In this document: positions 1 through 64,000 of the stretch, piece after piece
Layout of the letters: each line of letters begins with the position of its first letter
Numbering within the stretch: position 1 is the first letter of the stretch
Assembly: GCA_947447355.1 (NCBI GenBank)
Contig: CANFJF010000012.1
Coordinates: 1 to 64,000, forward strand
DNA: 64,000 nt
Direction of reading: 5' to 3'
Source: Comamonadaceae bacterium
GTDB taxonomy: Bacteria > Pseudomonadota > Gammaproteobacteria > Burkholderiales > Burkholderiaceae_C
Position numbers and translations under genes: made by a program
The notes under the pieces: generated by a model
What the model was told of the DNA's origin: nothing
Seen by the model: the letters and a program-made list of their open reading frames with translations, nothing else
The model's database searches: none

Positions 1-281
1 CGAAGCGCGGCAGTCCATCACCGCGCACCTCGAAGATGGATGGCCGCGCTGCGCTCGCCATGACATATTTCGTCGCCGCGAGTCAATCATCCCGACACTG
101 CGAGCAAAGCACGGCAGTCCATCACCGCGCACCTCGAAGATGGATGGCTGCGCTCGCCACGACACCCTTTCGTCTCTGCGAGCGAAGCGCGGCAGTCCAT
201 CTCCGCGCACCTCGACGATGGATGGCCGCGCTGCGCTCGCCATGACGCAGGGACGGATGGCAGCGCTGCGCTTGCCATGAC
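1..281. repeat. Cluster of palindromic REP-like repeat units
   Basis: Three copies of a unit of about 65 bp lie at 1-64 (cut by the window start), 100-163 and 178-246, with an extra right half at about 251-281. Each unit starts with GCGAAGCGCGGCAGTCCATC-like sequence and ends with GATGGATGGCCGCGCTGCG-like sequence followed by CTCGCCATGAC. The two halves are imperfect reverse complements, so each unit can fold into a long hairpin. Copies differ by single-base changes and one 5-base deletion (second copy). Open frames run through them in several frames, which is what a GC-rich palindrome gives by chance. They sit just beyond the 3' end of the leftward symporter gene, a usual location for extragenic palindromes. 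Confidence 0.8.
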
Positions 282-313
282 GCCAGCTCCTTTCACCAGG
301 GGGGGAGTTGGGC

Positions 314-1669
314 TCAGCCCTCTTGGCGTTTGCGCTCAAAGTAGTCGTTGGTGACCTTGCTCACCACCGGCGACAGCAACACCAAAGACACCAAGTTGGG
401 AAAAGCCATGAAGGCATTCAAGGTGTCGGCCAGCAGCCAGACGAAGTCCAAATGCGTGACCGCACCGACCAATACGAACAGCGTCCACAAAGCACGGTAA
501 GGCAGGATGATCTTGCTGCCGAACAGGTAGCCCCAGCATTTTTCACCGTAGTAGGCCCAACCAAGGATGGTGGTGAAAGCGAACACCGTCAGCGCAATCG
601 ACACAAAATACTGGCCAAAGCCCGGCAATGCCGCGCCAAAGGCGCCCGAGCTCAGTGCCGCGCCCGACAGGCCGCTGCTCCAGAGCCCGGTGACGATGAT
701 CACCAGGCCCGTCATCGTACAAACAAGGATGGTGTCGATGAAGGTGCCCATCATGCCGACCAAACCGGACTCAGCCGCGTCCTTGGTTTGGCCGGCAGCC
801 TGTGCAATACCGGCCGTTCCCAGTCCAGCCTCGTTGGAAAAGATACCGCGCGCCACACCGTAACGCATGGCCAGCATGATGGTGGCACCGGTGAAGCCGC
901 CCACCGCCGACAACGGTGTGAATGCATGCGTAAAGATCAGGCCGAAAGCCGCCGGAATCTCATTGGCATACATGCCCAAAACGACCAGTGAGGCCACGAT
1001 GTAACCGATGCACATGGCTGGCACCAGCTTGGCAGCCACCGCTCCAATGCGCTTGACGCCGCCCAGCAACACAAAACCGGTGAGTACCATCAGCACCACA
1101 CCCGAAACCCAGGGTGCAACCCCAAAGCTGGCGTCGAGTGCGGCGGCAATGCTGTTGGACTGCACCATGTTGCCGATGCCAAAACCGGCCAGCCCACCAA
1201 ACAGCGCAAAAGCCACACCGAGCCAAGCCCAACGCTTTCCCAGGCCGTTCTTGATCGCAAACATGGGGCCACCCACATGTTCACCCCGGTCATCGAGCTC
1301 GCGAAAATGCACCGCCAGCAAGACCTCGGCGTACTTGGTGGCCATGCCGACCAGCGCGGTCATCCACATCCAGAACAGTGCACCCGGTCCGCCGATGGCA
1401 ATCGCTGTGGCCACGCCGGCAATGTTGCCGGTACCCACCGTGGCGGCCAAAGCGGTCATCAGCGCAGCATAGGGCGTGATTTCGCCCTTGGCACCAGCCT
1501 CCGCTTGACGGCTTTTCCAGACCATTCGAAAACCCATGAAGATTCGCCGCAGCGGCATCAACCCGAGCCGCACCTGCAAATACAGGCCGGTGCCCAGAAT
1601 CAGCACCAACATCGGGGGGCCCCAGACGAAATTGTTGATAGCCGTGACGATAGAGGTGAGCGTTTCCAT
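314..1669 (-). CDS. Sodium:alanine symporter family (AGCS) transporter
   Basis: Predicted inner-membrane carrier of 451 aa that should import alanine, glycine or a related small amino acid with sodium. The family signature region [20 protein letters not shown] lies near residues 85-105 and [14 protein letters not shown] near residue 280. About ten hydrophobic segments are visible and the length is normal for AGCS proteins. The ATG at 1669 is preceded by an AGCGAGA ribosome-binding sequence. The gene stands alone, runs convergent to nothing in the window and is separated from lpdA by a strong terminator. Substrate specificity cannot be read from the sequence. It is a family assignment, made with high confidence. 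Confidence 0.9.
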
Positions 1670-1694
1670 GATTTCTCGCTAGGTGTGGTTGTGA

Positions 1695-1712
1695 TGGATG
1701 CCAACGCATCCA
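1695..1712 (-). promoter_or_regulatory. Inverted repeat in the symporter leader
   Basis: TGGATGC-CAAC-GCATCCA is a perfect 7-bp inverted repeat centred about 35 bases upstream of the symporter start codon, with a further ATGCAT just beyond it. It could be an operator or an mRNA hairpin near the ribosome-binding site. The AT-rich stretch at 1730-1790 beyond it probably carries the promoter, but no clear -35/-10 pair can be chosen by eye. Confidence 0.35.
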
Positions 1713-1806
1713 AGATATGCATCAATAGAATTCATTTTTTCATTATTTTTTATCGAAAATATATCATCGGAATTATTTTTAAGGTGTACCTACGGCAGCC
1801 ACAATG

Positions 1807-1843
1807 AAAAAAGCCCGAACCCTCTAAAGGGTACGGGCTTTTT
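1807..1843 (-). terminator. Rho-independent terminator after lpdA
   Basis: A 16-base arm AAAAAGCCCGAACCCT pairs with AGGGTACGGGCTTTTT (one mismatch) across a CTAA loop. A T-run follows on both strands, so it is in principle bidirectional. It lies about 20 bases past the lpdA stop codon and ends the leftward pyruvate dehydrogenase operon. Confidence 0.9.
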
Positions 1844-1863
1844 GCCGCCTTGGTGCAGTTAAC

Positions 1864-3723
1864 TTACTTACGCGTAGGCGGCAAATCCGTGCAGCTGCCA
1901 TGCGCCACTTCGGCCGCCATGCCGATGCTTTCCCCCAATGTGGGGTGCGGGTGAATCGTCTTGCCGATGTCGATGGCGTCAGCGCCCATCTCGATCGCCA
2001 AGGCGACTTCACCGATCATGTCGCCGGCATGCGTGCCGACCATGCCGCCACCCAAAATTTTGCCGTGGCCGTGCGCTTCCGGGCTGTCGTCAAACAGCAG
2101 TTTAGTCACGCCTTCGTCGCGGCCGTTGGCAATCGCGCGACCTGAAGCCGTCCACGGGAACAGGCCTTTTTTGACTTTGATGCCTTGCACTTTGGCTTGG
2201 TCTTCGGTCAGGCCAACCCAGGCAATTTCAGGGTCGGTGTAAGCGACGCTTGGAATCACACGAGCGTTGAAGGCGGCACTGGCCAATTCCTTGTTGCCCT
2301 GCAATTCACCGGCGATCACTTCAGCAGCCACATGCGCTTCATGCACAGCCTTGTGCGCCAGCATCGGCTGACCGACGATGTCACCGATGGCAAAGATGTG
2401 GGGCACGTTGGTACGCATCTGAATGTCAACCGGAATGAAACCACGATCGGTGACGCTGACGCCCGCTTTGTCAGCAGAGAGCTTCTTGCCATTCGGCGTG
2501 CGGCCAACCGCTTGCAACACCATGTCGTAGGTTTGCGGCGCTGGAGCGCCCTCGCCTTCAAAGGTGACTTCAATGCCGGCGGGTGTCGCCTTGGCGCCCA
2601 CGGTTTTGGTATTTAGCATGATGTTGTCAAAACGCGGCGCATTCATTTTTTGCCAGATCTTGACCAAGTCGCGATCAGCGCCTTGCATCAGGCCATCCAT
2701 CATTTCGACCACGTCAAGGCGCGCACCGAGGGTGCTGTAAACCGTGCCCATCTCCAGACCGATGATGCCGCCGCCCAAGATGAGCATGCGTTTTGGCACT
2801 TCCTTGAGGTTGAGAGCGCCAGTCGAATCGACCACGCGCGGATCTTCTGGCATGAACGGCAAGCGCACCGCTTGGGAGCCAGCGGCGATGATGCACTTTT
2901 TGAAGGCAATGGTTTGCTTCTTGCCAGTTTGCGCTTGGGCTTCGCCCGAGGTCTCGCTCACTTCAACATGATTCGCACCGACAAAATTGCCGTAACCGCG
3001 CACCACGGTGACCTTGCGCATCTTGGCCATGGCAGCCAGACCGCCGGTCAGCTTGCCGACGACTTTTTCTTTGTGGGTGCGCAGCTTGTTGATGTCGAGC
3101 ACCGGCTCGCCAAAGCTCACACCAAGCGTGTCGAAATGCTTGACTTCGTCCATCACGGCGGCGACGTGCAACAGCGCCTTGGAGGGTATACAGCCGACGT
3201 TCAGGCAAACACCGCCGAGGGTGGCGTAGCGTTCAACCAAGATGACTTTCAAGCCGAGATCCGCCGCGCGGAAAGCTGCCGAATAACCACCGGGGCCAGC
3301 GCCTAGCACCAGCATGTCGCACTCCATGTCGGCGCTGCCGGCGAAGCTGGCAGCGGTAGGTACGGCGACAGTGGCCGCGGCAGGAGCAGCGGCTGGGCCG
3401 GCCGAAGCAGGCGCGCTGTCAGCAGGCGCAGGGGCGGCAACGGCAACCGCCGCAGTGGCCGGAGCCTCAGCGGCTTCGGCGATTTCCAGCATCAGCAGCA
3501 CCGAGCCTTCTTTGACCGCATCACCCAACTTGACTTTGAGCTCCTTGACAAGACCAGCGTGGCTCGATGGAATTTCCATTGAGGCTTTGTCGCTTTCAAC
3601 CGTGATCAGGCTTTGCTCGGCTTTGATGGTGTCGCCGGGCTTCACCAACACTTCAATGATGGTGACTTCTGCAAAGTCGCCGATGTCTGGGACTTTGACT
3701 TCAATCAGATGGGCTTGACTCAT
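1864..3723 (-). CDS. lpdA: Dihydrolipoyl dehydrogenase (E3) with N-terminal lipoyl domain
   Basis: E3 component of pyruvate dehydrogenase, 619 aa; reoxidises dihydrolipoyl groups using FAD and NAD+. Residues 1-80 form a lipoyl domain with the lipoylated lysine K46 in ESDKAS. An Ala/Pro-rich linker (about 85-130) follows, then the flavoprotein with FAD motif GAGPGG at 141-146, redox cysteines C173 and C178 ([13 protein letters not shown]), a second dinucleotide motif GGGIIG, and the catalytic pair H593/E598 in HPHPTLGE near the C-terminus. An E3 carrying its own lipoyl domain is common in betaproteobacteria and Neisseria but absent from the E. coli enzyme. Its ATG overlaps the stop of the proteasome-like gene by four bases (ATGA), so the two are translationally coupled. 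Last gene of the operon. Confidence 0.97.
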
Positions 3724-4310
3724 TGGCTTGCTTTCAACTTGAGGGTGAACACCTCCACCGGTCCGGCGGAGTTTTTGTCAAATTCGATGCCGGCGTGAAT
3801 ACCGGCCAGCGCGATCTCGCGCGCTGTTTTGGCTTTGTCCCAGCTGCTGTGCATGGCACCCAGCGCGAAACTCCGGCCGGAGCCAATACCCCAAAATTCT
3901 TTGAATTCAAAAATTTCACGGTAGCTGTAAAGACCATAAATGCCGGTGGCATTGGCGATGACCACACTGAACTGGCTGGACTCGTAAGGGTCGTTGTCGT
4001 CTTCCTTGGTCTGCAAGAAAAAGTTTTCTTTCAGAACCGGATGTAAACGCGTGAAAGTATCGAACACTTCGTCCTTGCTGCCAAAGCGCAAATGCTCACG
4101 GGGCAAAGCGACCATCGCTTTGCGCAGCACCGGAAAGTGCGCCACCGTTCCCGCCATGCCGATATAGCTACTGCCCGCCGGCGTGTCGATCTTGAAGATC
4201 TTGCCGTTCGACTCGAAGCGACTGCTCAAACGGGTGTCGCCGAAGGTCACCAAGGTGTCGGCGGCGATGGCCACTTGGCCATTTTTTTTCACCACAACCA
4301 GCGTTGTCAT
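3720..4310 (-). CDS. Betaproteobacterial proteasome homologue (BPH-like Ntn-hydrolase)
   Basis: Protein of 196 aa with the proteasome-beta/HslV fold. It begins [18 protein letters not shown], which aligns with the HslV N-terminus; removal of the initiator Met would expose Thr1, with Asp17 in place and a lysine in SNGKIF matching the HslV Lys33 region after a short insertion. The late segment [12 protein letters not shown] followed by [12 protein letters not shown] matches the conserved GSG...AREIA region of HslV. The ATG at 4310 is preferred over an in-frame TTG at 4319 because only the ATG gives the Thr1 N-terminus. It lies 10 bases after the aceF stop and overlaps lpdA by ATGA. No unfoldase gene (hslU-like) is adjacent. 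Betaproteobacteria carry a described proteasome homologue called BPH, a double-ring particle of unclear biological role; this protein fits that family. Membership is inferred from sequence features, not from a search. Confidence 0.85.
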
Positions 4311-4320
4311 GCCGCGCAAC

Positions 4321-5673
4321 TCACAACAGGACGCGACGGAAGTCAGCCAGAATCTGACTCAAATACACATTGAAGCGGGCCGCAGCGGCACCGTCAATGA
4401 CCCGGTGGTCATAGGTCAGACTCATCGGCAGCATCAGGCGCGGCACAAACTGCTTGCCATCCCACACGGGTTCCATCATGCTTTTGGAAACACCCATGAT
4501 GGCGACTTCAGGGGCGTTGATGATCGGCAGAAAATACTTGCCGCCAATCCCGCCGAGGCTGGAGATGGTGAAGGTCGCGCCGGTCATTTCAGCCGAACTC
4601 AATTTACCGTCGCGGGCTTTCTTGGCCAGCTCGCCCATTTCCTGGCTGAGCTGCAAAACGCCTTTTTGGTCGGCGTCACGAATCACCGGCACCATCAAAC
4701 CATTTGGCGTGTCAGCAGCGAAGCCGATGTGCCAGTAGTTTTTATAGATGATGGCATCGCCGTCGAGCGAGCTGTTGAACTCCGGGTATTTTTTGAGTGT
4801 CGCCACGATGGCTTTGATCAAAAAGGCCAGCATGGTGACCTTGACGCCAGACTTTTCGTTCTCTTTGTTGGTCGACACGCGAAAGGCTTCGAGGTCGGTG
4901 ATGTCTGCATCGTCATGGTTGGTGACGGCCGGAATCATGATGGCATTGCGCAGCAAGTTGGCGCCGCTGATCTTCTTGATGCGGCTCATGTCCTTGCGCT
5001 CGATCGGGCCAAACTTAGCGAAGTCGACCTTCGGCCATGGGATCAAGCCCAGAGCTGCGCCGTCACCACCAGATCCGCCTGAACCAGCAGGTGCTTTGAC
5101 AGCCTGTGCTTGAGTGCGCACGTCGCCAGTCATGACGGACTTGGCAAAGCTCTGCACATCTTCTTGAGAGATCCGGCCCTTGGGTCCGCTGCCGTTGACT
5201 TCGGCCAAAGGGACACCGATTTCACGGGCGAATTTACGCACCGATGGAGAGGCATGCGGCAGTTGGCCGGTCATTGCAGTGGGCTCATGCGCGGGCATGG
5301 CCAATGCAGGGGCAGCAGCGGGTGCGCTGGCGACAGCGACAGGCGCAACGACTGCAGCGGCTTGCGCAACAGGCGCAGCCGCCGCCGGCATGGACACAGG
5401 AGCAGCAACAGGCGCCGCAGATGCCGAGGCATCGGCTTCAGCCTCCAGCACCAGCACGATCGAGCCCTGCTTTACCTTGTCGTCGAGTTTGACGCGAAGT
5501 TCTTTGACCACGCCGCCATGGCTCGATGGGATTTCCATCGATGCCTTGTCGGACTCAACGGTCAGAAGTGATTGGTCGGCCTTGACCGTGTCACCCGGTT
5601 TGACCAGGATCTCGATCACTGTCACCTCGTCGAAGTCACCAATATCGGGAACCTGAATGTCTATCAATGCCAT
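4321..5673 (-). CDS. aceF: Dihydrolipoamide acetyltransferase (E2) of pyruvate dehydrogenase
   Basis: Core E2 subunit, 450 aa; transfers the acetyl group from lipoamide to CoA. Domains in order: one lipoyl domain (residues 1-75, lysine K43 in ESDKAS), a long Ala/Pro/Val linker, a peripheral-subunit-binding domain near 145-180 (PSVRKFAREIGV, GPKGRI), and the catalytic acyltransferase domain ending with DHRVIDG, active residues H423 and D427. There is one lipoyl domain against three in E. coli. The ATG at 5673 follows a GGAGA ribosome-binding site. It lies 51 bases after aceE and 10 bases before the proteasome-like gene. Confidence 0.97.
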   Translation of the reverse strand: MALIDIQVPDIGDFDEVTVIEILVKPGDTVKADQSLLTVESDKASMEIPSSHGGVVKELRVKLDDKVKQGSIVLVLEAEADASASAAPVAAPVSMPAAAAPVAQAAAVVAPVAVASAPAAAPALAMPAHEPTAMTGQLPHASPSVRKFAREIGVPLAEVNGSGPKGRISQEDVQSFAKSVMTGDVRTQAQAVKAPAGSGGSGGDGAALGLIPWPKVDFAKFGPIERKDMSRIKKISGANLLRNAIMIPAVTNHDDADITDLEAFRVSTNKENEKSGVKVTMLAFLIKAIVATLKKYPEFNSSLDGDAIIYKNYWHIGFAADTPNGLMVPVIRDADQKGVLQLSQEMGELAKKARDGKLSSAEMTGATFTISSLGGIGGKYFLPIINAPEVAIMGVSKSMMEPVWDGKQFVPRLMLPMSLTYDHRVIDGAAAARFNVYLSQILADFRRVLL

Positions 5674-5724
5674 GTTGTTGTCTCCAGTTCGTCAGTCGCT
5701 TAAGTCGCTCTATGAAGCCGCGGC

Positions 5725-8430
<2,706 letters not shown>

Positions 8431-8520
8431 GTTTGTCTCCTGCTGATTAAAAGTACCGTTTTTTGAGCGGTCTTGGCAGCAGTGCGCGCCATCTACCGCA
8501 TGCACTGCTTCAAGCTTGCC

Positions 8521-8536
8521 TACAAATTAGTTTGTA
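8521..8536. promoter_or_regulatory. Candidate operator, TACAAATTAGTTTGTA
   Basis: Perfect 6-bp inverted repeat TACAAA-TTAG-TTTGTA in the 261-bp space between divergent aceE and the sensor-kinase gene, about 90 bases upstream of aceE. The surrounding sequence (8537-8640) is AT-rich and probably contains both promoters. The site does not match the enterobacterial PdhR box. Its role as an operator is inferred only from symmetry and position. Confidence 0.4.
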
Positions 8537-8691
8537 AACGCTATTTGCACCACTTCTTGAAGTTTCTCATATTTTTTCATAAATTTCAAATTACGCCACA
8601 TCATTTCACATTAAGAAATAAAACATTTTCAGCTAGATGTTGAAATGCCAGAACCTGCCGTCCATCCGCTCCTATAAACTTCGAGCTCTAC

Positions 8692-11274
8692 ATGCCAGCC
8701 AACGAAACAACCACCAACACCAAGCCAAGCGCAGCCACCAGCACACACCCGGGCCGGATGATGTGGTTGCGCAGTTGGTGGAAAAAGCAATCCCCTTCAC
8801 GACAAGACCGCTACATCACGTTGGGGCCTTTGCTCTCAGTGGTTCTTTTTTTGGCTGCTGTGATTGCGGCATTCGGCTATTTACGCATCGAAGAAATTGA
8901 CCGTGAACAAGAAGCGGTTCGACGCGACGTTGAATATGCGCAACAGCGTTTAAGACTTCGGCTGCTTGAGCGCCAAGAGCAGTTGATGCGGCTGGGTCGG
9001 GACGTCTCCAACAAAGAGGTCGACGAAGCCGAATTTGTGTCGCAGGCTGAATCGCTGATCAACCAGTACCCCGAGTTACTGGCGGTGACTTGGGTCGACT
9101 CGCGTCGCCGTGTGCGCGTGGCTTATGTCTCCTCAAGCGCTAACGCAGCGCAATCACGAGCCAATGGCGAGCAACTCAAAAGCGGAGAAACCGATGGCAC
9201 TTACGGACTCGCCCGCGACCTCCGGCAACCGGTCTATTCAAGGCCTCTGACCTCTAGCAATGACAGAGGGACCGTTGCACCGACACTGCAATTGCAATTA
9301 CCGCTCGACGAACAAGGCAAGTTCGACGGCGTCATCTTGGGCGAATTTTCCATCGATGGACTGTTGCGATTTGGCGTTCCCACGGAAGTCAGCGCCAAGT
9401 ACGCGGTGGCACTGATCGATGATCAAGGGCTCGTACTCGCTGGTGGAATGCCACCACCAAGAACCTCTGCTGCACGACTTTTACCATGGACGGATGAGGC
9501 CCCGGTCTACGAAATCCCCGTCTCTCCGGTTGGCAATGGCCTGTTGATCAGAGCCCAGGGATATCGAGCGTCACTGGGCGTGGTGGGCAGCGGATTTTTC
9601 TGGCTTGTTTCTGCGTTGAGCGCCTTGACTGTGTGGATGCTACTGGGTACCTGGCGCCACACGCGACGCCGGGTGCAAGCGCAAGAGGCGCTGATCACTG
9701 AAACCAACTTTCGCCGGGCCATGGAAAACTCCATGTTGACCGGGATGCGTGCCCTCGACCTGGATGGTCGTATCACTTACGTCAACCCGGCCTTTTGTCA
9801 GATGACGGGCTGGAGCGATGACGAACTGGTGGGCCGCGTTGCACCCTTTCCTTACTGGCCGGAACAGGACCGCGAATGGTTGGCTGGCCGACTGGAAGAT
9901 GAGCTCAAGGGTCGATCAGCGCAAGGTGGATTCGAAGTTCGCGTCAAACGCAAGGACGGCCATATTTTTGACGCGAGGATGTATGTCTCGCCATTGATCG
10001 ATCCACGTGGTCAACAAGCCGGCTGGATGACCTCCATGACCGACATCACTGTCTCTAAACGCATTCGGGAGGAGCTTTCCCACTCCTACGAGCGCTTTAC
10101 CACGGTGCTGGAAGGGTTGGACGCAGCCGTCTCAGTGGCACCGCTCGGCTGTGAAGAGCTGCTGTTTGCGAACAAGCTTTATCGCGCTTGGTTTGGCAGC
10201 GAGGTATCTGGTCACATCAACCTGATCGCTCAGGCCGGCATGCCAGTGGTCACGCCAACCGAGGACGCTTCGGATGTGGACGGTTTGGCAGGCCTTCCGA
10301 CTGACGAGCTGACAACTGCGCAATCCGAGAATGCTGAAATTTTTGTGCCCGAACTGGGCAAATGGCTGGAAGTCCGGTCACGCTATTTGACTTGGGTTGA
10401 TGGCAGGCTTGCACAAATGGTGATTGCCACCGACATCACGCCTCGTCGGCAGGCAGAAGAGCAGTCTGCATTACAAGCCGAACGCGCCCAGTCGGCCAGC
10501 CGGCTCATCACCATGGGGGAAATGGCCTCCAGTGTGGCGCATGAATTGAACCAACCCCTGACCGCCATCAACAACTACTGCAACGGCATGGTGTCGCGAA
10601 TCAAAGATAACAACATCAGCACCGAAGACCTGCTGGGCGCACTTGACAAAACAGCGCACCAAGCTCAGCGGGCGGGTCAGATCATTCAGCGCATCCGTTC
10701 GTTTGTGAAACGCAGCGAACCCAATCGCAGCTTGTCCGACGTCGCGACCATGGTGAGCAATGCGCTAGAACTCGCCGAGATCGAGCTGCGCCGGCACCAT
10801 GTTCGGCTGAGCCACTACATCGCGGCGCGACTGCCGCCCATCCTTGTCGATCCGATTCTGATTGAGCAGGTGCTGATCAACCTGATGAAGAATGCAGCAG
10901 AATCCATTGAGCAGGCTAAGCGCCCTAGTTCGGGCCGTAGTGTTGAACTGCGCGTGGTGCCCAAGCAGATTGAGGACATGAGTGTGATCGAATTCTCGAT
11001 CCTTGATTCAGGCAAAGGCCTGTCACAGGAAGTCACGGCCCGACTTTACGAAGCCTTTTACTCGACCAAGGCAGAAGGCATGGGCATTGGCCTGAAACTC
11101 TGCCGCAGTATCGTGGAGTCCCACCAGGGACGAATGCAGGCGGAGAACCTCTACAATGCAGGCGAGGTTGTGGGCTGCCGGTTCACCTTCTGGCTCCCGG
11201 TCAAACCCCTGCTGACAACCGCACCGACGCTTGCAGAGATAGCAAGTGCGAAAAACGGGAAAAGCGCACATTGA
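8692..11274 (+). CDS. PAS-domain sensor histidine kinase
   Basis: Membrane-bound two-component sensor of 860 aa. A hydrophobic segment at about 42-64 and a second near 300-322 (SGFFWLVSALSALTVWMLL) frame a periplasmic domain of roughly 235 aa. Two PAS-like domains follow in the cytoplasm (about 335-455 and 460-580; NSMLTGMRALDLDGRITY begins the first). Then comes a HisKA domain with the phospho-acceptor H617 in SSVAHELNQPL, and a HATPase domain with an N-box (INLMKNAAES), DSGKGLS and MGIGLKLCRSIVESHQG. The HELNQPL H-box places it in the FixL/DctB/TodS-like group. The stop at 11274 is 16 bases before the response regulator, its evident partner. The signal sensed is unknown. Confidence 0.92.
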   Translation: MPANETTTNTKPSAATSTHPGRMMWLRSWWKKQSPSRQDRYITLGPLLSVVLFLAAVIAAFGYLRIEEIDREQEAVRRDVEYAQQRLRLRLLERQEQLMRLGRDVSNKEVDEAEFVSQAESLINQYPELLAVTWVDSRRRVRVAYVSSSANAAQSRANGEQLKSGETDGTYGLARDLRQPVYSRPLTSSNDRGTVAPTLQLQLPLDEQGKFDGVILGEFSIDGLLRFGVPTEVSAKYAVALIDDQGLVLAGGMPPPRTSAARLLPWTDEAPVYEIPVSPVGNGLLIRAQGYRASLGVVGSGFFWLVSALSALTVWMLLGTWRHTRRRVQAQEALITETNFRRAMENSMLTGMRALDLDGRITYVNPAFCQMTGWSDDELVGRVAPFPYWPEQDREWLAGRLEDELKGRSAQGGFEVRVKRKDGHIFDARMYVSPLIDPRGQQAGWMTSMTDITVSKRIREELSHSYERFTTVLEGLDAAVSVAPLGCEELLFANKLYRAWFGSEVSGHINLIAQAGMPVVTPTEDASDVDGLAGLPTDELTTAQSENAEIFVPELGKWLEVRSRYLTWVDGRLAQMVIATDITPRRQAEEQSALQAERAQSASRLITMGEMASSVAHELNQPLTAINNYCNGMVSRIKDNNISTEDLLGALDKTAHQAQRAGQIIQRIRSFVKRSEPNRSLSDVATMVSNALELAEIELRRHHVRLSHYIAARLPPILVDPILIEQVLINLMKNAAESIEQAKRPSSGRSVELRVVPKQIEDMSVIEFSILDSGKGLSQEVTARLYEAFYSTKAEGMGIGLKLCRSIVESHQGRMQAENLYNAGEVVGCRFTFWLPVKPLLTTAPTLAEIASAKNGKSAH

Positions 11275-11290
11275 TGGTTAAAGGATTTGC

Positions 11291-11917
11291 ATGAGCTTGA
11301 TTCCGAAAAAGGGCACTGTTTACGTCGTCGATGATGACGAGGCTGTTCGCGATTCGCTTCAGTGGTTGCTGGAAGGCAAGGATTACCGGGTGCGCTGCTA
11401 CGACTCGGCCGAAACTTTTTTGAGCCGCTACGATACCCGCGAAGTCGCCTGTCTGATCGTCGACATCCGCATGGGCGGCATGACCGGGCTTGAGTTGCAA
11501 GACCGCTTGGTCGAACGCAAATCTCCCTTGCCTATCGTCTTCATCACCGGTCACGGCGACGTGCCGATGGCCGTTGACACGATGAAAAAGGGGGCGATGG
11601 ACTTTATCCAGAAACCGTTCCAGGAAGCGGCCTTGGTGAGCTTGGTGGAGCGCATGCTCGACCAAGCCAAAGACGCTTTCAGCGAGCATCAACACTCGGC
11701 CAGCCGCGACGCCCTGCTGGCCAAACTTACCTCGCGTGAAGCGCAGGTGCTTGAACGCATCGTCGCCGGCCGACTCAACAAACAAATCGCTGACGACCTC
11801 GGTATCAGCATCAAGACGGTGGAAGCGCATCGCGCCAACATCATGGAAAAGCTGAACGCCAACACCGTGGCAGACTTGCTGAAAATTGCTTTGGGGTCCA
11901 CGACCGCCAAAGCCTGA
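11291..11917 (+). CDS. FixJ-family response regulator (NarL/LuxR-type output)
   Basis: Transcription factor of 208 aa. The receiver domain occupies residues 1-125 with acidic pocket D14-D16, phospho-acceptor D58 (LIVDIRMGGM), T86 and K108 (FIQKPF). A linker leads to a LuxR-type helix-turn-helix at about 143-205 (LTSREAQVLERIVAG, IADDLGISIKTVEAHR). FixJ, TodT, TtrR and DctR-like regulators share this architecture. It is cotranscribed with the PAS kinase upstream. A terminator follows at 11950. Its targets are unknown; the divergent pyruvate dehydrogenase operon is one candidate because the two units share the control region. Confidence 0.95.
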   Translation: MSLIPKKGTVYVVDDDEAVRDSLQWLLEGKDYRVRCYDSAETFLSRYDTREVACLIVDIRMGGMTGLELQDRLVERKSPLPIVFITGHGDVPMAVDTMKKGAMDFIQKPFQEAALVSLVERMLDQAKDAFSEHQHSASRDALLAKLTSREAQVLERIVAGRLNKQIADDLGISIKTVEAHRANIMEKLNANTVADLLKIALGSTTAKA

Positions 11918-11948
11918 TTCACACGACCCCTGCGCCATACACTTCACT

Positions 11949-11986
11949 CAACGCCCGCGGTTCACAACCTGCGGGCGTTTTAATTT
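11949..11986 (+). terminator. Rho-independent terminator after the response regulator
   Basis: AACGCCCGC at 11950-11958 pairs perfectly with GCGGGCGTT at 11971-11979 and is followed by TTTAATTT. It ends the kinase/regulator transcript just ahead of folD. Confidence 0.85.
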
Positions 11987-11998
11987 AAAGACGAGAAA

Positions 11999-12856
11999 AT
12001 GACCGCACAACTCATTGATGGCATTGCACTTTCAGCCCAACTACGGGCCGATGTGGCGCGACGGGCCGCTGTCCTCAGGGCCAAAGGCATCATCCCCGGG
12101 CTAGCCGTTATTCTGGTGGGCGAGAGCCCCGCCAGTCAGGTCTACGTGCGAAACAAAGTCAAAGGCTGCAACGACAACGGCCTGCACTCAGTGCTAGAGC
12201 AATACCCCGCCGACTTGAGCGAAGCCGCCTTGCTGGCGCGCGTAGCCGCTCTCAATCAAGACCCGGCCATTCACGGCATCTTGGTGCAACTGCCACTGCC
12301 CAAACACATTGATGCGCAAAAAGTCATTGAAGCTATTTCACCGGCGAAAGATGTCGACGGCTTTCACGTCGCCAGTGCCGGGGCCTTGATGGTCGGTCAG
12401 CCGGGTTTCTGGCCCTGCACACCTTATGGCTGCATGAAGATGCTGGAATCACTCAACGATGGCAAAGGCTACGACCTGCGCGGAAAGCATGCTGTGGTGA
12501 TTGGCCGCAGCAACATTGTTGGCAAACCAATGGCGCTGATGCTGCTGCAACAAAACGCTACCGTCACCATCTGCCACAGTGCAACAGCCAACCTGAAAGC
12601 CATGACCTTGCAGGCCGATGTGATCGTCGCGGCGGTGGGTAAACGCAATGTGCTGACGGCCGATATGGTCAAACCGGGCGCGGTAGTGATTGATGTTGGC
12701 ATGAACCGCAACGAAGAAGGGAAACTCTGCGGTGACGTTGATTTTGCAGGCGTCAAGGAAGTCGCCAGCTACATCACGCCAGTGCCCGGTGGTGTCGGCC
12801 CGATGACCATCACCATGCTGTTGGTCAACACCCTGGAAGCTGCAGAACGAGCTTAG
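11999..12856 (+). CDS. folD: Bifunctional methylenetetrahydrofolate dehydrogenase/cyclohydrolase
   Basis: Cytosolic one-carbon enzyme of 285 aa that oxidises 5,10-methylene-THF with NADP+ and hydrolyses the methenyl product to 10-formyl-THF. Visible motifs are YVRNK with the catalytic lysine K53, the DVDGFH substrate segment, the cofactor loop [11 protein letters not shown], and the C-terminal [10 protein letters not shown]. Length matches the family. The ATG at 11999 follows ACGAGAAA. The gene is isolated on the plus strand and ends tail-to-tail with the DUF4149 gene, whose stop codon overlaps its own by three bases. Confidence 0.97.
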
Positions 12857-13281
12857 CGGACTGGCGGCCTATTCAGTCGCCACAAAAGCCAACCGGCACA
12901 CAACCATTGCCCAAAATACATGGCGCTGCCCAAGCCATGCCAAAGTCGCAGGTTGCCGCCGGTTGAGCGGGCATTGACAATCTGCGCTGCCACACCAAAC
13001 TCAACCAGCAAGGCCAATAGCATGCCGGCCACAACCCAAGCCATGACGTTGCGCGATTCAGGCACCACCTCAACGTCGTCTCGTTTGTTGAGCAACATCA
13101 GCAACACCATGGCGCAAGCTACGGACAGCCATGTTTGAGCGGTGAACAATTTGGCGGCCATGGCCCCAGCCTCAGCCGGTGAGCCCAAATGCAAGAACAG
13201 CAAAGGCACCACGACAAACCCCAAGCCGCTCAGGCTACCCCACCACAGTGCCGACAGCAAGACAACGAAGCGCGCTTTCAC
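12853..13281 (-). CDS. DUF4149 integral membrane protein
   Basis: Small membrane protein of 142 aa with four predicted hydrophobic helices ([50 protein letters not shown] and [15 protein letters not shown]). The arrangement and the position after greA match the DUF4149 (TMEM205-like) family that follows greA in many betaproteobacteria. Function is unknown. The start codon is GTG at 13281, 8 bases after the greA stop, with no strong ribosome-binding site, so translation is probably coupled. In many relatives yhbY, rlmE and ftsH lie close by; here folD lies next instead. Confidence 0.8.
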
Positions 13282-13289
13282 AGCGGCAT

Positions 13290-13766
13290 TCAGATGTATT
13301 TGACCGCCATGATTTCGTAGCGTTTGATGCCACCTGGTGCCCGCACTTCAGCGGTATCGCCTTCGCCCTTGCCGATCAAGGCACGCGCAATCGGTGAGCT
13401 GATGTTGACGAGTCCCAGTTTCAGGTCAGCCTCGTCTTCACCAACGATTTGGTAAGTCACTTTGTCACCCGTGTCTTCGTCTTCCAACGCGACCGTCGAG
13501 CCGAAAACTATTTTTCCGCCCGCATCGACCGAGACCGGATCAATGATTTGCGCGGCCGACAGTTTGCCTTCAATTTCCTGAATCCGGCCTTCGATAAATC
13601 CCTGCCGGTCTTTGGCCGCATCGTATTCGGCGTTTTCGCTGAGGTCGCCTTGCGCGCGCGCTTCGGCAATCGCACCAATGACCCAAGGGCGGTCAACGGT
13701 CTTCAATTGGTGCAGCTCAACTTTGAGTTTTTCTGCGCCGCGCGTGGTGATCGGAATAGTGGTCAT
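13290..13766 (-). CDS. greA: Transcription elongation factor GreA
   Basis: Rescues backtracked RNA polymerase by stimulating transcript cleavage. From the ATG at 13766 the product is 158 aa, the same length as E. coli GreA, starting [14 protein letters not shown]. The N-terminal coiled coil carries the acidic tip motif [16 protein letters not shown] (D41 and E44 region), and the C-terminal FKBP-like domain includes [14 protein letters not shown] and [10 protein letters not shown]. An upstream in-frame ATG at 13829 would add 21 residues that do not resemble GreA. Lies downstream of carB across a strong hairpin. Confidence 0.96.
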
Positions 13767-13793
13767 GTTATTTTGGCTCCAACAAATGCGAAA

Positions 13794-13817
13794 CCGCCGC
13801 CAGGTGACTGGCGGCGG
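13794..13817 (-). promoter_or_regulatory. Strong hairpin between carB and greA
   Basis: CCGCCGCCAG-GTGA-CTGGCGGCGG is a perfect 10-bp GC-rich stem with a four-base loop, 27 bases upstream of the greA start. In the direction of transcription it is followed by TTTCGCATTTG, a poor U-tract. It may be a partial terminator/attenuator that sets greA expression relative to carAB, or an mRNA processing site. Confidence 0.5.
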
Positions 13818-13866
13818 CATGTTCTTCAAAAATTGAGTTTAATGCAAATATGCTGAGATATCGGCG

Positions 13867-16800
13867 TTAATCCAGTTGGGCGTGTAACTCTTGCAGCGAC
13901 ACCACACTCAGATTGTCCATGTGCACCATGCCTTGCACGGCAGCTTCAGCACCGGCGATGGTGGTGAAGGTCGTCACCCGGGCCAACAAGGCCGAGGTGC
14001 GAATCTGCCGCGAATCGGCAATCGCATTGCGACGCTCCTCGACGGTGTTGATCACCAGCACAATCTCGTTGTTCTTGATCATGTCGACCACGTGCGGCCG
14101 GCCTTCTGTGACTTTGTTGACGACACCGCAGACAATACCGGCAGCGTTGATTGCTGCAGCCGTGCCTTTGGTGGCCACCAGATCGAACTTCAGCGCGACC
14201 AACGCACGGGCGACTTCTACTGCTCGCGGCTTGTCGTTGTTCTTGACCGTCAGAAAAACGCGACCAGAGGTCGGCAGCTTGGTGCCAGCACCGAGTTGCG
14301 ACTTCACAAAAGCCTCGCCAAAGGTCTTGCCAACGCCCATGACTTCGCCCGTCGACTTCATCTCCGGGCCGAGGATGGTGTCAACGCCAGGGAACTTGAC
14401 GAACGGGAACACCGCTTCTTTCACGCTGAAGTAAGGCGGCGTGACTTCTCTCGTGATGCCTTGCGACGCCAGCGACTGGCCGGCCATGCAACGCGCTGCG
14501 ACCTTGGCCAACTGGATGCCGGTGGCCTTGCTGACAAATGGCACGGTGCGGGAAGCGCGTGGATTGACTTCGAGCACGAAAATAACGTCCAGGCCGTCAA
14601 TGTGCTGAATCGCAAACTGCACATTCATCAAACCGACCACGTTCAGCGCCTTCGCCATAGCGGCGGTCTGACGCTTGATTTCGGTCACGGTGTCTGCGCT
14701 CAACGAGTACGGTGGCAGCGAACAAGCCGAGTCGCCGCTGTGAACACCAGCTTGCTCAATGTGCTCCATCACGCCGCCGATGAAGGTGGCACCGACCGAG
14801 TCACGAATGCAGTCGACGTCGCATTCAATCGCGTCGTTCAGAAAGCGATCCAACAACACCGGTGAGTCGTGGCTGACCTTGACCGCTTCGCGCATGTAGC
14901 GTTCTAAGTCACGCTGTTCGTGGACGATTTCCATGGCGCGGCCACCCAGCACATAGCTGGGGCGAACCACCAGCGGATAACCGAGAGCGGCGGCTTTTTC
15001 AAGCGCTTCAAGTTCAGTGCGTGCAGTGGCATTCGGCGGCTGACGCAGCTTCAGTTCGTGCAGCAGCTTTTGAAAGCGCTCACGGTCTTCTGCCGCATCG
15101 ATCATGTCGGGCGAGGTGCCGATGATCGGCACGCCGTTGGCTTCGAGGTCGAGCGCTAACTTCAAAGGTGTCTGGCCACCGTACTGAACGATGACACCAA
15201 ACGGCTTTTCTTTGTCGACGATTTCGAGCACGTCTTCCAGCGTCAGCGGCTCAAAGTACAGACGGTCTGAGGTGTCATAGTCGGTGGAAACCGTCTCGGG
15301 ATTGCAGTTGACCATGATGGTCTCGTAGCAGTCCTCGCGCATCGCCATCGCAGCGTGGACGCAGCAATAGTCAAACTCGATGCCTTGGCCGATGCGGTTC
15401 GGACCGCCGCCCAGCACCATGATTTTCTTTTTGTCCGTCGGTGCGGCTTCGCACTCGCTGCTTGAATTCAAAGGGTGCGCGGACTCGTAGGTCGAGTACA
15501 GGTAAGCGGTGTTGGTTTCGAACTCTGCCGCGCAAGTGTCGACGCGCTTGTAGACCGGACGCACGCCCAGCGCAATGCGCTTCTCACGAATCGCGGTGTC
15601 GGTGGTCTTGAGCTGCCTGGCCAGGCGGCGGTCTGAAAAGCCTTTTTGCTTCAGAGCGCGGAGCGTGACGGCATCGATCTTATCGAGCGTGGTGGTTTCA
15701 AGCTCAAGCTCGATCTTGACGATCTGCTCGATCTGCACCAAAAACCAGCGGTCGATCTTCGTCAGTGCAAAGACTTCCTCAACGCTCAAGCCCATGGCAA
15801 ATGCATCGCCCACGTACCAAATTCGGTCGGGGCCAGGCGCGCCGAGTTCTTTTTCGAGCACTTCGCGGTCTTGCGTTTTCTCGTTCATGCCGTCAACGCC
15901 GACTTCCAGCCCGCGCAAGGCTTTCTGGAACGATTCTTGAAACGTCCGGCCCATGGCCATGACTTCGCCCACCGACTTCATCTGCGTCGTTAAACGTGAA
16001 TCAGCAGTAGGGAATTTCTCAAACGCAAAACGGGGAATCTTGGTCACCACGTAATCGATGCTCGGCTCAAAACTGGCCGGCGTTGCGCCACCGGTGATGT
16101 CGTTGCGCAACTCGTCCAGCGTGTAGCCAATGGCCAGCTTGGCCGCCACTTTGGCAATCGGAAAACCGGTCGCTTTAGACGCCAAAGCGGACGAACGCGA
16201 GACGCGCGGATTCATCTCGATCACGACCATGCGGCCGTCGTCCGGGTTGATCGAGAACTGAACGTTCGAACCGCCCGTGTCGACACCGATTTCGCGCAGC
16301 ACCGCCAAAGAGGCATTGCGCAGAATCTGGTATTCCTTGTCGGACAGTGTCTGGGCGGGCGCGACGGTGATCGAGTCACCGGTGTGCACGCCCATCGGGT
16401 CCAAGTTTTCAATCGAGCAGACGATGATGCAGTTGTCGGCTTTGTCGCGGACCACTTCCATCTCGTACTCTTTCCAACCCAGCAGCGACTCTTCAATCAG
16501 GAGCTCGTTGGTCGGTGACGCTTCGAGACCGCGCTTGCAGATTTCCTCGAACTCTTCCGGGTTGTAGGCAATGCCACCACCGGTGCCGCCCAGCGTGAAG
16601 CTGGGGCGAATGACGGTTGGGAAACCCAGCGTTTTCTGCACGACCCAGGCTTCGTCCATCGTGTGCGCAATGCCGGAGCGGGCCGAACCGAGACCGATCT
16701 TGGTCATCGCGTCTTTGAACTTCAGCCTGTCTTCGGCTTTGTCGATGGCTTCAGGCGTGGCACCGATCAGCTCAACGCTGTATTTCTCCAACACACCATT

Positions 16801-17112
16801 GCGCCACAGGTCGAGTGCGCAGTTCAGCGCGGTCTGTCCGCCCATGGTTGGCAAGATCGCATCAGGCCGCTCTTTGGCGATGATTTTCTCAACCGTCTGC
16901 CAGGTGATCGGCTCGATGTAGGTGACGTCGGCGGTGGCCGGGTCGGTCATGATCGTGGCCGGGTTGCTGTTGATCAGAATGACCTTGTAACCCTCTTCGC
17001 GCAGCGCTTTGCAGGCTTGCACGCCGGAGTAGTCGAACTCGCAAGCCTGACCGATGATGATGGGGCCGGCCCCGATGATGAGGACCGATTTGATGTCTGT
17101 GCGCTTTGGCAT
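13867..17112 (-). CDS. carB: Carbamoyl-phosphate synthase, large subunit
   Basis: Synthetase subunit of 1081 aa making carbamoyl phosphate for arginine and pyrimidines from ammonia delivered by CarA, bicarbonate and two ATP. Two homologous ATP-grasp halves are visible: the first begins [18 protein letters not shown] and contains ATLGGTGGG-type and [13 protein letters not shown] segments; the second begins [17 protein letters not shown] and contains [13 protein letters not shown]. The C-terminal allosteric domain runs from about residue 935 ([13 protein letters not shown]). Normal length (E. coli 1073). Starts 3 bases after the carA stop. Confidence 0.98.
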
Positions 17113-17115
17113 TTA

Positions 17116-18300
17116 TTAAACTCCGGCTGGCGCTTGTGGCCCAGCTTCCATCAACGCCGTGAAGCGGTCAAAAAGATAGGCAATGTCGTGGGGACCCGGC
17201 GATGCTTCAGGGTGACCCTGGAAGCAGAACGCCGGCTTGTCGGTGCGGGCCAAGCCCTGCACCGTGCCGTCAAACAAGCTGACGTGCGTGGCACGCAGGT
17301 TGGCCGGCAGCGATTTTTCATCCACCGCAAAACCGTGATTTTGGCTGGTGATGCTGACGCGGTTGGTGTCCAGTTCTTTGACCGGGTGATTGGCTCCGTG
17401 ATGTCCAAACTTCATCTTGAAGGTTTTGGCGCCACTGGCCAAGGCCATGATCTGATGACCCAGGCAAATACCAAAGGTCGGAATACCGGTCTCGATCAAC
17501 TCGCGCGCAGCAGCAATCGCGTAGTCGCAAGGCTGCGGATCGCCCGGGCCGTTGGCCAGGAAAATACCATCCGGCTTCAGTTTGAGGACCTCAGCCGCCG
17601 AGGTTTGTGCCGGCACCACGGTGATTCGGGCACCGCGCTCTGCGAGCATGCGAAGAATGTTCTTCTTCACACCAAAGTCGAGGGCGACCACATGAAACTT
17701 AGGTGCGGTTTGCACGCCATAACCCGAGCCGAGTTTCCACTCGGTTTCAGTCCATGCGTAGGCTTGGCTGGTCGAGACGACCTTGGCCAAGTCGAGGCCC
17801 GACATGTTGGGAGCGGCTTGAGCAGCAGCAACAGCTTTGGCAAGCAGCGCAGGCGTGGCGGCCTCGCCAGCAGCCAGCGCCATGATGCAACCGTTTTGCG
17901 CGCCCTTGGAGCGCAGGTGACGCGTCAACTGGCGCGTGTCGATGTTGGCAATCGCCACCGTGCCCTGGCTGACAAGATAGTCAGACAGCGTGGCCGTTTG
18001 GCGAAAGTTGGACGCGATCAGCGGCAGGTCTTTGATGATGAGTCCGGCAGCATGGACTTTATCGGCTTCAATGTCCTCAAGATTGACGCCGTAATTGCCA
18101 ATGTGCGGATACGTGAGGGTCACGATCTGCTGGCAATAGCTCGGGTCCGTGAGGATTTCCTGGTAGCCGGACATGGCGGTGTTGAACACCACCTCGCCGA
18201 CGGTGGAGCCTGCGGCTCCAATGGAATTGCCGATAAAGACTGTGCCGTCTGCGAGCGCCAAAATGGCGGAAGGGTTAGTTCCCTGTAGAGACAAAAGCAC
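17116..18300 (-). CDS. carA: Carbamoyl-phosphate synthase, small (glutaminase) subunit
   Basis: Glutamine amidotransferase subunit of 394 aa. The GTG at 18300 is selected: GGAG lies six bases upstream and the product then begins [20 protein letters not shown], as in relatives. An in-frame TTG at 18363 would add 21 unrelated residues. The N-terminal CPSase domain contains [20 protein letters not shown]. The class I amidotransferase domain contains the nucleophile C279 in FGICLGHQ and H363/E365 in [10 protein letters not shown]. First gene of carA-carB-greA-DUF4149. Confidence 0.97.
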
Positions 18301-18432
18301 TGGGTTCTCCGGGTGGTTACGGTTCGCCCAAGCGTGCGCAAAAAGGTCCAGGTAAGGACGCAAATTGACGGCTAAGTGAGGGTGTTGGCTTGACTCGGCG
18401 CTCGGGCAAAGCTGGGTTTAGAAAAGCCCCTG

Positions 18433-18438
18433 ATTATA
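18433..18438 (-). promoter_or_regulatory. Candidate carA promoter -10 element
   Basis: A perfect TATAAT on the minus strand lies about 130 bases upstream of the carA GTG, just past the end of the upstream methyltransferase gene. The -35 region is poor (GCTGAT at a 17-base spacing). If correct, carA has a leader of about 125 nt. Confidence 0.4.
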
Positions 18439-18461
18439 GCCGAGCAAAGCTCAACATCAGC

Positions 18462-19253
18462 CTAAGTCGGCGCCGTTGTTGCACTCGCATACAGGCAGAT
18501 GGCGGCGGCGGCCCCCACATTCAGCGACTCTTCACCGCCCGGCTGGGCAATGCGCACCGAGACTTGCGCCCGCGCCATCAAGGCTGCACTCACGCCCTGC
18601 CCTTCATGGCCCATGACCCAGGCGCACGGCGACGGCAAAACTTGTTCGTGCAAATAAGCGCCTTCGTGAGAACTCGTCACGACCAAAGGCACGCGCAAGG
18701 CGAGCAGTGCATCGGCTTCCAGCCCTTCGATCAGCTGCAGCCCGAAATGCGCGCCCATGCCAGCCCGCAACACTTTGGGCGACCACAAGGCCGCCGTGCC
18801 CTTCAAGGCCACGACCTGCTTGAAACCGAAGGCAGCGGCGCTGCGCAAGATCGAGCCCACATTACCCGCGTCTTGAACGCGGTCCAAAATGACCGTCGCC
18901 ACATCGGGCAACAGCGGCGTTGCTGGGGGCAAAGCCATGACAAAACCCATGGGTGCTGGCGATTCCAGACCGCTGAACTCAGACCACAAGGCATCTGAGA
19001 TAACAACCGTTTTACGGGCCGTCGCGGCCCACTCAGCCGGTTCCTTTGGCCAATAAGACGCTGAAAAAACAGCGATCTGAGGTGCGAGGCCGCGAGCCAG
19101 AGCCGCACGGCACAAGTGGTCGCCTTCTAGCCAGACCAAGCCCTCTTTGCGGTAAGCCGTGCTTTCATGAGCCAGCTTTTTCAGCGTCTTGACAAAGGGG
19201 TTAGCGCGGGAAGCTATATGCGTCACCGAAGCTTGATTTTCAAGGAACGTCAT
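18462..19253 (-). CDS. TrmH-family (SPOUT) rRNA 2'-O-methyltransferase
   Basis: RNA methyltransferase of 263 aa. The N-terminal substrate-binding part includes [16 protein letters not shown] and [10 protein letters not shown]. The SPOUT catalytic domain shows [14 protein letters not shown] (motif 1), [10 protein letters not shown] (motif 2) and the knot sequence [14 protein letters not shown] (motif 3). The start at 19253 is chosen because that ATG overlaps the rnhB stop (ATGA); the frame stays open a further 16 codons upstream inside rnhB. Final gene of the long lpx operon. The modified nucleotide is not identifiable from sequence alone. Confidence 0.9.
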
Positions 19254-19867
19254 TTCAACACCTCGGCCACGGGTCGAAACGTTCGCCGGTGTTGCGGACA
19301 AGCGCCGTGTTCGCGTAGCGCAGCCAAATGCTCAGCCGTGCCGTAACCCTTGTGCGTGGCAAAACCATACTGCGGGTACTCCAAATGAAACTCTTGACAC
19401 CACCGATCACGCCAAACTTTGGCCAGAATAGAGGCCGCAGAAATAGCCGGCACCAAGGCATCGCCGCCGACAATCGCTTCAGCCACGATCACCAGGGTCG
19501 GGATGCGATTGCCATCGATCAGCACTTTGGCAGGTTTCAGCCGCAACCCCTCGACCGCGCGCTTCATGGCCAGCATCGTGGCCTGCAAGATATTGAGCGC
19601 GTCAATTTCTTCAACCGTTGCTTGCGCAATCGAAAAGCACAAAGCCTTGGCGCGTATTTCGTCATACAGCTTGTCGCGGCGCAGCGCTGTCAGCACTTTG
19701 GAATCGGCCAAGCCCTTGATCGGGTGCAGGTCATCGAGGATCACGGCCGCAGCCACCACCGGGCCCATCAACGGACCACGGCCCGCCTCGTCCACCCCGG
19801 CCACCAAGCCAGGCGTGTCCCAGACGAAAGGCGCTTGTTCAGCCTTCAAGAATTTTTTGGATCGCAT
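19250..19867 (-). CDS. rnhB: Ribonuclease HII
   Basis: Removes ribonucleotides and RNA primers from RNA-DNA hybrids. The active-site signature [20 protein letters not shown] lies at residues 23-42, with further catalytic acidic residues expected in KVLIDGN and the [15 protein letters not shown] segment. Product from the ATG at 19867 is 205 aa (E. coli 198). That start overlaps the lpxB 3' end by 29 bases; no strong ribosome-binding site is seen, so a TTG six codons downstream (19849) is an alternative. Overlaps the methyltransferase gene by ATGA. Confidence 0.95.
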
Positions 19868-21053
19868 CGGTTGCCAGTTGTGCTGTGTCGCGTTGCAGTT
19901 GCACATGCAAGGCGCTGAATTTATCTTGAACGCTGCGTATTTTCTCAGGTGCAGACACCGCAGCCTCCAGCAAGTCGATCACGGCCGCCGCCAGCGCAGG
20001 CGGCGATGCGGCGTCTTGCAGCAACTCGGGCACCACGAACTCACCGCAGAGAATGTTCGGCAGGCCCACCCAGGGTTGCAGCTGTTTACGCCGCATGATC
20101 TGCCATGACATCCAGTTCATGTTGTAGGCAATCACCATCGGGCGCTTGAACAAAGCCGCCTCCAGGGTAGCCGTACCGCTGGCGATCAAGGTCACATCAC
20201 AAGCCGCCAACACAGCGTGCGACTGGCCCTCAACGATCTTCACGATGTTCAGCACACCGGCAGCCGCTGCAGCTTGCTCGATGGCAGCCCGCAACGGGGG
20301 AATAGCAGGCAGAACAAATTGGGTATCGGGACGTGCTTTGGCGATCAGGGCCACCGCTTTGAAAAAGCGCGCTGCCAAATACTGCACTTCAGATTGCCGG
20401 CTGCCTGGTAACACCGCGACCACCGGCCGGTCTGCCGACAAGCCCAGTGCGGCGCGTGCGGCAGCTTGGTCCGGCTGCATCGGGATCACGCTGGCCAACG
20501 GATGCCCGACATAAGTGGCGGCAATGCCATGCTGCGCCAGCAACGCAGGCTCAAACGGAAAGATGCACAAGACATGGTCGACGCTGCGCCGGATTTTCTC
20601 AACCCGGTCAGTCCGCCACGCCCACACTGACGGACTGACAAAGTGCACAGTCTTGATGCTAGCCGCGCGCAAGGAGGCTTCTAAATCGAGATTGAAATCA
20701 GGCGCGTCGACGCCAATGAACAGGTCAGGCCGGCTGGCCAGCAATTGGGTTTTGAGCTGTTCGCGAATACCGACAATTTCGCGGTAATGCCGAAGTACCT
20801 CCACATAGCCGCGCACCGCGAGCTTCTCGCTCGGCCAATACGCCTTGAAGCCTCGGGCCTGCATGTGCGGCCCGCCAATGCCTTCGGATTGAACATCAGG
20901 CCAGCGCGCCTTTAAACCATCGAGCAGCAAACCGGCGAGCAAGTCCCCCGATGTTTCACCGGCGACCATCCCGATGCATGGTCCGGCCTTGACTGACGGC
21001 TGGGGCTGCGCCCCGTGCGTCAGCCCGGCGGCTGAAGGCGGAGCGTTAGACAT
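19839..21053 (-). CDS. lpxB: Lipid-A-disaccharide synthase
   Basis: Glycosyltransferase (family 19) of 404 aa that joins UDP-diacylglucosamine and lipid X in lipid A synthesis at the inner membrane. Visible motifs are [14 protein letters not shown] near the N-terminus, YVSPSVWAW-like [35 protein letters not shown], and [20 protein letters not shown]. The ATG at 21053 lies 7 bases after the lpxA stop; a frame extension to 21107 lies inside lpxA and is not used. Member of lpxD-fabZ-lpxA-lpxB. Confidence 0.96.
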
Positions 21054-21060
21054 GCGAAAA

Positions 21061-21870
21061 CTAGCGGACGATGCCGCGTTGCGGCGAGGTTTCGGCCAAA
21101 AAATCAACCATCATGGCGATATCGTCGATCGCTGTCGGGTGTCCCACGGGCAGCTCGGCGATGCGGGCCTTGGCCTGCTCGAGTGTCAGGTCGTCACGGT
21201 ACAGCGCGCGTTGCATGGCTTTGACGGCGGCCACACGTTCCGGCGAAAAACCACGCCGGCGCAAGCCTTCGAAATTCATCGAACGCGCAGCCGCTGGCTG
21301 GCCCTGGCACATCACGTACGGTGGCAAGTCAGCGAACAGCAGCGAGCACATCGCCGTCATGCTGTGCGCACCCAAGCGCACAAACTGATGCACGACCGTG
21401 AAGCCGCCCAAGATGACCCAGTCACCCACATGCACGTGGCCCGCCAGCTGCGAGTTGTTGGCAAAAATTGTGTGGTTGCCTACCACGCAGTCATGCGCAA
21501 GATGCACGTAGGCCATGATCCAGTTGTCATTGCCAACGCTGGTCACACCGGTGTCGCCGGGCGAACCGATGTTGAGAGTGCAGAACTCACGGATGGTGTT
21601 GCGGTCGCCGATCCGCAACTCACAAGGCTCACCCGCATACTTTTTGTCTTGCGGGATCGCACCAATGGAATTGAACTGAAAAATCCGATTGTCTCGGCCA
21701 ATCGTGGTGTGGCCTTCGACCACGCAATGCGCGCCGATGGTCGTGCCGGCGCCGATCTTCACGTTCGGACCGACCACGCTGTAAGGCCCGACGCTGACAG
21801 TGCTGTCAAGCTGAGCGTGGGGATCAATCACCGCGGTGGAATGGATACCGGTCACCACAGACTCCTCCAT
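21061..21870 (-). CDS. lpxA: UDP-N-acetylglucosamine acyltransferase
   Basis: First enzyme of lipid A synthesis, a trimeric left-handed beta-helix acyltransferase; 269 aa. Hexapeptide repeats fill residues 8-190 ([41 protein letters not shown]). The catalytic histidine lies in [11 protein letters not shown]. The C-terminal helical domain contains [20 protein letters not shown]. The ATG at 21870 overlaps the fabZ stop (ATGA), which fixes the start. Confidence 0.97.
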
Positions 21871-22310
21871 CAAGGCAAGGTGCGCATCGTGCACATCAAC
21901 TCGGCTTCGCAAACCACCAAGTCATTCACCCTCGCCGTGCCTTTGAACTTGAAAATGCCCGACTTCATGCGATCCAGCGAGACCTCCATGATGAGCTGGT
22001 CGCCGGGTTCCACGGGCCGTTTGAAGCGTGCGCCATCAATACCGGCGAAGTAATAAACCGTCTTGTCATCAGGCGTGGTGCCCAAGGTGTCAAACGCTAG
22101 CAATGCAGCGACTTGCGCCATCGCTTCAAGGATCAGCACGCCCGGCATGACCGGGTGGTGGGGAAAGTGACCGCCAAAAAATGGCTCGTTGATGGTCACG
22201 TTCTTCAGCGCCTTGATTCGCTTCCCCTTTTCAACTTCAAGCACGCGATCCACTAACAGAAAGGGATAACGGTGCGGGAGTTGCTTGAGAATTTGGTGAA
22301 TATCCATCAT
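21870..22310 (-). CDS. fabZ: 3-hydroxyacyl-ACP dehydratase
   Basis: Hot-dog-fold dehydratase of fatty acid synthesis, 146 aa, starting [22 protein letters not shown]. The catalytic histidine is in [20 protein letters not shown]. Two adjacent ATG codons (22310 and 22307) overlap the lpxD stop, and either could serve. Shares the 3-hydroxyacyl-ACP pool with LpxA and LpxD, explaining its place between them. Confidence 0.97.
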
Positions 22311-23419
22311 GATTTTTCTTTGGTTTTTAGCGACACAGTCTTGGGCTGTTCTGCGGTCTGCTCTTGTTGCTCTTGGAGTTGTTCAGCGATCTTTTTTTCG
22401 ACCTGTTTCAAGCGGTCGCGCAGGTTGTGCAGCTGCTTCAGTGTGGCTGCATTTTTTTCCCACGCAGCATTGTCGTCGATGGGAAAGAAGCCGGTGTAGT
22501 GGCCTGGCTTCAGAATTGAGCGCGTGACCACTGAAGCCGCCGAGACATTCACATGGTCGGCCAAGCGCAAATGGCCGAGCACCACCGCTCCACCGCCAAT
22601 CGTGCAGTGCGCGCCAATGTGCGCGCTGCCCGCCACACCGACGCAACCAGCCATCGCCGTGTGCTGCCCGACATGTACGTTGTGGCCAATTTGAATCAGG
22701 TTGTCGAGTTTGACGCCGTCTTCTATCACCGTGTCTCCGAGTGCACCGCGGTCAATGCAAGTGTTAGCGCCAATCTCGACGTCGTTGCCGATGCGTACGG
22801 CACCCAGTTGTTCGATTTTTTCCCAGCGGCCGGCGTGTGGCGCAAAGCCAAAACCATCCGAGCCGATGACTACACCGGCATGCAGAATGCAGCGTTCGCC
22901 GAGCTGGCAGCGGTCACCGAGAGTGACTCGCGCAGCCAGACGGCTGTGCGCGCCAACAACGGTATCTCGCCCGATGACGCAATGTTCGCCGAGCCTCGCT
23001 CCAGCTCCAATCACTGCGCCGGCACCAAGGTAAACGAAGGCGGCAACCGAGACGCCCTCACCCAGCTCGGCTAATGGGTCAATGAAAGCCGAAGGATGGA
23101 TGCCCGAAAACTCTTTCGGTTCATGGTGCCGTTTCCAGACCTGCGTGACGCGGGCGAAATACCGGTAAGGATCCGCCACTACGATGCAGCCACCACGCGC
23201 TAAAGCGGCCTCCTTCAAGACAGGCGAGACGATCACGCAAGCGGCCTCAGAAGCGGCCAACTTATTCAAGTATTTTGGATGGCTGAGAAAAGAAAGATCA
23301 GCAAGCTCAGCGTCCTCAATGGGTGCGAGCTTATCAATCAGGGCGTCTGGGTCGGCGAAAAGTGTAGCCTCGAACTCATCCGCTAGAGAATCGAAAATAG
23401 CGCCCAAGCGCAAGGTCAC
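22307..23419 (-). CDS. lpxD: UDP-3-O-(3-hydroxyacyl)glucosamine N-acyltransferase
   Basis: Third acyltransferase-pathway enzyme of lipid A synthesis, 370 aa. The N-terminal uridine-binding domain includes [14 protein letters not shown] left-handed beta-helix follows from about residue 105 ([19 protein letters not shown]) with the catalytic histidine in [14 protein letters not shown]. The C-terminal tail is a charged, Gln-rich helix ([17 protein letters not shown]). The start is GTG at 23419 with AGGA nine bases upstream, giving the usual M-x-LRLG N-terminus. Tail slightly longer than in E. coli (341 aa). Confidence 0.96.
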
Positions 23420-23440
23420 GTGAGGCCGTCCTGAACAAGC

Positions 23441-23953
23441 TTAACGGCCGTTGCTGGCATTCAGCGACTTGATAACTTTGTCAGTGATATCAAGCTTTGG
23501 ATTGACATAGACGGCTTCCTGCACGATGAGGTCGTACTTTTCAGCTTCTGCCAATGCCTTTACCACTTTGTTTGCACGTTCAATGACCAGCTGCAACTCT
23601 TCGTTTTTACGGTTGTTTAGATCTTCCTGGAATTCGCGACGCTTACGCTGGAATTCCCGGTCTTGATCGACCAACTGACGCTGCCGCGTGTTGCGCTGGC
23701 TTTCCGACAAGGTCGGCGCTTCACGTTCCAGCTTTTCAGACTGTCCTTTGATCTGGGCCCCGAAATCGGCAATTTCTTTTTCTCGCTTGGTGAACTCTTG
23801 CTCCAACTTGACCTGAGCGGCCTTGGCGGAGTTGGCTTCGCGGAAGATCCGGTCCAGATTGACGATACCCACCTTGAATTCCTGCGCGCTCGCTGTTGCG
23901 GCGGCCAAGGGCAAGAGGACACAAATAACGAGATGTCGTAGAGAGAGCTGCAT
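23441..23953 (-). CDS. skp: Periplasmic OmpH/Skp-family chaperone
   Basis: Periplasmic holdase for unfolded outer-membrane proteins, 170 aa. A Sec signal peptide at residues 1-23 ends in ATASA-QEF. The mature part starts FKVGIVNLDRIFREANSAK, and a long charged coiled coil (about 45-130) forms the tentacles. Its start codon shares bases with the bamA stop (TAATG), and it feeds substrates to BamA. Confidence 0.94.
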   Translation of the reverse strand: MQLSLRHLVICVLLPLAAATASAQEFKVGIVNLDRIFREANSAKAAQVKLEQEFTKREKEIADFGAQIKGQSEKLEREAPTLSESQRNTRQRQLVDQDREFQRKRREFQEDLNNRKNEELQLVIERANKVVKALAEAEKYDLIVQEAVYVNPKLDITDKVIKSLNASNGR

Positions 23954-26268
23954 TAGAAGGAGGTACCAATTTGAAATTGAACGGGTTGTATTCTATCCGT
24001 AGCTTGTTTTCGGATGGGGTGGGCAAAGCCCAGCCGCAAGGGACCGACTGGCGAAATCCAGCTGATACCGACACCCACAGAGGCTCTCATTTCTGCGAAA
24101 TTATAAGATTGTGCTTCGCTGAAAACGTTACCCGCATCAACGAAGGCAAACATCCGCAGGGTACGGTCATTACCAGCCCCAGGGAAAGGTGTCATCAGTT
24201 CGCCATTCAGGGTGATCTTCTTGGCACCACCAATCGCGATATTGGTCACGCCATCCGGGGCTTTCTCCTGTGGGCCTAAAGACCCTGGCGAAAATCCGCG
24301 GACAGAGCCTAGACCGCCTGAATAGAAATTCTTGAAAATCGGATACGGCCCACCGCCCAAACCTTTACCCCAGCCCAACTCGCCATTCAGACCCACCGTG
24401 AACTGCTTATTCAGCGGTATGTATTGCTGGATCTGGTACACAGTCCGCAGGTATTTCATGTCTCCGGCAACACCCCAGTCGGCATTGACACGCTGGTAGG
24501 TGCCGCTGTTGGGCACCAAAGCGCTGTCCCGCTTGTCCCGCGACCAGCCCAGCGTCAAGGGCACCGACGTACTGCTGTAACCGTAGTCTCGAACCTGACG
24601 CTCCCACGACGTTGGCAATGCCGTGACACCCGGCTCGATAGTCAACGCCTCTAGGCCAATGCCAAAGTAAACCTTGTCAGTCTCTGTAAAAGGGACGCCA
24701 AAGCGAACACTGACACCTTTCGTCAGGAGCGCGTAATCGCCCCCCTGCCCTGTATAAGGTCGGTTCGTACGGCTGTAAATATCAAAAGCCCGAGAAACAC
24801 CATCGGTCGTGAAGTAAGGGTCAACCGTGCTGAGCACGATTTGACGGTTGTACTTACTTGTATTCACGTTGATGCCAACGTAATGACCTGTTCCAAAGAA
24901 GTTTTCCTGTTGGATACCGGCTTGCAAAGACAACTTGTCTGCACTCGAAAAACCCAGGCCTAGTGACAGATTACCCGTCGGTTTCTCTGCCACGGTCATC
25001 ACCAAATCGACTTGGTCTGGCGCATTGGCAACATCTTGAGTATCAACCGCTACGTTGGTGAAGTAGCCCAAACGGTCAACGCGGTCCCTGGAGCGTTTGA
25101 TGTTGTCGCCGTCGTACCACGAGGATTCAAACTGCCTGAACTCGCGACGAATGACTTCGTCTCGGGTACGGTTGTTACCTACCAAGTTAATACGACGCAC
25201 ATAAGCGCGCCGCGAAGGATCAGCCCGAAGCACGAAGCTCACCAAATTGGTTGTTCGATCAATCTGTGGGACTGCTTCCACGCGGGAAAAAGCAAATCCG
25301 AAGGTACCAAAGTATTCGTTGAAGGCCTTGGTGGTTTGAGCGACCTGATCAGCGTTGTAAGAATCGCCAGGTTTGATGGTGACGAGGGTTTTAAACTCAT
25401 CCTCATGGCCTAAGTAATTCCCTTCAAGGCTGACGCCAGAGACAACGAAACGCTGACCTTCCGTGATGTTCAGCGTCACGGTGATTTCCTGCTTGTCCGG
25501 AGAAATCGCCACCTGAGTCGAATCAACACGGAAATCAAGGTAGCCACGCGTCAGATAGTAGGAGCGCAAGGTCTCAATGTCGGCATTCAGTTTGACGCGC
25601 GAATAGCGGTCTGACTTGGTGTACCAACTGAGCCAGCCACCCGTATCAAGGTCAAACAATTTGCGCAGTGTCGATTCGCTGAAATCTTTGGCACCGACCA
25701 AACGGATGTCCTTAATCTTGGCGATTTCACCCTCGGTGATGCTGAAGGTCAGGTTGACGCGATTGCGCTCGATCGGTGTGACCGTGGTGACCACTTGGAC
25801 GGCATACAAACTGCGATTCACATACTGGCGCTTGAGCTCCTGCTCGGCCTTGTCTGCCAGCGCTTTGTCGAAAGGTTGACCGTCATACAGGCCGGCATCG
25901 CGCAAGGCCTTTTTCAGGATGTCCTTGTCAAATTCCTTGCTGCCAACAAATTCCACACCGGCAACGGTGGGACGTTCTTCAACAATCACAACCAACACAT
26001 CACCGGTCACTTCCAAGCGCACATCTTTGAACAGGCCCAAAGCGAACAGCGAACGAATCGCCGTAGACCCCTTGTCGTCGTTGTATATCTCGCCAACCCG
26101 CAAAGGAATGGATGCAAAAATAGTTCCGGGCTCAACCCGCTGCAAACCCTCGACGCGAATGTCGCGCACCGTGAATGGGTCGACAGCCCAAGCCAAACTG
26201 GCGGAGAGCATGCTGGCGGCCAAGACCGTGAGCGTACGGAATTTAAATCGATTGAGTTGGTGATGCAT
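23953..26268 (-). CDS. bamA: Outer membrane protein assembly factor BamA
   Basis: Core of the beta-barrel assembly machine, 771 aa. The signal peptide is residues 1-28 (cleavage after LAWA). Five POTRA repeats follow at about 29-430 (FTVRDIRVEGLQRVEPGTIF begins the first). A 16-strand barrel of the Omp85 family fills the rest and contains the conserved VRGF motif (GGLGSVRGFSPGSLGP). It ends in FQIGTSF with the terminal Phe expected of a BAM substrate. Separated from rseP by 101 bases containing a strong hairpin. Confidence 0.97.
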   Translation of the reverse strand: MHHQLNRFKFRTLTVLAASMLSASLAWAVDPFTVRDIRVEGLQRVEPGTIFASIPLRVGEIYNDDKGSTAIRSLFALGLFKDVRLEVTGDVLVVIVEERPTVAGVEFVGSKEFDKDILKKALRDAGLYDGQPFDKALADKAEQELKRQYVNRSLYAVQVVTTVTPIERNRVNLTFSITEGEIAKIKDIRLVGAKDFSESTLRKLFDLDTGGWLSWYTKSDRYSRVKLNADIETLRSYYLTRGYLDFRVDSTQVAISPDKQEITVTLNITEGQRFVVSGVSLEGNYLGHEDEFKTLVTIKPGDSYNADQVAQTTKAFNEYFGTFGFAFSRVEAVPQIDRTTNLVSFVLRADPSRRAYVRRINLVGNNRTRDEVIRREFRQFESSWYDGDNIKRSRDRVDRLGYFTNVAVDTQDVANAPDQVDLVMTVAEKPTGNLSLGLGFSSADKLSLQAGIQQENFFGTGHYVGINVNTSKYNRQIVLSTVDPYFTTDGVSRAFDIYSRTNRPYTGQGGDYALLTKGVSVRFGVPFTETDKVYFGIGLEALTIEPGVTALPTSWERQVRDYGYSSTSVPLTLGWSRDKRDSALVPNSGTYQRVNADWGVAGDMKYLRTVYQIQQYIPLNKQFTVGLNGELGWGKGLGGGPYPIFKNFYSGGLGSVRGFSPGSLGPQEKAPDGVTNIAIGGAKKITLNGELMTPFPGAGNDRTLRMFAFVDAGNVFSEAQSYNFAEMRASVGVGISWISPVGPLRLGFAHPIRKQATDRIQPVQFQIGTSF

Positions 26269-26289
26269 GAAATTCTTGAGTGAAAGCAG

Positions 26290-26311
26290 CTTTCAGCCAC
26301 GCGGCTGAAAG
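26290..26311 (-). promoter_or_regulatory. Hairpin in the bamA leader
   Basis: CTTTCAGCC-ACGC-GGCTGAAAG is a perfect 9-bp inverted repeat ending 21 bases upstream of the bamA start codon. No U-tract follows in the direction of transcription, so it is more likely an mRNA structure affecting bamA translation or processing, or a protein-binding site, than a terminator. Confidence 0.5.
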
Positions 26312-26369
26312 TGGAAATCGGTTGTGACTGAGATGTCCAATAAATGAAACAAGATACACGCCGGGAAGC

Positions 26370-27776
26370 CTAACCGAGAAGCCGTTGCAAGTCGTTGAAA
26401 AGTGCTATGGCCATCATCATCAGCAAAATGGCGAGGCCACCGCGGTGAAGTCGCTCCATCCAGATTTCGGAGATGCTTCGGCCAGTCGCCGCCTCCCAAA
26501 GATAATACATCAGGTGCCCGCCATCCAGCACCGGCAGCGGCAGCAAATTCAGCACCCCGAGACTGACACTGATCAGGGCCAAAAACATCAAGTAAGAAGC
26601 CCAACCCAGCGTGGCAGACTTACCTGCGTAGTCGGCAATGGTCAATGGCCCACTCAGGTTTTTGAGAGACGCTTCGCCAACCAGCATTTTCCCCATCATC
26701 TGCAGGGTGAGTGAAGACACATCCCATGTCTTGACGATGCCGCCCCAGAATCCATCCATCAAGCCATAACGCACACTGACCATGGCAGGGGCCGAACCCA
26801 CATAAGCGCCAATCTTACCGACCGGAACATCGCCATCGAGCTGAACTTGCGGCGTCACGGTCAAGGTCAAGTTCTGACCGGCGCGCTCAATCTGCCACGC
26901 CTGTGGCAATGCAAGCTGCCCGACTTGCGTTACCGTGGCACGAATCATCTCGCGCAACTGCTGGCCGTCCGTGACACGCTGATCACCCATGCGCCGCACC
27001 ACATCGCCGGCCTGCAAGCCCGCCTTGGCGGCAGCGCCGCCGGCCATCACCTCACCGACCAATGGTTGCGTCAACGGACCCATCAAGCCAACGCTGCGGA
27101 ACAAACGGGCATCAACTTCAGTGGCATTCAGTTGGCTCAAAGGCAGCACCAGTTCTTTGGTGGGGCCTTGGTTGGTTTCTTCTTGCCGGTCGTGACTCTG
27201 GATGACTGGACCTGCCGGTGCCACCACCAAGCGAAGGTCTTGCCCGGTCAAAGCGCCTTGCGTTAGACGCCAGCGCAAGTCCGTGAATGAGCGAATGGCT
27301 TCAAGCGCCTCGCCATCAAAAGCGGCTTGGGTCACCCGCTCGCCACCGACCAATCCAGCTCGCGCAGCCATCGAGTCGGGCACGGGTGCTGCCAACACCG
27401 CCTTGGGCTCCTGCATACCGCCCCAATTGACCACGGAATACAACAGCACGGCGAGCAGCAAATTAGCGATCGGTCCGGCGACCACCACGGCGGCACGTGA
27501 TCGCAAAGGCTTGGTGTTGAAGGCCAGATGACGTTCGGCCTCATCGACCGGCCCTTCGCGCTCGTCCAGCATCTTGACGTAACCGCCCAGCGGCAAAGCG
27601 CTGATCGAAAACTCAGTAGGCTTGCCGGCACAACGCCATGTGTAAAGAGGTTTGCCGAAGCCAATCGAAAACTTCAGCACCTTCACGCCGCAGGCCACCG
27701 CGACCCGGTAATGGCCGTACTCATGGATGGTGATCAACAGACCCAGCGCGACGACAAATGCCAGCAGCGTCAGCAT
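26370..27776 (-). CDS. rseP: Site-2 protease RseP
   Basis: Inner-membrane zinc metalloprotease of 468 aa that cleaves the anti-sigma factor RseA and remnant signal peptides. The zinc site HEYGH is at 18-22 in the first membrane helix, and the third ligand lies in LNLLPLPVLDGGH near the C-terminus. Two PDZ domains occupy the periplasmic part (PLVGEVMAGGAAAKAGLQAG marks the second). Follows dxr by one base and precedes bamA, as in most Gram-negative bacteria. Confidence 0.96.
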   Translation of the reverse strand: MLTLLAFVVALGLLITIHEYGHYRVAVACGVKVLKFSIGFGKPLYTWRCAGKPTEFSISALPLGGYVKMLDEREGPVDEAERHLAFNTKPLRSRAAVVVAGPIANLLLAVLLYSVVNWGGMQEPKAVLAAPVPDSMAARAGLVGGERVTQAAFDGEALEAIRSFTDLRWRLTQGALTGQDLRLVVAPAGPVIQSHDRQEETNQGPTKELVLPLSQLNATEVDARLFRSVGLMGPLTQPLVGEVMAGGAAAKAGLQAGDVVRRMGDQRVTDGQQLREMIRATVTQVGQLALPQAWQIERAGQNLTLTVTPQVQLDGDVPVGKIGAYVGSAPAMVSVRYGLMDGFWGGIVKTWDVSSLTLQMMGKMLVGEASLKNLSGPLTIADYAGKSATLGWASYLMFLALISVSLGVLNLLPLPVLDGGHLMYYLWEAATGRSISEIWMERLHRGGLAILLMMMAIALFNDLQRLLG

Positions 27777-27777
27777 C

Positions 27778-28956
27778 TCAAAGGCCCATTCGCTTGACGT
27801 GCGCAGTCGCCACAGCGCGGGTTTGCTGGTCTAACGCCAGTAAATCATCAATACCGTGGATCTCGCTTAACTTGCAGACATCTAAGCTGTCCCGGTTGAC
27901 GTGGTGAATCTGGTCAAAGCGAATCTGCCCCGACAGAAAAGCCGCCACAGCCACTTCGTTCGCGGCGTTCAAAACCGCCGTGCTGCCGACCGGCCCGTCC
28001 AGCACTTCCCAAGCCAGTTGCAAGCCAGGAAAGCGCAGCGGGTCCGGCGTGTCAAATGTCATGGTCGCCAGCGCCCGAAAATCAAGGGCGCACGCGCCAG
28101 AAGCAATACGCTCCGGCCAAGCCAAGCCGTAGGCAATCGGTACCCGCATGTCAGGTGTGCCGAGCTGAGCAACCACCGAAGTGTCACGATACTGCACCAA
28201 GGAATGGATGATGCTTTGCGGATGGATCACGACCTCGATCTGCTGCGGCATGACACCGAACAAATAACGCGCCTCAATCACTTCCAGGGCCTTGTTCATC
28301 ATGGTCGCCGAGTCGACCGATATCTTTCGGCCCATGACCCAATTCGGATGGGCGCAAGCCTCGTCTGGCGTGACGTGCCGCAGAGTCCCGGGATCGCGCT
28401 GGCGAAACGGCCCGCCAGAGGCAGTCAGGATTATTTTCTCAACGCGCTCAGACCACGTAGCAGGATCTTCCGGCAAGGACTGAAAAATAGCAGAATGCTC
28501 ACTGTCAATCGGCAGCAGTTGTGCGCCGCCTTGACGCACCGCCTCCATGAAGACATCGCCACCGACCACCAAGGCTTCTTTGTTGGCCAGCAACAGCCGC
28601 TTGCCAGCCTTGGCCGCAGCCAGACACGGCGGCAGTCCGGCGGCACCGACGATGGCAGCCATGACAGCGTCCACCTGCTCGTGCGACGCGATCATCTCTA
28701 GCGCTTCTGGGCCAGACAAGACCTGCGTGGTGAGGTTGTTCGCGCGCATTTTGTCAGCCAACAATTGGCCGTGTGGCAAACTCGCCATGACGGCAAAGGT
28801 CGGTTTGAAGCGCTGACATTGGGCCAACATGAGGTCAACCTGCGTGGCCGCGCTGAGAGCAAACACCTTGAAGCGCTCAGGGTGCATAGACATCACGTCC
28901 AGCGTACTGACGCCGATCGAACCCGTTGAACCTAGAACCGTGACGCGTTGTTTCAT
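27778..28956 (-). CDS. dxr: 1-deoxy-D-xylulose 5-phosphate reductoisomerase
   Basis: Second enzyme of the non-mevalonate isoprenoid pathway (DXP to MEP, NADPH); 392 aa. The N-terminal NADPH motif GSTGSIGVST, the metal-binding IDSEHSAIFQ segment, the flexible loop region KISVDSATMMNKALEVIEA and the C-terminal NAANEVAVAAFL are all present. Length matches E. coli (398). Confidence 0.97.
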   Translation of the reverse strand: MKQRVTVLGSTGSIGVSTLDVMSMHPERFKVFALSAATQVDLMLAQCQRFKPTFAVMASLPHGQLLADKMRANNLTTQVLSGPEALEMIASHEQVDAVMAAIVGAAGLPPCLAAAKAGKRLLLANKEALVVGGDVFMEAVRQGGAQLLPIDSEHSAIFQSLPEDPATWSERVEKIILTASGGPFRQRDPGTLRHVTPDEACAHPNWVMGRKISVDSATMMNKALEVIEARYLFGVMPQQIEVVIHPQSIIHSLVQYRDTSVVAQLGTPDMRVPIAYGLAWPERIASGACALDFRALATMTFDTPDPLRFPGLQLAWEVLDGPVGSTAVLNAANEVAVAAFLSGQIRFDQIHHVNRDSLDVCKLSEIHGIDDLLALDQQTRAVATAHVKRMGL

Positions 28957-28972
28957 AGATTGCTTTGCAGGG

Positions 28973-29821
28973 TCACAGACTGGCCAGCATCATCGCCAAG
29001 GGCAAGGTGGGCAATAGCGCATCGACACGGTCCAGCACTCCACCGTGACCCGGCAGCAAGCCACTTGAATCTTTAGCGCCAGCGCTGCGCTTAACCAGCG
29101 ACTCGACCAGATCGCCGACCACACTCATGGCCGACAGGAAAACAACCGCGATCAACATGACCACCCAGCCATGACGGCTGACCAGCAATGAATAAATGCT
29201 GGGGGTGAGCGTCGCACCGCTGCGGTCCAGTAAGATCCAGCCAAGCGCCAACAGCAGCACGCAGACCATGCCGCCCCACACACCTTCCCAACTTTTGCCG
29301 GGACTGATAGATGCGGCGAGCTTGGTTTTGGTGAAGCGAGTGCCGAAAGTTTTACCGGAAAAGTAAGCACCAATGTCAGCCGTCCACACCAGCACCATGA
29401 CCGACAGCAAAAAATTGATACCGATGACGCGCGCCTGTGCCAAGGCGAGCCACGCCAGCCAGATCGCCACGGCGCCTACCAACAAACGCAGCGGCTTTGA
29501 AATCTGCGGCCATCCGCTGACCCCACTGCGCAACAACCAGCCTCCCACCAAGACCCAAGTGGCACCGGCAGCACTCCACAACCACGGCAAAGACGGCGTC
29601 AACAAGCCGGCAGACCACGACAGCAAGCAAGCCAGCAGACACGTCAAACCAATCAGCACAGACATCGGCTGACTGCAGCCATTGAGTCGACCCCACTCCC
29701 AACCACCCGCAGAAATAAGAACCAGAGTGATGGCACAAAACGGCACGTAAGTCGGATAGAAAAGTGCAGGCAACAAGATGGCCAGCAACACCACTGCAGT
29801 GATCACACGCTGTTTGAGCAT
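28973..29821 (-). CDS. cdsA: Phosphatidate cytidylyltransferase
   Basis: Membrane enzyme of 282 aa making CDP-diacylglycerol for phospholipid synthesis. About eight hydrophobic segments are present. The CDP-transferase region includes DIGAYFSGKTFG, SPGKSWEGVWGG and the C-terminal signature SVVGDLVESLVKRSAGAKDS ending with LLPGHGGVLDRVD. Its start overlaps the uppS stop by one base. Confidence 0.96.
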   Translation of the reverse strand: MLKQRVITAVVLLAILLPALFYPTYVPFCAITLVLISAGGWEWGRLNGCSQPMSVLIGLTCLLACLLSWSAGLLTPSLPWLWSAAGATWVLVGGWLLRSGVSGWPQISKPLRLLVGAVAIWLAWLALAQARVIGINFLLSVMVLVWTADIGAYFSGKTFGTRFTKTKLAASISPGKSWEGVWGGMVCVLLLALGWILLDRSGATLTPSIYSLLVSRHGWVVMLIAVVFLSAMSVVGDLVESLVKRSAGAKDSSGLLPGHGGVLDRVDALLPTLPLAMMLASL

Positions 29822-30585
29822 CAGACTGCCCTCATGGGTTGGCCAGATGTGACCGGCATATTTGAGTCAGGCGGCACAGAGAGTTGCGCCGAGGTTTGGC
29901 CAAAACGCCGCTCACGTGAGCGAAATACAGCTATCGCTTCATCCAGGGCAACCTCGTCAAATTCGGGCCAGAGCTTGTCCGTGAAATGCAGCTCGGCATA
30001 AGCGGCCTGCCACAGCAGAAAGTTGCTGATGCGCAACTCACCCCCGGTGCGAATGAATAAATCAGGATCAGGCACGTGAGAAAGTGCCAGTGCGCGGTCG
30101 AGCGCCAACTCAGTGATGGGTTGACCACTGTCAGAGACTTTTTGCGCCGCCTGCGCAATATCCCAACGGCCACCATAGTTAAAACAAACGTTGAGTACCA
30201 AGCCGGTATTGGAGGCGGTGGTGTCTTCGGCATGGCTGAACGCCGTCTGCATAGTCGGCGACAGTCGCTGCCGCTCACCGACAAAATACAGGCGAACACC
30301 GTTTTGTTTGAGTTCGGCCACTTCACTGGTGACCGCGCGGGCCAGCAGGTCCATCAAACCGGAAACCTCTTCTTCTGGACGGTTCCAGTTTTCTGAAGAA
30401 AAGGCAAACACCGTCAACACGCCAATGCCGCGCGCGACGCAGGCCTTGACGCAGCGTCGCAACGCAGTCACACCTTGCTTGTGGCCGGCGATGCGCGGCA
30501 AAAACCGCTTACCGGCCCAACGTCCATTGCCATCCATGACGATGGCCACGTGATACGGCATGTTGCTGAGCACAGGTGTGGTCAT
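29821..30585 (-). CDS. uppS: Undecaprenyl diphosphate synthase
   Basis: cis-Prenyltransferase making the C55 lipid carrier for peptidoglycan and LPS; 254 aa from the ATG at 30585. The catalytic D18 sits in VAIVMDGNGRWA, with GHKQG and FAFSSENWNRPEEEV following and the C-terminal DLFIRTGGELRISNFLLWQ. The frame is open up to 30678, but the extra 31 residues lie over the frr end and look unlike the family, so the internal ATG is chosen. Confidence 0.96.
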   Translation of the reverse strand: MTTPVLSNMPYHVAIVMDGNGRWAGKRFLPRIAGHKQGVTALRRCVKACVARGIGVLTVFAFSSENWNRPEEEVSGLMDLLARAVTSEVAELKQNGVRLYFVGERQRLSPTMQTAFSHAEDTTASNTGLVLNVCFNYGGRWDIAQAAQKVSDSGQPITELALDRALALSHVPDPDLFIRTGGELRISNFLLWQAAYAELHFTDKLWPEFDEVALDEAIAVFRSRERRFGQTSAQLSVPPDSNMPVTSGQPMRAV

Positions 30586-30622
30586 GGCAGTCAAGCCGTT
30601 AAGCAATGGGTCAAGTGGCGCG

Positions 30623-31183
30623 TCAAACGGCCATGATGTCTTGTTCCTTGCTGATGACAAGCTTGTCGACATCCGCAATGAAACGATCGGTGAACTTTTG
30701 AATGTCTTCCTGGGCGCGGCGCTCGTCGTCTTCAGAGGCGAGCTTGTCTTTCACCAATTTCTTGACGCCTTCATTGGCGTCACGGCGAAGATTGCGAATA
30801 GCCACTTTGGCGTGTTCACCCTCTCCCTTGACGATCTTAGTGAGTTCCTTGCGGCGCTCTTCGGTCATGGCCGGCATCGGCACCCGAATCAGATCTCCCT
30901 GTGCGGCTGGATTCAAGCCGAGATCTGAGTCCCGGATGGCTTTTTCGATCTTCGCGCTCATGCCTTTTTCCCAAGGCGAGACGCTGATCGTGCGGGCGTC
31001 CAGCAAAGACACGTTGGCGACCTGGCTGATGGGCACCATCGAGCCGTAGTAGTCGACCTGCACGGTGTCCAGCAGACCGGGGTTGGCCCGGCCCGTGCGA
31101 ATTTTGGTCAGCGCGTGCTTGAAGTTTTCAAGCGACTGCTGCATTTTTGTTTCGGCGTTGGTTTTGGTGTCTGCGATGCTCAT
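30623..31183 (-). CDS. frr: Ribosome recycling factor
   Basis: Splits post-termination ribosomes with EF-G; 186 aa (E. coli 185). It begins [20 protein letters not shown] and contains [13 protein letters not shown] and SVSPWEKG, both typical. The ATG at 31183 has GGAG eight bases upstream; an in-frame start at 31213 lacks this. Confidence 0.97.
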
Positions 31184-31252
31184 GGGTGCGTCTCCGGCTA
31201 CAACAAAATTCAAGTTTACAAAAGAAGAAACCCTAACGGCGTTCCTTCGATT

Positions 31253-31963
31253 TCAAATGTGGACCAGCGTGCCTTCGTTCTCACCCATCACCACGCGTTT
31301 GAGCGCACCAGGTTTGAAAATACTGAAGACTTTCACCGGCAGTTTTTGGTCACGGCACAGGGCAAAAGCCGTGGCATCCATGACTTCGAGATTTTGACCC
31401 ATGGCCTCATCAAAGGTGATCGTGTCGTAACGCGTCGCATTTGGGTCTTTGCGCGGGTCGGCGCTGTAGACACCGTCAACCTTGGTGGCTTTGAGCACGA
31501 TCTCTGCGCCAATCTCTGCACCCCGCAGCGCCGCAGCGGTGTCGGTGGTGAAAAATGGATTGCCGGTTCCAGCCGCAAAAATCACCACTTTGCCCTCTTC
31601 CAGGTACTGCAAAGCTTTCGGCCGCACATACGGCTCCACCACGCGCTCAATGGCGATGGCCGACATCACGCGCGGGGTCAGGCCGGCTTTGTCCATGGTG
31701 TCGCCCAAAGCCAGAGCGTTCATCACGGTGGCTAGCATGCCCATGTAGTCAGCAGTGGCTCTGTCCATGCCGACCGAACCACCCGCCACGCCACGAAAAA
31801 TATTCCCACCGCCGATGACGATGGCCATCTCGACGCCAAGGCGGGAGACCTCAGCAATCTCCTCGACCATCCGAACAATCGTCGCCCGATTGATACCGAA
31901 CGCATCATCACCCATCAAGGCCTCACCTGACAGTTTGAGCAAAATACGCTTGTAGGCTGGCAT
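31253..31963 (-). CDS. pyrH: UMP kinase
   Basis: Hexameric amino-acid-kinase-fold enzyme phosphorylating UMP; 236 aa. Typical segments are [51 protein letters not shown] and [16 protein letters not shown]. Located between tsf and frr as usual. Confidence 0.97.
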
Positions 31964-32032
31964 GGCGAGTCCGTGAGTGAGGGTTGATGGGAACGAAACG
32001 GCGCTTGACCTGTGAATGAGCAGGCAGTTTTA

Positions 32033-32950
32033 TCAGGCAGCCTTGGCAGCAGCGATCTGGGCAGCCACTTCAGCAGCGAAGTCGTCAACCTTCTTCTCGA
32101 TGCCTTCGCCGACCACGTACATGGTGAAAGCTTTCACCGTGGTCGCGCGTTCTTTGAGCATTTGCTCAACCGTTTGTTTGTCATTTTTGACAAACGACTG
32201 GTTGAAAAGACTGACTTCTTTGAGGTATTTTTGCACGCCACCGTCAATGCGTTTGGCCACTATTTCAGCGGATTGAACCGGCTTGCCTTCGGCCTGCGCT
32301 TTGGACGCATCTTCAGCGGCTTTGGCTGCTGCCACTGAACGCTCTTTGGCCACCAGTTCAGCCGGGACATCAGCACTCGACAAAGCCACTGGCTTCATGG
32401 CAGCCACGTGCATGGCAACGTCTTTGGCGGCAGTTTCGTCGCCCTCAAACTCCACCACCACACCGATGCGCGTGCCGTGCAGGTAAGAAGCCAGTTGGTT
32501 GCCTGCGTCAAAAAGCTTAAAGCGACGAACACTCATGTTCTCGCCGATTTTGCCGATCAGGCCTTTGCGCACGTCTTCGATCGTCGGGCCAAAGCCGTCC
32601 ATCGAGAAAGGCATGGCGCCGATGGCTTCGACATCAGCAGGCTTGTGCTTGACGATGCCTTCGGCCACCGCCTTGACCAGACCCAAGAAACTGTCGTTCT
32701 TGGTGACGAAGTCGGTTTCGCAATTGACTTCGACCAAGGCACCAATGCCGCCTTCGGCGTACGTGGCGACAACGCCTTCAGCTGTGATGCGGGAAGCGGC
32801 CTTGCCGGCTTTGTTACCCAGCTTGACGCGCAGAATTTCTTCGGCTTTTTCCATGTTGCCGTCTGCTTCGGTCAGTGCTTTTTTGCACTCCATCATGGGG
32901 GCATCGGTCTTGGCGCGCAATTCAGCAACCATGCTTGCAGTGATGATCAT
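32033..32950 (-). CDS. tsf: Elongation factor Ts
   Basis: Nucleotide exchange factor for EF-Tu, 305 aa. The N-terminal UBA-like domain and core begin [20 protein letters not shown] followed by [15 protein letters not shown], and [14 protein letters not shown] is the family signature. The ATG at 32950 has AAGGAG eight bases upstream. A hairpin with a U-tract separates it from rpsB. Confidence 0.97.
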
Positions 32951-33026
32951 TTTTTTTCTCCTTGAGAGTCGATTGACTAGATTTACGTGGTGCAGACTGA
33001 CTGGCGTCTACAAAAATTTAAGTGTG

Positions 33027-33053
33027 AAAAAGGGGCTACCCGAGCCCCTTTTT
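33027..33053 (-). terminator. Attenuator/terminator between rpsB and tsf
   Basis: AAAAAGGGGCT pairs perfectly with AGCCCCTTTTT across a five-base loop (33038-33042), with a U-tract in the transcription direction. It lies between two genes of one operon, so it probably allows partial read-through and raises S2 relative to EF-Ts, as known for the E. coli rpsB-tsf spacer. Confidence 0.8.
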
Positions 33054-33076
33054 CGAGTGGCACAAGGCCGCAGTGA

Positions 33077-33826
33077 TTAAGCTGCGGACTTCACTTCGAC
33101 GAATTCGTCGGCGGCGACAGGCGCCACAGCACGAACCACTTCGCCGGTAGAGTTGGCACGGCCTTCGATGATCGCGTCAGCGATACCGCGAGCGTACAAC
33201 TCAACCGCTTTGGACGAGTCATCATTACCTGGGATCACGTAATCGATACCGATAGGTGAGTGATTGGAGTCAACCACACCTATCAGTGGGATGCCGAGCT
33301 TTTGGGCTTCAGCCACGGCGATTTTGTGGAAACCGACGTCGATCACAAAAATAGCGTCTGGCAAAGCAGCCATGTCTTGGATGCCGCCGATGTCTTTTTC
33401 GAGCTTCTCGATTTCACGCTTGAACGTGAGTTGCTCTTTTTTGCTGATGGTGTCGAGACCAGCTTCTTGCTGAGCCTTCATTTCCTTCAACCGCTTGATC
33501 GATGTTTTGACCGTCTTGAAGTTGGTCAGCATGCCGCCCAACCAGCGCTGATCAACGTAAGGCACGCCTGCGCGCTGAGCTTCAGCAGCAACGATGTCAC
33601 GGGCTTGGCGCTTGGTTCCAACCATCAAAATATTGCCACCATTGGCAGCGAGTTGACGCGCGAACTTAGCTGCGTCCTGGAACATCGGCAGCGATTTTTC
33701 CAGGTTGATGATGTGGATACGGTTGCGATGACCGAAGATGTACGGAGCCATCTTAGGGTTCCAGAAGCGGGTTTGGTGACCGAAATGGACGCCGGCTTCC
33801 AGCATTTCACGCATAGTAATTGACAT
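33077..33826 (-). CDS. rpsB: 30S ribosomal protein S2
   Basis: Ribosomal protein of 249 aa. It begins [20 protein letters not shown] and contains [13 protein letters not shown] and [15 protein letters not shown]-like text ([20 protein letters not shown]). The ATG at 33826 is chosen over an in-frame upstream start at 33838 because GGAG lies six bases before it. First gene of the long leftward operon. Confidence 0.98.
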
Positions 33827-33954
33827 GTAAAACTCCAAAGGTTGTGTCTAAAATCAGCGCTTATCGTCTGGACTTATTTCCTGAGCGACACCTTGAGTGG
33901 CTGATTTGCGATTTACCTTACAAACAACTTTTCAGCCATTCACAAAGCCCGTAG

Positions 33955-33960
33955 ATCATA
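33955..33960 (-). promoter_or_regulatory. Candidate extended -10 promoter for rpsB
   Basis: TGGTATGAT on the minus strand reads as an extended -10 element about 130 bases before the rpsB start. No good -35 is visible. The space 33827-33990 also serves the divergent amidase gene. Confidence 0.4.
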
Positions 33961-33990
33961 CCACCCTCAGGCTGGAAGCCCACGAAACCC

Positions 33991-35352
33991 ATGCACCAAG
34001 ATCTGCACGCGCAACGCCAAGCCATAGCATCCGGCCAGATAAGCCTCGCCGATGCCCTGAACAAAGCCCGCTTGGCGAGCTTGAGCGGCGCCTGCACCCA
34101 TGTGTACACCAGCCACCCATCCGAACTGTTAACAGAAGCTGCCAAAGTGGCAAACGTCGCCAACCTAAACACGGCCGACCTGGGCCCGCTGGCGGGGCTG
34201 CCGATCTCAGTCAAAGACCTCTTTGACGTCGCTGGGGAGCGAACCCAGGCTGGATCCATCGTCTTGGCAGACGCTGAGCCTGCGCTGATCGACTGTCCAG
34301 CCGTAGCACGTTTGCGCAGCGCGGGCGGCCTGATCGCCGGTCGAACAAACATGTCCGAGTTTGCTTTTTCAGGCGTTGGCATCAACCCGCACTTCGGCAC
34401 GCCAGTGAACCCAGCCGACACCTTGGCCGCCCGCGTTCCAGGTGGCTCGTCTTCCGGCGCTGCCGTGTCAGTGGCCATCGGGGCGGCAGTCGTTGGCTTG
34501 GGCTCAGACACGGGTGGCTCAATCCGAATTCCGGCAGCACTGTGTGGTTTGGTCGGCTTCAAAAGCACGGCGCGTCTGGTGCCGACTGCGGGCGCCCTGC
34601 CCTTGTCCACCACGCTCGACACCGTCAGCGCCATCACGCGCTCGGTGCGCGATGCTGTGACGGTGCATGAAGTGCTGGCCGAAAGGCGCGTGTATCTGAC
34701 GGGCAAGCCTTTGTCGGCCAGCCGATTTGCCGTGCCCCGCTGCCTGATGCAAGACGGCTTGGACACCACCGTGGCCAGCGCCTTTGAGCACAGCTTGCGC
34801 GTGCTGCGCGCGGCAGGCGCGGAGATTGTCGAAATTGAGCTGAACGAGATCGGCGAGCTGACCCGCATCAACGCCACTGGCGGCTTGTCGGCGGCTGAGA
34901 GCTACGCTTGGCACCGGCAGTTGATCGGGCAGCGTCAGGCTGACTACGACCCCCGCGTGGCGCTGCGCATTCTCAAAGGCGCGGGCATGAGCGCGGCCGA
35001 TTACATCGACTTGGTCGCAGCGCGGCAGCAGTGGATCGCCCACATGAACCAGCGCATCAGCGGTTTCGACGCCATGCTGTCACCGACGGTGCCGATAGTC
35101 GCACCAGCCATCGCCGATTTGATTGACGACGATGAGACTTTTTTTCGCGCCAATGGCTTGTTGCTGCGCAATCCCGCGGTGGTCAACATGCTCGACGGCT
35201 GCGCCATCTCTCTGCCCTGCTACACGCCTGATCAGGCGCAACAGCAATTACCCGTCGGCCTCATGCTCTGGCATTCAGCCCTGCGCGACGATGGCGTTTT
35301 GGATGCAGCGCTTCAGGTAGAGGCGGCGCTGAATCTGGCACACACGCACTAA
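33991..35352 (+). CDS. Amidase signature family hydrolase
   Basis: Ser-Ser-Lys amidase of 453 aa. The catalytic lysine is K75 (ISVKDLFD), the cis-serine is in the GGSSSG loop (152-156), and the nucleophile is S177 in GSDTGGSIRIP. The N-terminal and core segments match amidase/GatA-like proteins. There is no gatB or gatC nearby and the length is slightly short for GatA, so a stand-alone amide or allophanate-type hydrolase is more likely. Substrate unknown. Divergent from rpsB. Confidence 0.88.
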   Translation: MHQDLHAQRQAIASGQISLADALNKARLASLSGACTHVYTSHPSELLTEAAKVANVANLNTADLGPLAGLPISVKDLFDVAGERTQAGSIVLADAEPALIDCPAVARLRSAGGLIAGRTNMSEFAFSGVGINPHFGTPVNPADTLAARVPGGSSSGAAVSVAIGAAVVGLGSDTGGSIRIPAALCGLVGFKSTARLVPTAGALPLSTTLDTVSAITRSVRDAVTVHEVLAERRVYLTGKPLSASRFAVPRCLMQDGLDTTVASAFEHSLRVLRAAGAEIVEIELNEIGELTRINATGGLSAAESYAWHRQLIGQRQADYDPRVALRILKGAGMSAADYIDLVAARQQWIAHMNQRISGFDAMLSPTVPIVAPAIADLIDDDETFFRANGLLLRNPAVVNMLDGCAISLPCYTPDQAQQQLPVGLMLWHSALRDDGVLDAALQVEAALNLAHTH

Positions 35353-35421
35353 GTTTTAATAACCGTAAATATCGTCAGACGGTAGCGCTTTGCATAACTT
35401 GAGAAGTCGCCACAATCGGGC

Positions 35422-36960
35422 ATGGCCATCACGCTCAAGATCTCTAACGCCTTCAGCTACCCGCTTTTTGACATCGCCGCCACGCGGCGGATGGAAGTAC
35501 GGGCTCAAGCTGATTTGCCAGCACACACCCTCATGCAGCGGGCTGGGCTGGCCACAGCCCGCCTGACCTTGGCGTTGGCACCGCATGCACAGCATATCTG
35601 GATCGCTTGCGGCCCCGGCAACAACGGCGGTGACGGCTTTGAAGCCGCACTGCAATTGCGCAAGCTTGGCAAAAACGTCAGCCTGACATGGACCGAACTA
35701 GGCCATGACACTGCAGGCAGCACACACCAGCAACCGCCAGACGCACTCGCCTCACGCCTGCGCGCACTGGCGGCCGGGTTGCTGATTTCCCCAGAACCGC
35801 CTGCGACTTTCGACTTCGTCATCGACGCGCTGCTGGGGATTGGCGGCACGCTGTCGACCGATCGACCCGGAACGCAGCTGATAACGCAATGGCTGAACCG
35901 AATGCACAACAGCGAAGCGCCCGTGTTGTGCATCGACCTGCCAACAGGGCTCAACGCTGATACGGGCGCGTCCTTGTACCCAACCCCAAGTCACGGCATC
36001 CGCCACACCTTGAGCCTGCTGACCTTGAAGCCAGGCCTGTTCACCGCCGACGGGCGGGATGCAGCAGGCCAAGTTTGGCTGAATGATTTGAGCGTGGCGG
36101 CACAAGAGGACATACTGATCTGCGCTTGGCTTCAAGGGGCAGATTGCGCGACGGGTCTAGCTCGGCAGAACCATGCGCACGCCAGTCACAAAGGCAGTTT
36201 CGGCGACGTGGCGGTGTTGGGTGGCGCACCCGGCATGGTCGGCGCAGCCGTGCTGGCCGCCCGTGCCTCCCTGCACGCGGGCGCGGGCCGGGTGTTTGTC
36301 GCGTTGCTGGGTGATGCTCCGGACAGCACTTTGTCAGCCGACATGACCCAGCCTGAGTTGATGTACAGACATCCTGCCGCGCTGGATGTAAAGCAACAGG
36401 TGCTGGTGTGCGGTTGCGGTGGAGGTCACGCGGTCCAAGCGCATCTGCCAGCCTTATTGACTGACGCCTCACGCGCGGTCTTTGACGCTGACGCTCTGAA
36501 CGCCATCGCCACAAACCCTTCATTGCAGGAATTGCTGATGGCCAGACAGTCCTATCATCACGCCACGGTTTTGACGCCGCATCCACTCGAGGCGGCCAGA
36601 CTTTTACACTGCAGCACGCACGACGTTCAGTCCAACCGACTCCGTGCAGCGCAGCAATTGGCTGATCGATTTGGCTGTGTGGTGGTGCTCAAAGGTTCAG
36701 GCAGCTTGATCACCGCCCCGGGACGCATAGCGCTGATTAATCACAGCGGAAATGCCTTGCTGGCCAGCCCCGGCACGGGCGACGTTTTGGCCGGCATGAT
36801 CGGCGCCCTTCTGGCCACCGGTCTTCCTGCACGAACTGCAGCAGCCCGAGCTGTTTTCATGCACGGCCACTTGGCCGACCGTTGGGCAGGCATTGGGTTT
36901 GGCAACAGAAGGCCCGAAGGCCTGACAGCCTCCGCACTAGCCCGACGCGCCAGTGCTTGA
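35422..36960 (+). CDS. nnr: Bifunctional NAD(P)H-hydrate epimerase/dehydratase
   Basis: Metabolite-repair enzyme of 512 aa that epimerises and dehydrates damaged NAD(P)HX. The N-terminal epimerase (YjeF_N-like) domain contains HIWIACGPGNNGGDGFEAAL and CIDLPTGLNADTG. The C-terminal ADP/ATP-dependent dehydratase (carbohydrate-kinase-like) domain contains SHKGSFGDVAVLGGAPGM, VLTPHPLEAARLL, VVVLKGSGSLI and the catalytic SPGTGDVLAGMI. In many related genomes the same fusion is called Nnr or YjeF. Confidence 0.93.
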   Translation: MAITLKISNAFSYPLFDIAATRRMEVRAQADLPAHTLMQRAGLATARLTLALAPHAQHIWIACGPGNNGGDGFEAALQLRKLGKNVSLTWTELGHDTAGSTHQQPPDALASRLRALAAGLLISPEPPATFDFVIDALLGIGGTLSTDRPGTQLITQWLNRMHNSEAPVLCIDLPTGLNADTGASLYPTPSHGIRHTLSLLTLKPGLFTADGRDAAGQVWLNDLSVAAQEDILICAWLQGADCATGLARQNHAHASHKGSFGDVAVLGGAPGMVGAAVLAARASLHAGAGRVFVALLGDAPDSTLSADMTQPELMYRHPAALDVKQQVLVCGCGGGHAVQAHLPALLTDASRAVFDADALNAIATNPSLQELLMARQSYHHATVLTPHPLEAARLLHCSTHDVQSNRLRAAQQLADRFGCVVVLKGSGSLITAPGRIALINHSGNALLASPGTGDVLAGMIGALLATGLPARTAAARAVFMHGHLADRWAGIGFGNRRPEGLTASALARRASA

Positions 36961-36998
36961 ATGCCTAAAAGATTGACATCGAGCGCTTGAAATTGCTC

Positions 36999-37535
36999 TC
37001 AACCCAGAAGCATCAAACCAACCTGCAGTAACAGCAGCAAAGCCATTGCTGACAGGTCAATGCCACCAATCATGGGCACAATCCGGCGCAGCGGCGCCAA
37101 CGGTGGCTCAACCAGCCTGGACAGCAAGCCATGGCCGTAGGAGCCCGGCTGCACCCAAGAGATGATCACGTAGCCAAACACCAAAATAGTCAAGGCTTGC
37201 AGCGCCACACGCAGCAGCATCTTGATGGCAAAAGCCAACAAGGCCAGCAGCGGCACATCGCCATCGAACCAGCCAAACATCAAGGCCGCGAGCAAGGCGT
37301 AAACCAAGGACAGCAAAGCCGCCGCAAACAAACTGCCCGAATCCACCTTGGAGCGGGCCAGTGTCTGTGGCAACATGCGCCGCAGCGGTTTGACCAACCA
37401 GTTCGTCAGCGCCATCACAAACGTACCCGGCTGGGCCGTCATGCTGATACGCAACCAGTTCATATAAGCACGCAACAAAGACGCACCGATCAGCAGATAA
37501 AAAGCTGTTTCCAGCAAAAAACTCACAACGCGCAT
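36999..37535 (-). CDS. YggT family membrane protein
   Basis: Inner-membrane protein of 178 aa with two YggT repeats, each consisting of hydrophobic helices followed by a Pro-Leu-Arg-Arg motif (WLVKPLRRMLP near residue 50 and EPPLAPLRRIVP near 145). The ATG at 37535 is chosen because GAGGGG sits six bases upstream; an ATG two codons earlier at 37541 would be too close to that site. Starts just after the rnr stop (about 10 bases), so the two are cotranscribed. Function in the cell is not established. Confidence 0.88.
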   Translation of the reverse strand: MRVVSFLLETAFYLLIGASLLRAYMNWLRISMTAQPGTFVMALTNWLVKPLRRMLPQTLARSKVDSGSLFAAALLSLVYALLAALMFGWFDGDVPLLALLAFAIKMLLRVALQALTILVFGYVIISWVQPGSYGHGLLSRLVEPPLAPLRRIVPMIGGIDLSAMALLLLLQVGLMLLG

Positions 37536-37545
37536 GGCCATCCCC

Positions 37546-39924
37546 TCAACGTCTTGGTTTCTTGCTAGGTTTACTTGACTTACGCGGACCACCGGCTGCC
37601 GACTTTTTCACGGCAGCTTTAAGCGCCTGAATCGGCGATCGAGCGGCACCACGATCAGAAGCACCCGTGCTGCGTGCCGCTGAACGTTCAGGGCGATCAG
37701 AACGCTTACCCGAGTGCTTATCTGCCCGCTTATCAGCGTATTTATCGCCGCTCTTGCGGCCACCGCCACTCTCATCTAAAGACCTCTCAACGGCACCGCC
37801 AGACTTGTCCTTCATGGCGCGAGCCGTCAATTCCTCGCCGTCGTGCACCAATCTGAAGTCAATCTTGCGACCATCCAGGTCGACGCGACTGACCTGCACC
37901 CGAACCCGCGTGCCAATGGCATAACGCATGCCGGTACGCTCACCGCGAAGTTCTTGCCGGGCTTCATCAAAACGGAAGTACTCGCTGCCGAGTTCGGTGA
38001 TGTGCACCAAGCCCTCGACATACATCGCATCCAGGGTGACGAAAATCCCGAAGCTGGTCGCCGAGCTCACGACACCACCAAATTCTTCGCCCAAATGGCC
38101 GCGCATGTATTTGCATTTGAGCCAGGCCTCAACATCGCGACTGGCCTCGTCGGCCCGGCGTTCGTTGGCGCTGCAATGCAGGCCGGCGGCTTGCCAGGCG
38201 AGTTGGTCCACCGTCGGTTTCTTTGGCTTTTGATCCGACTCCACCGCCCGCGCCGCTAAGCGCTTAGACAACTTGGCATGGGCCTCGCCCGGTGTCGGCA
38301 AGGCCGGCAACTGGTATTTGGCCTGCTTCAGCACAGCCTTGATGACGCGGTGCACCAGCAAATCCGGGTAGCGCCGAATCGGGCTGGTGAAGTGCGTGTA
38401 AGCCTCATACGCCAAGCCAAAGTGGCCGTTGTTCATCGGCGTGTAAATCGCCTGCGACATGGAGCGCAGCAGCATCGAATGAATTTGCTGGGCGTCAGGG
38501 CGGTCCTTGGTGGCCAAGGCTATCGACTGAAACTCGCCTGGCATCGGCTCTTCGCTGATGGTCAGCCCCAAGCCGATGGCTTTGAGGTAGCTGCGCAGCA
38601 GGTCTTTTTTCTCAGGCGTCGGGCCTTCGTGCACGCGGAACAAGCCTACATGCTTGCTCTGGGCAATGAAGTCCGCCGAGCAGACGTTGGCCGACAGCAT
38701 GGCTTCTTCGATCAAACGGTGCGCCACGTTGCGGGTGCGCGGCACGATTTTTTCAATACGACCAGCGTCATCACAAACGATTTGTGTTTCGGTGGTTTCG
38801 AAATCCACCGCACCGCGAACGCCGCGCTCTTTGAGCAAGGCCTGGTAGACATCATGCAAGTCCAGCAAATGCGGCACCAGCGCTTTGCGTTGAGCGGCTT
38901 CGGGGCCGCGCGTGTTGGCCAAAATAGCCGCCACTTCGGTGTACGTGAAACGGGCGTGACTGAACATCACCGCCGGGTAAAACTGGTAAGCGTGGACTTC
39001 GCCTTTGGCGTTGATCAGCATGTCGCAGACCATGCACAGCCGCTCAACGTTCGGGTTCAGAGAACACAGGCCATTGGAGAGTTTTTCGGGCAGCATCGGG
39101 ATCACGCGGCGCGGAAAATACACGCTGGTGGCCCGGTCGTAGGCGTCAATGTCAATGGCGCTGCCGGTCTCTACATAATGGCTGACATCGGCAATCGCGA
39201 CCAGCAAACGCCAGCCCTTGCCACGGCCGACTTTGGCCGGTTCGCAGTACACGGCGTCATCGAAGTCGCGGGCGTCTTCGCCGTCAATCGTCACCAGCGC
39301 AATGTCGGTCAGGTCAACGCGGCCTTGCTTGTCGACAGGCCGCACGGCATCAGGCAAAGCGCGCGCCAGCGCCAACGCCTCATCGCTGAACTCATGCGGC
39401 ACGCCATATTTGCGCACGGCGATCTCGATTTCCATGCCGGGGTCGTCAACCTCCCCCAGCACTTCTTTGACACGCCCGGCCGGTTGACCGAACAGCGCGG
39501 GCGGCTCGGTCAGCTCGACCACCACCACCTGACCCGGCTTGGCCGTGCCAGTGGCACCCTTGGGAATCAGGATGTCTTGACCGTAACGCTTGTCTTCAGG
39601 GGCGACCAGCCAGACGCCGCTTTCATGCAGCAAACGACCAATGATCGGATTCGGCGAGCGCTCAATGATCTCGGTGACGCGGCCTTCGGGCCGGTTTTTG
39701 CGGTCATGGCGCACGATGCGGGCTTTGACGCGATCTTTGTGCAGAACCGCGCGCATTTCGTTGGGCGGCAGGTAAATATCTGCCTCGCCGTCGTCGCGTT
39801 GAACGAAGCCGTGGCCGTCACGGTGACCAGAAACGGTACCTTCAAATTCGGCCAACAGGTTAGAAACCTGGCTCGAAGAGTGTTGTGTTGTTTTGATAAG
39901 TAATCTCTTTCGTGAGATGGTCAA
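37546..39924 (-). CDS. rnr: Ribonuclease R
   Basis: 3'-5' exoribonuclease of up to 792 aa that degrades structured RNA. Cold-shock domains lie in the first 150 residues (SGHRDGHGFVQRDDGEADIY). The RNB catalytic domain contains DGEDARDFDDAVYCE with its Mg-binding aspartates, and the signature near HFTSPIRRYPDLLVHR. An S1 domain (GVVSSATSFGIFVTLD) and a Lys/Arg/Ser-rich tail follow. No ATG exists near the N-terminus: the frame opens with TTG at 39924 without a good ribosome-binding site, and another TTG lies at 39855. The true start is therefore uncertain. It diverges from tRNA-Leu. Confidence 0.93.
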   Translation of the reverse strand: MTISRKRLLIKTTQHSSSQVSNLLAEFEGTVSGHRDGHGFVQRDDGEADIYLPPNEMRAVLHKDRVKARIVRHDRKNRPEGRVTEIIERSPNPIIGRLLHESGVWLVAPEDKRYGQDILIPKGATGTAKPGQVVVVELTEPPALFGQPAGRVKEVLGEVDDPGMEIEIAVRKYGVPHEFSDEALALARALPDAVRPVDKQGRVDLTDIALVTIDGEDARDFDDAVYCEPAKVGRGKGWRLLVAIADVSHYVETGSAIDIDAYDRATSVYFPRRVIPMLPEKLSNGLCSLNPNVERLCMVCDMLINAKGEVHAYQFYPAVMFSHARFTYTEVAAILANTRGPEAAQRKALVPHLLDLHDVYQALLKERGVRGAVDFETTETQIVCDDAGRIEKIVPRTRNVAHRLIEEAMLSANVCSADFIAQSKHVGLFRVHEGPTPEKKDLLRSYLKAIGLGLTISEEPMPGEFQSIALATKDRPDAQQIHSMLLRSMSQAIYTPMNNGHFGLAYEAYTHFTSPIRRYPDLLVHRVIKAVLKQAKYQLPALPTPGEAHAKLSKRLAARAVESDQKPKKPTVDQLAWQAAGLHCSANERRADEASRDVEAWLKCKYMRGHLGEEFGGVVSSATSFGIFVTLDAMYVEGLVHITELGSEYFRFDEARQELRGERTGMRYAIGTRVRVQVSRVDLDGRKIDFRLVHDGEELTARAMKDKSGGAVERSLDESGGGRKSGDKYADKRADKHSGKRSDRPERSAARSTGASDRGAARSPIQALKAAVKKSAAGGPRKSSKPSKKPRR

Positions 39925-40049
39925 TAGAAATAGAGTCTGTTCTGAGCTAAAGCAGAAAGGCCTTCAATGGCGCCTGCACAACCATCAGCATAAGGCATGC
40001 ACGTTACAAACCGGAACAGAGTGGTTAGTTGATTTTTTTGATAAGTGTC

Positions 40050-40079
40050 TTCAACAAGCCGCTTTAGTCATGGTACAGT
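40050..40079 (+). promoter_or_regulatory. Candidate tRNA-Leu promoter
   Basis: TACAGT at 40074-40079 fits a -10 box 10 bases before the mature tRNA, with TTCAAC at 40050-40055 as a weak -35 at 18-base spacing. The region 39925-40049 upstream is AT-rich and holds no gene. Confidence 0.35.
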
Positions 40080-40088
40080 GCTAGCTGT

Positions 40089-40173
40089 GCCCGGGTGGCG
40101 GAATTGGTAGACGCGCACGGTTCAGGTCCGTGTATCGCAAGATGTGGAGATTCGAGTTCTCTCCCGGGCACCA
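40089..40173 (+). tRNA. tRNA-Leu (anticodon CAG)
   Basis: 85-nt class II tRNA with encoded CCA. The acceptor arm GCCCGGG (40089-40095) pairs with CCCGGGC (40163-40169), followed by the discriminator A and CCA. The anticodon stem ACGG/CCGT encloses the loop TTCAGGT, giving CAG, which reads CUG codons. A long variable arm (about TATCGCAAGATG) and the T-loop TTCGAGT are present, as expected for leucine. Confidence 0.95.
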
Positions 40174-40180
40174 TTGATAG

Positions 40181-40213
40181 AGTCGCATAGTTCCAAAGAC
40201 ATGCGGCTTTTTT
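40181..40213 (+). terminator. Terminator after tRNA-Leu
   Basis: AGTCGCAT at 40181-40188 pairs with ATGCGGCT at 40201-40208 (one G-U pair) and is followed by TTTTT. It begins seven bases after the tRNA 3' end. Confidence 0.75.
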
Positions 40214-40241
40214 CATTTCTCAGCGCAATCACTCATAGACT

Positions 40242-42974
40242 TTATCCTGCGCCCCGACACCGAACCACTTTTACCGGCGTTTGCACAACGGCTGTTGAAA
40301 CACCGAGGGGGGCCAGCAAAGCAGCCAGATCCAGCGCGTCAAACTTGAGCGCACCCGCGGCGTCGTGCCCCAGCACGCTGTTGGTCAGCGCCAGTTTGCG
40401 CGCCTGCAACTCCAACATGCGCTCTTCGATGCTGCCTTCGACGACCAGCTTGTAAACCAGCACAGGCCGGTTTTGGCCGATGCGGTGGGCGCGTGCGGTG
40501 GCTTGCTCTTCCACGGCGGGGTTCCACCACGGGTCCATGTGAATCACGGTGTCAGCGGCGGTCAGGTTCAAGCCGAGGCCACCGGCTTTCAGGCTGACCA
40601 ACAGCACGGGCACTTCTTGTGCTTGAAACCGCTGCACCACATTGCCACGTTCCTGAGTCCGGGTCTTGCCGGTCAGACTCAGAAACGGCAATTCCAACAT
40701 CAGCAGTTGGTCTGCAATCAGGTCCAGCAACTCAGTGAACTGCGAAAACACCAGCACGCGTCGGCCTTGTTCCACCAGCTTGGGCAGCATGTCGGCTAAC
40801 AGCGTCAGCTTGGCGCGCTCCATGGTCGGGCTGGCCTGGCTGCCCTTGACCAAATGCGGGTCGCAGCAAACCTGGCGCAACTTGAGCAGCGCGTCCAAGA
40901 TGCTGATCTGTGCGCCGTTAAAGCTCTTGCGCTGCAGCACGCGGCGCACTTGAACATCGACCGCCACGCGAACACTCTCATACAGTTCGAGCTGCTGGCC
41001 CTGCAATCGCACGCGTTGGATGACCTCTGTGCGCGGTGGCAGTTCGCTGGCCACATCTTGTTTGCGTCGGCGCAGGACAAAAGGACGCACGCGTTGAGCC
41101 AGCAAGGCCGCGCGCAAGGTTTCTCCGTTTTCTTCGATCGGCTTGCGCCACTGAACGGCAAAGTGGCGGGCGTTGCCTAAAAAGCCGGGCATCAGCCAGT
41201 CAAACTGTGCCCATAGCTCGCCCAGATGGTTTTCCATCGGTGTGCCGGTGAGGCACAGGCTGTGGCGGGTTTGCAGGCGGCGAAGGGCGCGGGCGCTCCG
41301 GCTACCGGCGTTTTTCACCATCTGCGCTTCGTCCAAAATGACCAAGTGAAAGTGCTGGGCGGCCAGTGCCTCTATGTCGCGCCACAAAAGAGGGTAAGTC
41401 GTCAGCACCAAGTCGTGGGCGGGCATTTGCGCAAACAGCGCTTCACGCAGCGGCCCCTGTAGAGTCAACAAGCGAAGGCTGGGCACCATGCGTTTGGCTT
41501 CTGCTTGCCAGTTGAAGATGAGCGATGTGGGCAGCACTACCAGCACTGGCCGGTCGAGTCGGCCAGCGTTTTTTTCGGTCAGCACATGGGCCAATGCCTG
41601 TGCGGTTTTGCCCAGCCCCATGTCGTCGGCCAGAATGCCGCCCAAGCTTTGCGCGCGCAGGTATTGCAGCCAAGCCAGTCCTTCCAACTGGTAGGGGCGC
41701 AGTTGCACTTGCAGTCCTTCGGGCGAGGTTACCGGTTGCGGCGCTCCGATAACCTTCAAACGTTTGGCCAGACTGGCCAAGCCCAAATCCCCCTCGAGCT
41801 GCCAGGCGTTGTGCGGACCTACACGGTGAGTCTCCAGCAGGCTGGCACGCAAAGCATCGAGCCGACGCGCTTCCCATGCGCCCAACCGAAGCGCTGCTTG
41901 ATGTTGGTTGCGAAGCGGGTCCGTCAGCAAGTCCAACATCGTGCCGACGATCGCTTTGAGTGGCGCGGCTGGCGCATCTATGCGCTTGCCGCCCGGCGCG
42001 CGCAAGGTCACGACGGCCAAGTCGTCAATGGCGGCAATTTGCGCAGCGTTGAGCCAGCGTGCATCGCGACGCAAAAGGTCGGCCAGCATCGGAGCCAGGT
42101 CCAGCGTTTGGCCATCAATTTCGATGCCCAAGCTCAGCAGCCAGGCTCCTTCGCGCTCAGGAAGTTGAAGCTGAAGACTGTCCAACACCTTGCCCAGCAC
42201 GTCACCGGTGTCTGGGCTGACCACCAGCTTCCAGCGTTGCACCGGCACACTTTCATGGGCAAAGCCGGGGAGTACCACCACCGACCAGCCTTTGGCCTGT
42301 AGCCGCGGTATTTGGTCGGCCCAGAACTCCACGAAGAATGCTTCTTGCGACAGCGTCCAGACCGAGCCAAGCGCAGGGCTGTGCTTGTCATTGCGCCATT
42401 GAAAAGTGTCTTCGACCAGTGGGGTGAAGCCCATCTCCCACACGAGATCCGTGGCATCCGCTTCGGCAGCCAGATCGCGCTGCATCTGCACGGCTGTGCC
42501 ATCGGCATCGAACAGTTGTTGAGCCCCGGCTGGACGGCTGTTCAGGATGGAAATGGGAGCCGGCGTTTGCCAACGATCACCCGCCTGTGTCTGATAAGTC
42601 CAGTCGAACTGGGCCAGGGTCACGCTGTCCCCGCGGGGACCGAGTCTCCCTTGGGGCTTCAGGCCTAGGAGCCCATGGCCACGGTCCAAGGTTTGCAGAG
42701 TGATCCGGGGGCGGAATTGGCCAGTGACAGGGTTGCCAGTCGCGTCTACAAATAATTGTGACTCTGTCGACGGTGGTTTTTCCATCCGCAGCAAGCTCAT
42801 GACCCGACTGGCCTCTGAATCGACGAGAGCGGGCAGATTTTGTAAGGTCAAAAAATCAGCCTTGCGCCGCAGAGCTTCAACCCACATCGCGACCCTACGA
42901 TCGCGCTCGTCAGAATGCGGAGGAGGATTAAAGACGCAGTTGCGAGGGGAAGTCATGCGGAAATTGTGCCGCAT
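40242..42974 (-). CDS. SNF2-family DEAD/DEAH-box helicase-like ATPase
   Basis: Swi2/Snf2-type ATPase of 910 aa. The N-terminal 400 residues are not recognisable beyond a family-specific region. The ATPase core has the Walker A sequence DDMGLGKTAQALAHVL, the DEAQ box in VILDEAQMVKN and LTGTPMENHLGELW. The helicase C half shows VLVFSQFTELLD, LLVSLKAGGLGLNLTAADTV and ARAHRIGQNRPV, the last typical of Snf2 motif VI. Related bacterial proteins (RapA/HepA-like) act on RNA polymerase or DNA, but the target here is unknown. An alternative start is ATG 42956 (MTSPRN). No partner gene is adjacent. Confidence 0.9.
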   Translation of the reverse strand: MRHNFRMTSPRNCVFNPPPHSDERDRRVAMWVEALRRKADFLTLQNLPALVDSEASRVMSLLRMEKPPSTESQLFVDATGNPVTGQFRPRITLQTLDRGHGLLGLKPQGRLGPRGDSVTLAQFDWTYQTQAGDRWQTPAPISILNSRPAGAQQLFDADGTAVQMQRDLAAEADATDLVWEMGFTPLVEDTFQWRNDKHSPALGSVWTLSQEAFFVEFWADQIPRLQAKGWSVVVLPGFAHESVPVQRWKLVVSPDTGDVLGKVLDSLQLQLPEREGAWLLSLGIEIDGQTLDLAPMLADLLRRDARWLNAAQIAAIDDLAVVTLRAPGGKRIDAPAAPLKAIVGTMLDLLTDPLRNQHQAALRLGAWEARRLDALRASLLETHRVGPHNAWQLEGDLGLASLAKRLKVIGAPQPVTSPEGLQVQLRPYQLEGLAWLQYLRAQSLGGILADDMGLGKTAQALAHVLTEKNAGRLDRPVLVVLPTSLIFNWQAEAKRMVPSLRLLTLQGPLREALFAQMPAHDLVLTTYPLLWRDIEALAAQHFHLVILDEAQMVKNAGSRSARALRRLQTRHSLCLTGTPMENHLGELWAQFDWLMPGFLGNARHFAVQWRKPIEENGETLRAALLAQRVRPFVLRRRKQDVASELPPRTEVIQRVRLQGQQLELYESVRVAVDVQVRRVLQRKSFNGAQISILDALLKLRQVCCDPHLVKGSQASPTMERAKLTLLADMLPKLVEQGRRVLVFSQFTELLDLIADQLLMLELPFLSLTGKTRTQERGNVVQRFQAQEVPVLLVSLKAGGLGLNLTAADTVIHMDPWWNPAVEEQATARAHRIGQNRPVLVYKLVVEGSIEERMLELQARKLALTNSVLGHDAAGALKFDALDLAALLAPLGVSTAVVQTPVKVVRCRGAG

Positions 42975-43083
42975 GAGTTAGTCCACGAAATGGTGGGGAA
43001 TGGTTCTACATAAGAGCGCTTTCGCGCATCATTGAAAAACAATTACAAAAAGCGTAAAAAATCGAGCAGTTTTTAGTTCTGGC

Positions 43084-43103
43084 TGGGCTATTCAACCCAG
43101 CTA
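43084..43103 (-). terminator. Possible weak terminator after rimO
   Basis: GCTGGG and CCCAGC form a 6-bp stem with an eight-base loop, just beyond the rimO stop in the transcription direction. The downstream sequence has only scattered T residues, so termination strength is doubtful. Confidence 0.3.
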
Positions 43104-43115
43104 ATGCTGAAGACT

Positions 43116-44549
43116 TTAAACCGGCACAGCCACTAGGTCGTGGCCTTGCGTGCCGACAATACGGGCGCGTGTGAACTCACCCACCTTCATTGTTTTGCTG
43201 ATCTTTTCAGGCGGCAGCAGTTTCACCGTACCGTCAATTTCTGGCGCATCGGCATAGCTGCGACCGATGCCGCCTTTGCGACCCAAGGCCGGTGCCGAGT
43301 CCACCAGAACCTGCATGGTGGCGCCAATACGTTCTTGCAACTTTTGGCTGGAAACTTCTTCAGCCACGGCCATGAAACGGGCACGGCGTTCTTCGCGCAG
43401 CTCCAAAGGCAACATGCCCGGAATGTCATTGGCGGTCGCGCCCGCCACAGCGCTGTAGGCAAAGCAACCGGCACGGTCAATACGGGCTTCGCGCATGAAG
43501 TCGAGCAAGTGACTGAACTCAGCTTCGGTCTCGCCCGGGAAACCAGCAATAAAAGTGCTGCGAATGACGATCTCAGGACACATCTCGCGCCAGCGCGCAA
43601 TGCGCTCCAAGTTTTTCTCGCCGCTGGCGGGTCGCTTCATGCGTTTGAGCACATCCGGGTGGCTGTGCTGCAAAGGCACGTCCAGGTAAGGCAAGACCAA
43701 GCCGGTGGCCATGAGCGGAATCACCTCGTCGACGCTAGGGTATGGATAAACGTAGTGAAGGCGAACCCAGGCACCGTAAGGCTCAGCCAGTTCCCCCAGT
43801 GCTTTTACCAATTCCAACATGCGGGTTTTGACCGGTTTGCCGTCGAAAAACCCAGTTCGGTATTTCACATCGACACCGTAAGCCGAGGTGTCTTGGCTGA
43901 TCACCAGCAGTTCTTTGACGCCACCTGCAAACAAGGCACGGGCCTCCACCAGAACGTCGCCAATAGGCCGCGACACAAGGTCGCCGCGCATCGACGGGAT
44001 GATGCAAAAAGTGCAGCGATGGTTGCAGCCTTCGCTGATCTTCAGGTAAGCGTAATGCCGCGGCGTCAGCTTGATGCCAGCGACGCCGAATGAATTGGGC
44101 ACCAGGTCGACGAACGGGTCGTGTGGCTTGGGCAGGTTCAGGTGCACCGCGTCCATCACCTCTTGCGTCGCGTGCGGTCCGGTCACGGCCAGCACGCTCG
44201 GGTGCATCTGCTTGACCAAGTTGCCGCCCGCTTCGCCGGCTTTAGCGCCCAGACAACCCGTGACGATGACCTTGCCATTGGCGGCCAGTGCCTCGCCGAT
44301 GGTGTCCAAACTCTCACGCACGGCGTCGTCGATGAAGCCGCAGGTATTGACGATCACCAAGTCCGCGCCTTCAAAGGTCTTGGAGGTCTCGTAACCTTCA
44401 GCGCTGAGCTGGGTCAGGATCAACTCGGAATCGGTCAAAGCCTTGGGACAGCCAAGGCTGACAAATCCAACGCGGGGCGCGGCTTTGGGGGTGTTTGACA
44501 AAGGAGGGGCCACTGATGTGGACGGGGTGCCGGAAAGGATTTCGCTCAT
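43116..44549 (-). CDS. rimO: Ribosomal protein S12 methylthiotransferase RimO
   Basis: Radical-SAM enzyme of 477 aa that methylthiolates an aspartate of S12. The N-terminal UPF0004 domain has cysteines C34 ([12 protein letters not shown]), C70 (VNTCGFID) and C99 (VTGCLG) for the auxiliary cluster. The radical-SAM cluster motif CNHRCTFC gives C175, C179 and C182. A C-terminal TRAM domain ends the protein ([29 protein letters not shown]). [12 protein letters not shown] rather than the MiaB version identifies it as RimO. It is monocistronic. Confidence 0.96.
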
Positions 44550-44685
44550 GCGTGTATTGTCTCAGAGGCTGCTGATCAGCGTACCAGCCCGATATGACGG
44601 TAGAGTCATGCTGCCGCGCCTAACTCAAATTAGGCAAAAATAACGATCCCACTGAACCCCGCACAGTCGAATACAAAGGAACCCG

Positions 44686-44988
44686 ATGATTCTCGAACTC
44701 GCCGACATTCGCATTCACACTGGCCAGCAAACAGCTTTCAAAGAAGCCATCGAACGCGGTCTTCGCACCGTCATTTCGGGTGCCCACGGATTCCATGGTT
44801 TCAAGGTCAACCAAGGCATTGAAAATCCGGAGCGGTATGTGCTGGAGATTTTCTGGGCCACGCTAGAAGACCACACTGTTGGCTTTCGGGAGTCCCCCGC
44901 ATTTGCCAATTGGCGGGCGATTGTGGGCCCCTTCTTCTCTGCACCGCCGGTGGTCGAGCACTTTAAACTGCTGTTGAAATCGGAGTGA
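44686..44988 (+). CDS. Antibiotic biosynthesis monooxygenase (ABM) family protein
   Basis: Small ferredoxin-like-fold protein of 100 aa, MILELADIRIHTGQQTAFKE onwards, with the ABM pattern of an N-terminal strand, amphipathic helix, FHGFKV strand, and ERYVLEIFWATLEDH followed by F-R-x-S-x-x-F. Such proteins are quinone-forming monooxygenases, heme-degrading enzymes or stress proteins; no haem ligand can be assigned here. AAGGA lies seven bases before the ATG. It starts the accessory region but has its own 125-bp gap to the next gene. Confidence 0.75.
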   Translation: MILELADIRIHTGQQTAFKEAIERGLRTVISGAHGFHGFKVNQGIENPERYVLEIFWATLEDHTVGFRESPAFANWRAIVGPFFSAPPVVEHFKLLLKSE

Positions 44989-45113
44989 TCGGACCCCTCC
45001 CAAATCGAACAACATGCGCAACTTGCCGCATGGTACGACGTCAAGCTGCGCTACATTAATTCAGCCCGTCTGGTGCATGTTGCGCTGGGCTTACATTAAG
45101 AAGAAAGAATGTC

Positions 45114-45809
45114 ATGAGTTTTGTTTTTTCGCCGCCTGCCACGGTTTCTGTTCCAGTTGTTGGACTGGCTGAACGCTTTCCCGTCAACCGCATTTATTGC
45201 GTGGGTCGCAACTATGAGGAGCACGCCAAGGAAATGGGTTTTACGGGTCGCGAGCCACCGTTCTTCTTCCTGAAGCCGGCCAATGCGTTGGTCGTGATCG
45301 AAGACGGCCAGACCGGCGACATACCTTACCCGAGCTTGACGCAAAATTTTCACCATGAAATCGAACTCGTGGTGGCCATTGGCACCGGTGGCAAAAACAT
45401 CAAGGCAGCCGATGCGATGAAACACATCTATGGCTATGCCGTGGGCCTCGACATGACGCGCCGCGATCTGCAAAACGAAGCCAAAAAACTCGGTCGTCCC
45501 TGGGACATCGGCAAAGGCTTTGACCAATCGGCACCGATCGGTCCGATCACCCGCGCAGCGGACGCCGGCAACATCGAAAATGCAGACATCTATGTGCAGG
45601 TCAATGGTCAAGACCGTCAGCGCAGCGACACCTCTAAACTGATTTGGAGTATTGCCGAAAGCATTGAACACCTGTCAGCTGCCTGGGAACTGCAACCCGG
45701 CGACCTGATCTACAGCGGCACGCCTGCAGGCGTCGCTGCCGTAGTGGCTGGTGACACCATGATCGGTGGCGTGGCCGGTATCGGCACGTTGAAAGTCAAA
45801 GTCATCTGA
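45114..45809 (+). CDS. Fumarylacetoacetate hydrolase (FAH) family protein, fumarylpyruvate hydrolase-like
   Basis: Metal-dependent hydrolase of 231 aa. Divalent-metal ligands of the FAH fold are E82 and E84 in HHEIELVVAIG and D113 in GYAVGLDMTRRDLQ; K and T in GKGFDQSAPIGP and SGTPAGV complete the active site. Length and RIYCVGRNYEEHAKEMG start resemble NagK-type fumarylpyruvate hydrolases of gentisate breakdown, but no gentisate dioxygenase or maleylpyruvate isomerase is present in the window, so the substrate could be another 2,4-diketo acid. It precedes the DUF2889/TRAP genes on the same strand. Confidence 0.85.
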   Translation: MSFVFSPPATVSVPVVGLAERFPVNRIYCVGRNYEEHAKEMGFTGREPPFFFLKPANALVVIEDGQTGDIPYPSLTQNFHHEIELVVAIGTGGKNIKAADAMKHIYGYAVGLDMTRRDLQNEAKKLGRPWDIGKGFDQSAPIGPITRAADAGNIENADIYVQVNGQDRQRSDTSKLIWSIAESIEHLSAAWELQPGDLIYSGTPAGVAAVVAGDTMIGGVAGIGTLKVKVI

Positions 45810-45885
45810 TCCAACTTTGCCAAGCTCTCATGGTGTTCTCAATCGCTTAGATTTAAAAAATCGTCGATTGATGAGAAAGGAAAAA

Positions 45886-46461
45886 ATGTCTGAATTGAAT
45901 CGTGCCGTCACGCGCAAAGAGCTTCACTTTCGAAAAATTGAAATGAGGGGCTGGGAGCGTTCCGATGGTCTCTACGAAGTAGAGGGCCATGTGACTGATC
46001 AGAAGCCGGAGGTTTTCACCGCTATCAGTGGCGGAAGGGTCGTGCCAGCGGGTGAATACATCCACGACATGGGTGTCAAACTGGTGATCAACCATGAGAT
46101 GCAAGTGCTCGAAGTGTCCACCTTCACCACCTCGGCGCCTTATCACGACTGCTTGTCAGCCGGAGCGGCTTTACAGTCGCTCAAAGGGCAGCGCATCGCC
46201 AGCGGTTGGAGCAGTGAGGTTCGTCGACTTTTGGGTGGGGCACAGTGTTGCACCCATCTGATGGAAATTCTGATCCCGATGGGCACTGCGGCTTTCCAGT
46301 CTTTGACCATGATTCGCCAAGGTGAACCGGATAAATTGAGGGCGAATGGCACACCCGCCAAGGTTGACAGCTGTTACGCCTATGCGGCCAACCGTGCGAT
46401 CGTGATGAAAAGGTGGCCCAATTTCTACACGGGTCCAAAGCAGGCCGAACTCGAGGCATAG
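45886..46461 (+). CDS. DUF2889 domain protein
   Basis: Uncharacterised protein of 191 aa. The pattern RKIEMRGWERSDGLYEVEGH, IHDMGVKLVINHEMQVLEV, LKGQRIASGWSSEVRRLLGG and CCTHLMEILIPMGTAAFQSL matches the DUF2889 family. The start at 45886 is favoured by GAAAGGA seven bases upstream; the frame is open to 45817 without such a site. It ends 41 bases before the TRAP dctQ gene and is probably cotranscribed with it. Members often neighbour catabolic genes; the biochemical role is unknown. His and Cys residues (HDC, CCTH) could bind a metal, but that is a guess. Confidence 0.8.
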   Translation: MSELNRAVTRKELHFRKIEMRGWERSDGLYEVEGHVTDQKPEVFTAISGGRVVPAGEYIHDMGVKLVINHEMQVLEVSTFTTSAPYHDCLSAGAALQSLKGQRIASGWSSEVRRLLGGAQCCTHLMEILIPMGTAAFQSLTMIRQGEPDKLRANGTPAKVDSCYAYAANRAIVMKRWPNFYTGPKQAELEA

Positions 46462-46502
46462 CGCCGCCACAATCTGTCCATTCCTAAAAAGGACGCCCTG
46501 CC

Positions 46503-47006
46503 TTGAAAACTCTCCATACTCTTGCCAAACTTTTCGCCATTTTGGCGGGTTTGTTATTGACCTTCATCACGCTCATGACCTGCTGGAGCGTGATTGGCCG
46601 CAACCTGTTGGACACGTCTTTGATAGGCGATTTTGAGCTCACCGGCCTGGCAACTGGAGCGGCCATCGCGCTGTTTATGCCGTACTGCCAAGCCAAGCGC
46701 GGGAACATCATTGTGGATTTTTTCACGACCCAACTCAGCGAGAAAAACCAAACCGGACTTGACAGATTTGGCGCCCTGCTCTTGGCGCTGTTATTTGCTT
46801 TGCTCGCTTGGCGAACCACCCTCGGAGGGCTGAACTCTTTCGAGACACATTCAGAGTCGCAAATTCTCGGATTCCCGGAGTGGACCGTGTACGCGGCGAT
46901 GGTGCCGCCTTTCGCGCTGACCGCCCTGATTGGTTTGGGTCAAATGCTCTTCGGCTTGGACGCCGGTGACACCGATTCGCCCAATACCGGCGAGGTGCAC
47001 GCATGA
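46503..47006 (+). CDS. TRAP transporter small permease (DctQ-type)
   Basis: Four-helix inner-membrane subunit of 167 aa of a tripartite ATP-independent periplasmic transporter. Helix 1 (LAKLFAILAGLLLTFITLMT) leads into CWSVIGRNLLD, a typical DctQ segment, followed by ELTGLATGAAIALFMPYCQAKRGNIIVDFF. The start is TTG at 46503. It overlaps dctM by ATGA. The partner receptor is not adjacent; the DctP protein at 55858 is the likely one. Confidence 0.92.
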   Translation: MKTLHTLAKLFAILAGLLLTFITLMTCWSVIGRNLLDTSLIGDFELTGLATGAAIALFMPYCQAKRGNIIVDFFTTQLSEKNQTGLDRFGALLLALLFALLAWRTTLGGLNSFETHSESQILGFPEWTVYAAMVPPFALTALIGLGQMLFGLDAGDTDSPNTGEVHA

Positions 47007-48322
47007 GTCCGCTCAGCCTGGCGCTGCTGATTTTCGGCATCATGCTGGTCTTGATGGCGAGTCGGGTGCCCATTGCGGTGTCGATGTTTGCTGCCGGCGC
47101 GGCTGGCTATGTCATGCAAACCGGATGGGGACCATTTTCCAACTTCCTCAACGCACAGGCCTTTGCACGTTTCGCCAGCTACGACCTGTCGGTCATTCCG
47201 CTGTTCATCTTGATGGGTCACTTCGCCACCCAAGGCGGCATCAGCAAAGCCCTGTTTCAATTCGCCGCTGGGGTCATGGGTGGCTTCAAAGGTGGACTGG
47301 CCATGGCTGCTGTGTTGGCAAGCGCTGCGTTTGGAGCGATCTGCGGGTCGTCAGTGGCAACGGCAGCAACCATCACGGGCGTCGCCTTGCCTGAAATGAA
47401 ACGCCACGGTTACTCAGGCCGGCTGGCCACCGGCACGCTGGCAGCGGGCGGCACACTTGGCATCTTGATTCCACCCTCTGTGCCACTGGTCATCTACGCG
47501 ATTTTGACTGAGCAAAACATCGCCAAGTTGTTTGCTGCGGCGATGGTCCCTGGCATCATCGCCATGATCGGCTACATGGTGGCGATTGGTATTTATGTTC
47601 GACTGGTCCCTGGGCAAGCCCCTGAAGTCGACCCCAATCGTCCCCCGCTGACGCTCGCATCTTTGATGGGAATCTTCCCCATCGGCATCATCTTCGTGAT
47701 CGTTTTTGGCGGTATTTATGGCGGCGTTTTCACGCCGACTGAGGGCGCCGCAGTGGGCGCTGCAGCAACCTTTTTAGCGGCATTGCTCAAGCGCGAAATC
47801 ACCTGGTCCAAATTCAAGCTGTGCTTTTACGCCACTGCCAGCAGTTCCGCCATGATCTTTCTGATCTTTATTGGCGCCGACCTGATGAATTCGGCCTTGG
47901 CCTTAACGCAAGTGCCGAACCAGTTGGCCGGCTTGGTCGGCAGCTGGGGGCTGTCGCCACTGATGGTGGTCACGGCCATCCTGCTTTTTTATGTGGTGCT
48001 GGGCGCCGTGATGGACGAACTCTCCATGTTGCTGCTGACCATCCCGATCTTTTTCCCAATGGTCATAGGCATGGACTTCGGCATGCCGCGCGAATCGGTC
48101 GCCATTTGGTTTGGCATCATGGTGCTCATGACGGTCGGCTTCGGACTCTTGGCACCACCTGTCGGTCTCAACGTCTACGTCGTCAACGGCCTCGCCAAAG
48201 ACGTGCCCATCAGCGAAAGCTACAAAGGCGTGATGCCATTTTTGGTCAGCGATGCACTGCGAACTACCTTGCTGTTGTTTTTCCCTGGCGTGTCACTGTG
48301 GCTGGTCAAGTACGTTTCATAA
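47003..48322 (+). CDS. TRAP transporter large permease (DctM-type)
   Basis: Sodium-coupled permease of 439 aa with about 12 membrane segments. Recognisable DctM parts are MASRVPIAVSMFAAGAAGYV, AFGAICGSSVATAATITGVA, RHGYSGRLATGTLAAGGTLG followed by ILIPPSVPLVIYAILTEQ, and FTPTEGAAVGAAATFL. The substrate is undefined but C4-dicarboxylates, keto acids and aromatic acids are all known for TRAP systems. A 166-bp gap follows that holds a TTTTGG-CGG-CCAAAA hairpin at 48332-48346 but no clear terminator. Confidence 0.94.
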   Translation: MSPLSLALLIFGIMLVLMASRVPIAVSMFAAGAAGYVMQTGWGPFSNFLNAQAFARFASYDLSVIPLFILMGHFATQGGISKALFQFAAGVMGGFKGGLAMAAVLASAAFGAICGSSVATAATITGVALPEMKRHGYSGRLATGTLAAGGTLGILIPPSVPLVIYAILTEQNIAKLFAAAMVPGIIAMIGYMVAIGIYVRLVPGQAPEVDPNRPPLTLASLMGIFPIGIIFVIVFGGIYGGVFTPTEGAAVGAAATFLAALLKREITWSKFKLCFYATASSSAMIFLIFIGADLMNSALALTQVPNQLAGLVGSWGLSPLMVVTAILLFYVVLGAVMDELSMLLLTIPIFFPMVIGMDFGMPRESVAIWFGIMVLMTVGFGLLAPPVGLNVYVVNGLAKDVPISESYKGVMPFLVSDALRTTLLLFFPGVSLWLVKYVS

Positions 48323-48488
48323 GTCGCTGACTTTTGGCGGCCAAAATATACTTAATCGCCAAATTCACTTGACGATTTGAAAAAACATTCATAAGCTACA
48401 AACTCACTGATTACATCGCCGGACTGTTCAGTTTTATGGTCAGATCCAATCCTGGTAAATAACGCGGTCCCAACCAAGAAATCTGACT

Positions 48489-49250
48489 ATGTTTGATCGA
48501 GAGTACGGATCCCTGGCCACGATTGGTATCACTGTTCCGCAAGCCAACACAACGGTTGAGCCGGAGATGACGGCCTTGATGCCAGATGGCGTCAGCATGT
48601 TGATCGGGCGGCTTCAAGGCAGTCGCGAAAATTCTCGCAACCGCCTGCTTGAATACCTAGACAACTTCGGTGAAACCTTGTCGGACTTTGACACGGCACC
48701 GCTCGATGCGGTTGGCTACGCCTGCACCGCAACGTCATACCTGATTGGTGCAGAGCAAGAGGAGCGTCGTATCGGTGAATTTTCCGCGAAAGCCGGCTTT
48801 CCGATCGTCACCGCAGCACAGGCTATTCGTGCGGCGCTCAAACATCTTGGTGCGCGAAAAATGGCCTTGTTTGCGCCCTATCCAGCTTGGGCCGTTGAGG
48901 CCAGCCAAGCCTACTGGAAAAGCGCAGGTTTTTCGATCACAGACACCAAAACTGTCTCGCTCGACACCAGCGACACACGCCATGTCTATCGAATCAGGAC
49001 CCAAATGGTTCTCGACAGCGTTGAACACCTCGACTGGGCTGACGCTGATGCGGTAGTGCTAACGGGTACCGGCGTGCCAACGCTGCGAGCCATCGGCGAC
49101 ATTGCGCGCCGCTCTGGCAAACCGGTTCTGTCTTCCAATTTATGCCTGGCTTGGTATTTGTTAAAGCAACTGAAGGCTGACCAGTCCCTGCCTCCGCCGG
49201 GCATCGGCGAGTCTTTGTATGGCGGATGGAATTCGCGTATACGCGCCTGA
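48489..49250 (+). CDS. Maleate isomerase/arylmalonate decarboxylase-like protein
   Basis: Asp/Glu racemase-superfamily protein of 253 aa. The N-terminus (IGITVPQANTTVEPEM) and the GYACTATSYLIG segment fit maleate cis-trans isomerases and arylmalonate decarboxylases. C79 occupies the first catalytic-cysteine position. The second position, expected in the ADAVVLTGTGVPTLRAIGDI stretch (190-205), has Thr/Gly and no cysteine. Maleate isomerase needs both cysteines, whereas arylmalonate decarboxylase keeps only the second one, so this arrangement is unusual and the reaction cannot be assigned. The gene lies between TRAP permease and Bug receptor genes and probably acts on the imported acid or its breakdown product. 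Confidence 0.75.
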   Translation: MFDREYGSLATIGITVPQANTTVEPEMTALMPDGVSMLIGRLQGSRENSRNRLLEYLDNFGETLSDFDTAPLDAVGYACTATSYLIGAEQEERRIGEFSAKAGFPIVTAAQAIRAALKHLGARKMALFAPYPAWAVEASQAYWKSAGFSITDTKTVSLDTSDTRHVYRIRTQMVLDSVEHLDWADADAVVLTGTGVPTLRAIGDIARRSGKPVLSSNLCLAWYLLKQLKADQSLPPPGIGESLYGGWNSRIRA

Positions 49251-49302
49251 AATTTCCGCGCGACCTCACCCTTTATCAATGCGACTACACGGGGTCATGG
49301 AC

Positions 49303-50313
49303 ATGCACTTAAAGGTCTCGTGCTGCCTGTGTTCAATGTTCAACAAAACGGGGCTCGGGTTCGGACTTGTTGCGGCACTGACTGCTCCGCTTATTTGTAC
49401 AGCCCAGAGCGAGGCATATCCCAACAGACCCTTGACTCTGGTTGTCCCTTTTGCGGCCGGTGGCGGAACCGACGGCACCGCCCGCGTTTTCGCTGCGGCC
49501 CTTGGCCTGCAGCTCGGCCGAAGCGTCGTGGTCCAGAACAAGCCAAGCGCGGGCGGCGTGCAAACGACGGGGGCTGTTGCGAATTCAGCGCCTGATGGTT
49601 ACACCCTCTTGTGGGCCAATACAACCACGCTCGGCGTAGCGCCACTCTTGCTCCCCAACGTCCCTTACGACCCTATCAAGTCCTTCCAACACATCAGCCG
49701 TGCAGCAACCGGTCCGTTGACGCTGGTCGTGAACAACGCCGTACCTGCGAAGAACCTCGCTGAACTGACAGCCTATGCCAAGGCCCACCCTGGCTCACTT
49801 AATTTTGGCTCGGCCGGCGTTGGCTCAGTGATTCATCTGACCGGAGAATTTTTAAAGTCCAGGGCAGACATCGACATCGTTCACGTCCCTTACAAGGGCA
49901 ATGCACCCGCGTTGATCGATGTCATGAGCGGTCAGATTCAAATGATGTTCATTGGCATTGGCCATGTTGCCCAATACGTCAAAGCCGGGAAGCTCAAAGC
50001 CATTGCCATTGCCAGTTCGAAGCGACATGCACTGGCCTCCAATCTCCCGACTTTTGCGGAGTCCGGCATGGCTGATTTCGAAATCACAGAATGGTTTGGC
50101 TTGGCCGCACCCGCCGGCATTTCCGGACCGGTATTAGACAAGTTGAACGATGCCTTCCGAAAGGCCGCAGCCTCTGAAGCCGTTCGCTCCGCCTTCACCA
50201 GTTATGGGTACGACGCCGTGAGCGAAACGCCCGAACAATTTAGAGCGGCGGTTGAGCGCGAGGGCCTTCGCTGGAAAAGCGTGATCAAGCCGCTGGGCAT
50301 CAACCTCGACTAA
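49303..50313 (+). CDS. Bug/TctC-family tripartite tricarboxylate transporter receptor 1
   Basis: Periplasmic solute receptor of about 336 aa. After a signal peptide (cleavage near TAQSEAYPNRP) come the usual Bug segments LTLVVPFAAGGGTDGTARVF, SAPDGYTLLWANTTTLG, AHPGSLNFGSAGVGSVIHLT and IDIVHVPYKGNAPALIDVMS. The start is uncertain: ATG 49303 with GGGG upstream is chosen, but 49297 and 49336 are possible, and the frame is open back to 49219 inside the previous gene. No TctAB pair is adjacent. Ligand unknown; carboxylates are usual for the family. Confidence 0.88.
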   Translation: MHLKVSCCLCSMFNKTGLGFGLVAALTAPLICTAQSEAYPNRPLTLVVPFAAGGGTDGTARVFAAALGLQLGRSVVVQNKPSAGGVQTTGAVANSAPDGYTLLWANTTTLGVAPLLLPNVPYDPIKSFQHISRAATGPLTLVVNNAVPAKNLAELTAYAKAHPGSLNFGSAGVGSVIHLTGEFLKSRADIDIVHVPYKGNAPALIDVMSGQIQMMFIGIGHVAQYVKAGKLKAIAIASSKRHALASNLPTFAESGMADFEITEWFGLAAPAGISGPVLDKLNDAFRKAAASEAVRSAFTSYGYDAVSETPEQFRAAVEREGLRWKSVIKPLGINLD

Positions 50314-50337
50314 TTTTTTTTAGAAAATGAAGTGTGC

Positions 50338-51963
50338 ATGACACGAACGATTGAAACACCGGTGCTGATTGTCGGCGCCGGACCGATTGGCCTGGGCTTG
50401 GCGCTTGACCTGGGCATGCGTGGCACGGAATGCACACTTATTGAATTGACCGATGGCGTCATTGTTCAACCCAAGATTGGCTTGATGGCGGTCCGGACCA
50501 TGGAGATCTTCCGTCGCTGGGGCATTGCCGATGAGGTGCGTGGCGCAGGTTTTCCCCGCGATTACAAACTTTCCATGGTCTTTTGCACCAGCTTAGCGGG
50601 TCACTTGCTAGACCGTGACGATTATCCAAGTCTCGATGACATGGAAACGCCGCCGTGGAGTACCGAAAAGAAGCAGCGCTGCCCGCAGATTTGGCTCAAC
50701 CCCATCATGCAGGCTGCCGTTGAGAAGCAGCCATCGGTGAGCTTGCACCTGCGTTGGAAGCTGGAAAGTTTCGAACAATTTGAGACGCATGTGCTGGCGC
50801 AGGTAACCGACCTGAACAACGGCGAAAAAGTCCAGATTCGCGCCCATTACATGGTGGGTTGTGATGGCGTGGGCAGTACCGTTCGCAACGCGCTCGGGAT
50901 TGACATGCAGGGCAATCCAAAGCTCAGTTATTCCATCAGCATTCTGGTGCGTTTGCCGGGCCTGCTGCAGGCCATCGACAAAGGCGAGGCCGAACGCTAC
51001 CTGTTCGTCGGGCCTGAAGGGACATGGGGTAACTGGACTGTGATCGATGGCAAAGACCTCTGGCGCATGACGATCCTAGGAACCGAGGAAAAACTCGACA
51101 TCGCGAACTTAGATCCAGCAGCCTGGATTCGTCGAGGCCTCGGGCGCGACGATATTCCTTTTGAGGTTTTGTCGATTCTCCCTTGGCGGCGCAGCGAGTT
51201 GATCGCCGAACATTTTGCAGACCAGCGTGTGATTTTGGCCGGCGATGCGGCGCACACCATGTCACCGACCGGTGGCATGGGCATGAACACGGGAATGGGC
51301 GACGCCTTCGACTTGGGATGGAAACTGAATGCCATTCTGCAGGGCTGGGCCGATCCAGCACTGCTCGATTCATATGAAGCCGAACGCAAACCCGTGGCGG
51401 CTCGTAATGCAGCCTTTTCAACGCACAACTGGAACGCTTGGCGCTCAGTGCAAAACTGCGCCAACATTCTTGACGAAACCGAAGATGGTGCCCAACTGCG
51501 CACCGAAATCGGGGCCGGTCTGAAGGCCGCCACCAAAGTCGATTGGGCGTCTTGGGGACTGCAGATGGGCTACCGTTACGACGGCTCACCCATTTGCGTG
51601 CCTGACAACTCGACGGCCACGCCGGATGATTACGACTCTTATGTTCCGAGCGCGCGACCTGGCGGCAGGGCTCCGCATGCGTGGCTTTCCGACGGACGCT
51701 CGACCCTCGATTTGTTCGGCCATGGCTTTGTTCTTTTGCAATTTCCAGCCGCACAATCGAATGACATCGTCGCACTGCAAGTGGCAGCACTCAAGCAGGG
51801 TGTGCCGCTATCAGTCGTCAGTATTGAGGACTCCGCCATTGCGAAGCTCTATGAGCAGCCACTTGTTTTGGTTCGTCCGGACGGCCATGTTGCTTGGCGC
51901 GGCAGTCATGTGGATAACGCGGAACTCGTGATCAATACCGTGCGCGGTGCAGTCTGCACTTAG
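50338..51963 (+). CDS. FAD-dependent aromatic-ring-type monooxygenase
   Basis: Class A flavoprotein hydroxylase of 541 aa related to phenol 2-monooxygenase, TfdB and MhpA-type enzymes. The Rossmann motif GAGPIG is at 13-18 (PVLIVGAGPIGLGLALDLGM), a DG motif appears in YMVGCDGVGSTVRNALG, and the second FAD/phosphate motif in ILAGDAAHTMSPTGGMGMNT. A C-terminal thioredoxin-like domain is likely after residue 440, as in MhpA/TfdB proteins. The ATG at 50338 follows a weak AAGTG; GTG 50332 is an alternative. It ends tail-to-tail with the CMD-like gene (four shared bases). It probably hydroxylates an aromatic or heteroaromatic acid; the exact substrate cannot be read. Confidence 0.88.
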   Translation: MTRTIETPVLIVGAGPIGLGLALDLGMRGTECTLIELTDGVIVQPKIGLMAVRTMEIFRRWGIADEVRGAGFPRDYKLSMVFCTSLAGHLLDRDDYPSLDDMETPPWSTEKKQRCPQIWLNPIMQAAVEKQPSVSLHLRWKLESFEQFETHVLAQVTDLNNGEKVQIRAHYMVGCDGVGSTVRNALGIDMQGNPKLSYSISILVRLPGLLQAIDKGEAERYLFVGPEGTWGNWTVIDGKDLWRMTILGTEEKLDIANLDPAAWIRRGLGRDDIPFEVLSILPWRRSELIAEHFADQRVILAGDAAHTMSPTGGMGMNTGMGDAFDLGWKLNAILQGWADPALLDSYEAERKPVAARNAAFSTHNWNAWRSVQNCANILDETEDGAQLRTEIGAGLKAATKVDWASWGLQMGYRYDGSPICVPDNSTATPDDYDSYVPSARPGGRAPHAWLSDGRSTLDLFGHGFVLLQFPAAQSNDIVALQVAALKQGVPLSVVSIEDSAIAKLYEQPLVLVRPDGHVAWRGSHVDNAELVINTVRGAVCT

Positions 51964-52706
51964 GACGGCGTTACTTCAGCTGTGCGCGGCGCCAAGTAGA
52001 AGCCGCCTTGGTCCGGCGTCTCGGCCCATGCCTTGAATGGCTCGGACGGCGTCACCTTGCCCGACTGCATAACCTTCAGCCAGACGCCACTCGCGTCAAG
52101 AAACCGGTTCACACCGCAAGGCCACAACACCAAGCTCAGTGCTTCGGCGATCTTGGGTTCAGAGACGCTGCAGGCATAGCAATCCTCTAGCTCCACCTCA
52201 AGGCCCCAATGCTGGTCGCGCGATGCAAAAGCGACCAACAGTGCCAAGTGTGAAAGTGCCGGCGGCAGTTCCGGATAGTCAGCAAGCAATGCGGCCTTAC
52301 CCGCAACATAGGCAGCCCGCGCACCCGGCTCAGGAAAGTAGGGTTGCCAATGGTCTTCTAAAAACTGGAAGGTGTCCACGCCTTGCGACCAGGCCACAAG
52401 CCTGAACACGGCTGCGGCAAGACGGTCGGTACCGCCAGACTTGAAGAACAGGTCGATATGATGCGTGCCAATCTTTTCCTTCGCAGCAGTGAGCAATGCA
52501 AGCCACACAAACTCGCGTTCGAAGTCGCTCAAATGATGCCGATCGAGCGTGAGCGTCTTGTAGATCACGCCATACACATCTTGCAAATCGGGCAGCGCTG
52601 CGGCCATCGCCCCTTGATGAGGCAGCACATACCCGCGCCGTGTCCTGAAATCTTCAATCCGCTCGCGCACGGCGTCGGCGGTAGGCGAATAAGGAGGGAT
52701 TGCCAT
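51960..52706 (-). CDS. Carboxymuconolactone decarboxylase (CMD)-like double-domain protein
   Basis: Protein of 248 aa with what look like two AhpD/CMD-type repeats. The first (SDFEREFVWLALLTAAKEKI, GTHHIDLFFKSG) lacks the CxxC of AhpD. The second (ALLVAFASRD, LEDCYACSVSEPKIAEALSL) contains C176 and C179 as CYAC. CMD-fold proteins include peroxidase-like reductases and lactone decarboxylases, so function is open. The ATG at 52706 follows TTAGGG; a GTG at 52715, one base after the preceding Bug gene stop, is an alternative. Transcribed with the Bug genes on the minus strand. Confidence 0.65.
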   Translation of the reverse strand: MAIPPYSPTADAVRERIEDFRTRRGYVLPHQGAMAAALPDLQDVYGVIYKTLTLDRHHLSDFEREFVWLALLTAAKEKIGTHHIDLFFKSGGTDRLAAAVFRLVAWSQGVDTFQFLEDHWQPYFPEPGARAAYVAGKAALLADYPELPPALSHLALLVAFASRDQHWGLEVELEDCYACSVSEPKIAEALSLVLWPCGVNRFLDASGVWLKVMQSGKVTPSEPFKAWAETPDQGGFYLAPRTAEVTPS

Positions 52707-52716
52707 TTGCGTCACC

Positions 52717-53724
52717 CTAATCGGCCCGGATGTTCGCGGCTCGAATCACGTCGCCCCAGCGCTTGCGCTCCGTCTCAATGAGCTTCACAAACTGAGGCTG
52801 GGTTGAAGACATCGGTTCGGCGCCCAGCTCTGCCAGGCGCCGAACGACAGCGGGATCTGCCAGCGCGGTTTGGATCGCGCGCGACAACGACGACACGATC
52901 GGCTCAGGCATTTGCGCCGGGCCAACAATACTGAACCAGTTGCTCATGTTGAAATCCGGGAGCGTGCGGTTGATCAACGCAAGCCCGGCCAGTTGCACAG
53001 AACCGCGCTCGCCACCAAAAGCGATAGCCCGGAGTTGGCCGGACTTGACCTGCCCCAAGTAGTCGGACATGTTGCCGAGCAACATCTTCACACGCCCGGC
53101 CTGAAGGTCGATCATGGCTTGAGAGCCGCCCTTGTAGGGCACATGCACGATGTCGATGTTGGCTTGCCGGCGGAACAATTCTCCCGCGAGGTGACCGATC
53201 GACCCGGTCCCCGCTGATGCATAAGAAATCTCGCCAGGATGGGCCTTGGCATAAGCAATCAACTCTGGCACCGACTTGAATGGTGCGTCATTCGAAGACA
53301 CCAACAGCGAGTAAATGTTGGCAATGGGTGCGATCGGCGTGAGCTCGGTCTGCGGGTTGATTGAAATTTTTACACCAGGCAGCTGCGGTGCAACTGCCAG
53401 CATGCTCATCGTCGCGAAGCCCAGCGTGAGACCATCGGGCGCGGCGTGTGAAACAGCCTCTGCAGCAATGAACCCGTTGGCCCCGGCACGTGTTTCAACA
53501 ACGACGTTCTGGCCGAGAATCGGTCGCAGACCTTCAGCCAAGATGCGGCAGACTAGGTCGCCAGAGCCACCCGCAGCAAACCCGTTGATCAAACGGATGG
53601 GCTTGGCCGGCTTCCAGTCGGCAACTTGTGCGTACGTGGGCAGCGTTGCGGCCGCCAAGCTGCTTCCCAGGGCGGCCAGCAGGGTGCGGCGGCTCAATGG
53701 CTCGGTCCGGTTTACATGGCGCAT
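52717..53724 (-). CDS. Bug/TctC-family receptor 2 (twin-arginine signal)
   Basis: Periplasmic solute receptor of 335 aa. The signal sequence contains SRRTLLAALGSSLAAATLP, a Tat-type twin arginine, unlike the Sec signals of the other Bug proteins here. Family segments are IRLINGFAAGGSGDLVCRIL, HAAPDGLTLGFATMSML, AHPGEISYASAGTGSIGHLA and IDIVHVPYKGGSQAMIDLQA. It lies between the third Bug gene and the CMD-like gene, all leftwards. Ligand unknown. Confidence 0.9.
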   Translation of the reverse strand: MRHVNRTEPLSRRTLLAALGSSLAAATLPTYAQVADWKPAKPIRLINGFAAGGSGDLVCRILAEGLRPILGQNVVVETRAGANGFIAAEAVSHAAPDGLTLGFATMSMLAVAPQLPGVKISINPQTELTPIAPIANIYSLLVSSNDAPFKSVPELIAYAKAHPGEISYASAGTGSIGHLAGELFRRQANIDIVHVPYKGGSQAMIDLQAGRVKMLLGNMSDYLGQVKSGQLRAIAFGGERGSVQLAGLALINRTLPDFNMSNWFSIVGPAQMPEPIVSSLSRAIQTALADPAVVRRLAELGAEPMSSTQPQFVKLIETERKRWGDVIRAANIRAD

Positions 53725-53743
53725 GGTGGTTCCTTGAGAGAAT

Positions 53744-54742
53744 TCAGTTGACTTGGGCGTTAGACGATTTCACAGCTTGACCCCAGCGAACGATCTCATC
53801 ATCGAGAAATGCATTGGCTTGAGCACGCGTGGTAGTGATTGACTCAGCCCCCATATCCGCGATGCGCTGCCGCATAGCAACGGAGGCGCCCGCCGCCACG
53901 ATCTCTTTGTTAAGACGGTCGAGCACGGCCGTAGGCGTCTTCGCTGGCGCTGCAACGCCCCACCAAACAGAGATTTGCTGCTCCGGGTAGCCCTGCTCTG
54001 CGAAAGTCGGCACGTTAGGCAGAAGAGAAGAGCGCTGCAGAGCAGCCACACCGATCACCTTGACCGCGTTACCCTTGATCTGTCCGATCACATTGGCTTG
54101 GTTGGTGAAAAACGCCTGTACATGGCCGGCAAGGATGTCATTGACTGCTGCCGACCCCCCCTTGTACGGAACGTGAATCATGTCGATGCCAGCTAAAGTA
54201 TTGAACATCTCGCCGGATAGGTGCTCAGAGCTGCCCGGACCGCCAGATCCAAAATTCAATGTGCCAGGTGCCTTCTTCGCCATGGCCACGAATTCCTTCA
54301 CGCTGTTTGCAGGAAAGGATGGATGCACGAGCAGAATGCCCGGCGCTTGCCCCACCACGGCGACTTGTGTGAGCTCGGACTTGACGTTGTAGGGCATCGT
54401 CTTGAACAGCGTGACGTTGATCGCATTGCCAGGCGATGTCAGGAGCAAGGTGTAGCCATCGGCAGGTGCCTTGGCCACGAAGGTCGAACCGACGTTGCTG
54501 CCTGCGCCCGTCTTGTTCTCAACGATGACCGACTGCCCGAGGCGTTGCGTGAGTTCTTGCGCGAGCGTGCGGCCAATCGCATCAACGCTGCCACCTGCGC
54601 CGTAGGGGACGATGATTTTAATGGGCCGGTTTGGGTAATCTTGGGCTTCCACCGTGAACACGGACAAGGCTGCAAAGCATGCGGCCGTCAATGGAACAGT
54701 ACGCCAAAGTACCCTTAAAAAAGTGCTGAATAAAACTGCCAT
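53744..54742 (-). CDS. Bug/TctC-family receptor 3
   Basis: Periplasmic solute receptor of 332 aa. A Sec signal peptide ends near SVFTVEAQDYPNRP. Family segments include IKIIVPYGAGGSVDAIGRTL, KAPADGYTLLLTSPGNAINV, KAPGTLNFGSGGPGSSEHLS and IDMIHVPYKGGSAAVNDILA. The ATG at 54742 has AGGAG eight bases upstream, so eight extra codons to 54766 are not used. It sits between the hydantoin racemase-like gene and Bug receptor 2. Confidence 0.92.
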   Translation of the reverse strand: MAVLFSTFLRVLWRTVPLTAACFAALSVFTVEAQDYPNRPIKIIVPYGAGGSVDAIGRTLAQELTQRLGQSVIVENKTGAGSNVGSTFVAKAPADGYTLLLTSPGNAINVTLFKTMPYNVKSELTQVAVVGQAPGILLVHPSFPANSVKEFVAMAKKAPGTLNFGSGGPGSSEHLSGEMFNTLAGIDMIHVPYKGGSAAVNDILAGHVQAFFTNQANVIGQIKGNAVKVIGVAALQRSSLLPNVPTFAEQGYPEQQISVWWGVAAPAKTPTAVLDRLNKEIVAAGASVAMRQRIADMGAESITTTRAQANAFLDDEIVRWGQAVKSSNAQVN

Positions 54743-54762
54743 GCGAACTCCTACGGGTCGAT

Positions 54763-55584
54763 TCAAGGGTTGAGATCAGGGTCTGGTAGGGCGCTGTAAA
54801 CACGACCATAGTGCCGCCGAATTTCAGCCAACTGGCTAGGCGGCGGTTGCTGATAAGCGCCGCTTCGAGAGGTCCAGACACCACCCATCAAAGTGCGGAG
54901 TCGCACAGCCGTTTCCCCCATCTTGACGAGCGCCTTGACACCATTGACGATGGGAATACCTGAGGGGCTGGCATGGACGTTTTCTCGCGCAAGTAAAACC
55001 ATGAGCACGCCGATCGCGGGAATCACGGCTTCAGCGCCCTCCGCCGCAACGGCTTCTACTTGAGCTAGGAAACTGTCGACAAACGCACGGCCCGTGTCCG
55101 GATCAGAAAACCCCTGATCAAGGTCGACAAGCCTTATCATTTGCATCGATCGCGCACTGTGCAGCGTCTGAGTGTGACCATAGCGGCGGAAGTTTTCCAC
55201 AAGCCTCGGCACGTGTTTATGTGAACCAGTGACGATCGCAAAGTTTGCCGCCATCAGGTTGGCAAAATAGCCCGATGTTTCGCCAAGACCGATCACAGGC
55301 ATGTCAGTAATTTCACGTGCCTCTCGCAGGCCCGGGTCGCAGATGTTACCAATTAGGAATGCATCGAAACCTTGCTGCGTAGCGCGTTCAACATTCGCAA
55401 GAACCTCCTGCGTTTCGATGAACTCAAGGTAACGATACTGGTCACCGACGCCGCCGCGTCCTTCAATACCGTGGATTTCGATCTCCGTTCCCGGGTCGGC
55501 GACGGCGTCAAGGACTCCGCGCAGCGCAGCGTTGTAGGCCGGCCATGCGGAGGCTTTCGTCATACTCTGGTACCAGATCTTCAT
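54763..55584 (-). CDS. Hydantoin/Asp-Glu racemase-like protein lacking canonical cysteines
   Basis: Protein of 273 aa in the Asp/Glu/hydantoin racemase superfamily, starting MKIWYQSMTKASAWPAYNAA. The first catalytic region reads FLIGNICDPGLREARE (C82 is one residue before the DPG, whereas HyuE-type enzymes have Cys three before it). The second region reads AVIPAIGVLMVLL, with A190 in place of the usual cysteine of a GCAG motif. Two-cysteine racemase chemistry is therefore unlikely. The in-frame region to 55677 has only a GTG start and is not used. Twenty bases upstream of Bug receptor 3, so it may process the same ligand. Confidence 0.72.
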   Translation of the reverse strand: MKIWYQSMTKASAWPAYNAALRGVLDAVADPGTEIEIHGIEGRGGVGDQYRYLEFIETQEVLANVERATQQGFDAFLIGNICDPGLREAREITDMPVIGLGETSGYFANLMAANFAIVTGSHKHVPRLVENFRRYGHTQTLHSARSMQMIRLVDLDQGFSDPDTGRAFVDSFLAQVEAVAAEGAEAVIPAIGVLMVLLARENVHASPSGIPIVNGVKALVKMGETAVRLRTLMGGVWTSRSGAYQQPPPSQLAEIRRHYGRVYSALPDPDLNP

Positions 55585-55749
55585 AGAAGTGCAAATCAAA
55601 TTAATTGACAGGTCATCGTTCGGCCCGCAGATCATGCCGATGCGCTGCACGTTTGTAAAGTGCTTTTCACGAGGCACCGTGGCCTAAGGAGTCCCAGTGC
55701 CCATGTCAAAAAATGAAAATTGTTCAGAGCCGTTATTTTTCGCTTTTAC

Positions 55750-55773
55750 GTAAGGGTATTTGTAAGGGTATTT
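55750..55773. repeat. Tandem 12-bp repeat GTAAGGGTATTT x2 upstream of dctP
   Basis: Two perfect adjacent copies at 55750-55761 and 55762-55773 in the 272-bp space between the racemase-like gene and dctP. A 10-base core (TAAGGGTATT) recurs at 63111-63120 ahead of tctB. Repeats of this size with this spacing often are regulator-binding sites, here near the dctP promoter. Confidence 0.5.
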
Positions 55774-55857
55774 CATAGCACCGACGGGGCTTTCACCCCT
55801 GTTCAAAAGGCATTGATTCACGTAAGTTAGCCGCATCGTTCCAACGGAGACACTTCA

Positions 55858-56910
55858 ATGATTCAAAGACGCACATTACTCAAAACTGGTGCAGCCGCTG
55901 CCCTCGGTGCGCCGGCCCTGTCGGGGCTGGCACAGCAGTCAGTCACGCTCAAGTTTCACACCTTCATGTCACCGCAATCGGGGGTCTGGCTGGGCATGCA
56001 CAAGCCATGGATGGCCAAGGTTGAAAAAGAGTCCGGCGGACGCATCAAATTCGAAGCCTATCCGGCCATGCAACTGGGTGGAACACCCGTGCAGTTGTAT
56101 GACCAAGCCAAAGACGGTGTGGTCGACGTGGTCTGGACGCTGCCCGGCAACACTGCAGGCCGCTTCCCGCGCGTCGAGGTCTTTGAACTGCCATTCATGA
56201 TGACCAACGCCGAAGCCACCTCTAAAGCTTACTGGGAGTACGTGCAAACGGTCGCAGCAGACGAATTCAAAGACACCCAAGTGATCGCGCTGCAGGTGCA
56301 CGGCCCTGGCGTGATTCACACCGCCGACAAACCCGTCAAGTCAGTGGCCGACATGCGCGGGCTGAAGCTGCGGGCACCCACACGGCAAGTCACCAAGCTG
56401 CTTGGCGTTTTGGGGGCTATTCCCGTGGGCATGTTGCTGCCCGGAATTCCTGACGCGCTGAGCAAAGGCACCATCAATGGCTGCGCTATCCCTTGGGAAG
56501 TCGTCCCTGCGGTCAAGGTGCAAGAGCTGACCAAGTTCCACGCAGAGTTCGATCCGGCCGGCGGCAGCCTCTACACCACCACCTTCATCATGACAATGAA
56601 CAAGGCCAAATACAACTCGCTGTCGCCCGATCTGAAAAAGATCATCGACAACAACTCAGGCATGGCGACCTCGGCCTGGCTGGGAAAGGCCCAACAGGCC
56701 AATGACATTTCAGGCCGAAAATCAGCTGTTGACCGTGGCAACTCCATTTACACGGTGAGCCAGGCTGAAGCACAGGAATTCCGCCGCAAGTCCCGCGCCG
56801 TAGAGGTTGAGTGGGTGCAAGACATGGACAAGCGCGGCTTTGACGGCAAAAAACTGCTGGACACTGCACGCAGTCTGATCGAAAAACACACGAAAACAAC
56901 CAAGGCTTGA
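55858..56910 (+). CDS. TRAP transporter substrate-binding protein (DctP-type)
   Basis: Periplasmic receptor of 350 aa. The N-terminus QRRTLLKTGAAAALGAPALS is Tat-like. The mature protein has the DctP pattern KFHTFMSPQSG, GGRIKFEAYPAMQLGG, DVVWTLPGNTAGRFPRVEVF, and the carboxylate-binding arginine segment MRGLKLRAPTRQVTKLL. GGAG lies six bases before the ATG. It probably works with DctQ/DctM at 46503-48322, about 7.5 kb away. It is followed by a strong terminator. Confidence 0.93.
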   Translation: MIQRRTLLKTGAAAALGAPALSGLAQQSVTLKFHTFMSPQSGVWLGMHKPWMAKVEKESGGRIKFEAYPAMQLGGTPVQLYDQAKDGVVDVVWTLPGNTAGRFPRVEVFELPFMMTNAEATSKAYWEYVQTVAADEFKDTQVIALQVHGPGVIHTADKPVKSVADMRGLKLRAPTRQVTKLLGVLGAIPVGMLLPGIPDALSKGTINGCAIPWEVVPAVKVQELTKFHAEFDPAGGSLYTTTFIMTMNKAKYNSLSPDLKKIIDNNSGMATSAWLGKAQQANDISGRKSAVDRGNSIYTVSQAEAQEFRRKSRAVEVEWVQDMDKRGFDGKKLLDTARSLIEKHTKTTKA

Positions 56911-56926
56911 TGCGGCCTGCAAACTG

Positions 56927-56960
56927 AACAAAAATGCCGGCCTCTGTCGGCATTTTTGTT
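56927..56960 (+). terminator. Terminator after dctP
   Basis: AACAAAAATGCCG pairs perfectly over 13 bases with CGGCATTTTTGTT across an eight-base loop (56940-56947). The flanking A- and T-runs make it usable in both directions. Confidence 0.9.
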
Positions 56961-57027
56961 ATCCCAGCCGACGCAATGACCTACAGCCCAGACCACCACG
57001 GATCAGCCAAAGCGCTACACTTATTTG

Positions 57028-57582
57028 ATGCATCGCCCCCCTATCAAACATTGCCGCGAATGCGGTATCGCCGTTGTCTATCGCCTGCCAGATGATGGCG
57101 ACACGCGCCAACGCGCCATTTGCACCATCTGCAGCACAGTCCACTATGAAAACCCGCTCAACGTGGTCGGAACGGTGCCGGTTTGGGGTGACAGCGGCGA
57201 TCAGGTTCTGCTGTGCAAGCGCAATATTGAGCCGCGCTGGGGCAAATGGACTTTGCCTGCGGGATTCATGGAGCTCGGTGAAACCACCGCCCAAGGTGCA
57301 GCCCGGGAGACCGATGAAGAAGCCGGTGCAGAGTATGAGATGCAAGACCTCTTTACCGTGATGAACGTGGTGCGGGTCGGTCAGGTACATTTTTATTACC
57401 GTGCGCGCTTGCTCAGCCCCATCTTCAATCCGGGCCATGAAACCATCGAGGCGCGTTTATTCACAGAAGCTGAGATTCCCTGGGATGAGATCGCTTTTCG
57501 AACAGTCAAGGAAACCCTTGAGCACTACTTTGACGACAGGCGCAAAGGTCGCTTTGACATACACGTGACTGACGTCGCTTAA
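57028..57582 (+). CDS. NUDIX hydrolase with N-terminal zinc ribbon
   Basis: 184-aa protein. An N-terminal Cys4 zinc ribbon is visible (C9-x2-C12 in HCREC, and CTIC near residue 33). The NUDIX box is GFMELGETTAQGAARETDEE followed by AG, matching Gx5Ex7REUxEExGU. Zinc-ribbon NUDIX proteins of this size are NADH- or ADP-ribose-hydrolase relatives; the substrate cannot be fixed. The ATG at 57028 is immediately preceded by an in-frame TTG. It is ordinary housekeeping and separates the TRAP part from rdgC. Confidence 0.9.
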   Translation: MHRPPIKHCRECGIAVVYRLPDDGDTRQRAICTICSTVHYENPLNVVGTVPVWGDSGDQVLLCKRNIEPRWGKWTLPAGFMELGETTAQGAARETDEEAGAEYEMQDLFTVMNVVRVGQVHFYYRARLLSPIFNPGHETIEARLFTEAEIPWDEIAFRTVKETLEHYFDDRRKGRFDIHVTDVA

Positions 57583-57661
57583 TTTAGGTAGCTTTGATAG
57601 ACGTCAGCGCCCTGCTTCTTCACACCCACGCACCCATTTCATTTTTCAACAACCGCATTGC

Positions 57662-58633
57662 ATGTTCAAAACCGCTTCCTTTTTCCGTATCGCCACTGAT
57701 TTCGTCATGCCCCCTCTGGACGCTTTTGAAGTAGCACTGCAAGCCACTCGCTTTGTTCCCTGCGGCCCAACCCAGCCGGAATCCAATGGCTGGGTTCCAC
57801 CGCGTGGCAACAAAAGCATTTCGATGCTCGAAAGCATCGGCGGGCAAATTATTCTCAAGTTGTGCACCGAGCGACGTCCATTGCCCGCATCAGCCGTGAA
57901 GTCCGCGGTTGACGAGCTCATCGAAAAATACAAACAAGAAACCGGACAGGAACGTGTCGGTTCAAAAATCAAAAAAGAGTTTAAAGAGCAAGTCGTTTTT
58001 GATCTGTTGCCGCGTGCGTTCACCAAACGCTCAACCACCTTGCTGTGGATTGACCCGGTCAACCACTTCCTGGTGGTCGATACCGGCAGCCTGTCTGGTG
58101 CGGACAAAATCGTCACCTTTTTAATTGAGGCCTTGAGCGAGATTCCCGGCTCCCTGCCAGGCCTAGGCGTCAAACCTGTGTTGACCAACATGTCAGCGGC
58201 GGCGTCCATGTCGCACTGGCTGTCCAGCCGTGAAGCACCCGTCGGTTTCACCGTCGATCGCGACTGCGAGCTGAAGACCCCAGATGACCAGAAGTCAACC
58301 GTGCGCTACTCGCGCCACACACTGGAAATCGACGAAGTAGCCCAACACATTGCTGCCGGCAAAGTTCCCACCCAGTTGGCCCTGACCTGGAATGATCGGG
58401 TATCTTTCGTGCTGACAGAAACTGCGCAAGTGAAAAAACTAAAACTGCTCGACGTCGTCCTCGACGGCGTTCAGGAAGGCGGCAAAGACGACGATGGCTT
58501 TGACACCGACGCGGCAATTTTGACGGGCGAATTAACCGCCATGCTGCCAGACCTGATCGAAGCCTTGGGCGGCGAAGTCGGTGTCGAGACCGACGCCGAG
58601 ACCGAGACCGTCATCGCAGCAGTGGCCCATTGA
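57662..58633 (+). CDS. rdgC: Recombination-associated protein RdgC
   Basis: Ring-shaped DNA-binding protein of 323 aa that limits RecA activity and acts in replication restart. It starts MFKTASFFRIATDF and contains FVPCGPTQPESNGWVPP, FKEQVVFDLLPRAFTKRSTT followed by LLWID, and ALTWNDRVSFVLTE, the family pattern. Slightly longer than E. coli RdgC (303), with an acidic, Glu-rich C-terminal tail (VGVETDAETETV). Confidence 0.95.
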   Translation: MFKTASFFRIATDFVMPPLDAFEVALQATRFVPCGPTQPESNGWVPPRGNKSISMLESIGGQIILKLCTERRPLPASAVKSAVDELIEKYKQETGQERVGSKIKKEFKEQVVFDLLPRAFTKRSTTLLWIDPVNHFLVVDTGSLSGADKIVTFLIEALSEIPGSLPGLGVKPVLTNMSAAASMSHWLSSREAPVGFTVDRDCELKTPDDQKSTVRYSRHTLEIDEVAQHIAAGKVPTQLALTWNDRVSFVLTETAQVKKLKLLDVVLDGVQEGGKDDDGFDTDAAILTGELTAMLPDLIEALGGEVGVETDAETETVIAAVAH

Positions 58634-58660
58634 TCTAGCCCCACACCATCCACCTCCCTG

Positions 58661-59737
58661 ATGACAATGAACCAAGCCTCCATTTTGGTCAGTGCTGACC
58701 AGCTCAGCTTCTTTATTGCAAGCGCCCTGAAAAGCGCGGGTCTACCCGATCAAGACGCCGTGAAAGTTGCTGGCCTCATGGCAGACGCTGACTTGCAAGG
58801 CTCTGACGGCCATGGCGTGATTCGCCTGCCGCAATACGTCAAACGGATTTTGGCGGGTGGCATCAACACCCGCCCGAACATTCGGGTTGTCACTGAACGC
58901 GCGGCCATGGCCGTGGTGGACGGCGACAACGGCATGGGGCATTTGGTGATGTCGCACGCGGTCGACATCGCGATTGAAAAAGCCCGCACGGCTGGCGTTG
59001 CTTGGGTTGGCGCCCGCCACAGCAACCACGCCGGCCCCGCCTCGCTGTATGTGCGCAAGCCGATTGAGCAGAACATGGTTGCGCTTTATTTTGCCGTTGG
59101 CAACGCCAACCATTTGCCCCCTTGGGGCGGCATGGAAATGCTGCTCTCCACCAACCCGATTGCAGTCGGCATTCCCGCCGGCAGCGAGCCTGCTGTGGTG
59201 CTGGACATGGCCACCACGGTCGCAGCGTATGGCAAGGTGAAAGCCAAAGCCAAGCGCGGCGAGCAAATGCCCGAAGGCTGGATGATTGACCGGCAAGGCA
59301 AGCCTCTGCTGGATCCGAAACGCGCGGAAGAAGGCTTTTTGCTGCCCATAGGCGGGCACAAGGGTTACGGTTTAGCACTCATCGTCGGTCTCTTGGCTGG
59401 CACTCTCAACGGGGGCGCCATGGGCCGCGATGTGGTCGACTTCAACCACGATGACGTCACGCCCACCAACACCGGCCAATCGGTACTGGTGATCGACTTG
59501 CAGGCCTTCGGTGACCCGGCCATCTTCAAGTCGTCGCTAGACCACCTAGTGGGCGACCTGCGCAACAGCGAGCGTCTGCCAAACGTCGAACGCATCTGGC
59601 TGCCAGGTGAACAAAGTCATCAGCGCCGTCAAAAATACACAGCGCAAGGTATTCCTTTGTCTGCCCCTCTGCTTGCAGACTTGATGGCGCTTGCCGCTGA
59701 ACTGAACATCGCACCGCTGGTCACTGGCCAGACTTGA
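58661..59737 (+). CDS. Ldh2/ComC-type malate/L-lactate (sulfolactate) dehydrogenase family
   Basis: NAD(P)-dependent 2-hydroxyacid oxidoreductase of 358 aa from the Ldh2/type-2 malate dehydrogenase family. The conserved DADLQGSDGHGVIRLPQY, VVDGDNGMGHLVM, ARHSNHAGPASLYVRK, NPIAVGIPAGSEPAVVLDMA and PIGGHKGYGLALIVGLLAG are all present. The family includes sulfolactate dehydrogenase ComC, ureidoglycolate dehydrogenase and delta-1-piperideine-2-carboxylate reductase. Alternative start: ATG 58667. A Bug receptor follows, suggesting a role in using an imported 2-hydroxy acid. Confidence 0.92.
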   Translation: MTMNQASILVSADQLSFFIASALKSAGLPDQDAVKVAGLMADADLQGSDGHGVIRLPQYVKRILAGGINTRPNIRVVTERAAMAVVDGDNGMGHLVMSHAVDIAIEKARTAGVAWVGARHSNHAGPASLYVRKPIEQNMVALYFAVGNANHLPPWGGMEMLLSTNPIAVGIPAGSEPAVVLDMATTVAAYGKVKAKAKRGEQMPEGWMIDRQGKPLLDPKRAEEGFLLPIGGHKGYGLALIVGLLAGTLNGGAMGRDVVDFNHDDVTPTNTGQSVLVIDLQAFGDPAIFKSSLDHLVGDLRNSERLPNVERIWLPGEQSHQRRQKYTAQGIPLSAPLLADLMALAAELNIAPLVTGQT

Positions 59738-59805
59738 GAGATTGGCGAGACGTTGGACAGAGTATCCACACCGCCCAAAATCCTATTTAAATTGGAGACA
59801 AAACC

Positions 59806-60780
59806 ATGAAGAAAATAGCACGAGGTCTGTTCACTGCGATCACCGTTTTGGTTCTTGCCGCCGGCGTTCAAGCGCAAAGCAGCTATCCCAATAAACCCAT
59901 CAAAATGATCATCCCGCTGGCGGCTGGCAGCGCGGTCGACAATGCGGCGCGCGTGTTAACGCAAAAAATGTCGCTCGGCCTAGGCCAGAACATCGTGATT
60001 GAAAATATCGCCGGCTCTTCAGGTTTGATCGGTGCTGACCGCGTTGCCAAGGCCGCGCCAGACGGCTACACCCTTGGCGGATTCAACGACAGCATTCTGA
60101 CCATGCTGCCGCACATTTATCCACGCATGCCCTGGAATGCACTGACAGATTTCGATCCCCTCTCGCTGGCCGCCACGATTGAATGGGGTCTGGTCGTGAA
60201 AACCGACTCCCCCTACAAGACCGTCGCCGACTTCATCGCCGCCGCCAAAGCAGAACCTGGCAAGTTGAACTACAGCTCAGGCGGTAACGGTAGCCCGCAA
60301 CACTTGGCCATGGCGCTGTTTGCATCACGCGCCGGCATCAACACGCTTCACGTTCCTTACAAGGGCGCAACACCGGCCGCTGTCGCCGTGGCAGCCGGTG
60401 AAGTTGACGCCACTTTTCAAGGACTTGGCACAGTCACATCACTCATTCAGGCGAACAAGGTACGGCTGTTGGCTGTTTCGTCGAGCAAGCGTTTGGCTCA
60501 ATATCCCAACGTCCCGACCGTGGACGAGTCTGGGTTGAAAAACTTTTTCTTCAACTCCTGGTTCGCTATGGTGGTGCCGACCGGAACACCCAAGGACATC
60601 GTCGAACGCTTGAACAGTGAAATGCGCAAGGCCCTCGCTGACCCAGAAACCCGTGACAAACTGGTCGCCCTTGGCGTCACCTTGCGCGGTTCGTCGGCAC
60701 AAGAACTTGGTGTGGCGACCAAAGCGCAGTTCGAGATGTACCGCAAGTTGATTCAAGACAACAACATCAAGTCAGACTGA
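59806..60780 (+). CDS. Bug/TctC-family receptor 4
   Basis: Periplasmic solute receptor of 324 aa. Signal peptide residues 1-24 (cleavage after VQAQ or VQA). Family segments are IKMIIPLAAGSAVDNAARVL, KAAPDGYTLGGFNDSILTML, AEPGKLNYSSGGNGSPQHLA and INTLHVPYKGATPAAVAVAA. The membrane partners are probably TctB/TctA, which start 2.7 kb downstream on the same strand. A hairpin follows at 60798. Confidence 0.92.
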   Translation: MKKIARGLFTAITVLVLAAGVQAQSSYPNKPIKMIIPLAAGSAVDNAARVLTQKMSLGLGQNIVIENIAGSSGLIGADRVAKAAPDGYTLGGFNDSILTMLPHIYPRMPWNALTDFDPLSLAATIEWGLVVKTDSPYKTVADFIAAAKAEPGKLNYSSGGNGSPQHLAMALFASRAGINTLHVPYKGATPAAVAVAAGEVDATFQGLGTVTSLIQANKVRLLAVSSSKRLAQYPNVPTVDESGLKNFFFNSWFAMVVPTGTPKDIVERLNSEMRKALADPETRDKLVALGVTLRGSSAQELGVATKAQFEMYRKLIQDNNIKSD

Positions 60781-61113
60781 TCTAACACGGCTTATATGAC
60801 CTGCTGCTTAATTGCTAAGCAGGGTCTGTAAAGCCATGGCCTGCGCCGCAAAACCGACTTGTTCAGGCGCTTATCCACAGCCTAGAGCACAGTCCGTGGG
60901 TGTAACTTTTTCGCCATGATGCGTGTCTCGCGAAGATACACAGCCCAAGCGCAGAACTTCCCGACAAAATCCATCACCGTCGAAAACCATGGCAGGCCTT
61001 GACATGATCCATAGTCCGCACAAAGTCAGCACACTGGCGCACCCGGATTGACTGAGCGGCCGGACACCGATCATGATCAACACGGTCGCCAAAAACGCAG
61101 GAATCCAAGCAGA
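60781..61113. other. Noncoding interval with a strong hairpin
   Basis: 333 bases without a convincing gene. GACC-(TG)-CTGCTTA at 60798-60810 pairs with TAAGCAG-GGTC at 60816-60826 across ATTGC, with a two-base bulge; it lies 18 bases after the Bug gene and may protect or end that transcript although no U-tract follows. One TTATCCACA sequence at 60871-60879 matches a DnaA box but stands alone. Minus-strand open frames here lack coding character. Confidence 0.5.
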
Positions 61114-62064
61114 ATGAACAAAACCAAACTACTCATGAACGGTCGACTCTTGCCGCAGCTTGAAGCCGCACTGAGTGCCGAATTCGACCTCTGTGCTTTG
61201 TGGCAACAAGCATCACCCGACGATTTTCTGACGCAACATGGGCATGCGTTTTCGGCCTTGGTGAGCTCAGCCAAAACAGGGGTTTCCAAGGCTTTGATCC
61301 AAGCCTTGCCGGCACTCAAAGTCATCTCCATTTTTGGCGTCGGCTATGACGCAGTGGATGTGGCCACTGCCCACCAGCACGGCATTCAGATCGGCTACAC
61401 ACCCGAAGTGCTGAACGACTGCGTGGCCGACACCGCGATGGGCTTGCTGATCGACGTCGCACGTCAATTCAGCGCATCAGACCGCCACGTGCGCGCCGGC
61501 CGATGGCTGAAGTCGCCCTTCCCTCTGACTACGCGCGTCAGTGGCAAGCGTCTTGGCATTTTTGGCCTCGGCCGCATTGGCCAAACCATTGCACGGCGTG
61601 CCAGTGGCTTTGACATGGAGATCCGTTACCACAACCGGCGCCAAAACCTGGACTTGCCATATACCTACGAGCCCACACTCGCATCACTGGCCGAATGGTG
61701 TGATTTTTTGATGGTCGCCAGCTCCGGCGGTGCAGAGACCAAGCATCTGATCTCCAGCGACATCTTGAGAAAGCTCGGCCCTAAGGGTTTTTTGATCAAC
61801 ATTGCGCGCGGTTCCGTGATTAATGAGCAAGCCCTGATTGAAGCGCTGGAACAAGGTGTGATCGCCGGCGCTGGCCTAGACGTTTACGCTGATGAACCGA
61901 ATGTGCCCGAACGACTGCTGCGGCTCGACAACGCCGTGCTGCTGCCGCATCTGGCGAGCGCCACCCAAGAGACACGCCAAGCCATGGCCGACTTGGTCTT
62001 TCAGAATCTGGCTGCTTACTTCAAAACCGGTCGTGTCAAGGTCGCAGTCCCCATGACAAGCTAG
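61114..62064 (+). CDS. D-isomer-specific 2-hydroxyacid dehydrogenase
   Basis: NAD(P)-dependent enzyme of 316 aa interconverting a 2-keto acid and a D-2-hydroxy acid. The cofactor motif GLGRIG is at 151-156, catalytic R232 (NIARGSVINE), E261 (YADEPNVPE) and H279 (LLPHLASAT). These features are typical of hydroxypyruvate/glyoxylate reductases and of the (S)-sulfolactate dehydrogenase SlcC, which is in the same family. The ATG at 61114 is chosen over an upstream in-frame start at 61048 in noncoding sequence. With the Ldh2-type enzyme it could interconvert enantiomers through the keto acid. Confidence 0.92.
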   Translation: MNKTKLLMNGRLLPQLEAALSAEFDLCALWQQASPDDFLTQHGHAFSALVSSAKTGVSKALIQALPALKVISIFGVGYDAVDVATAHQHGIQIGYTPEVLNDCVADTAMGLLIDVARQFSASDRHVRAGRWLKSPFPLTTRVSGKRLGIFGLGRIGQTIARRASGFDMEIRYHNRRQNLDLPYTYEPTLASLAEWCDFLMVASSGGAETKHLISSDILRKLGPKGFLINIARGSVINEQALIEALEQGVIAGAGLDVYADEPNVPERLLRLDNAVLLPHLASATQETRQAMADLVFQNLAAYFKTGRVKVAVPMTS

Positions 62065-62213
62065 GGTTTACACATGATTGAGAAACGACTGGGATCTTTT
62101 ACGATGTTTTAAATCAAACATCAACATCCAACAGCCCAAAAGCCGTTTTCTCAAACACGCTTCGCACAGTGCTTGGATATCAAATCAACAACTGCAGCAC
62201 ACAGGAAAATTCA

Positions 62214-62972
62214 ATGACGCCAAGCCCTAAACCCACCGCCCTTATCACCGGCGGTAGCCGGGGTATCGGACGCGCCACCGGCGTGGCGCTGGCCAAGCAA
62301 GGCTGGAACATTGGCTTCAGTTATGTCAGCAACCAAGCAGCCGCGCAAGAAACGATCACCCTGATTGAAGCGGCTGGTGGACAGGCACTCGCTGTCAGGA
62401 CCAATGTCGCCAACCGCGAGGACATCAAAGAATTTTTTTCCTCAGCCTTAAAGACCTTCGGTAGGCTCGATGCCTTGGTCAACAACGCTGGCATTGTGGG
62501 CGAACCGCGTTCCATTTTCGATGCTGATGACACTCACCTGACGGATGTTTTTCGCACGAATGTACTGAGCTACTTTTTTTGCGCCAGTGAGGCGGCACGT
62601 CTGATGTCGACCGAGCGCGGTGGCAAGGGAGGCAGTATTGTCAATATGTCGTCTGCTGCAGCCCGCCATGGTGGCATGCCTAGCGAAGCCCATTACGCGG
62701 CGTCCAAGGGGGCGATAGACAGCTTCACATTTGCACTGGCTAAAGAGCTCGCACCTCATGGCATTCGCGTCAATGCAGTGCGACCTGGACTCATCAACAC
62801 CACCATTCACGAGGCCCACGGTGGCCAGGCACTGATCAACAAAATTGGCCCCACCGTACCTTTGGGCCGCGCCGGTACGGCAGAAGAGGTCGCCGAAGTC
62901 ATCGCCTTCCTTGCCGGCCCACTGTCGAGTTATGTGCATGGAACCTTGGTTGACGTGTCTGGCGGACGCTGA
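62214..62972 (+). CDS. SDR-family oxidoreductase (FabG-like)
   Basis: Short-chain dehydrogenase/reductase of 252 aa. The cofactor motif is TGGSRGIG, followed by NNAG in LVNNAGIVGEP, the catalytic serine in NMSSAAARHGG, and YxxxK in HYAASKGAIDSF. The C-terminus ends DVSGGR. AGGA lies eight bases before the ATG. The substrate is unknown; position after the hydroxyacid dehydrogenase suggests a role in the same pathway. Confidence 0.92.
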   Translation: MTPSPKPTALITGGSRGIGRATGVALAKQGWNIGFSYVSNQAAAQETITLIEAAGGQALAVRTNVANREDIKEFFSSALKTFGRLDALVNNAGIVGEPRSIFDADDTHLTDVFRTNVLSYFFCASEAARLMSTERGGKGGSIVNMSSAAARHGGMPSEAHYAASKGAIDSFTFALAKELAPHGIRVNAVRPGLINTTIHEAHGGQALINKIGPTVPLGRAGTAEEVAEVIAFLAGPLSSYVHGTLVDVSGGR

Positions 62973-63475
62973 TCAATGTCATTTTGACGTCTATGCCTAT
63001 TGAGCCAGCAATACGCAGGCTTTTCACCTGAACATTCGCCTGAATGGCTCGGAATGCGTCACCCGCGCCGTCACGTGGTTTTGGTTCAGTACCTGTTTAG
63101 CCGACAGAATTAAGGGTATTCCATTAGCAATAAAAGTATTTTTTAACTTTTATAACTAATAAATAGGTGCACAATTCAGCCAGAAATAGAGCAACTTTGC
63201 TTTAGTTGTCACGACCTTCACGGTGTGACTACCCTGGACTCCAACCCTACTTAGACTGGCCCGGTTCCACCTCACGGACCAAGCCAGACTTAACGCACGG
63301 GTTTTTGGGTCGAATGGATCTGAATCAACTGCAGGCAGTGATCGAAACCTTCCTCAGAAGGCGACCTTTCAGTGCAACAGACAGGTTTTGCAACTTGACT
63401 GCCACCGACTTCGGTCGGTTAGCGCAGCAGCGCAACACATGCATTTCCACATTTAAAAAACCCGAAAGGCCAATT
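62973..63475. other. Long leader region of tctBA
   Basis: About 500 bases without a recognisable gene. Beyond the AT-rich control region, a stable UUCG-tetraloop hairpin ACCGAC-TTCG-GTCGGT sits at 63404-63419, about 57 bases before tctB. A frame in phase with tctB is open back to 63206 but its residues (including a MDLNQLQAVIETF stretch) do not look like TctB and no good ribosome-binding site supports a start there. Confidence 0.45.
63111..63153. promoter_or_regulatory. Candidate regulatory region upstream of tctBA
   Basis: TAAGGGTATT at 63111-63120 repeats the core found upstream of dctP. A perfect 8-bp inverted repeat ATAAAAGT (63130-63137) and ACTTTTAT (63146-63153) with an eight-base AT spacer follows. 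The stretch 63115-63175 is the most AT-rich part of the 500-bp gap and probably contains the tctBA promoter and an operator. Confidence 0.4.
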
Positions 63476-63964
63476 TTGCAAATAAAAAGTCAAGCAGACT
63501 TCTACTCCGGAGTGATGTTCTTGGTCATGGGCGTCGCCTTCGCATGGGGCGCTACCAATTACAACGTGGGTGACGCCGCCCGCATGGGCCCTGGCTACTT
63601 TCCGTTGTTACTCGGCAGCGTGATGGCCCTGATTGGTGTGTTGATCATCATCAACGCCCTGGTTGTTAAATCCGTAGACGGCGACAAGATCGGCCCATGG
63701 GCATGGCGACCGCTGTTTTACATCATCGCTGCCAACTTTGTATTTGGTCTTTTGTTGGCAGGACTCCGCAGCATTTCGCTGCCGGCCTTCGGCTTGATCA
63801 TTGCGATTTATGCATTGACCTTCATTGCCAGCATGGCCCAAGCCGACTGGAAATTCTTAAGAACCCTCGCCCTGGCCACAGCACTGGCCGTTGGAAGTTA
63901 TCTGGTGTTTGTCATGGCGCTGGCACTTCAATTCCCTGTGTGGCCTGACTTCATCACAGGCTAA
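63476..63964 (+). CDS. tctB: Tripartite tricarboxylate transporter small permease TctB
   Basis: Four-helix inner-membrane subunit of 162 aa. From the TTG at 63476 the protein begins LQIKSQADFYSGVMFLVMGV and contains FAWGATNYNVGDAARMGPGY, the typical TctB N-terminus; AAAGG is six bases before the TTG. Three further hydrophobic helices follow (LLLGSVMALIGVLIIINALV, PLFYIIAANFVFGLLLAGL and LALATALAVGSYLVFVMALA). tctA begins 13 bases after its stop. Confidence 0.9.
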   Translation: MQIKSQADFYSGVMFLVMGVAFAWGATNYNVGDAARMGPGYFPLLLGSVMALIGVLIIINALVVKSVDGDKIGPWAWRPLFYIIAANFVFGLLLAGLRSISLPAFGLIIAIYALTFIASMAQADWKFLRTLALATALAVGSYLVFVMALALQFPVWPDFITG

Positions 63965-63976
63965 GGAAACTAAAAA

Positions 63977-64000
63977 ATGGATCTGATTGCCAATTTATCG
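63977..64000 (+). CDS. tctA: Tripartite tricarboxylate transporter large permease TctA (start only)
   Basis: Only the first eight codons (MDLIANLS) lie in the window. The sequence matches the usual TctA start, AAGGAA lies about ten bases upstream, and the position directly after tctB is that of tctA. The rest lies beyond the window end. Confidence 0.75.

Follow-up and report, generated by a model that had tools for sequence, protein, structure and literature searches.

The proteasome-like gene lying between aceF and lpdA in the pyruvate dehydrogenase (PDC) operon of this Comamonadaceae bacterium encodes a BPH, and comparison of BPH loci across the family, order and class indicates that its product is probably a context-independent, unfoldase-free protease for which the PDC operon is an expression site. 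The embedded position itself is already published, having been reported for the BPH of Cupriavidus metallidurans (PMC5777263); the same paper described BPH with argG in Thiobacillus denitrificans and with Hsp33 in Laribacter, and a study of new homologues stated that their genomic context gave no hint of function (PMC8665760). Our literature searches returned no link of BPH to PDC or to riboflavin beyond what the text of PMC5777263 contains. BPH is a proteasome relative of solved structure, and its neighbours vary by clade while its catalytic features stay constant. This makes guilt by association a poor argument for a link with pyruvate dehydrogenase, and the PDC position is more likely a place for expression than a sign that BPH serves pyruvate dehydrogenase.

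The features of the window, that is, the whole stretch of 64,000 nucleotides that was analysed, are collected in Table 1. The BPH start codon follows the aceF stop codon after a spacer of 10 bases, and the bases ATGA (3723-3720) are common to the BPH stop and the lpdA start, in agreement with the arrangement given in the initial annotation. The translation begins Met-Thr-Thr and contains Asp17 and Lys36; removal of the start Met would expose Thr1. An alternative TTG nine bases 5' of the ATG would bury Thr1, and the homologues support the ATG as the probable start. BPH looks like a real, selected gene because of its Pfam Proteasome score (34.1 bits against a cut-off of 22.4), its match to 5OVU, the BPH of C. 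metallidurans (E 6e-65 over residues 2-194), and its low dN/dS. Among close relatives the median dN/dS was 0.091 for BPH, 0.138 for aceF and 0.087 for lpdA over 234 non-independent pairs (26 of the 81 loci; 234 of 325 pairs retained by a dS filter of 0.1-1.5), and the protein is held under strong purifying selection.

Table 1. Positions of BPH, its functional segments and its neighbours in the window
Feature	Position	Strand	Evidence or remark
BPH gene, 196 aa proteasome-like threonine peptidase	3720..4310	-	ORF (ATG at 4310, stop ends at 3720), homology, alignment, dN/dS
Lys36 codon, equivalent of proteasome Lys33	4200..4202	-	Lys in 118/118 order rows
Acidic pore-loop segment, 15 residues	3972..4016	-	Alignment; loop role from PMC5777263
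aceF, dihydrolipoyl acetyltransferase (E2), 450 aa, one lipoyl domain found	4321..5673	-	Stop ends at 4321
lpdA, lipoamide dehydrogenase (E3), N-terminal lipoyl domain	1864..3723	-	Start at 3723 overlaps BPH stop
aceE, homodimeric-type pyruvate dehydrogenase E1	5725..8430	-	
PAS histidine kinase, divergent from aceE	8692-11274	+	
Sodium:alanine symporter, after lpdA	314-1669	-	

The assignment of the protein to the BPH family, proposed in the initial annotation, was borne out by the structure-sequence search. The best Protein Data Bank match was 5OVU, followed by the T. denitrificans BPH 5OVS (E 3e-31); an HslV structure came far behind (E 0.0066), and no Anbu match was obtained at E 0.01. The HslV model TIGR03692 gave 23.7 bits against a cut-off of 157.75, a weak similarity at the N-terminus within a shared fold family, and the archaeal 20S beta-subunit model gave 29.6 bits against a cut-off of 224, so that the window protein lies nearer to the solved BPHs than to HslV or the 20S proteasome. 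By homology with 5OVU and 5OVS, it would form a double seven-membered ring, a tetradecamer with inward-facing active sites; its AlphaFold model is weak (mean pLDDT 56.6, from a 24-row alignment with relatives 76-96% identical). It shares catalytic residues and the acidic pore loop with the C. metallidurans BPH (5OVU, Rmet_1198), but the two come from different organisms, and no HslV match was obtained in the genome of the window. The T. denitrificans BPH (5OVS/5OVT) belongs to the same family and has the same catalytic set; unlike the window gene it lies in an argG operon, and 18 diagnostic positions set the arg-context loci of the order apart from the rest.

The catalytic site is intact, as had been claimed for Thr1, Asp17 and a Lys, and it is conserved across the 118 aligned order rows (the window and 117 order loci). 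At position 1, 113 rows have Thr and five have Ser; Asp17, Lys36, Gly53, Gly142 and Gly144 are invariant in all 118. The window protein combines Thr1, Asp17 and the Lys33 equivalent with the absence of a propeptide, and it carries a long acidic pore loop. Over the aligned 15-residue stretch, at least five Asp/Glu are present in 12 of the 12 PDC rows, and the mean by context group ranges from 5.4 to 6.7, with a lowest single value of 3. In contrast, the long acidic loop was not found in six aligned HslV rows. The catalytic residues are shared, and the acidic loop is similar, in BPHs beside hsp33, hsp15 and arg/yajQ and, outside the order, in those between ribD and ribE. No substrate is known on which BPH is active, which makes it a putative protease in vivo; two BPHs failed to cleave standard peptides and casein (PMC5777263), which would suit a ring-shaped binding or scaffolding protein that is a non-working protease retained for another activity. 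However, Thr or Ser at position 1, Asp17 and Lys36 are retained in every one of the 118 rows, and adducts of BPH with epoxomicin and MG132 have been published (PMC5777263), so we give the scaffolding explanation very little credence.

Within the operon, BPH probably shares both transcript and translation with its PDC neighbours. A separate BPH promoter found no support: over positions 1600-8800, two promoter-like sites were counted, both inside BPH, against a shuffle mean of 2.5, and 11 terminator-like sites against a shuffle mean of 8.8 (sd 2.4), with no excess in either case. In many family relatives the aceF open frame is approximately 550-610 aa long, compared with 450 aa in the window, and these longer genes perhaps contain an extra lipoyl domain.

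Inside the family, the association of BPH with aceF is fixed. A BPH match was found in 76 of 299 family genomes (the window's own included), and in 76 of these 76 it lies just after aceF on the same contig and strand, at a gap of -4 to 258 bases; the count includes two genomes with a broken gene (G565, G395) and three in which it is cut by a contig end (G343, G515, G528). In the named loci (the best 80 of 112 confirmed) plus the window, aceF is upstream in 80/81 and lpdA downstream in 80/81. In the two exceptions (L050, L089) a contig end precedes the gene in question, and the recorded match is a lipoyl cross-match. The aceF match of L051 ends at residue 352. The nearest named relatives among these best 80 of 112 are Polaromonas and other Comamonadaceae. 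In the 30 of 223 BPH-negative family genomes that were checked, aceF was always present, and a lipoyl motif follows it in 28, within 50 bases in 25; therefore, the junction is closed in most of these 30 genomes. Remnants of BPH in place between aceF and lpdA, each in a short open frame, were seen in G565 (L258), where the C-terminal part is left, and in G395 (L298), where an internal deletion has occurred. The lpdA gene that follows the broken BPH in G395 seems to have no lipoyl domain.

Beyond the family, the neighbours change. In the order set (presumably Burkholderiales), BPH matches occurred in 117 of 300 genomes, the window's own among them. When same-strand neighbours within 2.5 kb were used to call the context, the 117 order loci (from 115 other genomes and 27 families, with the fragment G266 left out) fell into HSP33 (44), ARG (41; argG, ppnP-like, argF, yajQ), PDC (11), HSP15 (9) and other (12) contexts, and the 11 PDC loci span six families. 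In the class set, 41 of 321 genomes had a match, and 36 loci were taken from the 40 other matching genomes (G773 and G635 uncounted, G756 and G863 unfetched). Of these loci outside the order, BPH lies downstream of ribD and upstream of ribE in 25 (L302, L304-L327; wider views in L338-L340, L344, L347, L348 and L350); 22 of the 25 also have nrdR, 22 also have ribBA, and all 25 have Ser1. One of the remaining 11 class loci has nrdR upstream, and seven of the 11, at 26-35% identity, may not be BPH proper. The initial annotation would have counted random placement in other genomes as refuting its claim: random placement is not what the survey gave, but attachment to PDC genes holds in one clade only.

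In a 74-row tree of rows sampled by group and rooted on HslV, the 12 PDC rows form one clade (12/12, support 99/98), which groups with the HSP15, HSP33 and other order rows (94/99), and the RIB rows branch outside. A single PDC clade was also recovered in two larger quick trees (96 SH-aLRT). All three trees carry a long-branch warning, and their backbone and root are less sure than the PDC clade. A single derived relocation is the best reading of the PDC position: one lineage would have settled the BPH gene between aceF and lpdA, and the gene was probably inherited vertically in the PDC operon with many losses. We infer repeated loss from the patchy presence and the in-place remnants. Because the PDC association has one origin, it lacks independent repeats. 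No residue is private to the BPHs of the PDC clade (0 of 196 positions), and diagnostic positions elsewhere number 18 in the arg rows, one in the hsp rows and one to nine in each of eight single families.

These results bear directly on the suggestion in the initial annotation that BPH has a dedicated role for pyruvate dehydrogenase. On this view, the BPH of the PDC clade would be a dedicated PDC quality-control protease that removes or trims orphan or oxidized E2/E3, whose flexible Ala/Pro-rich linkers might pass into the barrel unaided by an unfoldase. This explanation is consistent with BPH adjoining aceF in all 76 family genomes with a match, with the retention of the PDC setting in six order families, and with selection on BPH about equal to that on lpdA (0.091 vs 0.087); complete synteny over 76 genomes with no relocation is what a functional link would also give. 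However, BPH pull-downs and co-occurrence speak against it. Pull-downs from extracts of C. metallidurans, where BPH lies in the PDC operon, yielded neither PDC subunits nor HslU, and carbonylation patterns were unaffected by BPH, according to the text of PMC5777263. The PDC position belongs to a single clade, with other operons hosting BPH elsewhere and no residues private to the PDC-linked proteins, and aceF is present in all 30 BPH-negative family genomes checked. In the order, aceF went unmatched at 1e-90 in 17 of 117 BPH-positive genomes, and aceE likewise at 1e-10 in 14 of the 17 (12 of 13 among those of good quality); these genomes may hold another pyruvate dehydrogenase type. Among the 183 order genomes negative for BPH, 144 have aceF. 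Taken as a whole, the BPH family is therefore not confined to genomes or loci with PDC genes, and for the family the co-occurrence and residue results weigh against a role dedicated to PDC. The unbroken synteny within the family leaves room for such a role in the PDC clade, as BPH clades may differ in their substrates and presence without PDC elsewhere is compatible with a PDC role here; we nevertheless regard the quality-control explanation as unlikely.

The other part of our proposal is that BPH works without a cognate unfoldase. No unfoldase is encoded beside BPH, all of its neighbours having been named, and the earlier observation that no hslU-like gene lies nearby is thereby upheld. HslV gave no match in the window's genome (an assembly 93.8% complete) or in two genomes of the same genus, G393 (one contig, 100% complete) and G492. 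No HslU over the cut-off was found in the window's genome, unlike what would be expected beside an HslV; the best hit of the HslU model reached 98.2 bits against 362.45 and is a 434-aa frame for a putative ClpX. Anbu (5LOY, 5NYJ), also of a proteasome-like family, is encoded as a separate gene on another contig of this genome (L002, contig C113; match to 5LOY, E 2.7e-89). Within the limits of the assemblies, these results exclude that BPH depends on HslV; a need for HslU seems unlikely. A candidate ATPase for BPH was not found in the study of PMC5777263 either, as its text reports.

Alternatively, BPH, as an HslV-like protease, might make use of HslU or of a different AAA+ unfoldase present in the cell, for example, ClpX. 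The reported descent of BPH from HslV (PMC5777263) and the place of the putative ClpX at the top of the HslU-model hits would fit with this, as would the positive association of HslV with BPH in the order, where HslV exceeded the cut-off in 106 of 117 BPH-positive vs 121 of 183 BPH-negative genomes; however, shared ancestry and genome size could also produce that association. Family genomes with BPH (40/50) and without it (25/30) have HslV at similar frequencies, in a sample of 50 from the 75 BPH-positive genomes and 30 from the 223 BPH-negative ones. Together with the lack of HslV in the window's genome, G393 and G492, the HslU score below the cut-off in the window's genome and the published pull-down in which HslU was not found (PMC5777263), this makes a borrowed unfoldase very unlikely. 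The family and order counts also give no support to the idea that BPH replaces HslV.

Under the preferred reading, an unfoldase-free protease for which the PDC operon is mere housing for expression, BPH would be a self-compartmentalizing peptidase with an N-terminal threonine and seemingly no cognate unfoldase, whose function appears independent of the host operon. Most likely, its output would be steady, as for a housekeeping protein, and the acidic pore-loop gate would admit chains that are unfolded, damaged or presented in a special way. A more specific possibility is that unfoldase-free BPH, whose gene has settled at the inner junctions of several housekeeping operons (ribD|ribE, hsp33/hsp15, arg/ppnP|yajQ and aceF|lpdA), removes the apo-forms or oxidation-damaged forms of flavin and thiol enzymes during their synthesis; this combined proposal is prompted by the redox and flavin theme shared by riboflavin synthesis, the flavoenzyme E3 and the redox chaperone Hsp33, and we consider it improbable.

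The ribD-BPH-ribE setting, which is absent from the main texts of PMC5777263 and PMC8665760, offers new organisms among the other class members in which to search for substrates. In one class genome (G773, L345), BPH matches extend over three frames between ribD and ribE, resembling a gene decaying in place. Ser1 occurs in five of the 118 order rows, whereas Ser1 was linked to non-Betaproteobacteria in the text of PMC5777263. Finally, two order genomes carry two BPH copies each (G118, L246/L252; G157, L249/L253), with Thr1 in the copy in the argG setting and Ser1 in the copy elsewhere.
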